Positions 1-64,000 of a stretch of DNA of 64,000 bases are shown here, one piece after another. The position numbers and the translations under genes were made by a program. The notes beneath the pieces are model-generated. The model did not search any database. It saw only the letters and a list, made by a program, of their open reading frames with translations, and was not told the DNA's origin. Each line of letters starts with the position of its first letter. The stretch's first letter is position 1. Origin of the DNA: Capniomyces stellatus (Eukaryota; Kickxellomycota; Harpellomycetes; Harpellales; Legeriomycetaceae); contig LUVW01000002.1 in the NCBI GenBank assembly GCA_001661515.1, forward strand, positions 131,850-195,849, written 5' to 3'.

Positions 1-2947
1 ATTTCCTCAACAACATATTACTCCCTTATTTGCATACAAATCATCTATTTAAAACTCCTTTAAATTAAAACCAACTAATTAAACTTACTTTTGCTCTTTT
101 CTCTCTCTATTCCTTCATCATTCTTTACATGAAACCGCGTAACTGTGTTGCATGAATTACATTCAAACTTTTTCTCCGTTTTGTTGACACTTTTTTTTCT
201 ACTCGTTGGTTTTATTTTTTTTTTATTTTATTTTTTTTAGTTGCAGACACCCAACACTACCTCATCCGCATTTTAATATCATATTTCTAATACTACTAAT
301 ACTTACCTTCCACAACATATGCACTTTGCCTGAACCTACATGTATTACATTAAACACAATCAACATCCAACAACCTTTCTTTTTTTTAAAAAATAAAATA
401 AAAAAAATAAAACCAAGTCAAAAACAACTAACCTTTGAAACTGTCGAGTCGGTTTTACTTAGACTACTGCTTTGCTTTTTTCCTTCTTGAAAGGTGTTGT
501 CTGAATCCCACCGCTGTGCTTTGGTTTTTGCTGCCGTCTTTTCATTTTTACGTGTGAGATTTCGCAACGGATTCAAAAAATTCATCGCGATATCTCTCTC
601 CCTTACTATTTTACCCCCACTTGCTCTTTATTATAACACCTGTTCTATATCTCTTTTATCCCTCCCAAAATCGCCCTATATTTATCCCAGTTACATTTAT
701 CAGTAATTATCCCCCCCTTCTCTCTGAAACTTTAAAAAGCAACCTTCAGCAAGTTTGGTGCTTTTTATTCGGTGCTTGTCCCTTAGGGATCCAAACTTTG
801 CTCTTTTATAGCTCAAAAACTTGGCTACATTACTCAGGTATCCGATTTATACGATGTATCTGCTTTATCTGCTTATACACCGCTTTTATAGCGTAATTCG
901 CTTGTGTTACTTTGCCGGTTTCTTTTTTGATCAAAAAAAATACTAAATTTACCTTTATTTTACTATTGCTCTTGCTTTTCAGCTCTTTATTTCTCTTTTG
1001 TCTTTGAAAAAAGCGTTTGTGAACTGACCTTCATGAATGTTTGATCAAAATTAACCCAATATTTCTTCGTATTAGTCCGTATCAAATAAAGAAATGCTCT
1101 GGGTATTGGCACTGTTGTTGGTACTGTCTATATTGTCGGTCTGATATTGTCTATATTTTTGATTTGGTGATACTACATTACCTTTTTTTATTCATAAAAA
1201 GTATAAAAGACAGAAAAAAATAAAAACGAAAACAAAAGCCTATTTTTCAACTGTGTTTTGGACTTTTACTACTATTTATTGCCACAACATTTAATATTGC
1301 GCTATTTCCAGTTGTCAAAACCTTCCGAGTTACTAACTTTTTAACACCTTGCTTAAAAATTATTAATATAAACAAAAAATCGACAAAAAAACAGAAATAA
1401 AGACTTTTTTTTTATCTCAAATATCCAAATTTTACTTGTTGATTATTGTGGTCATCAATTAGAAATTTACAGCTATTAATCCACTCATCTCATCTAGCCA
1501 AACCTTAACATTTATAATCAAACTGTTTTCGATTATTTATTTTGTTTTTATAAAAGGCAATATTTAGTCTTTATTTCAAAGTTTTCAACCCTTGAAAGTT
1601 ACAATGCAAATAATTTACATTGACATCCGTTTAACTCTAGCTTGTTGTCTGCTTATTATCTGCCCAAACAATGCCACTCGCATAGCTGATTATCTCCAGA
1701 ACTCAAGAATTAGCACAAAAATAGCTTGAATCTAACCAACTCTTGTTTTTTTAGCTAGAATAAAATCAATATATTAAAATAAACCAAATAATATGCTTTG
1801 TATACCAAATGTACCACGAACATTAATGTGCGATTGATTTAATATATTGTTAACGTCTAGAGGCTTGCAACTAGACCCATTGCCTCCAACAATCACTTCA
1901 ACTATACGTACGAGTCCGATTTAATCAACAAAACACTCCCTCTCCCCAATCCCATAGCTATATTATGTCTTTTGCTTTTAATATTACACCACAACACACT
2001 AAAACAAGTATTTTTCTAATCATCAACACTTTTATTTTCCTTTTTAAGGCAATGATTCAGCTTTGTTGTCGTGATTCAGCTTTGTTGCTGTGACTCGATT
2101 TTACAGACATAGTGACATAGTGTGATTCAGTTTCGGTAAACCTTAAAGTCAACATTACCAATTTCAATGCTTGCAAATTAGAGTTTTTTTTTCTTTTAGT
2201 TTCACCAAACAAAATTTCATAACTTAAAACAAAATTCGAAAAACAATATAAAAAGGCGGCATATTTTGTTGGATTAGTTCCGGCGCTTTTTCTACAAGTA
2301 TTATGGGGTTGTTATATTGATCGTCTTTAATCTTTTACCTGGAGAAACTTTGGAATTGAGACTATTGTAAAAATAAAAATAAAATATCACCACGGTCTGG
2401 ACCCACAGCTCAAAGGCATAAGATAAACGACACTACGTTGGTTGGAAATATGCTATTTTAGTCGTAATATTGGCTAAACTTTAAAATCAGTTCACCAGCG
2501 TTACTTTTTTTCATTTCTTTTTTGAGTTTTCCAAAATACTATCGTGGATTCAGTGGTTATAGATCTAATTAGCACGGCAATGAGTTCAAACCATTGGCCT
2601 AGAAAGCCACCTGGCTCTTTGTAATAAAAATGTCCAATAGCCCTTTTTGTCTTAACATCTTACAAATCCAGTAATATTAAGAGCAGGAATTAATTTAATT
2701 AATCAAAACTTGCCTCACACAATTTCCAGACTCCTTAATTAAACCCAATCGGGCTGGCCAGCTAGCAATCAAACAATCGACTTTTATGCTGTTTGAAAAA
2801 TAAGCAAAACCACTATAGTTGTTTTTTCGGGCTTCAAGTCATATATATATATTTTTTAATATTTTATTTGCGTCTCTCGCTTAATAAAAGTATCAGAAAT
2901 GCTGTTTGCTGGTATACGCGTGTGGACTAAAAACAACAAAACATCAC
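1..2947. other. AT-rich region without a supported gene
   Basis: Several short open frames exist (for example 206-490, 494-706 and 1041-1223), but they are low-complexity F/L/S-rich translations of T-rich DNA, overlap one another, and show neither a domain nor a splice structure I can defend. A short hydrophobic stretch lies near 1098-1166 without an in-frame ATG. No tRNA-like cloverleaf or mobile element ends were seen. Part of this DNA may be the 3' flank of the secreted-family cluster that starts at 2948. Confidence 0.5.
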
Positions 2948-3529
2948 CTAGCTGAATGGACTTTGTCTGACTGGCGAATACAATATAAACTCACAGTTGG
3001 GCTCGATGGGTTTGTCCAAAGCATCTCCACTCGACTTAATAAAAGAGAATCGCCTGTTACAGTCGTACTTTAAATTGCACATTTTGTACTGAATAAAGTA
3101 ATCCTCAAAAACCATATTCGCATTCTTAAAATTGGTGACAGAGTTTTCATATATTGGGTAGATGCAAATACGGTTTTCATCAGTCCTGTTGACGCGTTCT
3201 GTGTTTGCTGTCCAGACATTAGTGTATATACTTGTTACTCTATCGCTTCTACAGAGTTCCTTTATGTAATACTTTTTTCGAATATATATGGGCGTGTTGT
3301 TCTGGTCATTATAAGGTATTTTTACATAACCAATTATACTTCTGTCGGCATCATAGGGATTCAGACTGTTAATGCCTGTTTTAACAAAGAAATCGTCTTT
3401 ATAAAACTCACAGTTATTTTCATTCAAGGCTGGCTGCGCAGACTCTTCTGGCTTTGGGTATCCATAGCAGCTCTGTAAGTAAGCAGCGGCAAAAATCACA
3501 ACGCAAATTTCCAATATCCTAATACTCAT
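2948..3529 (-). CDS. small secreted four-cysteine family protein, copy A (intact)
   Basis: Single-exon gene of 193 aa. Residues 1 to about 23 form a signal peptide (hydrophobic VVIFAAAYL core ending near CYG), so the product is probably secreted. It belongs to a family found only at the two edges of this window: shared blocks are LNPYDAD...GYVKIPY (about 56-73), a CIYPI block around Cys122, YFIQYKMC at Cys151, and a C-terminal KP..PNC...LYSPVR block around Cys179. The four shared cysteines (93, 122, 151, 179) are spaced 29, 29 and 28, suggesting two disulfides. Extra cysteines occur at 40 and 157. Possible N-glycosylation sites are N77 and N114. It ends in TAG. I do not recognise the family; effector, adhesin or inhibitor roles are all possible, none shown. 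Confidence 0.8.
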   Translation of the reverse strand: MSIRILEICVVIFAAAYLQSCYGYPKPEESAQPALNENNCEFYKDDFFVKTGINSLNPYDADRSIIGYVKIPYNDQNNTPIYIRKKYYIKELCRSDRVTSIYTNVWTANTERVNRTDENRICIYPIYENSVTNFKNANMVFEDYFIQYKMCNLKYDCNRRFSFIKSSGDALDKPIEPNCEFILYSPVRQSPFS

Positions 3530-4384
3530 GGTGTCCTTCAGTTAGTTAGTCTCCAAGTTGGTCTCCAAGTTGATTGATTTTTTTTTAAATTCTCGTAAAC
3601 AGAATAATATTTTTAGCTGGTTATATATATATTTTTAGTAAAATACTATAAACGAGTATGAAATACAGATACTGAGGTATCCTGAGGGCTAACCAACTGC
3701 TTTAAATACTCATTCACACCCCTTCTTTGTAAATATCACGCCAGCATTTGTTTAGCAAACACTCTGCGCTTTTCCAACCAATTGTCCCAAGGTGTGTATA
3801 GATGTCACCAGCATATACACCAAGTTTATTATACACTAAATGTTTGTGCTAAATCAAGATCGTGCAACAAGTGTTACTTTCATTAAGAATATCCGGTATT
3901 CTTTTTAACAGACAGTGATTTCACTAAACAGCCATATAAACAGAATCACAATCGTAGTTTTATTCTAGGATCAAAACATCAGCACCTTTTTTTTTCACTA
4001 AACCCTTTTTTTCACTAAACCCTTCTTTGTGCACTAAACCTGAACCAAAAGACCCTTTATTTACCAAATCAATTTGTTCCACCTTCTTTATGCCCTAATT
4101 ATAATCCAATTTTATATTAAAACGATAGCCAATATGGCAAGAGAAGGTGAAGCTGTTGGTATTTTAAAATAATGATTAATTATACCTCTGAACTGGGTTG
4201 TATATCGATGTGCAACTGGGCTTGCTTATCCAAAACTTTATTTATTTATCGCTCAGCAAGTTTTATTTTGATAGCCCCGAGTATTGCGTGTCATCCCACC
4301 ACATTTACAATTAGGCTTGGTTAATACTACTAGGCCTGAAAGAAGAAAAAGGACGTCAACTGGCCATGTAAGTCGACAAAATGG
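3530..4384. other. intergenic, upstream of copy A
   Basis: AT-rich upstream region of copy A (which reads leftward). It contains TATA-rich stretches near 3621-3635 that could serve as its promoter. No additional gene seen. Confidence 0.4.
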
Positions 4385-4520
4385 ATTGGTTGCGTACAAA
4401 GCAACCACACAATTTTCATCAACCAACTTATTGGTGTTGCCAAATGGCGAGTTTCTAAAAACGTTGGTCAACTCAATACTTGTTATTCTTGATACATATT
4501 TTGGCCTCGTTGAAATCTAA
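4385..4520 (-). pseudogene. decayed C-terminal relic of the secreted four-cysteine family
   Basis: Reading leftward, one frame gives AKICIKNNKY, then a stop, then VDQRF and a second stop. This lines up with the third-cysteine block TKMCIRDNKYVIEHSF of copy C. In a second frame it continues NKLVDENCVVALYA, which lines up with the last-cysteine block NKPDEEDCACVLFA. Two in-frame stops and at least one frameshift therefore separate conserved blocks that remain in the right order and spacing. Nothing resembling the N-terminal half was found upstream of about 4520. It is interpreted as an old, truncated copy. The match rests on about 30 residues, so confidence is moderate. Confidence 0.55.
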
Positions 4521-5036
4521 TTCTACTCGGTGCGCTCCAGTAGTATTATTTTTTTTATAAATAGTTGCCCTTATCGCTCTAAACAAATAGCAAAAGACTA
4601 AGAATCAGACTGAGATGGATACTAGCGATTTATTACCAAATATAAACCACACTCTCAATTCAAACAAAAAAAAGCTGTTCCTCCGCTTGCATCGCTGAGC
4701 AGCCTGAACAAGATGGAGTATTTGTAAACACAAACCGGTCATAACACTATACAAATAATCCGGTTTATCTGCTTCCAAAATATAGCAACAGCTGTAGCAT
4801 TGGTTTGATATTGAAAAGAGGAAGAAGTTTTGCATTTTTTTTTTATGATTATAAGCAACTTGGTATTTTTAATAATAACTACTAATACCGTTTCAAAAAG
4901 ATGATATCGCGAAAACACTTTTACCTGCCTGTCCAAGACATCTCTACTTGCCCAGACCCTGCCAAAACAACTTTCCAATAGCGCTATATTTGGCGAATCG
5001 AGACGTTACAAGCTGTATACTTTGTACATAACGATA
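4521..5036. other. intergenic, no gene seen
   Basis: Between the relic and copy B. Minus-strand open frames (4605-4835, 4739-4978) show no family motif and no codon structure that looks coding. Confidence 0.4.
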
Positions 5037-5677
5037 CTAAATCTTGAAACGTTTGTGTAAATTTAATACGAGCAAGTTTAGGCGCCCAAATGGAAATGAT
5101 ATTCCAAAAAAATAATTTAAACGTGCTTGAGCAATGGGGCTTATTGGCGAATATAATACGTAAGCACAGTTCCACTTGTGTGATTTGTTAATGTCACGTC
5201 TACTTAACAAAACTATGACTGACTCTGTATTTTCTAGATTCAATACATAGCCCGGCCTGAATAAAATAGGCTTCCTGTTTCAAATCATTTGGTTCTGGTG
5301 CGTAGGAGGTACTTGGCAATTTGAATAGAAAGTAGCAATTGTTGTCACCAAATGTCAGCGGCTTCAGGGAGTCGTGCACCCTTCGTCCTTCCACTGCTTT
5401 TGCATGCTTATTTGAAGCGAGATTCGACATAACTATCTTTATTGGAGTCAGCCTCATTTGTAAATGGTATTTTTCTATACCCTTGTATTTGAGAATCCTT
5501 AGAATATGGGTTCAGGCACTTGATCGCTTTGGATAGCGATGTGCAACTATAGTATATCATAAAGTCCTCTGAAACCTTCTTTGGTCTTTCCAACTCGTAG
5601 ATATCATCTGTAGCCAAGGTCCCAAAGACCAATAAATAGAGAAAAGTGAATATAAGACGAAATTATATTAACAACAT
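5037..5677 (-). pseudogene. secreted four-cysteine family, copy B (two stops, two frameshifts)
   Basis: The family pattern can be followed end to end but not in one frame. An ATG at 5677-5675 is followed at codon 5 by TAA (5665-5663). The frame then continues through a hydrophobic FTFLYLLVFG segment, the CLNPYSKD block and GYRKIPF, up to a second TAA at 5410-5408. Past that stop the same frame reads ACKSSG, the first conserved cysteine. A shift near 5350 leads to NNCYFLF, YFIQAGLC and HSFVK. A second shift near 5203 leads to WNCAYVLYSPIS, the last block. So all four cysteines are still visible across three frames, which argues for recent inactivation. By block similarity (CKSSG versus CKSNG) it is closest to copy E at the other end of the window. 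Sequencing error could explain one lesion but hardly four. Confidence 0.8.
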
Positions 5678-6310
5678 AACCGATATGTTAATACTGTCTA
5701 TGACGAGCAAAAGTCAATGTATTTAAAAAATACTAGTAATATTTTGTTGCAAGGTTAAATAATACCTTGAGCCTTTGCTTTGGTAAACTTTAGACGCGGG
5801 TTGTGATGGTTATTTAACATCAATATAGTCGTTATATTTGACTATTTTAGCTAGCGATGGTAACATTTATCTCGAGTTAGTTTATCGATTGTAAAGTAAT
5901 AATCCAGCAATTTCACTGAACCAAGTTTAGTAGTAGTACGTTGCGAGTATGTATAAACTGTGGGGCTCATTCTGTTTGTATCCAAATTGCCTCACACAAT
6001 TCTTTAAAACAATCCACCTATCTTGATTTGCCCACATAATGGATTACTCAAAGGTCATAAATAAACCACAAATATCTTATAACCAAAATGTGCCAAATTG
6101 GGAGAATCCCAAGCACGCCAATTTGTCAACAAAAAATGCAAAATCAGCCAAAAAAATGTTATAAAAAGATTTGGGTTTAGATTTGTATTTAAAAGTAACT
6201 ACGCGTTGAGTTTATAACCACATCAGGAGCAGTGCAACTATGAAAAAAAAGCTGGAAATAAAACTACATAGCTAAAAAGTCATACAAAATACTGGTCGAC
6301 AAGTGTTGTA
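5678..6310. other. intergenic, no gene seen
   Basis: AT-rich spacer between copies B and C; it holds the likely upstream region of copy B. No conserved motif recognised. Confidence 0.4.
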
Positions 6311-6901
6311 TCAATACGTGCTTTCGTTGGCTCGAATTGGTGCAAATAGGACACAAGCACAGTCTTCCTCATCAGGCTTGTTAATGGCAGACTTTTTTGT
6401 GTCCACAAAGCTATGTTCTATCACGTACTTGTTGTCTCTGATGCACATCTTTGTCATTATAAAGTATTTTTCCATATTTATTGATTGAGCAGAGTAATGA
6501 TAATGGCTGTGTGAGTTTTTTATCGGATATACACAGTTCGTGTCCTCCTGATACATTTGGACTATTTCCTCTTCAGTTCTGGGATACGCCATGTTGAGGA
6601 CACGCCTATTTCCATCAAAATAACATATTTTTTTTACATACATTTCGGTATAATCGCTGGTTCTCACTTTGGTCTCGTCTGCAAATGGTACTTTTCTGTA
6701 TCCTAGTATCACCAGATCTTTCTGGTATGGCTCTAGTGTCGCTATTGCCGCAGACAACATGGTCATGCTGTTATAAAGTCGATAACCAGAAGTAATTTTT
6801 TTGAGTTTAGCCAACTCTAATACCTCATCAAGCCCAAACGATGTATGGATAAAAAGTGATGCCAATAGGCAGTAGCGTCTGACGATCTTTTCAAACTGCA
6901 T
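6311..6901 (-). CDS. small secreted four-cysteine family protein, copy C (intact)
   Basis: Single exon, 196 aa, starting at a true ATG (6901). A signal peptide is plausible at residues 1-23 (RRYCLLASLFIHTSFG). Conserved blocks in order: LYNSMTMLSAAI (42-53), LEPYQKD..ILGYRKVPF (56-73), KKICYFDGN at Cys93, NCVYPI at Cys123, YFIMTKMC at Cys153, and INKPDEEDCACVLFAPIR at Cys181. Spacing of the four invariant cysteines is 30, 30 and 28; an extra cysteine lies at 183. No membrane segment apart from the signal. The 3' part is nearly the same at DNA level as copy F at the right edge of the window (63837-64000). Function unknown; extracellular location is inferred from the signal peptide only. Confidence 0.82.
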   Translation of the reverse strand: MQFEKIVRRYCLLASLFIHTSFGLDEVLELAKLKKITSGYRLYNSMTMLSAAIATLEPYQKDLVILGYRKVPFADETKVRTSDYTEMYVKKICYFDGNRRVLNMAYPRTEEEIVQMYQEDTNCVYPIKNSHSHYHYSAQSINMEKYFIMTKMCIRDNKYVIEHSFVDTKKSAINKPDEEDCACVLFAPIRANESTY

Positions 6902-7926
6902 TCTCGCAATAAAATTGTTTTGTGTCCCAGTGTGATGTGGTGGTGTTTGTATAATTAAATGTATGTTTGATTTGCTCAGCGATACACTTTGGAATTAGTT
7001 GATGAGGCACAAGATGTTGGGCCAAGTAAAGGGGTTTAAATACACATCCAGAGCCTGGTAGTTTGTCTATATTTCTTTTATTTTGTTATTGAAACTTCGA
7101 CTATTTTTCTATTCACTGCTATCTCCAATGCTTGTAAAAAGTAACAACAACCACTTTATAACCACTCTGTAGTTTATTCAGAAAGAGTACTTGTGTCTAA
7201 ACCTGGACCAGAAACACCTGTGTTGGTGTATATAGCCACATGTATGTTAATACAGAACAGGTGAATGTGTCCAACACATAACTGCCGATTATCATTTACT
7301 TGTTCAGCGAATACCAGGCATTGTTATACTGGAAATTCATATTTCTTGAACAGCACTACACCTGCCCAATAACATTTTTTTCAGTACAGCTTATAGCCCA
7401 AGCAGGTATCAAAACAAAATATCAAACCAAAATTCAATGATAATGCAAGACTACACGCTACAAACAAGAAAACCGAGAAAACATGCCTTGAGTTGAAGCA
7501 ATACAAGCCAGATGCACAATCCTTGTTTTGCTTTATGTGTTGTATTGCTATCATTTAACTCTACTCGGGTCAACTCGGGTTTGGCAGAATTGGCGTTGAA
7601 CCATAATATAGTTATATGTAGTGATATTGATGGTTATGCTCGAGATCAAGAAAGTACGGAAAATGCGAAGTTGTTGCTATGGAGTGGTATTCGAATGGCG
7701 AACAAGCGCTTTAGTAATTTATAAAACTTGGCGGTTTTATACATGATAAATCAAGTATTTTTATTAATTGATAGTAAACTAAGCAATAGGTGTTTGTATT
7801 ATTAATACTTATAAATAAGGAAAATGAAAAAAGAGAAAGGAAAAGGAAAAATAAAGGTAAAGAGAGCAAAAGAATAAACAGGGAAAACGGCAATAATGTA
7901 AATTGTAATTGTTGTAGAGCTGGTGT
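6902..7926. other. intergenic with one weak ORF (7512-7724)
   Basis: Upstream of copy C and downstream of NOL10. An ATG-started 70-codon frame at 7512-7724 (+) begins with a signal-like MHNPCFALCVVLLSF but has no recognisable domain and no homologue in the window. It could be an exon, a remnant or chance. I do not call it a gene. Confidence 0.35.
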
Positions 7927-10223
7927 CTAATGGAAATTATCCTCATCGCTCGAGTCGTCATCATCGGAACTGTTGTTGGTGTACTTTGAGCTGGCTTTGC
8001 GAGCATTGCCTTTTGTGGATGATGTTGAGAGACTGGATATGTTCTTTGACTCGGTTGGCCTCAGCATCTTGTACTCAACTGAGTCCTCATCAACTTCAAA
8101 CTCAGGATCAGCAAACAGGTTCTGGAATCTGGAATCTTTAAGTACGTTGGTGGCACGCTCGGCTTGGGCAAGGGCACCGCGTTCTTTCTTGGACAGTTTT
8201 TTGGACTCGACATCCTCATCCATGGCATCGTCATCCGAACCTTGTGCATTATCAGCAGCAGACAACGAGTTGCGTGCTTGGGCTTCTTGTTCCATTAAAC
8301 GCATAGCCAACTTTCGATTGATCTTTGGCAGGGTTGATTTTGCCCTGATACGGCTCTCTCTTTCCTTGTCGAGTTTTTCTCTGATGCTCTTGGCCTTGTA
8401 CTCCTCGTAGGCAAATGGATTTGCAATTGCCTTGGCTCTTTCGTACAACCGCAAGTCTACAAAGTATCCGTGCATGTATGGCTTCAGGAGGTTTGAACCA
8501 ATAAGGTGGTCCATTCCAAGGTTCTCCAGTTCCTTTAGCGTTACAAACTTGTAATCATCATACACAGATATTTGTGTTGATTCCTCCATTTCCTCAGTAA
8601 GATTTTCAAGAAAGCTTGCCCATTTAGGTGCTGGTCCCAAAGAAGGCATAAAGTAGCTGTGCATTTCCGTGCCCTCACCAGCAACAAAGATAAGTCCAGA
8701 GTCAGGGTTGATGCACACATCATTGATGTCATTTGGTGGTTCTATGGCAGCATACGCCTTTCCGGTTTGCGAGTTCCACATTTTTATGACTTTGGCGTCG
8801 GCACTCAGAATCTTTGCTGTGTCGCTGTCTCCAACATTAACCAGGTTTGGCTCAATCCAGTGCAACGACTTGATTGGTAGTCCGTATTGCTGGTCTTTGA
8901 CAAGCAGTGGCTGGGACTGGCGCAAATCAAACAGCATGGTTTTGCCGTTTGATGTGCCCAATGCCACACCAAGCCCATCATTTCTAAATTTGAGTGCTGA
9001 TATCTCCATCCCTGCATCCAAACTATCGTAGCCGTTTTGGTATTTATCTTGCACTGGCGTCAACAGACCGATTCTATTCCTCGATCTTGGGTCCCAAAAC
9101 TCTACTGTTCCTGACTCTGTCCCAAAGCCCCACAACTGATGGGCTGGATTAATCGACACCACATTGATTCCTGACTTGGTTGATGTCACTAGTGGGTTTA
9201 GAAATCTTCCTTGGTCTAAATTCAGCCTATAAACCTCATTTGATGCTCCAACCACCAACAAGTCACACGAGCTTGAATGATATGCTAGATCTCTACCAAA
9301 CTGTCAAAAACAATAAGCGTTTAGCATAAATTAGTTTCCAATTACCTGTTTATCAAACTACTCTATGATTATATATAAATCTCCTACAAGTCTCTTGAAT
9401 TAAATGAGTCAATCAGAATAATTCTTTTGATTTATATATTTTTGTATAAACTACCTTTGGGATACGTGTTTTGTAGTGCAATCCTCCGCTGTTATGAAAT
9501 TCAATTGATCTATCGTTTTGTAAATGCACCGATTTGGTCCAATCGTCCGATAACATCTATGGTGTATATTTAAAGATACTGTTTTAGATTTGTACTCCAC
9601 TGCAATAACCAATTTCGCATCAACTGTACAGCTGTATGTCTGCGCGGCTACACAACCACGCAACCATATTATTTTTTTCATTAGAATACTAACCTCAAAA
9701 TTTATATTTTCGGCTTCAGTGTGTCTTTCGAATCTCATTGACATTTGTGAAAAATCGTAAACTCGGATCTGAGGCTTGTATACTCCTGTAGCAACACAGT
9801 ACTGACCATCGGGTGTTATTTTGATTTTATTTGATGCCTCTGGAAATTCAAAATCTTGAATCAACTCTATCCTTGTTTGCCATTCTATAATTTATCATAA
9901 AGGAGTACAACAAAAAAACGTCAAACCAATTAGAAAATGCACCAAATGAGGGGGAAGTGAGGTGTTGAAAAAAAACCTCCCACAGTCTTGTGGAATTGAA
10001 AAATAATGTTAGCAGACAATTGAAGTCTCAACATTCTTTCAAACTATACAGTGATATAAACAGCAGGAACTTGGCTAAATAAAAAAAAAGTATACTTACC
10101 AACATCCTTCTTGAGCGACTTCTTCCTGGAACGAGCTAGCCAGTCGGGAATCTTTCGAGACAAGTTTGAGCCTGATACTGTGTATATTTTGACATTGTTT
10201 GGGTTTGATACTTGTAAAACCAT
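7927..10223 (-). CDS. ENP2: nucleolar WD40 ribosome-biogenesis factor NOL10/Enp2
   Basis: Four exons: 10223-10100, 9884-9694, 9556-9455 and 9300-7927, joining in frame to 596 aa. Enp2/NOL10 acts in the nucleolus in 40S pre-rRNA processing within the small-subunit processome (family knowledge). The start reads VSNPNNVKIYTVSG followed by PDWLARSRKKSLKKD, the typical NOL10 N-terminus. Then come LIQDFEFPEASNKIKIT, DGQYCVATGVYKPQIRVYD, SDDWTKSVHLQNDRSIEFH and VYRLNLDQGRFLNPL, matching the WD40 part in order. The C-terminal region has the basic helical AIANPFAYEEYKAKSIREKL stretch and the NUC153-like motif DSRFQNLFADPEFEVDEDS. It ends in an acidic/serine tail (SSDDDDSSDEDNFH). Slightly shorter than yeast Enp2 and human NOL10. 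The gene is divergent from the UCS chaperone gene. Confidence 0.95.
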
Positions 10224-11505
10224 TTTTACCTATATTACCAATCCGCTTTTATATATATTTACAATCCAGCTGGACAATATGTACGGTGAATTTCGAATTT
10301 TAACTTTTGAGATTCTAAAATTTGGCTTTCCTTTTTTTCTTCTTTTGAAAATATAATAGTGCTTAAAGCTAACTAAATTATACTCGCTTCAGAATTATAC
10401 TGTCTACGTTGGATATATCTAGGGTTTGTTGGATTCGTCTACTGTTGAATTACTAAACCGTATGCCTTGTAAAGTAAAGTATTGTTGAATTGAATTGAAA
10501 CATTCCATTTAGCCTTAAGCCAAAATTTATAGAAAATTTTTTTAGTATACTTTTCCAATTCTTGAAATCGATTCCAAAATTTAAAAATCTCAATCAATTA
10601 AATTAACAGAAATTTTTTTTTTTACAACCTGAAATTCAAGAGTAAGTTTTCTTTTCAATAAAAAAAAAAACCAATCGAGAAAAAAAAACATTATATTATT
10701 GGACAACTAAACTTCAGCTAATACAAATTTACTGTTTGATTATTGGGCTATTAAACTAAAATCCCTTGACTTGCAAATAAATATAATACGAGTTTGGTGT
10801 TATATTTGATGTTTATAGTTGACAAAGTTGCTCAATGCTCTGCATAAGCTCAGTTTGTGATAGTATTAAAATAGGCCACTGAACTGGTATTCCAAGTTTA
10901 TAAAGGACATTCTACAGAAACACAGTTCGGTACTTTAAATGGCTGCTGTTTTGGAAATGTCAGAGTATAACACTTTGACTTTTGTTATCCCTTTAAACAG
11001 TGGTAGGGTTTGTTGTCACCATTTCCACATATGGGGCATATAGTCACTACGCTGATATCTTATGTGTTGAATGTATCAAGTCAGTTCCAATGCTTCTGTT
11101 GGAATATGTTGAATGTTTAAGAACAGCACCAAGCCTATTTCGGCTAAAAGGTAAAAATAAAAGCGAGCAGAGTTTCAGCAATAAATACTACTGGCCAATG
11201 AGCATCGAGTTAAATGAAAATTGTGTCTAAAAAATAAATAGTTAGAATTTGACTAACTTGGCATACAGAGAGTACAACGATTTACCCTCTAAATTGTAGC
11301 TCCTTTAATTCTTTATCCCAACTTTTAGTGTTGTCCCACGAACCTTTCACCGAAAAGAAAAGAAAAAGGTGTAAAAATAATCAGTAAACAAAAGGCTACA
11401 CAGTTTGCTGCAACACTCAACACTCTGGTATTTCATTTAGTCTGGTTCTAACTGGGGTTACTTTAATAGCTTTGACGACAACAATAAAGCAGCGCAAAGT
11501 ATAAA
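10224..11505. other. divergent promoter region NOL10 / UNC45
   Basis: About 1.3 kb between two divergently transcribed genes. A 76-codon frame at 11000-11230 (+) has no domain and is not called. Homopolymer A/T runs lie at 10610-10690. Confidence 0.45.
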
Positions 11506-14500
11506 ATGAGTAAAGACAAAGCATCAGAACAATTGTACGAGAGTTTGACTGCAGGTAAACGATTGGTTATGAATATACTTGAAAAGATGAATTTAAAGCA
11601 AAAAAAATAACAAAACTTTAAAAACAGCGATTAACCAAAACATTGGCGAGACTAAATTGTTTGTTCTATTTAAATATATATATATATATATATAAACAAT
11701 TTAGAGTTGAGGAATGACAGCTCAAATGTTGCTGAGGTTTTGATAAGAAGGGGGGTTGTGTTGTTTAAAATGGGAAGAACAGCTGAAGCAACCAATGATT
11801 TCTCCCAGGCTGCAAAGCTCATGGATAAGGACAAGACGCAAAAGACCAAGGAAAACGTCGAGATGCTGCAGAAAGGCTTGCAGGGGCTATCTATAGGGAG
11901 TAAAAATGCAGATGGAGGACATGAGGCAGAGGTTTTAGAAAAGGTTCTTGGCGATAAAGAGGGGAATGTGGGTGTTGGTAAAGATACATCTACAACAGAA
12001 ATAGTGGAAAGAGTGATGGACTTTGTCAAAAATATTAAGCAGGAATTTGACAGGATATGTGCAGAAAGCAAAGAAAATATTGAGAGAAAGATAGAGGAGC
12101 TGGATGGAAATAAATATCTAACTCTTATTCTATCCCGAGTTCATAAGCACGAGCACATATCAGCTGATCATCGCCGAGCCTTGGTGGAAGCGTATGTGCT
12201 GTTAATCAGGACGAGCGATGCTATAATAAGTGAGTCTGGGGGAAGCGGCGTGGACAGAGAGAGTATGGTAAATTTTTTCAACTGTACTGCCAAGAAGATA
12301 TTGGGGATTTTAGAGTTGGAAATGGAGCATGATAAGGGTGAGCTAAGCTTAGAGATTCTAGAGAAGCTGGAATTACTGTGGAAGTCAAATGTTAAGGACG
12401 AGGTTACTTTAATGCAGGAGCAGAGCTGTGTGGCTTGCTGCAATGTGTATGCAAAATCGCTTTACAAGCTGGTGGAGCTGGGGTTGTCTGGAGGCAAACA
12501 AGAGCAGATTGAAAAGGGGTATAAAGTTTTTTTTGACAAGATATTTTACTACAGTATATTTTCAAAGACATTGAGCGAAAGGTTCAATACGATTCGAAAT
12601 GGAATAAGGCTGTTTTCATTAAACAAAGATTTGAGTCTGGGTACTATCAGTGGATCGAAGTTTATGGCAAGCCTGAACTCTGAAGAGTACCCGGTTCAAA
12701 CAAAGATGTCGGGGGGAGGATTTGGCCAAGGAAAGTTAAAGAAAAGCAGAACAGTGGTTCCAGGAGCACTTGGTCAGCTGATGTATGTATGTGGAAACGA
12801 AAGCGAGGAGGATTCGAGATCAGGGTGGTTGCTGCTGGGTCAGATACTTCAAGAAATCGAAGTTAGCAAAGACAAACCCAAAGCAGAGAGGCTAAACAGT
12901 GTTAATAAGCACATTGAGGCGATTATCAGCGAGTGGCTGCAATCGACAAAGCAGAAGGATAAGGCGAGGGGATTTAGAGCGCTAGCAGGGATATTGAGTT
13001 CACAGATGAGTAAACTGGGGCCGCATTTACTGTCGGGGCCGTTTAGTGTAGAAGATATATTTGAGGAGTCAGAGAATGACAACATGGAAACCCAGCTGGC
13101 AATAGCGATTATGTGCGATGCGGCCGTTAGCAGTGAGAGCTGCAGAGGAATAATATACGAGTTTGGTAAACGGTTCTTGAACAAAGCAGTTGCAATGGGA
13201 AAGGTCAGTAAAGGAAAGAATGGGGATACGGGAGTGAAGCTGGGCAGTATATCAGCAACAGTGTTGGCAAAGCTGTCAGGATATAAACCAACGGACGAGC
13301 AGATGGGACAAGAGCCGAGAATAGTGGAATTGGGTGGCGAGGGATCAGAGGAGTTGGCCTCAGCAGAAAAGATAATTGAGATGCACGTGGAAAACATCAA
13401 ATGGACAAACCTTGCTAATTTGAAAGAGAGCGAGGTGTCAAAGTTCGAGTCAGCAGCCGAATCGCTGAGCTACCTGAGTTTGCAAAGTACACAAAAAAAC
13501 AGGATATGCGAGGAGTCGGGTTTGCTGAAAAGCCTGATCGAGTTTACCAAGCTAAAAGAGACAAAACTAAATGCGATGGGCGCTGTGAGATTTGCGGTGG
13601 TTGCGACTATAAACAACTTGGTATACAGAAAACCGCCAATGAGCGAAGAGGAGATCAGTGCAATGAAGCTCCGCAAAGCAGCAACGAAGAGCAAAGCCCA
13701 GGCTAGTAGCGGTAATAGCAACAGTGGTGTTGAAAACGAGGAGGAAGAAAGAAACAACGAAAAGTACGAATCAACTGCTGCTATTGATGCAAGGTGTAGG
13801 AAGTTGGCGGCGATTCCTGACGTGATTGGAGTCCTGGTAAACGCATCAATGGCCAGGAACAGCCCGTCATCAACGACTCTAGACAGCATTGCTCAGTCGA
13901 TACTGTCCTTTGCGTGTGTTCCTCAACTTCGAGGCGTTTTGGTTCAGCAAGGGTGTGTTTCGGTGTTGGCTAAAAACTCGTCAATATTGTCAAAAACACA
14001 CAATCAGGTTCCGCCAAAGGAGTTTATGGACACAAAATCGGCAACCAACAGCACAGGGATATCAAACAGCAGAGACATGAACGCTGCACATGCACTGGCA
14101 AAAATAGCAATTTCGATACCTCCGCACCTGGCGTTCCCAGAGTCATCTCCAGTATCAGCGTCACAGCTGGTAAGACCATTTCTGTCATTGGCTGCACACT
14201 CGGGCCATGACCAGCTATGTGTTTTTGAGTCGCTGCTAGCGCTAACCAATTTTGTTAGTGCAAACATTACACTGAGCAGAAACGGAGCAGATGACAAGAC
14301 TCTTGCTGATATGATGGTTGACGACCTGCAAGCGCTGACAATTATTGATATGTTGCTGATGAGTTCGCTGCCGTTGGTGAGAAGGGCCGCTACAGAACTG
14401 ATATGCAACTTGGTAGCAACCAGTGAAACCACATTTGTGCACTTTGTTGCTGGTTCTGATAAGGTTCCTGAGGTTGAGTTTGACAGGAGCGATAGATGGA

Positions 14501-15159
14501 GGGACTCTAGCGCAACTCTAGGCAGCGTAAACCAAGACGGTGCAGGTGGCGGACTAGCACGTTCAGGCCACGATACTCAGGGCGGTGATCGAGACGGTGA
14601 TTCGGAAGATCCTCGTGAGAGGTTCAGAAGCCACAGGCTCCATTTGTTGGCCGCGCTTTCTGATTTTGAATTTGTGGATGTTGATGAAACAGGTTTGGTT
14701 GGTGGCTCGTTGATAAGCTCTGACTATGACGTACAAACCATTCTTGCAGCTTCAGGGGCACTTGCTACACTGACAAATGACCCGCAAGCATCCCGGTTTT
14801 TGATCTGCTGCCATCCGAGCTTTGCATCCACATTGACAAGCCTGTTGGTTGCTCCCATATTTGCTGCCTCTGCGTCTTCTAGCTCGGAATTGCCTACCAG
14901 TGCCTCAGGCCACGACAACACGAAAAAGAATGTGAGTTTGGGTGTCAGCTTGGCCCACCGAGGGCTTGTGATTACTATGAACTTGATCAGGCCCAACAAC
15001 AGCTCCATCTTGGAAAGAATAAAAGCCAACAGCGAATTGGTTGCTACACTCACCCATGTATCAAGCATTGATGTTGGTTCTAATGGATACACCGGCGTGC
15101 CTAATGTCGATTTAGTCAAGTCCCTAGCATCCGACTGCATCGCAATGCTCCAAATCTAA
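11506..15159 (+). CDS. UCS-domain myosin chaperone (UNC-45/She4/Cro1-like)
   Basis: Two exons, 11506-11554 and 11705-15159, giving 1167 aa; the intron carries a (TA)n run at about 11676-11693. UCS proteins fold and stabilise myosin motor domains and act in the cytosol (family knowledge). The N-terminus has a TPR-like helix pair (LIRRGVVLFKMGRTAEATNDFSQAAKL). The rest is a long helical armadillo-like array. Near the C-terminus LLALTNFVSANITLSRNG, LPLVRRAATELICNLVATSE and the later LAHRGLVITMNLI match the UNC-45 pattern ALTNL..., MIRRAATE.MCNL and HRGAVVVLNM. A low-complexity acidic loop (ENEEEERNNEKYE) sits mid-protein. Animal UNC-45 carries a full TPR domain while yeast She4 lacks one; this protein keeps a short remnant at most. 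Codon third positions are G-rich early and more C-rich at the 3' end. Confidence 0.85.
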
Positions 15160-15737
15160 TCATACCTCTATATTCAATCATAAATCCAATCACAAATCCA
15201 ATCACAATTTCAATCTTTTTTCTTTTTAATCTGATTAGATTTGACTTTACAAAGAATCTACACATTGTTTCCTGTTTTTTTCTTCTTCCACTATTTGCCT
15301 TGTTTATTTACTTTCTTGCCGCATGCTGCAATAATCCAAACAATTAACAAATTCGCACCATCGATTTTGCTTCTGTCAAATACTTGCTAATTTATATTTG
15401 TAAAAAAAAAAAGTGCATTGTGTCTTTATCCATTATAACATCCTTTTTTTTCCCTTGAACATGCGTATTATTTTAATAACGGAAATTGTATTTAGTCTGA
15501 TTATTTAGTTGAAAAAAAGGTCAATGAATAGGAAAAAAAAGAGGCCAAAAGATAGAAAAAGAAAAGGTAAGCGAGAGAAGAAAACTATTTAAAAATGTGC
15601 ATATAGGCTACTATCGCTTGAATTTGGTAACAAGCCGTAAAACGGCCGAGACCAGAGATCTAGAGGAAGCAGAAGGTATAGGAAAAAGGTGGTATAAGAG
15701 TCTGTACAGGCAAGTGTGGGTTATAAACGTTTTGGGA
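15160..15737. other. convergent intergenic UNC45 / ribokinase
   Basis: Shared 3' region of two convergent genes. Only AT-rich sequence and short A runs; AATAAA-like signals are plausible but not unique. Confidence 0.4.
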
Positions 15738-16952
15738 TTATAGCGATCCTGACTTCAAAAACGCATCAACTTCGGCGCGGCTGGGGATGCTAGGAATGGC
15801 GCCGCTTCTGGTCACCGAGATTCCGCTCGCATAGTTTGCTGTTTTGATGGCAGACTCGAACTTTGCAACCAGTTCGGCATCGACGCAGTTTTCAGATCCA
15901 GAGTTGAAGAACGCACTTGTCTCTTGGCTGTTTAGTCTTGCAAGCTCTGAAGTGAAGTATCCGATCCAGGTATCGCCGGCGGCTGTGGTGTCCACTACCT
16001 TGCTTTGACTGATTGGCGCACTTTTGCATTCGATCACTATGTTTTTGACCATGTCTTTTCCGCAAGGATTGTAAACAAGACACAAAACACCTTTGCTTCC
16101 CAAAGTCACTACAACAAGTCCGATCTTGAAGTAGTCTTGTATGTACTTGGCCATTCCTTTGTAATTATCTTTCGAGTAGCTACCTGCTTCACATAGCCCC
16201 TCAATCAGCTGGACTATTTCTGTTTCATTCAACACCAAGACATCCACGCTATGGAGCACCTTTATTATCCACATCAGTCCCTTATTGCCACTCCCTGACA
16301 TAAACTTGTTGTAGAACCTTGGCATTGGTGCTGGGTTGAACACCACATTCATTCCTGCTGCGTTTTTTGCATACTCTATCATTTCCAAAACATTGTTTGT
16401 TTCGTTTGCTGTTATTAAATAGTCGCCCTTCCCAAAGCTTGTGCTTTTTAGTACTGAAATTGCCTTTTCGTTTGTGTGTAGCTTGTTTGCTCCTGGGAAC
16501 AATATTATACTGTTCTCTCCATCCGCTTCACTCACCTGGATTATCGCTCTTCCTGTCTTCTATTGCCACGCAATTAAGAATATAAATTTACACCATGTTA
16601 GCAATATATCCCACCAAGTCTAACGCTTTTATCAATTCCACATTGCACTTGCTAAACACTTTGTCAATACTACATTATAACTACTTGCCTCCTTTTCCAA
16701 TTCAAACACATTTTCTACATTAACCCCAAGCTCCCTTATTGCCTCCTTTACCCAAAGCCCATCCTTGCCTACATTGGCACACAGATATGTGTTCCCCCCT
16801 GCACGTGTTGATGAAACACTTGAATTTGCTCCTTTTCCTCCGGCTATTTCCTGTCTTTGGACTGATTCTACTGTCTCTCCTGGTTGCACTATATGCGGCA
16901 CCGAGTATACCTCATCAATGTTTACTGACCCAAATACTAGTATCTTACTCAT
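15738..16952 (-). CDS. RBK1: ribokinase (PfkB family)
   Basis: Phosphorylates D-ribose to ribose 5-phosphate with ATP in the cytosol (family knowledge). Exon 1 runs from the ATG at 16952 to about 16671-16674. The intron ends in an AG at 16561-16560, and exon 2 is 16559-15738. Two donors three bases apart (GTAGTA or GTATTG) keep the frame, so one residue is uncertain; the total is about 366 aa. Exon 1 shows GSVNIDEVYSVPHIVQPGETV-type substrate-side sequence and the GGKGAN motif. Exon 2 shows TGRAIIQVSE, LFPGANK, NPAPMP, LNETE, VTLGSKG and the active-site motif VDTTAAGDTWIGYF with the catalytic Asp, in the DTTAAGD form seen in E. coli RbsK. The C-terminus has SVTRSGAIPSIPSR, as expected. Convergent with the UCS chaperone gene. 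Confidence 0.93.
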
Positions 16953-19224
16953 GATTATTTATTGTTGTGTTTATCCTAAAGAGTTTTGCCACTACTACTA
17001 TTGTTTTTGGTTATTCAAGTTTTTGAATTTGACCTTGTTTAAATTATTCAACTATAATATCTATTGTTGGTGTATTTCTTTTTATTGTCTGAATCTATTT
17101 GCTTCCTATTGAATTCGACAGTATTGTGAGACTTATTACTTTAAATGAATGTATTTTTATCTCAAGCTTTTGTTATGGTTTCTACTCCAGTATTTATAGA
17201 CTTCATGGTTAATAACATAATTATACTTTACTCTTTTTTTTGCTTCTCCACTTTTCTACTTTCAATTAGAGCATTTTTTTTTAGAAACTTCTTTTATTTT
17301 CACTCAAATTGGTTCCTTTTTTTTCTCTTTTCATCTAGAACTTTACTAGAGTTTCTGGACTTTATTTTTGGCAATTTGTTAGCAATCTGCTTAATCTTCC
17401 CTTCCTCAAGTCGATTCTATCGATTAGCTTGATTAAAATCAAGGTAAATTAAAAAGCTGCGCCCATTAGTTATTCTTTCTCAATCTCAATAAAAAATAAT
17501 TGCACTTTTTACGCTAATTATGCACTAAATCTGTTGGGTTTTGTAAAAAATCGTGTAAACCTATAATTCCCTACTATTAAAACTCAAGCTGATTTTTGCT
17601 CCAATAAATGACTGCGTTTACATTCGATAGGCCACTGTTTGAACTATTCAACTCAACATTTCACACTATTTGAACTGCGTTAGTAACTCCTAATCCTGCC
17701 TCTCCTTACCTTAATTTCCACAACTAGTTTTTTTTAAATCCTTATTTTCACGCTCTTTAACCATAAATTGGATCTATTTGCCTGAGGGTTTCAAGTTCAC
17801 CTTGCTCTCCTGGCTGAGAAAGTTGTGCTTGTTTGGTAAAAGGCTTACTCTGTGAACCAAGTTGGTATTTTGATGATCACTGTAACTTCAAGCTAATTAT
17901 GCGAAACAAAGCCAATGTATCTTCCAAAATGACTATGTAGTGACATCACTATGCTCAGTTTTAAGCATGTTCTATTTTTATTTCTCTTGGCTGGCACTTG
18001 GTTTGTATTACAAATCCAAATTTCCAAAGTCGCACTCGCACTCTAAAAAAACAAATACCATTACAAAATGACACTATCTCGACTGACTCAACACTATTTT
18101 AAACCAGTAACATCTTACAATCTGCAATCTATTTTAATTTTGGCCTATGGAAAACAAGGGCTAAATCGATAAATCCAACATTATCGATGCCTCAACTATC
18201 CTTTACTCGCCTTGCTGTAATAATTTACACGCGACAAACCGTCTAGCACCAAAGGATGGTCAGGCTTTACAATCAACTAAATCGAGCACTCATCGATAAG
18301 GAAAATATCAACCAAGGTGTTCAAAGTATCAGCAAGGATTAAATCGATGTAAACAACGAACTAGTCTAGAATATTCTAAATCTTTATTTAAAGAAAAACC
18401 GAGCCATATCGATTAAACTGAACTATACAACTCTATGAATACAAAGGACATCCCGGTGTTGTGCAACAGAGTTAAATATAGCAAATTTGTAAGGCTAGCA
18501 GAAGGTTTTGTTTTTATTTTTCCTACCACACAGAGGTTTAATCTATTTGTATTTGGTGGAATTTCAAAACTATACGGCACTTATTTGTCTCCGTTCAATG
18601 TTAAACAATACCAAACATTTCAGTCTACACTTGAATTTAGGAAATTAGACTTTTACGATTTTAGCGGTTTAAACAGTACCATTCAAAACCACGGCTTTCT
18701 CAACCCTAAACTCTGGCTGCTCAACTCTAGTATTAACAAATGTAGTTTATCTTTTAACAAAGGCTATTGTTGTGCAAGTATGAATACCAAACAAGGGAAT
18801 TATGCTTCTGGACAGCTTTACCGCCAAGGCTGTGCTTAGAACCTGTAAATTCCAAGATAATTCAGTGTCTTGATAGCTTGATCAATAGACCAACAGATTT
18901 GTTTCAAACAGCTTTAGTACACGCTTTGAATTTAGGGGCTAACTATATTGTTTTAAACACAAATTAACTACATCGTTATTTTGGACCTGGAAGCCATAAT
19001 AACAAAAGAAAACAACACTTATTTGCTACAGTGATAAGTGAAAGAGACAGAGACAAAATCTTTCAAATCACCAACTCGAGTAAATTTGTTCATTTCATTT
19101 CATTTTTTGAAATTTGCCCATTTTAAAGCTCAGTTAGAGTAAAGAGGTAGTTTTTTTTTTAAAAAAAACAACAAAATTAAAATCTAAATTATTCATAAGC
19201 CAACATTCAAAGCGACTTGTTAAA
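16953..19224. other. long intergenic region with an ATCGAT cluster
   Basis: About 2.3 kb between the divergent ribokinase and GNAT genes. The T-rich 17145-17432 frame is low-complexity and not called. The 18165-18413 stretch carries five ATCGAT palindromes (18165, 18183, 18292, 18343, 18408), followed directly by the open frame at 18435. Confidence 0.5.
18435..18839 (+). CDS. uncertain orphan ORF, 134 aa
   Basis: ATG-started frame of 134 codons in a long gene-poor stretch. The translation is of mixed composition, not a low-complexity shadow (it includes residues such as RLAEGFVFIFPTTQRFNLFVF and several Cys near the C-terminus), but no domain, signal peptide or clear membrane segment is recognisable. 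Its ATG lies 22 bases after the last of five clustered ATCGAT motifs, which might be a promoter arrangement. There is no splice evidence. It could equally be a chance frame, given its length in AT-rich DNA. Confidence 0.25.
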   Translation: MNTKDIPVLCNRVKYSKFVRLAEGFVFIFPTTQRFNLFVFGGISKLYGTYLSPFNVKQYQTFQSTLEFRKLDFYDFSGLNSTIQNHGFLNPKLWLLNSSINKCSLSFNKGYCCASMNTKQGNYASGQLYRQGCA

Positions 19225-20085
19225 ATGGCAGCGTACGGAAATATAAAGTCAATCAAGCTACTCCCCAAGATAGAGCTGTTGCGCACCCTTCCTATTGCAG
19301 GGAGCTTGAAAGATGAGAGCGACTACAAGATTATCCGAGTTGTGGACAATTTAGATCCAAATGCCTCGGACGAAAGCAAAGTTTTGAAGGACTCAGAGTA
19401 CCTTGCAGAATCTGAAAAATCATCAATAACATTGGAAAATCGCCCCGAACTCTTAAAGCACCTGTCAACTTTACTTGATGAGGTGATTGAGGAAGGGAAC
19501 ACCTATCCTCACGAGTTTGAAATCGGAGTAGATGGATTCAAGTCATATTTCCTGTCTGGCGAAGCCTTTGTTCTATTCAAAAGCGAGATGAATCCCGATT
19601 TAGACACTGCGGAGAATTGGAGAGATGCAGTAATGGGTCTATTCTACATCAAGCCAAATTACCCAGGAAGATGTTCTCATGTAAGTAGTGGTATATGCGA
19701 TTGCTCTTATTTCATTTCCTTTCATTTCCTTTTCATTTTTTTTTTAAAAAAAAAGTCAATCAAGCAAGGAAGCAATTCTAAAAATTTAAAGGACTGTGTT
19801 CTTTGTGTTTAGATTTGCAATGGTGGCTTTATAACAGCACCAAAATACCGCAATTTTGGCGTGGGTAGAGAAATGGGCAAAGCTTTTCTTGAGCTTGCTC
19901 CTGCATTGGGATATGTGGCTTCGATGTTTAACCTAGTATTTACTACAAATGCCTCCTCAGTGAAACTATGGAGAAGTCTAGGATTTAAGGAGATTGGAAC
20001 TTTGCCTAAAGCTGGTAGACTTAGAAACCACCCCGATAGATATGTAGACGCTATAATTTTCTACTACGATTTTACTAAAAACTGA
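19225..20085 (+). CDS. GNAT-family N-acetyltransferase (Mpr1-like)
   Basis: Two exons, 19225-19680 and 19813-20085 (donor GTAAGT, acceptor TTTAG), joining in frame to 242 aa. The C-terminal half is a GNAT acetyl-CoA fold: VMGLFYIKPNYPGRCSH, then ICNGGFITAPKYRNFGVGREMGKAFLELAP (the R-N-F-G-V-G-R stretch is the acetyl-CoA binding loop), then FNLVFTTNASSVKLWRSLGFKEIG and RLRNHPDRYVDAIIFYYDF. This order resembles the fungal group around yeast Mpr1, which acetylates proline analogues and helps in oxidative stress; the real substrate is not predictable. The N-terminal half (1-110) is acidic and less typical. No targeting signal is obvious. Confidence 0.85.
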
Positions 20086-20412
20086 GAAACACCTTGTAAC
20101 TCAACGTTTTTACTTTAATAACTACGCCTGTTATGTTAAAATAAAACAGTGATATTATGCTCTCAGAAAACAAAGTGAGATAATTACTTTAAAGCGTGAA
20201 AAATATAACTAGATACTTTATAGCTTCACATACTAAACCCGAAATATGTTGGTCTCATATTCAACATATAATTGTATTAAGTCTGCCCATTGATATCCAA
20301 AATGGTACTTTAGCGAAAACGTAAAATGAAATAAAATACAGGACAAAGATATAAAAGAAGAAAAATAGAGTGACCTGAGCTAATAAAAAGGCAGTGTTGC
20401 CGGGATTAGTGT
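20086..20412. other. convergent intergenic, no gene seen
   Basis: Shared 3' region of the GNAT gene and the orphan membrane protein; AT-rich only. Confidence 0.4.
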
Positions 20413-21207
20413 TCAAACATTATCAAAATTTGAAATCTCTACTTTAACCTTGGAGTCCAAGTCTATAGAATCGCGGTGATATCTACCCAAAATGGCATCT
20501 TTGAGTTTTTTTTCCTCGGCACCATCCTCGAACTCATCAAAGTCCATAGCGCTGGACTTACAATTGACAAAGTTGATTATCAGTATCACTACAATTAAAA
20601 ATACATACGAGCAAGCAACTATAACGATCTGAGAATTGTAGATAATCGAGTCTAGCTGATTTTCGTCGTGTGAAATGTAGCTAAATCCCTTATCTGCGTT
20701 GGAATCTGCGATTCCGCTTTGTAAATAGTGGCTACTGCCTGCTATATTGTTGTAGTACTCGTGCACGGCTTGGCTTGACGGGCGAAGCGTTGCCAAAACA
20801 CCTCTATACCTGGGCTTTGGGTTGCCATTATATCCACCAGACTTTCTTCTGGGTGTACCAGCAGAGACTTTGGGCTTGTGCGCAAGAATACCATTCCTGT
20901 TAAAGTCTTTGAACATACTCGCCTCTACGTTTTTTGGTTTCAGGAGCGTGTATATTGGTTTGTAGCCTCTGTGTGTGTATCTATCGACTCTGTTGTCGAA
21001 ATTATCCTTTTTATGGCTCGCCTTCATGTTTTCTCCCATTCCGAGCCTGCCAAGCCCGCCAAGCCTTGCCATTTTAGGGTTTCCAGCACTTATACTTCCA
21101 GGAGTCAATATATTCTTGAATCTACTTGCCACCATTTTTTTTGCCACAGCCTCACGATTGATGGTTGTAAATGAGCCAGGTACATCCATCGTTGGTATCG
21201 CTGTCAT
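20413..21207 (-). CDS. orphan protein with one membrane segment
   Basis: Single exon, 264 aa, ATG at 21207. Residues 1-165 are basic, rich in Gly, Arg, Lys and Asn, and probably disordered (LGGLGRLGMG, TPRRKSGGYNGNPKPRYRG). One strongly hydrophobic segment near residues 190-213 (QIVIVACSYVFLIVVILIINFV) follows. An acidic/mixed tail (DFDEFEDGAEEKKLKDAIL, then DSIDLDSKVKVEISNFD) ends the protein. The positive side is the long N-terminal part, so by the positive-inside rule it would face the cytosol or matrix. I do not recognise a family. Codon use looks like its neighbours, and the lack of stops over 795 bases argues for a real gene. Confidence 0.6.
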   Translation of the reverse strand: MTAIPTMDVPGSFTTINREAVAKKMVASRFKNILTPGSISAGNPKMARLGGLGRLGMGENMKASHKKDNFDNRVDRYTHRGYKPIYTLLKPKNVEASMFKDFNRNGILAHKPKVSAGTPRRKSGGYNGNPKPRYRGVLATLRPSSQAVHEYYNNIAGSSHYLQSGIADSNADKGFSYISHDENQLDSIIYNSQIVIVACSYVFLIVVILIINFVNCKSSAMDFDEFEDGAEEKKLKDAILGRYHRDSIDLDSKVKVEISNFDNV

Positions 21208-21667
21208 TATAGTCTTTGTTTTTCTTTTGTTCTTTCGTTTTTCTTTTTGGTTATACCCGGCGTTGCTTTCTGATGGCAGATGTTTTCTTGTAGTGTGCTA
21301 GTATTACTTTGGCTAAAGAAATATAATAGAGATCAAGTGTCAACTATATTGTGACTGCTACTAAAATTTAGACCAATCCGGCTGTTGTTATGGGATATCG
21401 ATGCTTTTGGGGCAATGAATTAAGACCAGGTGTATTGTGCAAAGACGGTGTTTTTAAAATATTAATAACATTGGCAGTTGGTATGCCAGGTTGTGATGCG
21501 AGATATTATATTGGATTAGCAAATATAAAAATATAAAGTAAGAAAAGCTAGAATGGTTTGTTGATGTAAAATATAGCTATAGAAAAGAAAAGTAGAAAAG
21601 TAGAAAAGCACTCGGTTGCTGAAAACTAGACGGATAGTTAAAGCAAATCAGTTGAGAAAAGTGGCGA
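21208..21667. other. intergenic, no gene seen
   Basis: Upstream region of the orphan membrane protein gene. AT-rich, no motif recognised. Confidence 0.4.
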
Positions 21668-22084
21668 CTACTCAACGCTTTTATTCATTTGAGAATGGAG
21701 TATGTTCAGATTAGATCCAGAATCGCCTAGCTTAATTACGTTTGATACGAGAGCAGTAATAGTAATCGAACAGCACTCGAGTGCTATAAATAAAAAAAAC
21801 AGTATACAGTTTAAAAGCGGATTTGTATGGTTAGCTAGATTAACGTCACTTTTTTGTTTTTCTATTTCTTTTTTTGCATTCTGTTCCAGAATTTGATTTT
21901 TGATTTCTCTCAAATGTGAATCATAAATAAAATCAAAAGGTGATATAAATGGTACAAAAATAAGGTTAAAATATAGGTCTGATGGGAAGAGGAGGTCATA
22001 TGAGCTATACACTGTTTTCATCAACAGGCATACAATCTCGTTCTTGATGGATTGAAATAATGAATATAATGGATGTGAACAATT
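21668..22084 (-). CDS. possible last exon of an orphan membrane protein
   Basis: Open frame of 139 codons preceded by a strong splice acceptor (a pyrimidine run of about 20 bases then CACAG, AG at 22086-22085). It has mixed composition with a helical charged stretch (REIKNQILEQNAKKEIEKQK) and a hydrophobic segment (LLNCILFFLFIALECCSITITALV) near the C-terminus. No first exon with an ATG could be placed with confidence in 22085-22710. No family recognised. The charged helix next to a membrane segment is unlike the low-complexity shadows nearby, so it is kept as a weak call. Confidence 0.3.
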   Translation of the reverse strand, partial: NCSHPLYSLFQSIKNEIVCLLMKTVYSSYDLLFPSDLYFNLIFVPFISPFDFIYDSHLREIKNQILEQNAKKEIEKQKSDVNLANHTNPLLNCILFFLFIALECCSITITALVSNVIKLGDSGSNLNILHSQMNKSVE

Positions 22085-22710
22085 CTGTGATTGGAAAAAA
22101 AAAGGAAAAGAAAACAAGTAAAAGCAAGCGTAATTCGAGTTATAAATGGCACCAGCAATGGAATGGAGGTAGCTGTTTCTCTTAATTTAAAATTTAAAAA
22201 GTAAAAAATAAAAAGCAAAAAGTAAAAAAGCAAAAAGGGAAAGAGGAAAAGCAGAGAAACTTGAAAAATGTCTACAAGACAAGACAATCAAACGGGAACT
22301 ATTAGAGCAAAGAATTTTGCTAAAACAACACAAGAATGCAATTGTGTCTAATTAGAGCAAACCTGAATTTATTTTTAGCGTCACTATATATATATATATA
22401 TCAAAAATTTAATCTCCTACAACGCTGTTAAAGTCAGGCTACACTTTAGTTTGTATTTGCGTTTACATTTAATAGAACTAGATTTAGCTTTAACCAAGTG
22501 TAACCAGTTGAGAATATCTTGTAGTCAAATTAAAACAGTGGAATTATGCTATCCTGTGTAAGAAAAAAAAAAGGGTACCGAGTTGAGAGTAAAAGGTGGA
22601 GATAAGGTGTGGTGGTTAAAATAGAAAAAGTGGGAAAGCGGAACGCAGCATTTTATGAACAAAGAGAAACAAAAGCGTCAGATATACATAAATGTAGTTG
22701 TCGCAGATGG
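22085..22710. other. spacer downstream of UBA2
   Basis: Mostly A/T; it contains a short (TA)n run at 22385-22400 and a run of AGTAAAAA-like repeats near 22200-22240. May hold an unplaced 5' exon of the orphan at 21668-22084. Confidence 0.4.
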
Positions 22711-25700
22711 CTAATCGATACAGATTGAAGTAGAGTTGTCTTTTTGTGTTTTGTGCAAGTCGTTGGCGTGGTTTGAAGTATTGGTAGAAATAGTTGTGCC
22801 ACTGTTGTCATCTTCAATCACAATGTTCCCACTTTGAGAGTCTACTTGGTAAAGATTGCCGTTTTCCGTTGCCGAGGCGCTAGTATTTGGTTTTTTGAGA
22901 GGAGTTTCAGCCGAGTTGGTATCAGCCGAGTCTGAGAGTTTGCGTTTGCGCTTCAGTGGCGGCTTTAGCTGGATGTTGGATTTCTCATCGAGGTTCTTTC
23001 CGGACAATTTTATTTGGATGCTATTAGGCTGGCTTTTTGAGTCTTTTTGGTTAACAAAAATAACCATCGAGTTGGTGATCTCATCGTCTTCGGATTCAGG
23101 CGTTATAGTCAAGGTCATGTTTTTTGAAATGCCAAGATCCAATAGTGTCCTTGAGAGATTATCGTCAAAATCAGGGTCATACAGGATTCTAAGTTTACAT
23201 ATCCCCAAAAGTTAGTCAAGCTCTTTTATAGAAATAATCATCAATTAAAATATAGATAAACCAGAACTAAAATGTTGGAAAATGTAGGGGGAGTAGGACT
23301 CAGTTTAATGGAGTTTTAGTACCTTCCGCCTTCGAGAATAACAAACTCATCGCTAACATTGATATTTAGGTTGTGTGGCTTGGGATCCGTGAGTACATTG
23401 ACCAAGTCCCCCAATGTGGTCTTTGACAGATCCGCTGTTAGGCTAAAGTAGTGTGCCTGGCAAACAGTGCATTCAGGATTTGGTGGCAGGAGCTCAGTCT
23501 TCATTAGCAGCCTTGGCCTGGCATTCAAGTAGGCGAAATATATCTAAAAGTAAATATTGAGTATGTTTGTAAGCCCAGCATAGGAAAGGAGAAGAAAAAG
23601 ATAAAGATAAAGATAAAATGGCTTGATAAACATTTATAAAAAGCAAAGTTCATTAATATCATATTGTGGTCAGTTGGTCTTACTGTTTTGCATGTTTCTA
23701 GATCTCCTGAAAGTACTTTGATCGCTTGCAGCACAGCCAGCCCCGATATTATGGCATTGATAGTTGCGATTGAGGGAATAATATTTCCAGCCATTGCTAT
23801 TTAGTAGTGGATCAGTGCAAATGTTGTTTGGAAATGTCCAGCTACACACATCAAAGAATAAATATACGCTTTTAAAATGTGATTTTGGTACCTTTAATTT
23901 GGAATATCGATTGATTTTCAATTCCAAAGATGTGAGCACGGATATTTGCAGATGAGACAACAAAGTTCAACGTATCGTCGTCGTCCTTGTCAAACTTGAT
24001 TTCTGCGTCATTGTCCTGCATACCCAAGTATCGGACTTTTAGTTTCTGTATACTATATTCACACCGTATTAATAGAGTTCGTTCGCTTTAGTGATGTGCA
24101 CAAGTTACACGTGTCATATATATATACATGTGCATTTCATTAGAGTTTCTTTTTCGCTTTCAGGCCAAAACACAGCCTGGTACAAACTTTTTGCAAAAAC
24201 CAATGGTTTTACCTGGACTTCCATAGCTCAAAGGACTCTTGGATTGAAGGCAGTTTCTGCAGGTCAGGCACAAATTCAACATCTGCATCCGCCCCCTTGC
24301 CCTGGTCCTCGAACTGCTTGTATCTGATCGAGGTGGGCCTGGCTCTTGACTTCCACATATCGTCCAATTTCAGCAGCTCATCAATGTTGGTTCCGTAGAC
24401 ACAATCAAATACCCGCCTACCAAACTCGTCTGTGTTTATTGAATCTACTGCCTTTGTAAGCTCCACAACCTCATTGTTCATTTTCTGGGCCTCTTCCTTG
24501 TCGATTTCTAACAATTAAGATGCATTTACTTTTATTAGTAAAAGTTGAAACGAAATACACCTACGCACCAACTACGCCTTTAAGCTTGAAAGCTATCAAG
24601 CATCACCAAACACATTAAACACACACCTTCATCCTTTGATACGCCTTGCTCTTCCTTTCTGCTAGACTCACTGCCAAACAGTTGCCTAAACCAAAAAAAA
24701 CAATAAAACCCAGTTTAAATCTTGTTAGTCGAACAGTCTGTATATCTGAAACCATTTTATCCACAGTAATATATCCCCCTCCCCTCCCCTCTCATCAATG
24801 ATACAAATTGGGCTCGAGTAATGATAAAGCCAGGTATCAATACAAGAAATGATATAATTTCAATAAAAAAAATTAAAAAAAGAAATAATACAGCTAGGTG
24901 AATAGCTTTCTCGAGAAAAGAATGAATAATAAAGAAAAATATTATCTCTGCTTACACAAACAAATAATCTTTTGCCCACACAACACAGTGGATAAGTGCG
25001 CTTGGTGTGTTTCGGATGGTGCATACTGGGTACGTCTTTTGCTCAATTGGCTTTGGCTGGCACTCAAAACATTCAGTAACACCCTATCAGCGGACAAACC
25101 AACCATTTTACCAATTAAATAACAAAGCAAACCATTCACAGTGAAAATTATATGTGTAACTATCCGGATATTTGTCGAGGTAGTCTCGTTCTAACTGTTT
25201 TTGAAACGCACACACACTTATATATATAGGTTATTCAAGTTACTCTTTTTATAACTGTAGTCTGCCCGGTGTATCCTGCTGTTCCTGTTTCGATTAACGG
25301 AATGTTTGAAGCTTGGCACATCATGTTGACGTGTTTTCTTGCCTCTATTTTCCAATCAGAGTTGCTAGCACGTTAATTTTTAAGGCTACATCTATTTCAC
25401 TCAACATTGCTTCCCATTTTCAGAGCCAACATTTTGATTTTAAGCAAAAAAGAGTACGCGTAAAAATCCAAAAAAAAAAACCTCAAACATTATTTCGTTC
25501 AGCTTTACCTATGTTGTCTAGAGCATTGATTACAATGTCAAAGCGACCAAACCAATCAAGATCAAACTCGCTACTTTTGATGTTGTCTTCAATTGCTTCA
25601 ATTTTCAAACCAGCCCGCATTTCTCCTATCGTTTCTGCTGCAACCAAGGCCTTTGACATGCCGATGTGTTTCCTTCGAAACAAAAACTGTCGATTTAAAT

Positions 25701-26002
25701 TTGACAGCTCTATCGTGTCTAAATCAACCTACAAATAAAACAAAATAACGTATTGTAAGTTTAGCCACTGTCCTTTTTACTGAAGGTTTTAGTCGCTATT
25801 TGTTTGAAACTTTACGGTCTATTTCCGTATTTGTGTAGCTAGGGTACAAACTTAAACAGCTTCTTACTATGGTTATGTTTTTAAAGCCCGAAATCGCTAG
25901 ATTCTTTAACACTTCGCAGCCCACTCCCCCAGCACCAACAAGCAAAATCCTTGATGCTCCAAACACTTTGTTCTTGTTGTTTTCAAGGAAGTTTGCCGAC
26001 AT
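22711..26002 (-). CDS. UBA2: SUMO-activating enzyme subunit 2 (Uba2)
   Basis: Ten exons: 26002-25868, 25728-25509, 25344-25244, 25083-24956, 24685-24627, 24507-24213, 24052-23892, 23796-23684, 23543-23323 and 23188-22711. They sum to 636 aa, close to human UBA2 (640). With Aos1 it adenylates SUMO and passes it to Ubc9 (family knowledge). Seen: nucleotide loop [15 protein letters not shown] (20-34); [30 protein letters not shown]; zinc cysteines C157/C160 (ECFEC) and C429/C432 (ECTVC); catalytic C173 in [11 protein letters not shown]; and [21 protein letters not shown] ubiquitin-like domain with ILEGGR and [20 protein letters not shown] follows. The tail has a basic PPLKRKRKL nuclear signal and ends SICID. 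All exon phases agree. Confidence 0.97.
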
Positions 26003-27281
26003 TTTTTAAGATACCTGAGGTTCCAGATTCTATTTCTATTCTGTAATTTACTGTATTTTTTTATCAAGTCGTGCTTTGGCAGATTGATCCTCTGCCTTCA
26101 AAATTATTTATTTACCAACAAGCTGTAAAAGCCAAGGATTGAATATGTCTGTTTTCATTTTATTGAATATTTATGCTATTTTTTTTCTTTCTTTTTTCTT
26201 GTTATTATCATTGCCAAGTATTTGCTGCCTTTGTTTACAATTATATCCTGTCGCTAATTTAATTACTGGTTATTTACTTTTCGATTTATTCATTTTTCGA
26301 TCCAAGACTTGTAGCTAAATGTGTCTCAAAAGCTTTCACTCAAATAAAAGTGCTTCGGAAAACGTGCAAGTCTGGCTGCAACTCCGTCTTGTCAAATAGA
26401 GAATCATGACCAGACACAATAACTTTTTAGACTATCGGTGCTAGTTACTACTATGACTGCTGTAAATAACTTTTACAAACGTAGCAAGCTTTTCGGGTAC
26501 TATGGCTAGTGTTAATGTTAAATTTTGACAAGCATTCTCTTTTTGTCATGGTGTAATGGTAGGTATCGGTATTGGTGGATGGTTACTGGTTGCGTTGTTT
26601 GCTGCCTTATACAATGATCGACTGAGCTCGAGTAAATCAACTCATTGAATACAGGTCCTTATTTTCCACACATATTCTTTGGACTGCATTTAAGCTCTGG
26701 AGAAAAAACAAGTGTAATGTCTGCTTTTGTTGTCAGTTCATCCTCACCTTAAACCACTCTTCCAATAAAGACGTTGCACATTGTATTATAGGCGCTTTTG
26801 TTAGATACTCAAAAATAGGGCAAAAAAGAGCAAAAGCAAATATAATCTTCGTAATCAACAATCACCAAAGTCGAATCATTTTACAGTAATTGGCAAAGTA
26901 AATAGCAGACCTAGAAGAAAAAAAAGTAAAATGAAAAAAAAACCAGAGGTGAGATCATGAGCAGGATTGTGCTTAAATTAATTGTTTTGCTTTTGAGTTA
27001 GCTGGTCGATATTAGAACTAAACTAGATATTTGCGTGTTTAGTATTTACAAAGTCAGACTTTTGTTTTTTTTTTCATTAAAAAAAGTTTCGGTTAAAAGC
27101 TCTATTCAGTTTAAATACTTGTCGCTGTTGTTGTTGACAATACTAAAAAAAAACAAAAACAAAAACAAAAACAAAGATTCTGTTTTAGATATCAAGTGAA
27201 GCCGTTTGTTCTTTTTTTAAATCAAGGCAGCTCATTTACAAACAGAATTCCTTATAGATAGTACAGAGTAGGATAAACAAG
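26003..27281. other. divergent spacer UBA2 / DPM2 with one micro-ORF
   Basis: AT-rich. A 30-codon ATG frame at 26556-26648 (+) encodes a hydrophobic GIGIGGWLLVALFAALY segment; it is too short to call but is noted. AAAAC/ACAAAA repeats occur at 27150-27175. Confidence 0.4.
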
Positions 27282-27959
27282 ATGGTAAGCGCAATCGTTA
27301 TTGTTTATTTATACAATCTTTACAAAACAAAACAAAACAAAACAGACAGTTCAAATTTGCTACCTGGCGATAAAAGAAGTTGGGAAATTACAACAGCGAC
27401 AGTAACAATATAATGTGTTTACATGAAGCATTGGTGGTCAAATCCAAATCCAAATATCACAATCTAATAGTAACCATGATAACAAAATAGAGTCAAAGTC
27501 AAGAAAAAGCTGTTGGTGCCGCCCTTTTCGGAATCGGTGCTTTTGTGTTCGCATATTACACTATTTGGACAATGATCTTGGTAAGCCATAAATCGTTTTG
27601 CTTCATTTTTAAAAGAATGTAGATGTTAACCTTTAAATCTCAACTGCACGATTATATATACATGCATTTATGTGTGTGGTCGATGTGCACAATATTGGTT
27701 GGTTACATCTCTCCCAAGCTTAAAGCTATTGGGCTGTAAAAGTAGTTCTAAATTGAATTTATTTTGCTTTATTGATAACATTCGCAATTAGCCATTCATT
27801 GACGAGGGCCACCCAATATGCATGCTGTTCCCATCTCAATGGTATGCCATTGCGATACCTGTGTTTTTGCTGGTTGTTGGATGTTGCGGAATATTTGGAT
27901 TTATCTCAATGGTTATGATTAAATCGGCCAAGAAGGAGACAGCGAAAAAGGCGTCATAA
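27282..27959 (+). CDS. DPM2: dolichol-phosphate mannosyltransferase subunit 2 (DPM2)
   Basis: Small ER membrane protein that stabilises the DPM synthase making dolichol-phosphate-mannose (family knowledge). Three exons: the ATG alone (27282-27284, followed by GTAAGC), 27491-27580 and 27792-27959, giving 86 aa (human 84). Exon 2 begins SQSQEKAVGAALFGIGAF, then FAYYTIWTMIL at the first membrane segment. Exon 3 begins PFIDEGHPICMLFPSQWYAI, with a second membrane segment (IPVFLLVVGCCGIFGFISMVMI) and the lysine tail KSAKKETAKKAS. The YYT.W...LPFID core is the DPM2 signature. The protein was found from splice sites; no long open frame marks it. A first exon consisting only of ATG is unusual; a separate 5' untranslated stretch must precede it on the same exon. 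Confidence 0.9.
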
Positions 27960-28470
27960 CCCACAATCCGCTTTATATGTTAATTATTGCAACATTTAAA
28001 CTTTAACTAGTAGTTTTACACACACATTTTCAAAATAAAATCAAATCAAAATCATCACCGTAGCCTGCGACTGCCGGTTTCTCCAGCTGCCTGAGCTGAA
28101 GAAAGTAAGGCATGTTTAAAGCTAAGCCTGTTTGTGTGTATTTGTGTATGCCCGGAATTTGCTGAGAGAATCTTTAAAGTCAAGCTGATGTTGGTTAAAT
28201 ACAGGGTATTTAGGTGGCAATTGTGTTTTAATTTTATACTCGAGTCTTTTCTATGTTTTGATGAAGTAATCAGGTTGTAAAATGAAGTTGTGTTGTGTTG
28301 TATGAAGGTTATTGGATATAGCCGTTTAAATAAAATTGGTTGTAATGCCATGATGATCCAAGATTTACAAGAACAATTGTCACCAGTCTTTGCGCAATAT
28401 GTGGTAAAGTTAAATAAATTCGGCCAGACATATCAAATAAACAGAAATACACTGTTTGCTTGAAAAAAAA

Positions 28471-28541
28471 AGAAAAGTAAAGAAAAGTAAAGAAAAGTAA
28501 AGAAAAGTAAAGTAAAGTAAAGTAAAGTAAAGTAAAGAAAA
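28471..28541 (+). repeat. purine tandem repeat (AGAAAAGTAA)n then (AGTAA)n
   Basis: Four copies of AGAAAAGTAA (28471-28510) are followed by five copies of AGTAA (28511-28535). The second unit is the first with its central AGAAA shortened, so the array looks like slippage within one parent motif. Confidence 0.85.
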
Positions 28542-29777
28542 ACTTGGTTCATTAGTTTTATGTGGAGTGTCGAGTATTCCAAGTAATGGCGAGGTTGCAG
28601 CTTAGCGACTTGTTGCTAAAGCAGAGTTCATTGTTGCAGTAACTTGGGTTTAAAATGAGAGACATTTTGGTGAAATTGGAAAAATGACATATTAAGGAAA
28701 TATTTTATTGTGAATTTTGAAGCAAATAAGAAATTAGATTTACTACGGTAAAAAAAAAAAAAATCAAAGTCTTGGAGAAATAAAAGTGTCGTGGAAAAGT
28801 AATGTCCAATCAAATGGGTAAAGAAGAGAAAACTTGGACAACTGAGATTGGAATTGAAATTAAGATTGAAATTAAGATTGAAGGTTTGTAAGTTGAAGTT
28901 GGAGTTTAAAAGAGGATTTCTATTAATAAACATTGATGTGAATAGATAATCAAATCGTCGCAGATAATTAGTTGACAAAACTGTAGATAAATAATTAAAA
29001 GGCAATCAAACAAGCAATTAACAGGAGTGGACGAATAGTATAGGAGGATAATGGTTAACTCGAATAGAAAAAAGGGTCGGTTACAAGCCAAATAATTGTT
29101 AAGTGTTGCTTTGCTATTTGATAAAAGTTGGCTGGCGACCGTAGGTAGGGGAAAATGATATAAATTGTTGTAATTATGGGATAGTTTTATGTACAACGTT
29201 CTACTCTGGGGGATGGGCGGAAAGGAGGGTAGTGAGGGACATTGATCAATGGACAGATCTACATGCTAAAGGGATAAATAGTATTATAAAAGCACGCAAA
29301 AGCAGGATGTGAGAGTGGTATTAATAGCAGGGCAGTTTTGGGGATGAAGGGTCCAAACTAGGCAAGAAAAAGTTGCGACAAGTGTAGTGATATTACACCA
29401 GAGCTACAAGAAATTGTATAAAGACAAAAAAAAAGGAAAGGTGGAATGTATGGTGGGTGGGTGACACTTGGCTTGCAATAAATTAGGTGTCGTTGAAAAA
29501 AAAAAAGAATGCGTGTTTTTGTCACTGGCAAGGTAATAGCAACAAGAATGGGGGAGGGGAGGTGGTGGTAGTTAAATGTGGTAGGCAAATGTAAAGTGGC
29601 AGTACCAAAGCGTCGATGAAGCCATTGTTTGAGAAGCGGGATTTGAAATTCAAGTAAAATATTAACAGTAAATGGCAACAAATGAAAAAGGAAAATAGTT
29701 GTAGCTAAAAAAACCGAAAAAATAATAAATTAGAATTGGTAGATATTTGGTGGAAATGAAAAGTGTGAAAGGAACAG

Positions 29778-29800
29778 TTTTGGTTTTGGTTTTGGTTTTG
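29778..29800 (+). repeat. short (TTTTGG)n repeat
   Basis: Nearly four copies of TTTTGG in the spacer upstream of SEC31, the same unit as the seven-copy array at 56684-56725. Confidence 0.8.
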
Positions 29801-30865
29801 ATACTGCAGTAGTTAGGAAATGTTTGCAAATAAACAGTTAATAGATAAACGAAACAAAGGTGATGGAATAGTAAAAATAAAAAAAAGTGGTTAATTACTG
29901 AAGTTTAAGAGTAAGAAAAATATAAAATAAAGAAAGGGAAAAAAAATAAAGAGAAATAAAGCGAAGGGAAAAAGAATAAAGCGGAATAGTGAGATTATTT
30001 AGTGACAGTGGAGTAGAGATTATTTACTTGTGGTTTTATTTTATAGAATTTAATGGGACAGAACATTTACTCTTTTATAAAAACAATAATAAAATAAAAC
30101 AAAAGAAATCAAGGTAAAGCAAAAAAAAAAGGACAATAAGCAAGCCTTTATACGTTTATAAAATAAAGCAGAGGAATTATTGGAATAAACAGAATAAAAC
30201 ACGCTTTGAATACTTGAGGACTTTAAGGCTCGTACCTGACACTTTATTTTAAAACAACAAAAACAATAGTAAAGGCATACTCAGAAGTAAGTACAGGCTA
30301 AACGCAAACATACCTGTTGTTAGTAAAAGAAGGTAAATAACTAAATGATGATGGACGTACTGGCAGTATAAAACATTTAGTTGCGTCTTAAGATTATGAA
30401 TGATGATGAAGATAAAAGAGAAGTAACTGGGCGCAAATTAAACCAAAGATGAGAAAAAGATAACTTTGGTGGTTTGCACTGTGTGTAGCCAGCTAAGAAA
30501 TTCGATAATAGAAAAGTAGTACTAAACGCAAAACCCCAACTGTTGAATAAATGGTATTGTAGTATATTTCATTGAAAGAACACGTTCAGTAAGTATAAGG
30601 AATAGCTTTGGACTTTTAAGCCTTTCCAGCCCATCACATCTTTTATTAATTTGAAAAAGACTAGGCATTGAAAGTGGGAGAGAGTAGACTTATTAAACGA
30701 CAATAAATAAAAGAGGAAATTTTTTATAATAAAAAAGAAGGGAAAGATACAACAGGAACACAGAGCACAAAAGAGTTGAGAAAAAGGAAGCCAAGAAATA
30801 ACGTATAAACAACAACAAGCGGAATAAAAAAGGGGGAAAAAAAAGAGGTAGGGAAAAGAAAAAAG

Positions 30866-33800
30866 ATGACATACGCACATGTAGAGAGAACAGCAATGCC
30901 TGCATGGGGGCCGACAGCAGATAGGACGTTTATTGCGGGGGGAACGGTAGCAGGCGCAATGGATGCATCGTTTTCAAATACATCGGAGCTTGAGTTGTAT
31001 GAGGTTGTTGGGGCAGGAGTTGAGCCAGCAGGAACCAAGCTACGAGGAAAGGTGCAGGCGTCGGGGAGGTTTAATAGGCTGGCTTGGTCGGATATAATGC
31101 AAGATAGAGAGCAAGGGTTGATTGCAGGAGGACTGGAGAATGGAGACTTGTGCGTTTGGGATGCACAGGCAATTGTTGAAAACTATGAAGGACAATCGTA
31201 AGTAAAATGGGGAATATTGTTGGTAGAGAGAATCGAGATGGTTTGTTTGAGATGGTTGCTTTTGTTTGTTCGAGAAGGTTGCATTGGTTTGTTTGAGGTT
31301 TTAACGAGTATTCTGTTAAAGATGAAGCAGTAATAGAAGCTAATTTGTGAATGATGTGTGGATGAATTTTTTTTTAAAAAAAAATTAGAACAAAGACAGA
31401 TAAAATATTTAGCCAAAGTGCGCATACAGGAGGGGTTTGTGGGCTTCAGTTTAATCCATTCCAAAGCAACTTGTTGGCATCAGGAGCAGCGAACGGAGAG
31501 GTAATAAAATAAGAACAAGTAATAAAAGTAAATATAAGAGAAAGAAAAGAAAAAGGATAATGAGACTAAAGAAGAAAAAAAAATGAATATTGATGGTGAT
31601 GGTGATGGCGATAGACGTTGATTTGGGATGTTGCTAGTGATTTCAAGTCGTATTCACCGGGAACACGATCAAGCAAAATAGAGGAGGTGACGGACTTGTC
31701 ATGGAACAACCAGGTGCAGCAGATTCTTGCAACGTCAAGCAACACGGGAGCAACAGTAGTGTGGGATTTGAGGCACCGACGTGAGGTTATAACGCTTGCG
31801 CAGACAAGTGGATTGGGGCTTAATATGAACATGAATGGGGGGCAGGGGATGGGAGGGGGAAGGTCAGGGGTGTCGTCGGTGAAGTGGCACCCAACGAGCG
31901 CAACGCAGCTTGTGACGTCATTGATAGATGATAAGAGCCCGGTGATATTGTTGTGGGATCTTCGTAATGCAAATGCGCCATCGCAAACGTTTACGGGACA
32001 CAGCAGGGGAGTGTTGTCGGTGTCGTGGTGCTTGAAGGACGCAGGGTTGCTGTTGTCGAGTGGAAAGGACAACAGAACGATATGTTGGGATCCAAGCTTG
32101 GGGACAATCATAGGAGAACTGCCAATGAGCAACAACTGGGTGTTTGATGTGCAATGGAACCAGAAGAACCCAAATCTGCTGAGCACATCGTCATTTGAAG
32201 GAAAGGTAGGAGTGTACCAAATCAAGTCGACACAGGATGAGGCAGAGATGGCGATGAAGATGCAGGAGGATCCATTTGCGTTGAGCCATGACCTGGGCGG
32301 GAAATCGTCGTTGGTTTTGAAGAAGGCGCCAAAGTGGCTGGGGAGACCGGTGGGAGCGACGTTTGGATTTGGCGGGAAGCTGGTAACGTTCAACTCAACA
32401 GGCACACAGGTGCAGACTAGACAGGTGGTCAGTGAGCAGAAGCTGGTGGATGAGGCAGTGGTTCTTGACATGAAGCTTCAGAACAGCGAAACAGAAGCCG
32501 TGTGCAAGGAGCATATGGAGAACGAAGAGTTGGCAGGGAAAGCAGGAACAGGAACTGGTACGGAGAAGGAAGAGTGGGAAACACTGGCCATGTTGCTACA
32601 GCCAAATGCACGTGAAAAGCTGATTGAGATGCTGGGATTTGACAAGGCCAAACTGCACGCAAAGATCCAGTCAATAGTAGGCAAGAAGGCAGCACAAAGC
32701 GGGGAAAAAGCAGCAGCAGCAGCCGACACTAATAACAACACCAATGCCAACACAGGCATGGACAACGACAGTGGTTTCGGTAGTGGAGCAATGATGGATT
32801 CAGGAACAGAGCAGCAAGGAGGCAGCAAGGATGAGTCGCCGTTCGGTAACGACGGACAACACGAATCTGCTGATTTGTTTTTGCAGTCAATCAACAAGGA
32901 TCCAAACAGCGAAGGAGCTGGAATAAACGAGTCAGTGGCAGCCACAGCGCAGCACGAGGAAAGCCAAAACCTGATCAGGTTTGCAGGCCAATTTTTGCTG
33001 AAGCTGGACGCGAACGATACAGACAACCTGATTATGCAGTCGCTGATGCTGGGCAACATCGAGGATGCCGTTTCAGTGTGCATCGAGTACGAGCGATTTG
33101 CCGACGCCTTGGTCCTGGCTGCCTGTGGAGGACCCGAGCTGGCTCAAAGGGCCCAGCAGGCCTACTTTGCGTCGCGCGGTGAGTCGGCTGCGTACGTCAG
33201 GTTGCTGTACAACGTGTTCAACAACGACCTGAGCGATGCCATCCAGAACTCTGGGCTCTCTGACTGGCCTGAGGTGCTGGCGCTGCTCTGCACCTATGCT
33301 CAAGACGCCCAGTTTGCCCATTACTGCGGCCAGCTTGGAATCAGACTCGAATCTGCATACGCCAAGAGCAACGACCCGAAACAGCTGCAGGGCGCCTTGC
33401 TGTGCTACCTCATTTCTGGCAACCTGAGTAAGATCTCTGTTATTTGGATCAAGCGCCACCAGCACCAGGAGGCCCAGGTCAAGTCCTTCAATGACGTGTC
33501 CATGCTCAAAACTAACTTGGCTCTCCACAAGTTTATTGAGAAAATTAACGTTCTCATCGCTGCCATTGGTTACGAAGACCACTACCTTCTTGGCGACACC
33601 CCTGCCGGCTCAGCACCTCAGCAGTACCACCTGGCTCCACTCTATGATTGCTACGTCAAATACGCCGAGCTCTTGTGCTCCCAAGGCCTGTTTGAACTGT
33701 CTGCCAAGTACATCAAACGTATCCCCAGCAGCTACCAATGTATCGACTCTCTTGGCAACAACCGCCTCGCACTTCTCAAGCACAGACTCTATTACGCTGG

Positions 33801-35316
33801 CACCCCCTGGAACAATGACCCTCTTCCCGATCCCGTCTTTGACTCTGTCCAACTGACTTCAGACCCCGTTTTCAATCAGTCCCAATTACCTGCCCAGAAC
33901 CAATTCCAGCAGCAACAACAGCAACAGCAACAACAGCAACAGCAACAACAGCAACAGCAACAACAAAAACAGCAGCCTAAAAAGTTCCAACATCATCAAC
34001 CTCACCACATTCCTCCAAATCAGTACAACCCTCAATCTGGGTTCCAATTCCAAAACACTCAGCAATCTTACCCAGGTGTCCAGTCTAACCAAATCCCTCC
34101 ACCACCTAGCCATATCCAACAACAACAACAACAATACACCAACACTGGTTTCAACACTGCTCAGCCAATGAACATGAGTAACAGAATCCCTCAATCCCCA
34201 TTCGTCAAGTCTCCAAACGTCAGTGCCCCCCCACCAATGGGGTCTGGCGTCAACGCCCAACACACACAACACACACAACATGCCACCCAAAACCCTGCCC
34301 ACAACGACTTTTCCAACGGCTACTATGCCATGAACTCGGGCCAACCAACAAACGTCGGCGCACAAAACCCAATGTTCCCCCCACCTCCACCCCCAGTCAA
34401 CCCCAACTCAATCCCCACAGGAAACACCCCTCCCCCCACCAGACAAGGTGCATGGAACGATCCCCCAATGATGGCCAAACCCGCCAAGCGCCCAACCCAG
34501 GTGGCTGCTCCAAAACCTCCTGTTATTTCCAATCCATTTCCACAGGGTAGGAGCACCCCTCCTCCAACTGCTCTAGGCGCCCCAATCAGCGGCCATCGCT
34601 CGCCTCCTCTTAACACACAAACCAGACTTTCTTCCATGCAAACCCTCTCAAACGCTTTACCACAGTCTCAAGGCCAGGGCCAAAGACCATTCAATCCACA
34701 ATACAACACTTCTTCATTCCAACAGCAACAACAACAAATGCAACAACAACAAATGCAACAGCTGCCTCAAGGCCAGTTTATGCCTACTCAACCACAAAAC
34801 GTTGCCCCTCAAATGGCTACCCGTGGCCAAGTAGTTCCCCAGCAAGACCAAAGATCAAGACCTAACGTTAACCCAAATTCTCCAGGAATCGGTTCTGCTA
34901 GATCTCCTGTTCCAGGCTCTGCTTCCAACGCCCAGCCTGCCCAATCGTCAAAGTATCCTTCTGGCGATCGTTCCCACATTCCCCAACAATGGTTGCCTAT
35001 CTACAAGTCACTGAGTGTCTTTTTGGAAAAAACCTCCAAATTCGCTCCTCCTAACCAAAAACGGATCGTGGAGGATGTCACCAAGCGAATAAACGTCTTG
35101 TTTGACTTGATGAACAACGACGAAATGAACAAGTCCAACCCAACCAGTGATCCTGTGCTGAAGCTGTTTACTCAGCTGGTTAATTCCTTGGAGGTCAAAA
35201 ACTATCATGGCGCTGCCATTGAAGTCACTGAAATCATGAGCGTTGAAAGCCATCTTACCGCCAACATGTTGGGTGTTAAACGACTCGTTGAAGTACTAAA
35301 GAACTTGCCAATTTAA
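30866..35316 (+). CDS. SEC31: COPII outer-coat protein Sec31
   Basis: Outer cage of COPII vesicles leaving the ER, partner of Sec13 (family knowledge). Three exons: 30866-31197, 31389-31500 and 31615-35316, giving 1381 aa. The N-terminal WD40 domain starts HVERTAMPAWGP and continues with LAWSDI, HTGGVCGLQFNPFQSNLLASGAANGE, LIWDVASD, ILATSSNTGATVVWDLR, VILLWDLRN and GHSRGVLSVSWC. An alpha-solenoid follows (LGNIEDAVSVCIEYERFADALVLA). Then comes a polyglutamine tract and a long Pro/Gln/Asn-rich linker that should bind Sec23. The C-terminal helical domain reads IPQQWLPIYKSLSVFLEK ... VLFDLMNNDEM, the usual Sec31 end. Third codon positions are G-rich in the first half and C-rich in the second. Transcribed towards BET1, another ER-Golgi trafficking gene. 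Confidence 0.97.
33907..33975 (+). repeat. (CAR)n polyglutamine repeat inside SEC31
   Basis: Mixed CAA/CAG run coding for about 22 glutamines with one lysine, at the start of the Pro/Gln-rich linker. Codon mixing suggests it is not a recent pure expansion. Shorter CAA runs recur at 34117-34134 and 34720-34763. Confidence 0.9.
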
Positions 35317-35638
35317 CCTCACTTCCCTCTCTCTTTTACTTTTACTTTTATTACTACTTTCTATCTTCTATTTACTACCTTTCTTTTTTACTTTTTTTAC
35401 TTTTTTCTTTCTATTTAATAGTATTTACTTTTATTTTTCTAATCTTTATCCACTAATAGCCAAAATAAATCAATATATTTTAATCAATTATACAGAGCCT
35501 GGCGATATTGACTGATAATACGCCATTTTACTTCATTTTATAATTTTTTTTTTATTACCGACCTTGGTCTTTTAGCAACTCCCAAACTAACAACAAAAGT
35601 AAAGAGTAAAATAGTAAAAAGTAAAAAAAGTAAAAAGT
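35317..35638. other. convergent intergenic SEC31 / BET1
   Basis: Shared 3' region, T-rich then A-rich; AATAAA-like signal near 35463-35469. No gene seen. Confidence 0.45.
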
Positions 35639-36551
35639 TCATCTAAATTTTGTGTAGAAATATACAAACAGTATAACAAGAACAAAGAAGAGTATCAGAA
35701 CCAGACACTGTCCACAGCCCTGTTTCGATGCCATACTGTAAAACTGCTTCATTCGAGCGGATAACTCTGACTCAGCATGCTCAAAGTCTTGTCCCTAAAC
35801 CATGGAAAAACAACAACAACAACAACAGCAGCAGCGAAAACAACAACAAACCTGTTTTAGTATCCCCCACAATTCAGTCCGTTTGCCTAATCTTGGTCGT
35901 AAAAGCTCTCAGTATGTCTTGTTTCATTGCTCATAACTAAATTCAAATAGTTTACTCACCATTGTGTGTAAAAACTTGTTTTGGTCTCGAATTTCATCTC
36001 CAATGCTGATACTAACCTACATGCAAAAAAAAAAAATACACACAGATAGATATACCAACGTTGTTTTTTTTGTAAAACACCCTTTGGAATAAACATGTCC
36101 AGACTCGCTTTCGATATTTTAAAGGTAGAAAGAAAGAAAGAAAGAAAGTGAAAAAAAAAGTCAGGCCAGGCAATCGCATTTACTTTACCTCTTTAAGCAT
36201 TTCTATCTTGCTAAATAACGGATTGTTTGTTTTAGTTTTGTACTTGTCTTCTTCGTAATCATCATAAGTATGGTCATTCCCCCATACGTTGGCGTTGTTG
36301 CTGGAACCAGCCTCATTCCCCGCTTGCCTAAGATTTATTATTATTTTTATTTTAGTTTGGACACTGAATTTGTAGATTATAAAAAAAAAACAGTAGAAAG
36401 AACTGGTGTGTTCAAAGGATATATCCTGTATCATAGGACATTTACACACATTACTAAGCTGACTTTACTCACAAAGTGCTCATTAATACAATTCAACTCG
36501 GAATTAGTTTAGTGAAGCTGCTGTTTACCGTTTGTTTCGAAAGCTCGACAT
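35639..36551 (-). CDS. BET1: ER-Golgi Qc-SNARE Bet1
   Basis: SNARE for ER-to-Golgi vesicle fusion (family knowledge). Four exons: 36551-36529, 36327-36189, 36016-35960 and 35794-35639, joining to 124 aa (human 118, yeast 142). It starts MSSFRNKRQ, has an acidic linker (NDHTYDDYEEDKY), and then enters the SNARE helix NPLFSKIEMLKEVSISIGDEIRDQNKFLHTM with Gln66 at the expected zero layer. It continues GQDFEHAESELSARMKQFYSMASKQ and ends in one membrane anchor (CLVLILFFVLVILFVYFY) with TKFR after it. The intron between exons 3 and 4 holds a CAA/CAG microsatellite at about 35810-35850. Stop is TGA. Confidence 0.93.
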
Positions 36552-37252
36552 TGAAAATCCCTCACACTTTGCAATAAGTGTATGTGTGCGCGCGTGTGTG
36601 TGCGTGTTCTATTTAATTTTATGCTCGAGTGTGATGAGAAAAAGGTGGGATTACTGTGAAAGTGTATTTTCCAAAAGTTTGGTTATATTATTCTAGAGTC
36701 GGGATTATTTAAATAATTGTTTTGAATGTAGAAGCAATTAGAAATAAAGAATTAAAGAAAAAGGAGTCGAAGGCCTTATTGGCGAAAATAAACAAATAAG
36801 CGTCAATCGTTGAGTCAAATCCACCTTAGTTTTTATTATTTTTATTTGTTTTTTAGGCATTTCTTAGCTTGCGATTAAACAAAATTAAAGAGCCCAAGCT
36901 CGAATTTAAGTCTTTTAGTTCTGGGACCAACTTGTTTGATAGTTTAGAATACAATAGTCCAACTGAACTACATTGCATTAAAAAACTAACATACCAAACA
37001 AAATCAAAAACAAATCCAATACAAAATAAAAATAACGAGGCACTCGGGTTATCCCGTTAACCGAAATATTCCACTCTGATGCCAATGGTTTTGTGGTTTC
37101 ACAGTGTCAGTTTAACTAAACAGTTTGATTACTCAAATACAAGACAACCAAACTCTACCAAAAAAGAGGAAAAAAGAAGGATAAAAAAGGGAAAAAAGAA
37201 GGATAAAAGAGTAAAAAAGTGGAAAAAAGTGGAAAAAAGTCATTCACACCCG
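36552..37252. other. spacer BET1 / RIB7 with low-complexity DNA
   Basis: Contains a GT/GC alternating stretch (36581-36605, potential Z-DNA) and A/G-rich runs near 37155-37240. The frames at 36869-37060 and 37079-37354 are K/N-rich low complexity and are not called. Confidence 0.4.
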
Positions 37253-38487
37253 CTAGGCTTCTCCAACCATCACAATATCGTTGCCAAACTGCTTGTACTT
37301 TACATCAGTCAGTTTGAGTTGGGTGTCGCCGTTGACAAGATCCAACTCGTCTGATACACCCAACCCTTGACTGCCAATGATTGTTGGTGCAATCGTTATG
37401 GCCATAACCTTGATCAGCTTGATTTTGTCCACAAAGTGGGTTCGGATAAACTCCTGGATTATGTTGGCGCCACCCTCAACCATTATCGCATACATATCCC
37501 TACTCTTAAGCTCCTCTAGTACATGCTGCAGCAATGGCCGGCCCGTATCCCCATCACACTTGCTTTCTTCAATCGTTATAACTGTAGCCCCGGCATCCTC
37601 CAAGGCCTATACACACAATTATGTTTGAAAGAATGGATTTAGCAAAAAAAAAAAGCTCCAAGAGTCAGTTTCAAGCAAACCAACTCATTTCCGCCGAGTT
37701 GTCAATTTGATGGTTCTTTACTTGCCTTTTTCTTGGCTGGATCGGCTTTATACCCCGATACTATCCAGGGATAAATGGCCTTGCTGTCCGTTTTAGGCAA
37801 TTGGAGCAGCTTTGAGTCTAATGGCATTCGCAGGCTAGTGTCCAAAACAATTGGCTGAGGGTTCATTAACTCCTCCTCGTCTGCAGGATCATAGTACCTC
37901 ACTAAATAAAAAAGGCCAAACTAACAGTTAATAACACGATATTTAGGGCAAAATAAGCTCAGTTACTTTCAAGCAAAACACAATAAAAAAATCAAAGCCA
38001 TAAGAGTGTCAACCTATCGCATTGCCAAAGCCTCAGAACAGTATTTACAATCCTTACCATTTAAACTTGGGTTGTCGTTAATAACCGTGCCCACACCCAC
38101 CAATATTCCATTGTGCTCTCTTCGAAGTCTAGCAAAAACAGGCAATTATCATTAAAAGTTAGTCGCTTATATTCAGCACTAAAATATAAAACGCGTTATT
38201 TGCTTTTGGTAATAAGATGTGCATTAGTGTTGGTATTACCGATGAGTAAACACCATCGACTCTTTTCCGCTTAGAAGAATCTGCTTTTTGTCTTTTCCTG
38301 ATATCTTGGAGTCCAGGCTCTGAGCAAACGTTAGTGTCACCATGGGCAGCTTTGCAGCATCCGCATCATAAACAAACTTAGCGCCAATATCTCTTTTCAC
38401 GCTGTCCCAAAACCCATTAGCCTCAGAGTAAATAGTTGAATCAGTGCAGCTCACTTTGGCCTTTTTTGCTTGTGGAGAACAGCTCAT
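37253..38487 (-). CDS. RIB7: 2,5-diamino-6-ribosylaminopyrimidinone 5'-phosphate reductase (Rib7)
   Basis: NADPH-dependent second step of fungal riboflavin synthesis (family knowledge). Four exons: 38487-38240, 38128-38058, 37901-37726 and 37606-37253, totalling 282 aa. Seen: LPMVTLTFAQSLDSKISG (substrate region), LSGKESMVFTHRLRREHNGILVGVGTVINDNPSLN (the RHxHDAILVGxxTVxxDxPxL pattern), DPADEEELMNPQPIVLDTSLRMP, ALEDAGATVITIEE, and IMVEGGANIIQEFI near the nucleotide site. The third intron appears to start with GC (AAG then GCAAGT) and end in TATAG: only that donor joins AKKK to ALEDAG in frame. The final exon ends KYKQFGNDIVMVGEA. Somewhat longer than yeast Rib7 (244). Confidence 0.95.
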
Positions 38488-39027
38488 TTTGTTTCCTTGT
38501 TGTCGACTTTCTAGTAGTAAAAGCAGTAGTACGCTTGGTTTATAGATTACAAGTTCGAGTTTTCAAATCACCTTTTATAATAAAAGACACAAGATACACA
38601 GCACGCTGTTTTAGTCAACGTTGCGGGGTTTAAATGTTATTAGTGACGGGGTTTTTTTAAAAATCTTTTTTGCTATAAAGTCAGATTAAAGTCTCGAATC
38701 TAATCTGTTTACATTATCTGATTCCAACTTGGTCGATGATTTAGTTGGATTTAAAATTCAAAATATAACCAGCCAATTAGTCAACTCAAATTAGGAACAA
38801 CGTCGCCTTTACAAAACAAGCTGGAATTGCTAAATTCGTGGATTAACTATAAATATGTGCTAATTTGGAGGTAAAAAAACCTAGAAAGTTTGGCCAACTT
38901 TTTAGCTTTTAAAATTTCAAAATTTCAACTTTCAACTTTCAGCTTTTTTTTAAAATCGAATTTCTTACTTTAATTTTCAGCTCTTTTAAATCGAAAGGAT
39001 CAGCTTGAACACCAGTATTTATTAAGA
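38488..39027. other. divergent promoter region RIB7 / MED22
   Basis: About 540 bases between two divergent ATGs. AT-rich with a TTTCAACTTTCAACTTTCAG direct repeat near 38922-38942. No gene seen. Confidence 0.45.
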
Positions 39028-39734
39028 ATGTTCCAACGAGCCCAAAACGCGGATAAAGATGCCGAGAAAAAATATACACAGACATTCAAAGAAAGTAATA
39101 TCAACGAGCTTGAAAATAAATTTAATGGAAAAGTGAGTGCAGAAATCGACAGCTTGATAAACTCGCTAAAGTCAATTGTGTCACTGTGCAAAGTATGTAG
39201 ATAAAGTTTAATAGATTGACTTGTTTTATTTATTTTGTTTTATTGACCTGGTGGCACTAGAAATACTGTGGAATGATCCAAGGCTGGACGTTGTGCTTTA
39301 AAAATGTCTCGCCATGTTTTAATGCTGCGTGTTGGTTGTAGATTCAAGAAAAAGACAAAACCTGGATTACCCAAGAATCCTTCCAGATTCAAACTAAGAG
39401 CGCCTCAATGGTACCTTGACAAACACAGATTTTAATTGAAACGTGATTCAATACGTGTTTTCAGATCAAAATTTTGAAAAATTGACTTGTTATTTCTTAA
39501 CGATCTGAATAGGTGAAAAGCGCAGAGAACTTGTTGCAAATAATCATGAATCTGGAAAAGGCATATTTAGTCAACGACAGTCGATACCTTCTGGATGTAA
39601 CCAACAACCAAATAGACAAAATCGGCAAGCTTGTTAAAACTTCAAAAGAAGAGATTTTCGATTTATCAAGCGAGTTGGATCTGGCTCTAAAAGAAATGGA
39701 GTCTGTATACATAAACTCAAACTACATAGCATGA
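39028..39734 (+). CDS. MED22: Mediator complex head subunit 22 (Med22/Srb6)
   Basis: Part of the Mediator head module with Med11 and Med17 (family knowledge). Three exons: 39028-39192, 39342-39410 and 39513-39734, giving 151 aa. Exons read AEKKYTQTFKESNINELENKF then SLINSLKSIVSLCK, next IQEKDKTWITQESFQIQTKSASM, then VKSAENLLQIIMNLEKAYLVNDSRYLLDVTNNQIDKI. This is the Med22 order of an N-terminal helix, a middle xxxFxxxxxxxxMVxAAENLL helix and a NDFxxVNxxI segment. The tail LDLALKEMESVYINSNYI ends in a short acidic helix as in human MED22. Length is close to family members (about 120-200). Confidence 0.88.
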
Positions 39735-40065
39735 GCTTTGTGCCGCGACTCCTGGTATTTTTTTTTTACATCAGTGGTAGAAGTCTCTATTTTCTCTCTC
39801 TCTCTCTCTCTCTGGTCCCGTACTTTTAATTCATATAACTCTTTAATACCTCGCTGCTTTAGCCGCTCCAATCTGGAACACAATGTATAAATTCTAATTT
39901 TTTTTTCTTTCTTTTTAAAAAAAACAGCTATTTAGCGAGATTTATACCAAAAAAAAAACAACAAACCATTAGAGAATACAAATATAAATATTAATAAAAA
40001 GATGAACCAAAACAGCATGAACACCAAAATAAACACAAGTGTACTACCAAAATAGCATAAAATAT
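39735..40065. other. convergent intergenic with (CT)n
   Basis: A (TC)n microsatellite at about 39793-39813 lies between MED22 and the SDR gene. No gene seen. Confidence 0.5.
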
Positions 40066-41202
40066 CTAGGCTTTGTCATAGTAATCAATATGGGAGCCTG
40101 AAATATAACTGTTCTCGTTTAGCAGTTTTATCAAGACATCAGCAGAATTCTCCATCTTTACAAGACTATGTTCGTTATACATCTGGGTGTACAACTCTTT
40201 CTGGACAGTGTCACTTATCGTCGTTCGCACCTGAGACTGCATCTCGTTATCAAGTGGCCCTGGTGCGTAGCTCAGCGTTTTCACTCTGCTATCCTGCTTT
40301 ACATATAATAACAGCAGCAAAGTTAGCAACATATACTTAAGTATCTGAATAAAGTGGCTGCAAAGGTATTTCAAATAAGAAAACCTATAATACAGTAGAA
40401 AAAAAAGGCGGAAATAATTCAGTAAAAAAATAAAAAATTATGTTAAACACACAAGCCTTACTTCTTCACATGAAATAACCGACAAAAACTGGTCTCTTGC
40501 TGCCTTGGCTGAAGCATACATCCCCCAGTTTGCAAACGGCTTAACAGCCAACAACGAGGATATCTGAACGACTGCAATTTTCTTTGCTGTTGTGGTTTTA
40601 GCCCAGCCCAGCATGGAGGAGCACATAATAACAAACGAAACAAGGTTGATGTTGTAGTATTCTTGGATTTTCGTAGTCAAGTCGTACTCGCTAATTTTTT
40701 TACTCAAGTCTCCTGTTGTGCCAGCATTGTGAACAAACAGAATTTCGTCAAGGACCAGTTCTTTTAGCTCAAATTCAGATTCAAGCTCCTAATTTTATCA
40801 AATAGTAGCGTTTAATTTCAGTACTCGTTCAGTATTGTTTTCTCAGTCTTATGTTCTGTTTATACTTTTATCGCACATAAAATATACAATAAAGGAATTT
40901 AAAGGTTCCGTAAAATCTACCCTGCATTTGTCCAGTATCTTTGAATTGGTTTTTTGGTCGTAATTATTGAGCTCAATGTCAGAAATAATATATGACTTGA
41001 CGTGTGTTGAGGACACCTTGTTCGCCACCTTTTCCAAATCTCGTCTCGATCTTCCAATTAAAACTAGATGCAAAGTTGGGCAGCATTTATCATACAGATC
41101 TTTGTTCTTGGACACAAAATTCACCGAGAATTGCTCAGCTAATGTTGCACCAAACCCACTTCCCGCACCCGTAATTACATATAAACTCTGTCTGTTATTC
41201 AT
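40066..41202 (-). CDS. sepiapterin-reductase-like short-chain dehydrogenase
   Basis: Three exons: 41202-40921, 40788-40462 and 40293-40066, giving 278 aa (human SPR 261). Sepiapterin reductase makes tetrahydrobiopterin with NADPH (family knowledge). Seen: YVITGAGSGFGATLAEQF nucleotide loop with G12, G16 and G18; LVLIGRSRRDLEKVA; LFVHNAGTTGDLSKKISEYD, where HNAG..GD is typical of SPR; IAVVQISSLLAVKPFANWGMYASAKAARDQFL with Ser171/172, Tyr185 and Lys189; and VKTLSYAPGPLDNEMQSQVR, the SPR-type YAPGPLDTDMQ region. ATG at 41202 is the first in frame; codons upstream of it lack ATG. The C-terminal HIDYYDK fits the SPR end. The SPR assignment is stronger than generic SDR; another carbonyl substrate cannot be excluded. 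Confidence 0.88.
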
Positions 41203-41795
41203 CTTTTGCTGCTGTCCAGGAATACAAGCTATAGTAAATTTAGTTTTCAAAACTCAGAATTCGACTGTTTTGTTAAACAAAAGCTTAATGCGGCTTAATG
41301 CTGAATCGTTCTTTCAATTAGCAGAAAAAGTAAATAAACAATCGTATGAGATATTCCAACCAGACACCGTTTTTAAGCCAGGATTTGATTCTAGAGGCTA
41401 ACATTTAGTTTAAATAACGAGAATAACACCAATCAAGCATGATTATCTTTTTTACAATGGGTTTAATTTTATTGACGAGGTTTTAAACACCTCCAATAAA
41501 GTACATAAACAGCCTACAAATTTACCTGATGCTGGCTCCAACGCCCAAAACTCAAAACCCAAAACCCAAAACTCAAAACCCAAAACCCAAAACTCAAAAC
41601 CCAAAACCCAAAACCCAAAACCCAAAACTCAAAGCCCAAAGCCCAAAGCAGCTGCCTTTATTAACTCTGCTGCTGGATTATTGAATCCAGATTCCTTTTC
41701 CATCTCTCAAAAATATTTAAATTCGCGTTTATAACAAAAAGTTTATCCACATAGTTTTGGGCATAACTGATCAGCTTTAAACAAATCGAGCAGAA
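41203..41795. other. divergent spacer SPR / IMP1
   Basis: Contains the CCCAAAA minisatellite (41544-41648) close upstream of IMP1. No gene seen; the 40967-41401 frame is antisense to SPR. Confidence 0.5.
41544..41648 (+). repeat. 7-bp minisatellite (CCCAAAA)n
   Basis: Fifteen 7-base units, alternating CCCAAAA with CTCAAAA and ending in GCCCAAA variants. It sits 150 bases before the IMP1 ATG. On the other strand it reads TTTTGGG, loosely like telomere repeats of some eukaryotes, but it is internal and imperfect. Confidence 0.9.
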
Positions 41796-42683
41796 ATGTC
41801 GGCTTTCTTGAAGAGTATCGGAAAAAAAGCTGTGTTTGCTGTTCAATTGGGTTGCTATGGACATTTGATTGGGGAATGGTTTGGCGGTGCCTCTTTTGTA
41901 AGTGAACAACCCATTTCTGGTTGCGAGTTATTATCTCTTTAACCATATTGACTGTTTAAAACTATATTAGCTGTTTAAAACGATAATGGGTGTAAAATAA
42001 TTGATTTCAATCATTTTTTTAATATCAATGCTTGAAAACACTGCAATGCAGCACAACTAAAACTACTAGAGGTGTAACTTTTATGTAGTGTCATGGCCAT
42101 TCGATGTTGCCTAATTTCAACTACTCGGGAGATGTAGTGTTTATAGAGCGATGGTCACTGAAGACCAATAGATTAAAAATAGGCGATGTCGTTGCTAGTG
42201 TTTCGCCATTAGATCCAGGCAGGTACCTGCTAAAACGAATCATAGCACAGGTAGCTTCCCCTGACATACGATTATTACAAGTATAAGATTGTAGTATTTA
42301 AACTAAATTCTTAAATATGAACTCCAAAATATTTAATCCGAAATATCAAGTCCGAAAATTGAAATAATTCTGATGGTGTTATTTTGCAGGAAGGAGACAT
42401 AATTTGTATAGACCCAACAAGCCCGGAAATAAAATATTTACAGGTAAGCAGTGCTTTGCAATCTAATACCGATTGGACACTTGTGTTTGCTAGATTCACA
42501 ACTTTAATAACACTTTGCAATTAGATTCCGAAAGGTCATGTATGGTTGCAGGGTGATAACTACTCTAACTCTACAGATTCACGCGTGTTTGGGCCAGTGC
42601 CTTTAGCTCTGTTGCGGGGAAGAGTGGCCTTTAAGCTGTGGCCAGATCAGGAGTGGATAAAGAGCCAAGTGGAGGAGGTTTGA
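41796..42683 (+). CDS. IMP1: mitochondrial inner membrane signal peptidase Imp1
   Basis: Cleaves sorting signals of intermembrane-space proteins at the outer face of the inner mitochondrial membrane (family knowledge). Four exons: 41796-41897, 42089-42250, 42390-42443 and 42525-42683, giving 158 aa. Seen: an N-terminal segment (AVFAVQLGCYGHLI) as weak membrane anchor; CHGHSMLPNFNYSGDVVFIE with catalytic Ser39; GDVVASVSPLDPGRYLLKRIIAQEGD with catalytic Lys83; and HVWLQGDNYSNSTDSRVFGPVPLALLRGRV, the box E of type I signal peptidases. Ser39/Lys83 match yeast Imp1 spacing (Ser40/Lys84). The usual GPSM is GHSM here. Stop TGA after QVEEV. Confidence 0.95.
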
Positions 42684-43230
42684 ACGTTTGTAGTTTAGTA
42701 ATTATTTTGAAGTTTATTTTATAGATTATGAATTTTAGCCAATGCACACCTGGGACAAAGTGTAGCACTGATAATCCGGGTACAAGAGCTCTGTAACTTT
42801 GCATCTGGGTATGGTTTGCCCCCATAACACGACTTTGCTTTGGCTGTCGTGATACGCAAACCTGTCCATTAGACTTTTTTATTACTTTTGAAAGTCAAAG
42901 AAAAAAAATACACGCTTTTAGTGGCTTTGATTTTAAATTCGTTATAAACATCATACTATTAATTGGTTGGTTTGTTTTAGGATTAATAAAAAAAATTTTG
43001 ATTCAACATTTTTTTGTCGATTTTTTGAACATTTTATAATTCCAACCAAAAACTTCACTGTTTAAAGAAAAATCAAGCAGCTTGCTCTGAAATTCGCCTT
43101 TTAGTAGAATAAAGTAAATCGATTATACTTTTGGGAGCAGATTAAAGCGTTTTACACTACTTTACAAAACTACAAGCACTGAAAACCGACAACAGCTGCC
43201 AACGAAGGAGGACCAGTTCATAGAGATAAG
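42684..43230. other. intergenic IMP1 / TRM11
   Basis: AT-rich; no coding frame with support. Contains the TRM11 promoter by position. Confidence 0.45.
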
Positions 43231-45390
43231 ATGGGGAAAAAATATTTGCTAATCTATTCCCAAACCCACGAAAGCTTCCGACTTCCTGAATTAGAGGCGC
43301 TTGTAAAGATCGAGGGAGTTGAAGTGGATATAGACCTTGATACATATGACAAGGAGGTAAATGGCTGCATTTATTGCTATTTTGTCCACTTTTGGTTCGA
43401 CTAGTTTGAAATATAGCCGGATTTTTGTTAATTAACAACAGTAAGATTTATTGACATATCCTGAATAAATACTATAGAAACCGTTCCTATTCATCGAATG
43501 CAAAAACGAAGAGGATGCAGTGAAATTGATCCGACGGTCAATTCTCATAAAGTAAGAGCGGCTACGTTTATTCTGTATGTTGTTTCAATGTGGAATCGTT
43601 GAGTAGTTTTACAAAGTAGGAATTTCCAAAAATAAATCCTTAATTTCAGCTACCAGACTGTAATTTTGATAAATTCTGCAATAAAAATAGGGAAATGATA
43701 GAGTTCTGGGCACAGGGGAAGGATCTTTCTTGTGTTGAGGCCGACTATGCCAATCACAAATCGGTAAGTTTTAAATATCGCATATCCTGGAATTTGGATA
43801 TGCATATTAGCAGTATATTAAATGTCGATTTTAGTTAGAACCAAGCTAATATAATGGGTTGATTGTGTTGAATATGGTTGCAAATAGATAAACGTTTACA
43901 AAAGCGTCAGCCACAAGATAATTATAGACGGCGTTGGAAGGTCATACACGCTGAAGGAGCAAATTGGTTTAATTGAGCAGATGGAGTTTTTTGAGCTTGA
44001 GGGGCCAGTTGATCTCAATAAGCCAACAGAAACGTTCAAGTTATATGTAGATTATGGACCGTTGTTTGCTACTAGGACCGAGGCGGATTTACTTGAGCAG
44101 AAGAGACTGAAAGAGGAGGAGAAAAAGCAAAGGGAACTGAGATCAGCCGAATACAACATCACCAAACCAATCAAGCCAGTAAAGGAGAAAAAGAACACAA
44201 AGTCAACAAAACCCAATTATGAAGAGTATGTAAACATGACATTTGGGAGGGTGGTAGGAGTTAGTAGTAGAAGCTTGGTGAACAAGTACAATTTGAAAAC
44301 ACGGCCATATCTAGGCAACACATCAATGGAGGCAGAAATGTCGCTGGTTGTGTCAAACATGGCACTTGCGGGCCCAGGTAAAATGGTGTACGATCCCTTT
44401 GTTGGAACGGGGAGCTTCTTGCTTACTAGCTCTCAGTTTGGTGCGTATAGCATGGGTTCGGATATAGATGGGAGGCAGATTAAGGGAACAGCAGGGTTTA
44501 GAACAGGGCTTGGCGGAATCAAAGCGAATATCGAGGCCTACAACTTGAATGGGTTGATATTGGGCAATTTTGTTTCCGACGTCACAAAACTGCCATTGAG
44601 AAACGAACCTTGGTTTGACGCGATTGTTACAGATCCGCCATATGGTGTTCGTGCGGGAGCTAAAAAGCTCGGTAGAAGGGAGGGGTCAAACCCCAGAAGC
44701 AGTACACAGTTGGTTGATGGAGTACCAATGCACCAGTAAGTGTAACTTACCATGTAGCTGTTTGTGATCGCGAGTGTATTTGCTCTATTATATCCGCTTG
44801 GTATCTCTGTACATTCTTTACTTGATTTTTTTTATATTTTATAACTCGGATCATGATGCTTTAGAGCAAATTAACCTAAAATGTTTGATTCTTACTTGAT
44901 TTTTACCTGTTTTTTTACTTGTTTTAGACGCATGGACTATTATCCACCAACTATTCCTTACGAGATGTCGCTTGTTATTTCAGACTTACTGGACCTAGCT
45001 GCACGGCTATTGGTTGTGGGAGGGCGGTTGGTTTTCTGGCTTCCTACCGTGACAGACGAGTACACGGATGCAGACATCCCAGTTCACAAATGTCTCAAAA
45101 TGGTGGCAAACTCGGAGCAAAGCTTTGGGTCATGGACTCGAAGATTGATAACTTTGGAAAAAACGATTGACTACAACGTTGTCAGAACGATAGAAGGCCT
45201 CGAAAAGGTTAGTATTTCTGGCCAGCCACTAGACCCACAGTCTGCCACAGGCACCACCACTGCCGCAACCAAAACCAAATCTGACCCCAGTATGATCGAT
45301 ACTATTAATCCTGAACCTGCCCACAAAAACTTCCGAGTCAAATACTTTAATAAATTTGAGCCTACGCCAAGTCCTCAGCCTTCCGAGTAG
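43231..45390 (+). CDS. TRM11: tRNA (guanine-N2) methyltransferase catalytic subunit Trm11
   Basis: With Trm112, makes N2-methylguanosine at position 10 of tRNA (family knowledge). Five exons: 43231-43356, 43478-43551, 43691-43763, 43888-44735 and 44928-45390, adding to 527 aa. Seen: MGKKYLLIYSQTHESFRLPELEAL; a THUMP-like part with RRSILIKEMIEFWAQGKDL; SLKEQ-like YTLKEQIGLIEQMEFFELEG; and a methyltransferase core with LKTRPYLGNTSMEAEMSLVVSNM, VYDPFVGTGSFLLTSSQFGA (SAM loop), GSDIDGRQIKG and IVTDPPYGVRAGAKKLG with the catalytic DPPY. Then LLVVGGRLVFWLPT near the end. The acceptor of exon 3 is the AG at 43689-43690; the pyrimidine-rich TTTCAG upstream would give a stop. A lysine-rich insert (KEKKNTKSTKP) sits before the catalytic core. 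Confidence 0.96.
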
Positions 45391-45783
45391 GATTTTTGAC
45401 TTTTAGCGTCCTCTTTTTTTGTTTACTCCTCTTAGTCACCTTAATCTCATTAATTTCTACTTGAAGCAGTACACTTGGTGACATGGCTGCCATTAAATTT
45501 ATTTAAAACTATAAAATATGTTATATTTTTCACTAAAGTCAACATAAACATTACTTTAGAGCCTGGTTTTAAATCCAAGACGTGATGCTTGAGTACCAAA
45601 ATTGAAATTTACTATTCAAAAGCAATGTAGATTAGAATAAGAGCGGAATAAGAGTAGCGAGAGTTTGAATTCAGTTGAAATGATTAATTGCTGTTCTATA
45701 AAAAAAAAAAAGTCAAAGTATTACGATATTGACGCGAGTTGATAGAATAGCAAAGAAAAAACACCCCCCCCCTCCCGCGTGTA
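45391..45783. other. convergent intergenic, no gene seen
   Basis: Shared 3' region of TRM11 and the ABC-class ATPase; a C8 run lies at 45764-45771. Confidence 0.4.
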
Positions 45784-48594
45784 CTATTTTTCAACATTGA
45801 CTTGGAGACAACGCAACCTGTTTAACGCCATTGCCATTTCAAACCTCCGTACTTTGGAAATAGTCCCGTCAGGCTCATAAGCACCACCGATGCTACTGAG
45901 CCAGTCCAGCCCATTCATGCCCAGCTGCTTGTCCAAATGCTTAACCAACTCGCCTATATCTGCAAAACTGCCTGCTGAATTGGTGTGATTTTTGTTGCTC
46001 AGTTTCAGCGTCTGGCTTGCGAGCGAAGTAATTGCATAAATGATAGAACGTGTTTGGCTCGTGCTAACAAGACAATCAAGCGAGTTCAGATCCAACTGGT
46101 TGTTCAGGTCAGATTCGTCCAAGTTTCTTGCGTTAACTGTATCAAAATCCTCTTCGTCTTCAAATTTAGTCTCCTCAACCCCTCGCAGCGAGATAACCTT
46201 CCTGCTCTTCACTTTTGGAGTTTTTTTATATTCTGCTAGCAAGCTAGGGACAGAAACCAATCTGAATTTGTTAACCCTGCCACTCACTCCACCTTGGCTG
46301 CTTGACCTTGACTCCTCAAAGGTTTTAAAGTATTCCACCTCCTCGTTTAAAGCCGATGTTGGGTTCTCAATACATATCTGCTTGGCCAACTCGGTTTTCA
46401 CCACAGCCGTATAGTCACCCTCCATGCTTATCACCAGATCGGCTATTTCAAGATAATCGCCACATCCACCTATCACCAACACCAACCCTTTGAGGTAGCT
46501 CTTTTTTAGCAGCGACCTTGCTACACATATCAGCGGAGTGATTGGCTCGTCTTTTTTTTCCACCAGGAGCTGCATTCTGTAGTCCCGAATCATAAAATTT
46601 GTTGCACACGTGTCCTCATCCATAAGTATTGTCTTTGCCCCCACTTCTATCATTTCCTGGATTGACGCTGCCATCGATGTTGATCCCGATGCATCTGTTG
46701 TTGAAAAGTCATTTGTTCTGTTATCCTTACTGATATCCTTTAAAAACGGACTGATGTCTACATTCTTTATCGATCTCCTATGGAAAAGCAAAAAAAATGT
46801 AATAAATCATACTAGTGAATACCAGATTTAGTTGTACTATTGAATTCAATGGGTATCGCTAAGAATATCTTGAAACGAAAAGTTACCCTTCTTCTGCTTT
46901 GATTGAAACAGTTTCGTCGATTGTACAAACAAATTCTCTCCCATCACCAGGAATATGGTTATAGCACCCAACCTTCAGAGCCTGCAGCAGCGTGGACTTG
47001 CCGTGGTATCCGCCCCCAGTGATCACCGTAATCCCATTACCGATACCCATTCCTGTCACAGGAGCACCATGCAACAGGTCAAATGTAACCTCTAGAGACT
47101 TTGGCGATTTGAATGGAACCGCCTTTGACTCGGACATAGGCAATGTAGACGCACCCGACGCCCTAGGCAATATCGCCCCGTTTCTCACAAACGCCACCAG
47201 ATCTGTTGTTATAGTCACAACCAAGTTCAGTATTTTTTTTTAATCATTGAATTATCAAGTTTGGCATTTTAACATCAGTCACAGTAGTTTATCTGCAACA
47301 TTGTAGTATTGCATTGCTATTGTTTTTAAATTAAAATGTATTGCCCAATAGATAGCAACATTTAGTGTCTTACTGTTAATCTCAAGCAAACCTCGTAGGT
47401 ATTCTTGGTCCTCAACGCAGTCTACAAACTCCTTAAACTTGATCCCATCAAGCAACGAATAAACCATCGTTGAATGGATAAGCTTGGGCAGGAATTCCAA
47501 AAACGCCGATATCGCCACTCCTCCCAGCACTCGTCTTCCTACAATTGGCGCAATTAACTCGTAGCATTATACCACTGCTCTACCAACTAAATATAACATG
47601 GTTTGTATAGCATTCTTTCTTTACCTGCTCCCGGCAATTTAATCATCAGTCTCAACTCTATACTATCGTTGTTGCCCCCACTATTGGCTTTAATGCTACT
47701 GCTCTCAATTACTTGTTGGCCAGGAATACAGATAGAAAAGGCCCCGCCCTTTGGTGTATGGAATCCTCCGCCACCGCGCCCGCTATATCCACTTGAATTA
47801 ACCAACTTTTTCTGGTCTTTTAAGATCCCATTCGCAACAGTTCTAGCCAAGTAATCTTGAAAGGCCACTTTTCTAAAAAGAATTTCGAGTTTTAAACTTT
47901 AATTCGAGTCAAAAAAAACAAAAAACAACCACCCCTCAAAGAGCACGCTATTTGCTTTAATGCACACTCTGTTACCTTATTTTGTTGCTGAAAAGTTCAG
48001 TGGGAAACTTTCCAAACGTATTCATAACCGTTACACGGATCTTGCTTGGTGCGGCAAAGGGGTCAGACTGAATGTGATCAAACTTGACCCTGAAACATCC
48101 ATCTTCAAAGTCAAACTCTTTACCTATTGTTGGACCATTAATGCTATTGAGATTTTTGTAATAGTTTGTATCTTTCCACTTTAAAATAGGCACAGCTTAT
48201 TTTTTATTTTTTGCCTGTTCCTATTGGACTTACCTTTCAAGTTTTTGTAGGCTCCGTACTGAGAATTGTCTATTGATTTAAAAAATCTGAAAAGGTCGTC
48301 ACTGGTTTCGTTAAATCTACCGCCGCCCTCGTTATTGCCGGATTGATGGTAGCTCTGGTCAGCATTGCTACTCCTGTTTTGGTCAAAAATGCTTTCAGGT
48401 CTGAAAGAGTTGGAATCTTCACCATACTCGTGTGATCTTCCTCGCTTGATATTCCTTGAAAACATGCCACCACCACCACCACCTCCTCCACCGCCTCCTC
48501 CACCTCCACCTCTCCAGCCGCCACCACCACCACCTCTTCCTCTATATCCTCCCCCGCGTCCTCTTCCGTATGAATTCCCATAACCCGAACTCAT
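45784..48594 (-). CDS. predicted ATPase of the ABC class with Gly/Arg-rich N-terminus
   Basis: Six exons: 48594-48234, 48195-47976, 47872-47625, 47538-47374, 47202-46887 and 46777-45784, giving 767 aa with all phases matching. The family (predicted ABC-class ATPase, found in bacteria and fungi) has no settled function. Seen: an N-terminal RGRGGGYRGRGG stretch followed by a run of glycines (about 8-43), suggesting RNA binding or phase behaviour; FQDYLARTVA; LPGAGKGRRVLGGVAISAFL; LVAFVRNGAILPRASG; Walker A GGGYHGKST at 394-402; CTIDETVSIKAEEGRSIKNVDISPF; TILMDEDTCATNFMIRD (Walker-B-like, with the family's DEDTxATNFMIRD); and LVIGGCGDYLEIADLVI. C-terminal SSIGGAYEPDGTISKVRRFEMAMALNRLR also fits. 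The glycine run is coded by (CCA/CCT)n on the plus strand. Confidence 0.93.
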
Positions 48595-49928
48595 CTTGAT
48601 GTATTTTGAAATTCAATTCTTTTTAATCTTGGCTACCTTTTACTAGTAACTTCCTTGGAATATTTATTTTTTATACAAAGAAAGAACATGAAAAATAAAT
48701 CACGAATCGCTTTACTTTCAAATCAACTAATTTGCAGACCAAGTTGCATTATCTTCAATTGCAAAACTCATTCAACAGCCAATTAAATCGCTCAAAAAGC
48801 AATCCAAAATTGCACATTTTAATCGATTCAGATTGGAGGGAAGTTAACCAAGTTTAGCCTTTCAAACTAAGCTCTTTTTTTCACTTGGGTTTTAGCAAGC
48901 TATGCATACCCATCCTAGTATATACCTCATTTGTGATTCAAGTATCAAAGCTATTTCTGGTCAAACTATTTCTATCACTATCGTCATTGCAAATATTTAT
49001 GCCGATACTGTTGCCGTAATTGTTTTTTTTCAAAATATATTATTACCCGCTGGTCACATTTGATCTAATTGTTTCGGACTGTGAATTTCTGAATAGAGTT
49101 AGTCATATGGACTTTATGGGAAATTTAGTTGTTGGGTTGTGATAGACAAAGTAAATAAGGTATTGTATACAAGACAATGTAGAGCATTAATGAGTTCGCT
49201 GCATAGTGCACAAATTGGTGCCTGAGAAAAACATTTTGTTGACGACAATTGACTAGTTGAAAGAAAAAAGACTTGGCTTTTTCCTCTAGGCTTTTGACAA
49301 GGACAAAGTCCTGACGTATAGCACCTCTACTTGGCGAATAAAGCGTGGGTAGTTTTCGTGAACTTAATTTAGGTGGGAATATTCGAGTAAGTGAAGGTAA
49401 TTTGATTATTTGAATTTAAACTCCAACAATTAGACACATTTTTGATGCTAGTAAATCCAGCTGACTTCCAGAATAATCAAACTCGCCAATTTAAGTGCAT
49501 TGTCCGTATAAATATACTTGAACAAGAAGGTTGTAATCACTCGAAACCAGACAATCAATCAAAACAACTAATAAAGCCAAAGTACAAAGGTATCTGTCGT
49601 TAATTTCGAATAAATAAACCAGCTTTATCAGAGTTAACACTAAAAGCTATGTCAACCATTAAAACAAACATATACATTTAGCTGGTATACTACTAATTGA
49701 ATCAAGCATAATCATATATTGAGCTCTCAAAATTTTGTTTAGGCAATAAAGCTGACTGTCGAGCTTAGGAAATTAAAACAACTCTCACTTTTCATTTGTA
49801 TAAATACAGCAATAAAATCGCCAGTTTTTTAAACAACTCATCAAAGCAAATAGTTTCTACCTATTTTAGACACTGATAAACACACAAACATTTTATACAC
49901 AAACAAACATTAATTAATTAGACACACC
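48595..49928. other. divergent spacer ABC ATPase / LPMO-like gene
   Basis: About 1.3 kb, AT-rich, no coding support. The right end contains a TATA box for the secreted LPMO-like gene. Confidence 0.5.
49800..49807 (+). promoter_or_regulatory. TATA box of the LPMO-like gene
   Basis: TATAAATA lies 122 bases before the ATG at 49929, followed by an A/C-rich leader (ACACACAAACA-like, about 49880-49910) typical of strongly expressed fungal genes. This is positional inference. Confidence 0.5.
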
Positions 49929-50663
49929 ATGAGATCGCTTGCGCTATTTTTGACAACATTCTTGGTTTACAAATGCAATGCAGACTCCAAGTTGGCATAC
50001 CCAGCACCAAGAGGAAACGTAGAGTGGTGGGGGACATGTTCAGCTGGTAGCGGGTGTAAGGGGCCATGCGACAACCCAATGTCAAAGTCTAGACTAAACC
50101 CGCTGACTGTTCAGAGAGGCGAAGTAATCCCCGTGAGATGGGGATATGCTAGCACTAGAGGTGGGTTTGTGCGGCTGTCAATCGTGCCACTGGAGAAATC
50201 AGATGATTGGGCATCGTTCAACAGCGCGGCAATCAAGTATACGTGCTATGAAAACATTAGGAAATACTCTGGACCAAATGCTGGAAACTCGGCAAGTAGC
50301 TGGAGCACCGAGTTGAGAATTCCAAACAACTTGAAGGATGGTGCCGTCACTTTGCAATGGGTATGGTTTGGCGGTGGAAATTATTATGGAAATCCAGACG
50401 CTTCCTTTGGCGAACACTACGGGTGCAGCGACTTTACCATTAAAGGAGGCCCATACGTTGAAACTGCATCACCCGCAATCTTTGAGGGCGGGGACAGACT
50501 TTACCCTAACGAAGATGTTTGTGAGTACCATGGAAGCAACATGGTTGGTGTATGCACCTTTGGAAACAGAACACCTAGTCCTAAACCAGGAGATTTGCTT
50601 TCAAACTCGCTTGAACCCTGTGACATTGGAGCTGGAAAGAAAGGAAGACCAGCCCCGTTTTAA
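49929..50663 (+). CDS. secreted LPMO-like / chitin-binding-type protein
   Basis: Single exon, 244 aa. Signal peptide 1-18 (RSLALFLTTFLVYKCNA). The mature part begins DSKLAYPAPRGNVEWWGTCS, then GCKGPCDNP, RGEVIPVRWGYASTRGGFVRLSIVPL, IKYTCYEN, PNNLKDGAVTLQWVWFGGGNYYG and HYGCSDFTIKGG. This is the beta-sandwich pattern of lytic polysaccharide monooxygenase-like proteins of zygomycete-type fungi. The expected mature N-terminal histidine of the copper brace is missing: no His lies between residues 1 and 162, so it is probably not a copper oxidase and may only bind polysaccharide. A C-terminal Cys pair region (198-231) and a basic tail (KKGRPAPF) follow. Role in wall or chitin remodelling is inference. 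Confidence 0.75.
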   Translation: MRSLALFLTTFLVYKCNADSKLAYPAPRGNVEWWGTCSAGSGCKGPCDNPMSKSRLNPLTVQRGEVIPVRWGYASTRGGFVRLSIVPLEKSDDWASFNSAAIKYTCYENIRKYSGPNAGNSASSWSTELRIPNNLKDGAVTLQWVWFGGGNYYGNPDASFGEHYGCSDFTIKGGPYVETASPAIFEGGDRLYPNEDVCEYHGSNMVGVCTFGNRTPSPKPGDLLSNSLEPCDIGAGKKGRPAPF

Positions 50664-51743
50664 TAGACAATAATTTATTCTTTCAGATTATCTATCCAGT
50701 TCACACGATGCTGTTATTCCAAGCTGTGAAACGCATTACGATTTTACTGAAAGCATAATATACTGGCCTAATTTATAAACACCGTTCCTGGTATTTTTTT
50801 TATTTTTTTTATTGACAATTTTGAACAGGATTATTTTTTTCTTAAGAAACTGCCGAAATAAACTACAAAATACCATCTTGATACGCGATGTAGTCTTGAC
50901 GATTTAATTTACAAGTACTTTAGCTGTGATAGTTGGACGACACCTTGTATTTTGCTACTGTTTTTGGCAGATCAAAAATGTGCCAAAATGTATAAGCATT
51001 TAAACAGCCGAGTGGAATTGAGAACAAAAATGGGATTTTCCCTTTGTTATTGTGATTTATTCAAAGGAAGTTTTCGTTTGAACCTACTGTTATTGACTAG
51101 TTAAGAATATATAAATATATACAAATTTCGCAGAGGAATGTGAAATGTTCGTTAATTGATTTTGGCCAATCGAGGCTGTATAAATGGGTCTCCATCCACT
51201 TTGTTACGTAAATAGAATCGATAATGTTTATTATAATGAAATAGAAAGTCGCAGTAGATTCGTAAAGTAAACAAAGAATAGTCAGTAAAAGTCGTGAATA
51301 TAAAAAAAAAAACAAGAAAATTTTTCTTTGTCCCGTTTAATTTTATGTTTTTGCTCACTTGTCTTTGTAAAAAAAATAACAAAAACAAAAACAAATAATA
51401 CAAAGAGTACAAGAAAAAAGTGGTAAAAAAAAAACAATCAAACGAAACAATATAAAAAGAGCAAATTAAGGTATATTTAATGCAAGAGGGAATAATAGTT
51501 TCCAAGTTTTGGGTCTTCCAACTGTATGCACCTTGTTACTCATAAATCTTCAATCCACCGTTTTTTAGATACATATTTTTAAAACAATATAAATACCAAA
51601 CTAAAATTATAAACAAACAAACAGACAATAAATAAAATAAAAAAGAACCTAATAATAAAGATAAAAGTGCAAAAAAAAAAAATTAAATTAAATTAAAAAA
51701 AGACGAGCAAAAGAAAGAAAGAAGAAAGAAAGAAGAAAAAAAG
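50664..51743. other. intergenic LPMO-like / TOP2; purine-rich leader
   Basis: The minus-strand frames at 51097-51505 are low-complexity F/Y/L and not called. The last 100 bases before TOP2 are almost purely A/G (GAAAGAAAGAAG-type), resembling the region before SEC31. Confidence 0.45.
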
Positions 51744-54700
51744 ATGGTTCAGCCAAGGATTGATTCGTTCATGTCAATTGGCGAAAACATGAAGGTGGGT
51801 TTAAAAGTTTTTATTTATTTAGAGTGGCTGTGTTGTTGTTGAAAGCAAAGTTTGGAGAGTTTAGAATGAAATTAAACGTGAAAATTGTGTAATAGGCTGG
51901 CAGTAAGGGCAAGGGCCAAGCGAAAGGTTCAAAGAGGCAGATTGAGGATTCAGACTCGGAGTTTGACGAGTATAATCCGGTAGGCAAAAAAACAGCGAGT
52001 AAGAAAGCAGGCGCAGGCAAGACGGCAGATAGTGATGGAGAGTTTACAGGGATTGAAGAGGAATTGGGGGGTAAGGTGGCAAAGAAGGCAAAGAATGGGA
52101 AGGCGGTGGAGGATATTTATCAAAAAAAATCGCAGTTGGAGCATATTCTGTTGAGGCCAGATACGTATATAGGGTCGGTTGAGCCTATGGAGGAGACGAT
52201 GTGGGTGTATAATAAGGAAATTGACAGAATGGAGAGAAAGGTGATAAAGTACACACCGGGGCTGTACAAGATAGTGGATGAGATATTGGTGAATGCGGCG
52301 GATAATAAGATTAGGGATCCGAATATGGATGTGGTGAAGGTGACGATTGATAGAGAGAGCGGAGAGATATCAGTTTACAACGATGGTAAGGGTATTCCGA
52401 TAGAGATACACAAGACAGAGAAGGTGTATGTGCCAGAGCTGATATTTGGGCATTTGTTGACGTCGAGTAACTATGACGACGAAGAAAAGAAAGTGACGGG
52501 AGGTAGAAACGGATATGGAGCGAAGCTGTGCAACATATTTTCAACAGAGTTTACGATTGAGACGGCAGACATTGAGCAGGGGAAAAAGTACAAGCAGGTG
52601 TTCAAGAACAACATGTCGGAGATAGGGAAGCCAAGCATAACAAAGTTCAGTGGAAAGACAGAGTATACAAAAGTAACGTTTACGCCAGACTTTGGGAAGT
52701 TTAAGATGGAGAGGATGGATAGCGGGATAGCGGATCTGTTGACGAGGAGAGTGTATGATATAGCGGGATGTGTTTCGGGGCTGAAGGTGTATTTGAATGG
52801 GGAAAGAATCAAGATAAAGAGCTTTAAGGAGTATGTTGATTTGTATGTTCAGCCGCCAAAGAGAGAGCTAGTGAATAAAAACAGCAACGGGAATAGCAAT
52901 GCAAATGGGGTAGATGGAGAAAACAACAGTGCGGAAAAAGAAAAGGAAGAGGGGGGTGGAGAGGAGGGGGAGGGGGAGGAGGGGGTTGCAGCACCGATAC
53001 AGACAAAGACGTCAGTAGTGTACCAAAGGATCAGTGATAGGTGGGAGGTGGGATTTACAGTGACGGATGGAACGTTCCAGCAAGTATCGTTTGTGAACTC
53101 GGTAAACACGGTAAAGGGGGGAACGCATGTGAACTATATTACAGACCAGATAGTGAACAAGGTGATAGCGAGTATTAAGAAGAAGAACAAGAACAGTCAG
53201 GTGAGGCCGTACCAAGTGAAGGGGCAAATGTGGGTGTTTGTGAACTCGCTGATTGAGAACCCAACGTTTGACTCGCAGACAAAGGAGACAATGACGTTGA
53301 GAACGTCAGCGTTTGGGTCAAAGTGCGAGATTGACGAGGACTTTATGAAGAAGGTGCTGAGGACAGAGATATCAAGCAATGTGTTGAGTTTTGTGCGGTT
53401 TAAGGAGCAGCAGACAATGAAGAAGACGGATGGAACCAAGGCGAGCAAGATCACGGGAATAGTGAAGCTGGAGGACGCAAACAGGGCGGGGACAAAGAGT
53501 TCAAAGGATTGTACATTGATTCTGACGGAGGGAGATTCAGCGAAAACGCTTGCAATTTCGGGAATGAGTGTGGTGGGGCGGGATCTGTACGGGGTGTTTC
53601 CGCTGCGAGGAAAGCTGCTGAATGTGCGGGATGCGACAAACAAGCAGGTGACGGAGAACAGCGAGATCAACTACATCAAGCAGATTCTGGGACTGAAGCA
53701 CGGGCAAGAGTACAAGAGCACGGACAGTTTGAGGTACGGACACCTAATGGTGATGGCGGATCAGGACGTGGACGGGGCGCACATCAAGGGGCTGATCATC
53801 AACTTTTTCGACTCGTTTTTCCCGTCGCTGCTGAAGATGCCAGGATTTCTGCTAGACTTTATCACGCCGGTGGTGAAGGCAACGAGGAGAAACGAGACCA
53901 AATCGTTTTACTCGGAGCCAGAGTTTGCAGAGTGGCGGCTGACGGTTAGCGACGGGCTGAAGGACTGGACAATCAAGTACTACAAGGGGCTGGGAACATC
54001 AAGTGCCAAGGAGGCGAAGGAGTACTTTGGCAACCTGGACCACCATAGGAAGAACTTTCTGCCAGCGTCCGAGTCGGACCGAAAGCTGATTGACCTGGCG
54101 TTCAGCAAGAGCAGAGCGGATGACCGGAAGGAGTGGCTGGGCAAGTACGAGCCAGGCACGTACCTGGACAACAAGCTGCGCGAGGTGCCGGTGGGCGACT
54201 TTATCAACAAGGAGTTGGTGCTGTACAGTATTGCCGACACCGCCAGGTCGATTCCATCTGTGGTGGATGGATTCAAGCCGGGCCAGCGCAAAATCATCTA
54301 CGGGTGCTTCAAGCGAAACCTCAAGAGCGAAATCAAGGTGGCTGCACTGGCGGGGTACGTGTCGGAACAAACCGCGTACCACCACGGTGAGCAGTCCTTG
54401 ACTCAGTCGATAATTGTGTTGGCGCAGGACTACGTGGGCAGCAACAACCTCAACGTGCTTGAGCCAAGAGGCCAGTTTGGAACTAGGCTGCAGGGCGGAA
54501 AAGATGCTGCCTCCGCACGTTACATCTTCACCACTTTGAGCAAGCTGACACGCAATATCTTCAATGCCAGCGACAACTCTCTGCTCAAGTACGTTGAGGA
54601 CGACGGTAAGCTTGTGGAGCCCATGTGGTACATCCCCATTGTGCCTATGGTGCTGGTCAACGGTGCTGAGGGCATTGGAACTGGATGGAGCACAAACATC

Positions 54701-56635
54701 CCCAACTACAACCCAATGGACATAGTCTCCAACCTCAAGCTGCTCATGGACGGCAGCGACCCTGTGCCCATGCCCCCGTGGTACCGCGGTTTCAAGGGAA
54801 CAATCGAAAACGTTGCCCCAATGCGGTACAAATGCTCTGGAATCATCGAGCAAATTGACGAAAACACCTTGCATGTTTCTGAGCTGCCTGTGCGTGTGTG
54901 GACGCAGTCGTACAAGGAGCAGCTGGAGAGCTGGAGAACCGGCACCGACAAGGTCGAGCCCATCATCAAGGACTACAAAGAGTACCACACCGACACTCGA
55001 GTCGACTTCCGCCTCACCCTAACCGACAAGCAAATGGCACAGGCTCTGAAGGAAGGACTTGAAACCAAGTTCAAACTCACCAACATGATAACCACCTCAA
55101 ACATGGTTTGCTTTGACCGAGAGGGCCGCATCAAGCGGTACGATTCTGCCGAGTCCATTCTGATGGAGTTCTACCCGCTAAGGCTGCGCTACTACCAGCT
55201 CAGAAAGGACGCCTTGACCAAGCAGCTCACCGAGGACTGGGAAAGACTAGACAACAGAGCCCGCTTTGTTCTTGAAATCATCCAGAAAAAACTGGTTGTC
55301 CAGAACAAAAAACGCAAGGACATTGTCGCTGACTTGTTTGGCAAGGGCTACAAACAGTTCCCCAAGAAATCCGCTGCCTCTGCCGACTCTGAAAAAGACA
55401 AGAACAAGAGCAAGAGCAATTCCAAGTCCAAGTCCAACTCTCAAGGCTACGACAAGGACCGTGGTGACTCTGGCGCTGACTCTGATTCTGACTCTGATCT
55501 GGATGAAGGTGATGACATCAAGCCTGGCCAGCCCAGCGCCAACGATTACGACTACCTGCTGTCCATGCCTATCTGGAACCTCACTGTTGAAAAGGTCAAC
55601 AAGCTAATCAAGGAACGTGACGAGTGTTTGATGAAGCTCGACACCCTGCTGGCCAAGTCTCCCAAGGACCTGTGGACTGCTGATCTTGACGAGTTTGAAG
55701 CCAACTGGCGCAAGCTGGAAGAGTACCACTTGAAAAACGAAATCGACGATGTCAACGCAAGAAACAAACACAACTCTAAAGCCAAAGGCAAACCAAGAGG
55801 TAAAGCTGCCATTCCAGCAAAGCGCCCCACCACCACCACCACTGCTAAATCTGCTGCCGCTACGACCGCTGCTGTAAAGAAAAAGCTCTCAACCGCCACC
55901 ATCAAGGATGAAGATGACTACGACGATTTTGATCATCCAACCAAGCCCAAACCAACTACTCGGCCCGCCACCAAACAGGCTCAACTTACCTTTAAAAAAG
56001 ATGACAATGCCGATGCCGATGCCAACCACGACGATTTCGAAATGAATCTGATTAGCTCTGATGAAGACAACGGCCCCAGCTCCACCAAACCCAAAGGCGA
56101 AAACACAAGTGCATCCAAAGGTCCAATGTCCCTAACCGACCGTCTAAACATGATAAGACAGAAAAAGGCCCTCGAAATGGCCTCCAAAAAGCTCCAAGTA
56201 ACCGTTAACATCGCAAACTCTGCCAGTCCAATCAACCCAGCCAGTATAGCCAACGACAGCGACGATGACAACGTCGTCTTGGCCAAACACAAGCGAGTTC
56301 TGGGCAAGCCAAAACCCACCACCAACACTGCTAAAAAGGGATCGGCTGTCGGCAAACCCAGGGCCGCAAACAAGCGCAAAGCCGCAAACGAGTCCGAGTC
56401 TGATTTTGGATCCAATTCTGGCTCTGAATCTGAGTTTGGTGCTCGTTCAAATTCAAGAGCTGGGTCTGTGGCCTCGGCTGCTAGTGCTAGTGCTAGGCCT
56501 GGGAGACGTGCTGCTGCCAGTGCAAAGTCCAAAGCAACGTTTACTATTGATTCGAGCTCAAACAGTGAGAATGAAGACGACAACGATGATGGCGATGATG
56601 ATGGCGATGATGGAAGTGACGGTTACCAAGATTAA
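51744..56635 (+). CDS. TOP2: DNA topoisomerase II
   Basis: Passes one DNA duplex through another in the nucleus (family knowledge). Two exons, 51744-51794 and 51896-56635, giving 1596 aa. Seen: KKSQLEHILLRPDTYIGSVE and GRNGYGAKLCNIFSTEF (GHKL ATPase); QTKETMTLR; TOPRIM motifs EGDSAK (Glu562) and DQDVDG (Asp639, 641, 643); catalytic Tyr893 in SARYIFTTL; and the coiled-coil LTKQLTEDWERLDNRARFVLEII. The C-terminal ~350 residues are charged and low complexity with KRKA and KKK nuclear signals and acidic Ser/Asp/Glu patches, ending SENEDDNDDGDD.... An acidic insert (EEGGGEEGEGEEG) sits in the transducer part. Third codon positions are G-rich up to about 54000 and C-rich after about 54300. Confidence 0.98.
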
Positions 56636-56683
56636 TCATGTTTTTCTTATTTAATTCTTTTATATTTTTATACATATTTTTAG

Positions 56684-56725
56684 TTTTGGTTTTGGTTTTG
56701 GTTTTGGTTTTGGTTTTGGTTTTGG
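56684..56725 (+). repeat. (TTTTGG)7 tandem repeat
   Basis: Seven perfect six-base copies just after the TOP2 stop. The G runs on one strand are only two long, so it is not a strong quadruplex former. Confidence 0.95.
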
Positions 56726-56825
56726 TTAGCCTAATGGCAAAAAGACATTGAATAGTAATATCATTAGCAATAATAGTTTGTAGTTGTAGTTGATAATAAA
56801 ACTGAAAACTAAAGTAAACAACAAC

Positions 56826-56859
56826 AAAAAAAAAAAAAAAAAAAAAAAAAANNNNNNNN

Positions 56860-56888
<29 letters not shown>
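56826..56888 (+). other. poly-A tract with 8 N bases (assembly gap)
   Basis: A run of A of about 26 bases, then eight N (56852-56859), then about 29 A. The real length is unknown; the N bases mark an unresolved homopolymer or a scaffold join. Confidence 0.95.
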
Positions 56889-56890
<2 letters not shown>

Positions 56891-57010
56891 AATCATAAAA
56901 TAAACAAATCAACAAGAGACCTCAAAAACAAAGACCGACAGTATAATATAAAATAGTAAAATATAATAGTAATAAATAAATAAACAAACAAACAAAAAAG
57001 TCACATCAAA

Positions 57011-60000
57011 TCAAATTTCACCCTCCTCCTTTTCCAAATCGCCACTACCACCACTCTTTTCCTCCAATACGCTGTTTATTGTTGCAGTATTACTCTGGCC
57101 CTCGTCATTTCCATGTTCTTCTTTGATGTTTTCGCCTTCACTTACTTTTCCTCCAACCAGACCAGCATTGTCGGTTGGTTGAGTGTTTGTTCCATCGTCA
57201 TTACGGCCACCCAAATTTGTCTCTGAAGCATCCGCGTCTGTCTCCTTATCCTTTTCAGCAGCACCAGCAGCATCAGCAGCATTAACAGCATCGCCAATTT
57301 TACCCTCCGTGCCGCTTACAGGCTTGTCAGCACTTTTCTCGGTCTCTTCACCCACCTCTCCCTCCTCAATTGCATCATTGCTCAATGAAACACTGCTGCC
57401 CTCATTGCCCAAAGTCTCTTCAGCTGCCACATTTCCGACTTGGTCCAACTCTTCTTTCTCACTGGTCTCTTCAAGTCTATCACCCTCTTTTTCTTCCCCA
57501 TCCTCCTTCCCCTTGCTATCTTGTGCGTTATCCACAGCTTGAACTATTTCCTTCAGCTCTGGATCCTTACCACCACCAATATCAGCAACCACGTTTGCTG
57601 TCCGACCTGCTGCATCCACACCTTCTGAACTTGCAGCAGACTCGACTTTTACAGACTCGACTTTTACAGACCCGACTTTTACAGACTCGACTTTTACAGA
57701 CTCGACTTTTACAGACTCGACTTTTACAGACTCAACTTTTTCTGACTCTTCTTGCTGCTTGGGTTCCTCTTGCTGCTTAGGCTCGGCCTCTGTTGCTTTG
57801 GACTCTGCATCGCTCATCAACACGTTTTCACCAGCAACCTCAGCTTCAACATCCATGTTTGTTTCACCACTTACTTTGCCCTCCTCAACAGCACTTTCCT
57901 CTACAACCATCTCTGGCTTCTCAACTACACTCGGCTGGTCACCTAAACCTACCTTGATTTCTTCATCTTTCAAATCGTTGGCATCTTTTTGCTCATCGGC
58001 TATATCCACATCCATTCCGCTTGTATCCACTACACCCTCCATCGACTCCGACACGTCGCCCTTCGTATCCCCCTTTACCTCTGACTCTGAACCCTGTCCG
58101 CTTGACTCTTTATCCAACTTGACTCCATCCTTCCTTGTTTTTTCCAATAGACTCTCTTGTTCAAAATCTACCTTCTTTGCTACAGAAGGCAAGTTGCTCG
58201 CTGGAAGACCGCTATCTGGCTCAGAAATACCACTATTTTCCCCCTTCAAATCAGTCTTGCTGCTTTCTAAACTCACTGACTGAGCCTCAATTTTATTGGC
58301 CCTAAGTGGACTCCTACTTTCAAGCCTGATCCTCTTTACTCTGGGACTAGGACTAACCATCAGCTTTACGCTTTTACTTTCCTCCCCAACAACCTTTTCC
58401 TTCTCAACCACATGTGTCTCTGCCACTATCTTGTCAACTTCAACTTTTTTATTCTCGGTTTCTTTATTTATTACCTTATCTTCAATCTTATCTTCAATCT
58501 TATCTTCAATCTTATCTTCAATCTTATCTTCAATCTTCTCTTCAATCTTATCTTCAATCTTCTCTTCAATCTTATCTTCAATCTTCTCTTCAATCCTCTC
58601 TTCAATATCCTCATTTACAATATCTTCATTTACAATTTCCTTATTTACAATGTCGCTGCCCTCAACTTTGCCTTTTTCTTTTGTATCTTCCTTTTGTGCT
58701 GCCGCTGTCTCCAGCATTCCCTTGCCAATAACTTTACCGGGGCTAACTCCAATCGGCTCAACAGCCACTCCGGGCAAAACAACCGCTCTTCCTGTACCAT
58801 CAACCCCTATAGTATTCGGCGTGCCTCTGCTGGCTGTGTTTTTGTTATACACAGACTTTGGAGACTCGTAACTCAGGTCGTTGACAACCCTTGACCCCTT
58901 CTTCTCAATCTGCTCTGTTGTCCCCATTGCATCACCATCGTACATCTCATATGATGGAACCACGTGGCTATCCATCATCCTCATAGTCATCCGAACATCC
59001 TTGTTCTTTTCCTCATCTGCCTCTTCATCCCTTTCATGTTCTCTGTCTGACTCCAAAATTGTATCCGGCGGAACCGACTGCATTTGAATACTTGGCGCAT
59101 ACCTCGTCCTCTCCAAGTTCTTGATTACCTGAGTTCTATTGCACACGTAATACCCACAATTAAAACCAGAATTCCAACACCCACCTTTATACATATACAA
59201 ATATTTAATTATTAGCTCATTATCTTCTTACTTTATCCTTTCAAGGTACTTTGCGCTATTCATATTCTCCATATTGCGCGATGGCACGTTTAGCGAGTAA
59301 TCAGGTCCGTAGTAGTCCATGTAGTCGTTCATTGGCAGTTGCTTCTCCATATCCATCCCCACCAAAACTCCCGTTTCATACGCCCATGCTCTCGCCACAT
59401 TTCTAATCGCATACCCTCCTCCTCCAAGAACCAAAGTCGGCAACCCAAACTTTTTTACAAACGAAACACACTTTGCGTGACCCTCCATTGACAAGTTAAA
59501 GCATCCAATCTTATCCCCTGACAACGAATCTGCTCCACACTGCAAGACTATCGCACTTGGCTGGTACCACTCAATTATAGACTGCACAACTGGCTCATAT
59601 ATGCTTTGGTAGCTCTCGTCGTTGATCCCATCTTTCAGTGGAACGTTAACGCTATAGTACTTGCCTTTGCTCTCCCCAATATCCCGCAAATCTCCTGTTC
59701 CTGGAAAAAACTCTCCGTACTTGTGGAATGAACACGTCATTACCCGGTCCGTTGTATAAAACGCCTCCTCAACCCCATCCCCATGATGCACATCAATATC
59801 AATATACAGCACTCTTGAATGGTGGCGAAGCAACTCCAATATTGCTAGAACTATGTCGTTGATATAGCAAAACCCACTAGCCTCGCACTTCTTTGCATGG
59901 TGAAGTCCACCACTCCAATTAATACATATATCCGACAAGTTTCTATTCAATCTAGCTGCTCCCTCCATCGAGCTCCCTGCTGTCAACGAGAAAAAATCAA

Positions 60001-60637
60001 ACATTCCATCGAATACTGGACAATCGTCCTCAACATTATCTGCAAAACCAGCAAATTTCATTACAATATGTTACATTACTTTTCAGACTCAAATTACTCT
60101 TTATTTATTTGCTTTTTCAAGATTCAAATCAAGTTGGATTAAATTGAATTTAATCAAACTGTGCTAAATCAAACCCTCAAAAGTACTTACATTTTGCAAG
60201 CTCTTTTTGGAACCGCCATGCATTGTCAGGCATTACTTTGTACAAGAAATCCACGTAATCATCCGAATGGAACTGTGTCATTTCCTGCTTTGTGGCTGGC
60301 GCTGCTCGATAAATCGACATTTTCTTATACAACCCATAGCTCATCACCAAACTATGCGTCATTCGAATCCGATGTGGCTTCATTGGGTGTCCTGGCCCAT
60401 AATGGAAATTTCCTACATCAGCTATTTGAATTACACATTTTCACACACAACCAACAAAATTACGCGTTTATTTTTGTTTCTCTTGCTTATTTCGTCTCTA
60501 AATCAAAGCCCTTGTAAACAATTAAACGCCCTTATATCCATCGCTTGCTCCAACATTATGTTTACAATAATCAACACGTAACTTAAATCCTGTGACTTAC
60601 GATCGTAAAAGTATGCTACTGTCCTATTGCTAGACAT
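57011..60637 (-). CDS. class I (Rpd3-type) histone deacetylase with a long acidic tail
   Basis: Four exons: 60637-60601, 60412-60191, 60039-59232 and 59135-57011, giving 1063 aa. Removes acetyl groups from histone lysines in corepressor complexes (family knowledge). Catalytic part (1 to about 380): [76 protein letters not shown] with the two active His, [16 protein letters not shown] with zinc-binding Asp and His, [13 protein letters not shown] with the second Asp, and [18 protein letters not shown] with the active Tyr nearby. [30 protein letters not shown] matches the usual Rpd3 end. Normal Rpd3/HDAC1 proteins stop within 50-100 residues of this point. Here the frame goes on for about 640 residues of Glu/Lys/Val/Ser-rich repeats, ending [10 protein letters not shown]. 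The splice from exon 3 to 4 is supported by the conserved sequence across it. Confidence 0.93.
57639..57743 (-). repeat. 15-bp minisatellite in the HDAC tail (VKVES)n
   Basis: About seven copies of a 15-base unit (plus-strand GACTCGACTTTTACA) coding VKVES, with one VKVGS variant. Nearly perfect DNA copies suggest recent expansion. Confidence 0.9.
58475..58607 (-). repeat. 12-bp minisatellite in the HDAC tail (IEDK/IEEK)n
   Basis: About eleven copies of a 12-base unit (plus-strand CTTATCTTCAAT, variant CTTCTCTTCAAT) coding alternating IEDK and IEEK. The pattern would form a charged helix. Confidence 0.9.
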
Positions 60638-61281
60638 TTCACTAAATAGTATAGCGAGATTTTACTGCTCTGTTTTTATTCACACTACTATCTACCGTTT
60701 ATTTCTCTCGCTAATGATTGTAAATCCTAAACCCAAATTCACCAAATCTTTAGAACAGAATCTTTCAATAACATCAATCTTGACTTTATTCGAGTGTTAA
60801 ATATTTAGTATTGGTTTATTTGTCAACTTTTTTTCGACACTTTTCCGTTTTATTGTTTTATTATTTGTTTTTTTTTCTCTTGTTTTTAAAATAGTGCCAA
60901 ATCTTTAGTTTATTTACTTTTTGTTGCTATTTTCAGAAGCCTTATGTTTTTGGTTAACTTATCACCAATCGTTTTACGTGTTCAACTAATTTTATTATCT
61001 CAGAATCCACCCAATAACTTCAACAACAAAAAATTCCCACTTTGTGAATCATCTGTAATTGCCTCTATTCTCGCCTTTCTACTTTGGGATACATTTTCAG
61101 TTTTTTTCTTTTTTATTTTATTTTTATTGAAATTTTGATTGTTTTTTTTTATTTCTTCATATATTTCACAAAAGTAATAATAGTAAAAAAATCAAAGATA
61201 CCAAAATCTGGTCACTCTCTGAACCAATATCTAACAATGCTACTAGAATACAACAACATACAATCCACATCTAGACAACAG
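60638..61281. other. HDAC upstream region / 3' flank of copy D
   Basis: AT-rich; marks the border between the housekeeping block and the right-hand secreted-family cluster. Frames here are T-rich low complexity and not called. Confidence 0.45.
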
Positions 61282-61836
61282 CTAGTCAATCTTGTAAATA
61301 GGTGAGTTCAAACTATAACTACAGTTATTGCTTTTGGGCCTCTCAATCACTGAACTGTTCCCTGGGTTCACAAATTTGGAATTGTAGGCGCTGTATCTAC
61401 CATTGCTGCAGTACTCAACTACAACATAATGGCCCTCATTTGCTACCACCGTTGAGCTGTAATAGCTTTTCTTTTCTCCCCTCAAAAACGGCACAATGCA
61501 ATTGTTTTGCCTCCCCAAACTGTACACATTCTCCAATCCCCTCTTTGCAACAAGACTCCCAACCAGTAAATTTCCGTCTTTTATACACACCTTCTTAAGC
61601 ACAATATCTTCTGCTATACTGTAATTTCCAGCGCCATCGCCTGAGAATGGAATCTGTATATATCCCACTATATCCTTATTCTTTTTGTATGCCTGCATTG
61701 CATCTATCGACTTTACCAATACCTTCACATCACTGGCCCCGCCAAGTTCTTTATAGCCTGGTCTTGGGATTATTGATGCGCTTGCTTTCGAAAACCCAAA
61801 CACCAGGGAAAACGCTAAAATAAACTCGTGCCTCAT
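61282..61836 (-). CDS. small secreted four-cysteine family protein, copy D (intact, divergent)
   Basis: Single exon, 184 aa, ATG at 61836. Signal peptide 1-20 (EFILAFSLVFGFSKASA). Lower identity to copies A and C, but the same order of blocks: KDIVGYIQIPFSGD (54-67), LKKVCIKDGN at Cys84, NNCIVPF at Cys113, GHYVVVEYCSNGRY at Cys143, and ERPKSNNCSYSLNSPI at Cys172. Spacing of the four cysteines is 29, 30 and 29, within one residue of the other intact copies, and no further cysteine is present, so this copy best defines the core. Possible N-glycosylation at N71, N160 and N171. Nothing in the sequence tells the function. Confidence 0.78.
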   Translation of the reverse strand: MRHEFILAFSLVFGFSKASASIIPRPGYKELGGASDVKVLVKSIDAMQAYKKNKDIVGYIQIPFSGDGAGNYSIAEDIVLKKVCIKDGNLLVGSLVAKRGLENVYSLGRQNNCIVPFLRGEKKSYYSSTVVANEGHYVVVEYCSNGRYSAYNSKFVNPGNSSVIERPKSNNCSYSLNSPIYKID

Positions 61837-62619
61837 TATAACTAGCTACTGCGGATATATATCTCTAATTTGATTTTGCTTTAGATATTTTGGAATATTC
61901 TCAAGTGAGGATAATTGCAAGATGTTGAACATTTAGAGTCAAACGGACTCTGCTTTATAGGATGTCGGTTTTAAAAGGGTGAAAAGTATGTTTATTCATG
62001 CAAGACAACACCACTATCATCTTATTAATCAAGTAAGCTAAATGGGCAGTAGCTTAAAAATGTCCAAGATGATGTTAAAAATTATGTTCAAATAGCGGAT
62101 AAACATCTTAATATAACCTCTTTAGCAGACTATACATCTAAATGTATAGCACTTCAGCCCCTAATTTTATGCCTTTGTCTTTTTTTTTTTTAGACACCAT
62201 TCCTTTTAACAGAATTGTTTCTCTACCAAAAGCCTATTTCCCCTTTTATCGATGAATAAAAGCAACCATAAAATTAATAGCAACCGTGAGCTTTGTCGCT
62301 ATTACCACTACCAATAGTACATAACCAGGATTACTCACTAAAATGGTATGCTATTTGTATTTTTGTTGATTAAAACGACACCTCTATTTAGGTTTTGTAT
62401 TGCCATGTTCCTATAAATAAGTTAGATTGTACACACATTAAAGGAATTCGGAGGTCTAAATGGCGTATACTCACTGCACTGCCATAAAAACAATTTAAAA
62501 GTGATTTAAAAGTGACTTTTGGCTCGAGGCTAATAAAGGGGGGAGGAGGAGGTGAAGGGCTAAATGAATTTTTTGATCCATTATATCGAGACAAATTTTG
62601 TAAAATTGCTCCTTTGTGA
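61837..62619. other. intergenic, no gene seen
   Basis: Between copies D and E. The minus-strand frame at 62388-62675 overlaps the end of copy E and is not supported. Confidence 0.4.
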
Positions 62620-63177
62620 TCATCCACTTGCTTTATCGCTAGTATCTCTAACCGGGGCATACAGTAAAAACGCACAATTGTTTTCAGCAGGCTTGTTTAT
62701 GACACGTTCCTTTATGTTTACAAAGCTTTGGTCAATTATGTATTGGTGGTCAACAATTCAAAACCTAACCATTATAAAACATCTTTCAAGTTGTGCGAAT
62801 TCTGCTGTGTGGAAAAAGGATCTCTGCACGTCTTGAAGAGAGAAGTGACAACTTTCAGAATGAAGTGGTTCAAGTTTTGCCGAGTTTATTATTATCTCCT
62901 TGCCATTACTCTTACAGACCTTTTTGTAAAATGCCTCGCTGTAACTACTAGCGTCCAATTCTGTCTCGTCAGCAAATGTTATCTTTATGTAACCCAATAT
63001 TTTCGGATCTGCTGTGTATGGCTCGAGTATATGTATTGCTCTAGATAGAAGTGACAAACTGTTGTATATATGGTACCCTAAAGCTAATTTTTTTGACTCC
63101 AAAAGCTGGTAGATTTCATCCGTCACAAGTGAGTTACATTTAAAAAGAAAAGCAGCAACACGTGAGAAATCTAACAA
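62620..63177 (-). pseudogene. secreted four-cysteine family, copy E (TGA at invariant cysteine, no ATG)
   Basis: One continuous frame from 63177 to the TGA at 62622-62620 carries the whole family pattern: DEIYQLLESKKLALGYHIYNSLSLLSRAI, LEPYTADPKILGYIKITFADE, KKVCKSNGK, SESCHFSL, ERCFIM, then a TGA at 62760-62758. After that stop the same frame continues IVDHQYIIDQSFVN, INKPAENNCAFLLYAPVR. The TGA stands exactly where copies A, B, C, D and F have the third conserved cysteine, so a single TGT/TGC to TGA change explains it. The start is also lost: no in-frame ATG lies between an upstream TAA and the first family block. TGA is used as a normal stop by several genes here, so recoding is unlikely. 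Confidence 0.8.
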
Positions 63178-63836
63178 AATAAATTGTAATTTTTTTTACT
63201 CAAGTGCACCGATAACAACGTCATGGAGGACAACTATTGTATCAGACATCGCCTAACTTAGTCTCCTGATGCCTTTTTTCGTTTATCAAGTGTATTTAAA
63301 AGTGAAAAGCAAAGATAAAATATTTCTTTACAAAAGATATTTTGTAATTTGGGAAACATCAAGTCTTGTATTCGAAACCAACCAACATACCTATTCCTGT
63401 TAACAATTATTGGGTTAGGTCGAAGATAGATAACATCACGAGTGATCAAGGATTCAGGTTTTGAAAGCTGATAATTAAACCGGTTTGATAAAAACAAATA
63501 TTATTGACCTGATTGCAAGTGTACAATACGCATTAACCGGTATCTTGCCGATATTTACTCTCATATCAAATAGGCAGCTAATGTTTATTAAAAAAAAAAT
63601 CCAACATCGATCAAGGTTACTGATTTATCAACAATCGTGGTTTACGAGTAGCGGTTGTTACTTATTGTAATCAGCAACAACCCAGTGTTTGACTTTCAAA
63701 TACACATATTTTGCCTTTTTTTTCGCTGGGACAAGTCTTCAGAAATTGTATTTTGGAAATAATAACTTTTATTGATTTTAATAAATAGATATCTAAACCA
63801 GATCCTAAAAAAAATATTTCTACTAATTTTTAAAGA
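63178..63836. other. intergenic, no gene seen
   Basis: Between copies E and F; short frames at 63258-63497 and 63485-63670 have no family motif. Confidence 0.4.
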
Positions 63837-64000
63837 CTAAGTTGAGACAGCATCGTCAGATCGGATTGGAGCGGATAATGAAAATGCACAGTCTTCCTCG
63901 ACAGGCTTGTTAATGACAGATTTTTTTGTGTCTACAAAGCTATGTTCTACTACGTAATTATTGTCTCTGATGCACATCTTTGTCATTATAAAATATTTTT
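63837..64000 (-). CDS. small secreted four-cysteine family protein, copy F (C-terminal part; cut by window end)
   Basis: The frame entering at 64000 reads YFIMTKMCIRDNNYVVEHSFV, then DTKKSVINKPVEEDCAFSLSAPIR and ends VST with TAG at 63839-63837. It carries the third and fourth family cysteines. The DNA is close to copy C (compare 6355-6478): the TTTTTTGTGTC.ACAAAGCTATGTTCTA core and the TTGTCTCTGATGCACATCTTTGTCATTATAAA core are shared with few differences. The rest of the gene lies beyond the window, so intactness is unknown. Confidence 0.8.
   Translation of the reverse strand, partial: KYFIMTKMCIRDNNYVVEHSFVDTKKSVINKPVEEDCAFSLSAPIRSDDAVST

Follow-up and report, generated by a model that had tools for sequence, protein, structure and literature searches.

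What kind of gene family lies at both edges of this stretch of Capniomyces stellatus DNA, and what could its products do? The window, that is, the whole stretch of 64,000 nucleotides analysed here (C12:131850-195849, C12 being its contig; GC 38.8%), belongs to an assembly of 24,510,316 bases in 59 contigs. A first, sequence-only reading had described in it two clusters of genes for secreted proteins with four cysteines, some intact and some broken. The Harpellales live in insect guts as obligate commensals; C. stellatus, a symbiont of the stonefly hindgut, is reported to be strictly tied to stoneflies (PMC5954228, PMC4974312).

Copies in the window and the genes between them

The copies are the following, in window coordinates:

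6311..6901, minus strand: copy A, intact open reading frame (ORF) of 196 aa (L001)
6902..7702, minus strand: the roughly 800 bp 5' of A, sharing 95.5% identity with the corresponding flank of F
5139..5653, minus strand: copy B, broken, in pieces at 5429-5653, 5203-5346 and 5139-5207
2948..3529, minus strand: copy C, intact ORF of 193 aa with an extra cysteine pair (L020)
61282..61836, minus strand: copy D, intact ORF of 184 aa (L026)
62641..63177, minus strand: copy E, interrupted by a single in-frame stop (L003)
63837..64000, minus strand: copy F, 3' part in the window, running to window-equivalent position 64430 (L002)

With copy A as a single query, F (E 2.2e-89), E (7.5e-36), C (1.5e-16) and D (2.3e-12) are found, and B is recovered as two pieces (1.2e-12 and 1.1e-4). 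A family HMM made from 25 members, A, C, D and F among them, recovers the same copies A to F, with B as three pieces, and when run on the window after mononucleotide shuffling (10 shuffles) it gives no match at E <= 0.01. The description of A, C and D as intact and of B and E as broken is borne out by these ORFs, by the HMM pieces of B and by the stop that splits E, and the cysteine steps of A (30/30/28), C (29/29/28) and D (29/30/29) agree with the spacing originally given (29-30, 29-30, 28-29). Copy F had been called partial, which is correct within the window because the window ends inside the gene; in the assembly it is complete, with an intact ORF of 197 aa at C12:195686-196279, equivalent to window 63837-64430. 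Likewise, the placement of all copies on the minus strand holds for the window but not for the genome, where both strands are used. A relic proposed at 4385-4520 was rejected, as the sole nearby HMM signal lies at 4476-4538 with an E of 0.38.

The genes tested between the two clusters are largely housekeeping genes, as had been stated: NOL10, an UNC45-like gene, a PfkB kinase, a WD40/Sec16-domain protein, a methyltransferase, an ABC ATPase, topoisomerase II and a histone deacetylase; three of the ORFs compared with Pfam gave no match. The nearest protein to the window NOL10, among the matches listed, is that of Zancudomyces culisetae (65% identity), followed by other Kickxellomycotina. In a tree of 23 rows, made up of the window protein and 22 picked from 120 listed proteins, it falls inside a six-row Harpellales set with support of 100/99, and its position beside Zancudomyces has support of only 81/67. 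The interval also holds, at 49929-50660, a probably secreted protein of 244 aa without a Pfam match, which has two genomic paralogues, on C2 (51% identity) and on C30 (in two pieces, 51 and 43%). At 57011-60061, an ORF for an RPD3-type histone deacetylase ends in one stop, beyond which a long ORF, acidic and repetitive, continues in the same frame. The start of this second ORF presumably resembles a deacetylase C-terminus; the two may encode one deacetylase with a long repetitive tail after an intron.

An expanded family with a conserved core

The genome was searched with five members (A, L024, L009, L026 and L013) and the union was taken; the counts are lower bounds. At least 25 ORFs of the family are intact and uninterrupted. 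They are spread over 12 contigs and both strands of the 24.5-Mb assembly, which makes the expansion genome-wide. Intact here means running from ATG to stop without an internal stop, as checked in all 25, the start being chosen where several were possible. The copies are distributed as follows:

C12, C10, C24 and C2: 8, 4, 3 and 2 intact copies, respectively
C57, C23, C15, C46, C43, C36, C8 and C7: one intact copy each
B, E, C46:39.8k, C43:20.6k, C45:239.5k and C10:264.1k: broken copies
C17:14099-14341 and C58:634759-635001: broken copies, a C-terminal half each

Clear broken or truncated copies thus number eight in the assembly, and three further pieces, all short and weakly matching, lie on C2, C3 and C24. 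The truncated copies on C17 and C58 are identical in score and in frame length, and represent either a segmental duplication or assembly redundancy. A subtelomeric location of the family was considered and rejected: 10 of 30 loci lie less than 50 kb from a contig end, as against at most 24% of the genome, in a count that covers 30 of the 33 loci (those on C45, C17 and C58 being left out) and takes as reference contig ends that are not proven telomeres.

With the chosen start codons the intact ORFs are 182-211 aa long, and the 25 copies share a mean pairwise identity of 27% (range 16 to 70%). Invariant in all of them are the four cysteines and I, G, Y, K, P and P, whereas Asp, Glu, His and Ser have no invariant position among the 25 aligned copies, the commonest acidic positions being a D in 21, an E in 20 and another E in 19 of them. 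Their pI runs from 4.4 to 9.2. In 20 of the 25 copies the N-terminus contains the most hydrophobic stretch of 10 residues, one copy shows a tie and four have a stronger internal stretch; because of this hydrophobic N-terminus the family is likely to be secreted, as had been proposed. The word TATAAAT, which ranked first in a scan made post hoc and without L002, occurs in 12 of 24 upstream segments versus 1 and 3 of 24 in two downstream controls, a TATA-like enrichment as in expressed genes.

AF2 models of two members have pLDDT 93.0 and pTM 0.88, and pLDDT 85.3 and pTM 0.79, respectively. Although the two proteins are only 30% identical to each other, they are predicted to share the same main helices and strands. 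The members probably fold into a domain of short helices and a beta-sheet, held by two disulphides that the four invariant cysteines would form. Column entropy is 2.69 in loops, 2.18 in helices and 2.01 in strands, and when the structure labels are shifted circularly, 2 of 173 shifts reach the gap between loops and strands. L016, L020 and L024 carry two extra cysteines, one at residue 36-40 and the other exactly six residues past the third core cysteine; these three group in the family tree at 88/59, and L016 with L024 at 99/95, in a tree with 2 of 22 inner branches starred and a bootstrap that is not settled. As the extra cysteines match in position and their carriers group on the tree, there is a hint that a third disulphide was gained once in these copies.

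The sequence-only reading recognised no named family, and the searches for relatives agree with it. In Pfam, 14 families match at E <= 1, each with one of 24 members and at best with an E of 0.0036; in NCBIfam, two families match at E <= 0.1, each with one of 25 members; and PDB sequences give no match better than E 0.2. In a set of 5.77 billion proteins, where candidates are preselected by shared 5-residue words (at most 100 words), none of 30 candidates reached E <= 0.001 with copy A as the query and none of 1408 reached E <= 0.01 with a 24-row profile. In a leave-one-out control at that database size all 24 members pass, the worst with an E of 5e-22, and copy D has the lowest score. All 24 share at least two such words with others, and D shares only two, so that a relative as distant as D may be missed at the word step. 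The set includes proteins of Zancudomyces, Furculomyces and Smittium, although unannotated relatives may exist in those genomes, and it is without the family proteins of the source genome itself, since neither A nor the profile gave a self-match. Fold searches with both models returned no solved fold among the matches listed; because two confident models lack a fold match, the family is a good target for structure determination. Oddly, structural neighbours of either model are practically absent down to middling scores.

Age of the copies and the A/F pair

The sequence-only reading also held that the family multiplies and diverges rapidly, which the age of the copies does not support: pS exceeds 0.65 in 297 of 300 pairs, that is, they are synonymously saturated, and most duplications are therefore old. 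A and F make up the only recent pair, with 70% identity, a dS of 0.32, a dN of 0.17 and a dN/dS of 0.53, or 0.69, 0.87, 0.68 and, in the last, 0.22 per 50-residue block. A dN/dS above 1, looked for in this pair and in the other pairs, nearly all of them saturated, was not seen, and therefore there is no positive evidence of an arms race; positive selection as an established fact was accordingly rejected.

The likeness of A and F is unevenly distributed. Over 802 bp the 5' flanks share 95.5% identity, and in the final 300 bp they hardly differ; in the first 24 codons, at the signal-peptide end, dS is only 0.065. From there dS climbs along the gene (0.10, 0.24, 0.35 and 0.80 per 50-codon block), and the 3' flanks align poorly. 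Among the flanks of the 25 copies no other pair matches, except for overlaps of neighbouring loci. The simplest reading of this gradient suggests gene conversion of the promoter and signal peptide between A and F, which lie 57 kb apart, because selection acting only on the protein would not produce such a rise in synonymous divergence. A strongly constrained promoter is a possible alternative for the 5' likeness.

Possible roles and comparison with known systems

The current model proposes, with a probability of about 0.55, that this is an old, lineage-restricted multigene family of disulphide-stabilised extracellular binding scaffolds acting in the host gut. Each member would carry its N-terminal hydrophobic stretch as a probable signal peptide, and the conserved core with its variable loops would serve as the binding scaffold. 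The proteins may be released into the hindgut lumen or onto the interface between hypha and cuticle, a place of action suggested by the way of life of the organism, and different copies could bind different host, microbial or gut ligands. Copies would arise and die slowly, while gene conversion would now and then homogenise promoter and signal peptide. A stable extracellular scaffold is favoured because the loops vary, the pI spans widely, no His, Asp, Glu or Ser is invariant and TATA-like words stand upstream. Possible pressure from the host or the environment, already suspected from the sequence, gains plausibility because some copies are broken, because the loops vary while the core is conserved, and because the organism is a gut fungus of the Harpellales.

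It could be argued that the fungus secretes these proteins for its own structure or adhesion, as holdfast glue, spore appendage or wall components, with no host target beyond attachment. Disulphide-stabilised beta domains do suit an extracellular matrix, but ORFs of 182-211 aa hold little besides one domain, and 25 divergent copies with so wide a range of pI seem more diverse than such a role needs. The adhesins named for these commensals are the fasciclin-domain proteins FISCoG.g2, which are enriched in Harpellales (PMC5954228). Like them, the four-cysteine family would be extracellular and is multi-copy in the same order of gut fungi; unlike them, it has no fasciclin match, as no fasciclin model is among the 14 Pfam families that any of 24 members matched at E <= 1, and the Harpellales proteins in the searched set gave no relative of it. 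A structural role is regarded as rather doubtful. Antagonism against other gut microbes or strains, by killer-toxin-like or antibacterial proteins, is less likely again: competition systems usually involve secreted proteins stabilised by cysteines, whose copies diversify and in part become pseudogenes, but no Pfam family is found in more than one of 24 members, nor any NCBIfam family in more than one of 25. It is improbable that the hindgut is the place of action of some undescribed kind of secreted enzyme or enzyme inhibitor, since a binding scaffold fits better than an enzyme where invariant Asp, Glu, His and Ser are lacking, and no Pfam enzyme model is matched by more than one of 24 members. 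Yet the invariant Lys and Tyr, acidic positions retained in 19 to 21 of 25 copies and the gut habitat speak for this reading, and the invariant and acidic residues make an unusual enzyme possible.

For the binding scaffolds of the preferred model, comparison leads to effectors. Small secreted cysteine-stabilised candidate effectors are proteins of less than 300 aa with at least four conserved cysteines, a cleavable signal peptide and no known domain, which are induced on host contact and act on the host. The present family has a comparable size, four cysteines in 25 of 25 copies and, in Pfam at E <= 1, no family that more than one of 24 members matches. Its nearest kind would be the secreted, sequence-divergent four-cysteine effector families such as Mig1, membership not being claimed. 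The Mig1 family of Ustilago maydis consists of effectors with four strongly conserved cysteines and very low pairwise identity, some of which adjoin each other in the genome (PMC12503489). The two have in common that they are single-fungus families with four conserved cysteines, low pairwise identity and some clustered copies. No sequence link was found in the 5.77-billion protein set, and the likely host is an insect rather than maize. The RNase-like (RALPH) effectors of powdery mildews also form large families, whose small secreted members contain disulphides and keep few residues invariant, a likeness that would extend to the present family, but no sequence link to them was found in Pfam or in the 5.77-billion protein set, and a solved ribonuclease is not among the matches listed in the fold searches with the two models.

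With 792 signal-peptide genes C. stellatus lies above the average of 733 for Harpellales, and a comparison published in 2018 took the higher count to suggest a closer interaction with stoneflies than had been thought (PMC5954228); the available parts of that paper do not name such a four-cysteine gene family. With its 25 intact copies, conserved core and variable loops, the family is a concrete candidate for this closer interaction, and no counterpart was found in a protein set that includes other Harpellales proteins. A bolder reading, judged unlikely, is that a new fold diversified within one insect-gut fungal lineage into an expanded effector or recognition repertoire behind the host specificity of a commensal, as opposed to a pathogen. 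The family may be a toolkit for life in the insect gut, and through it the basis of host specificity in a commensal becomes open to testing.
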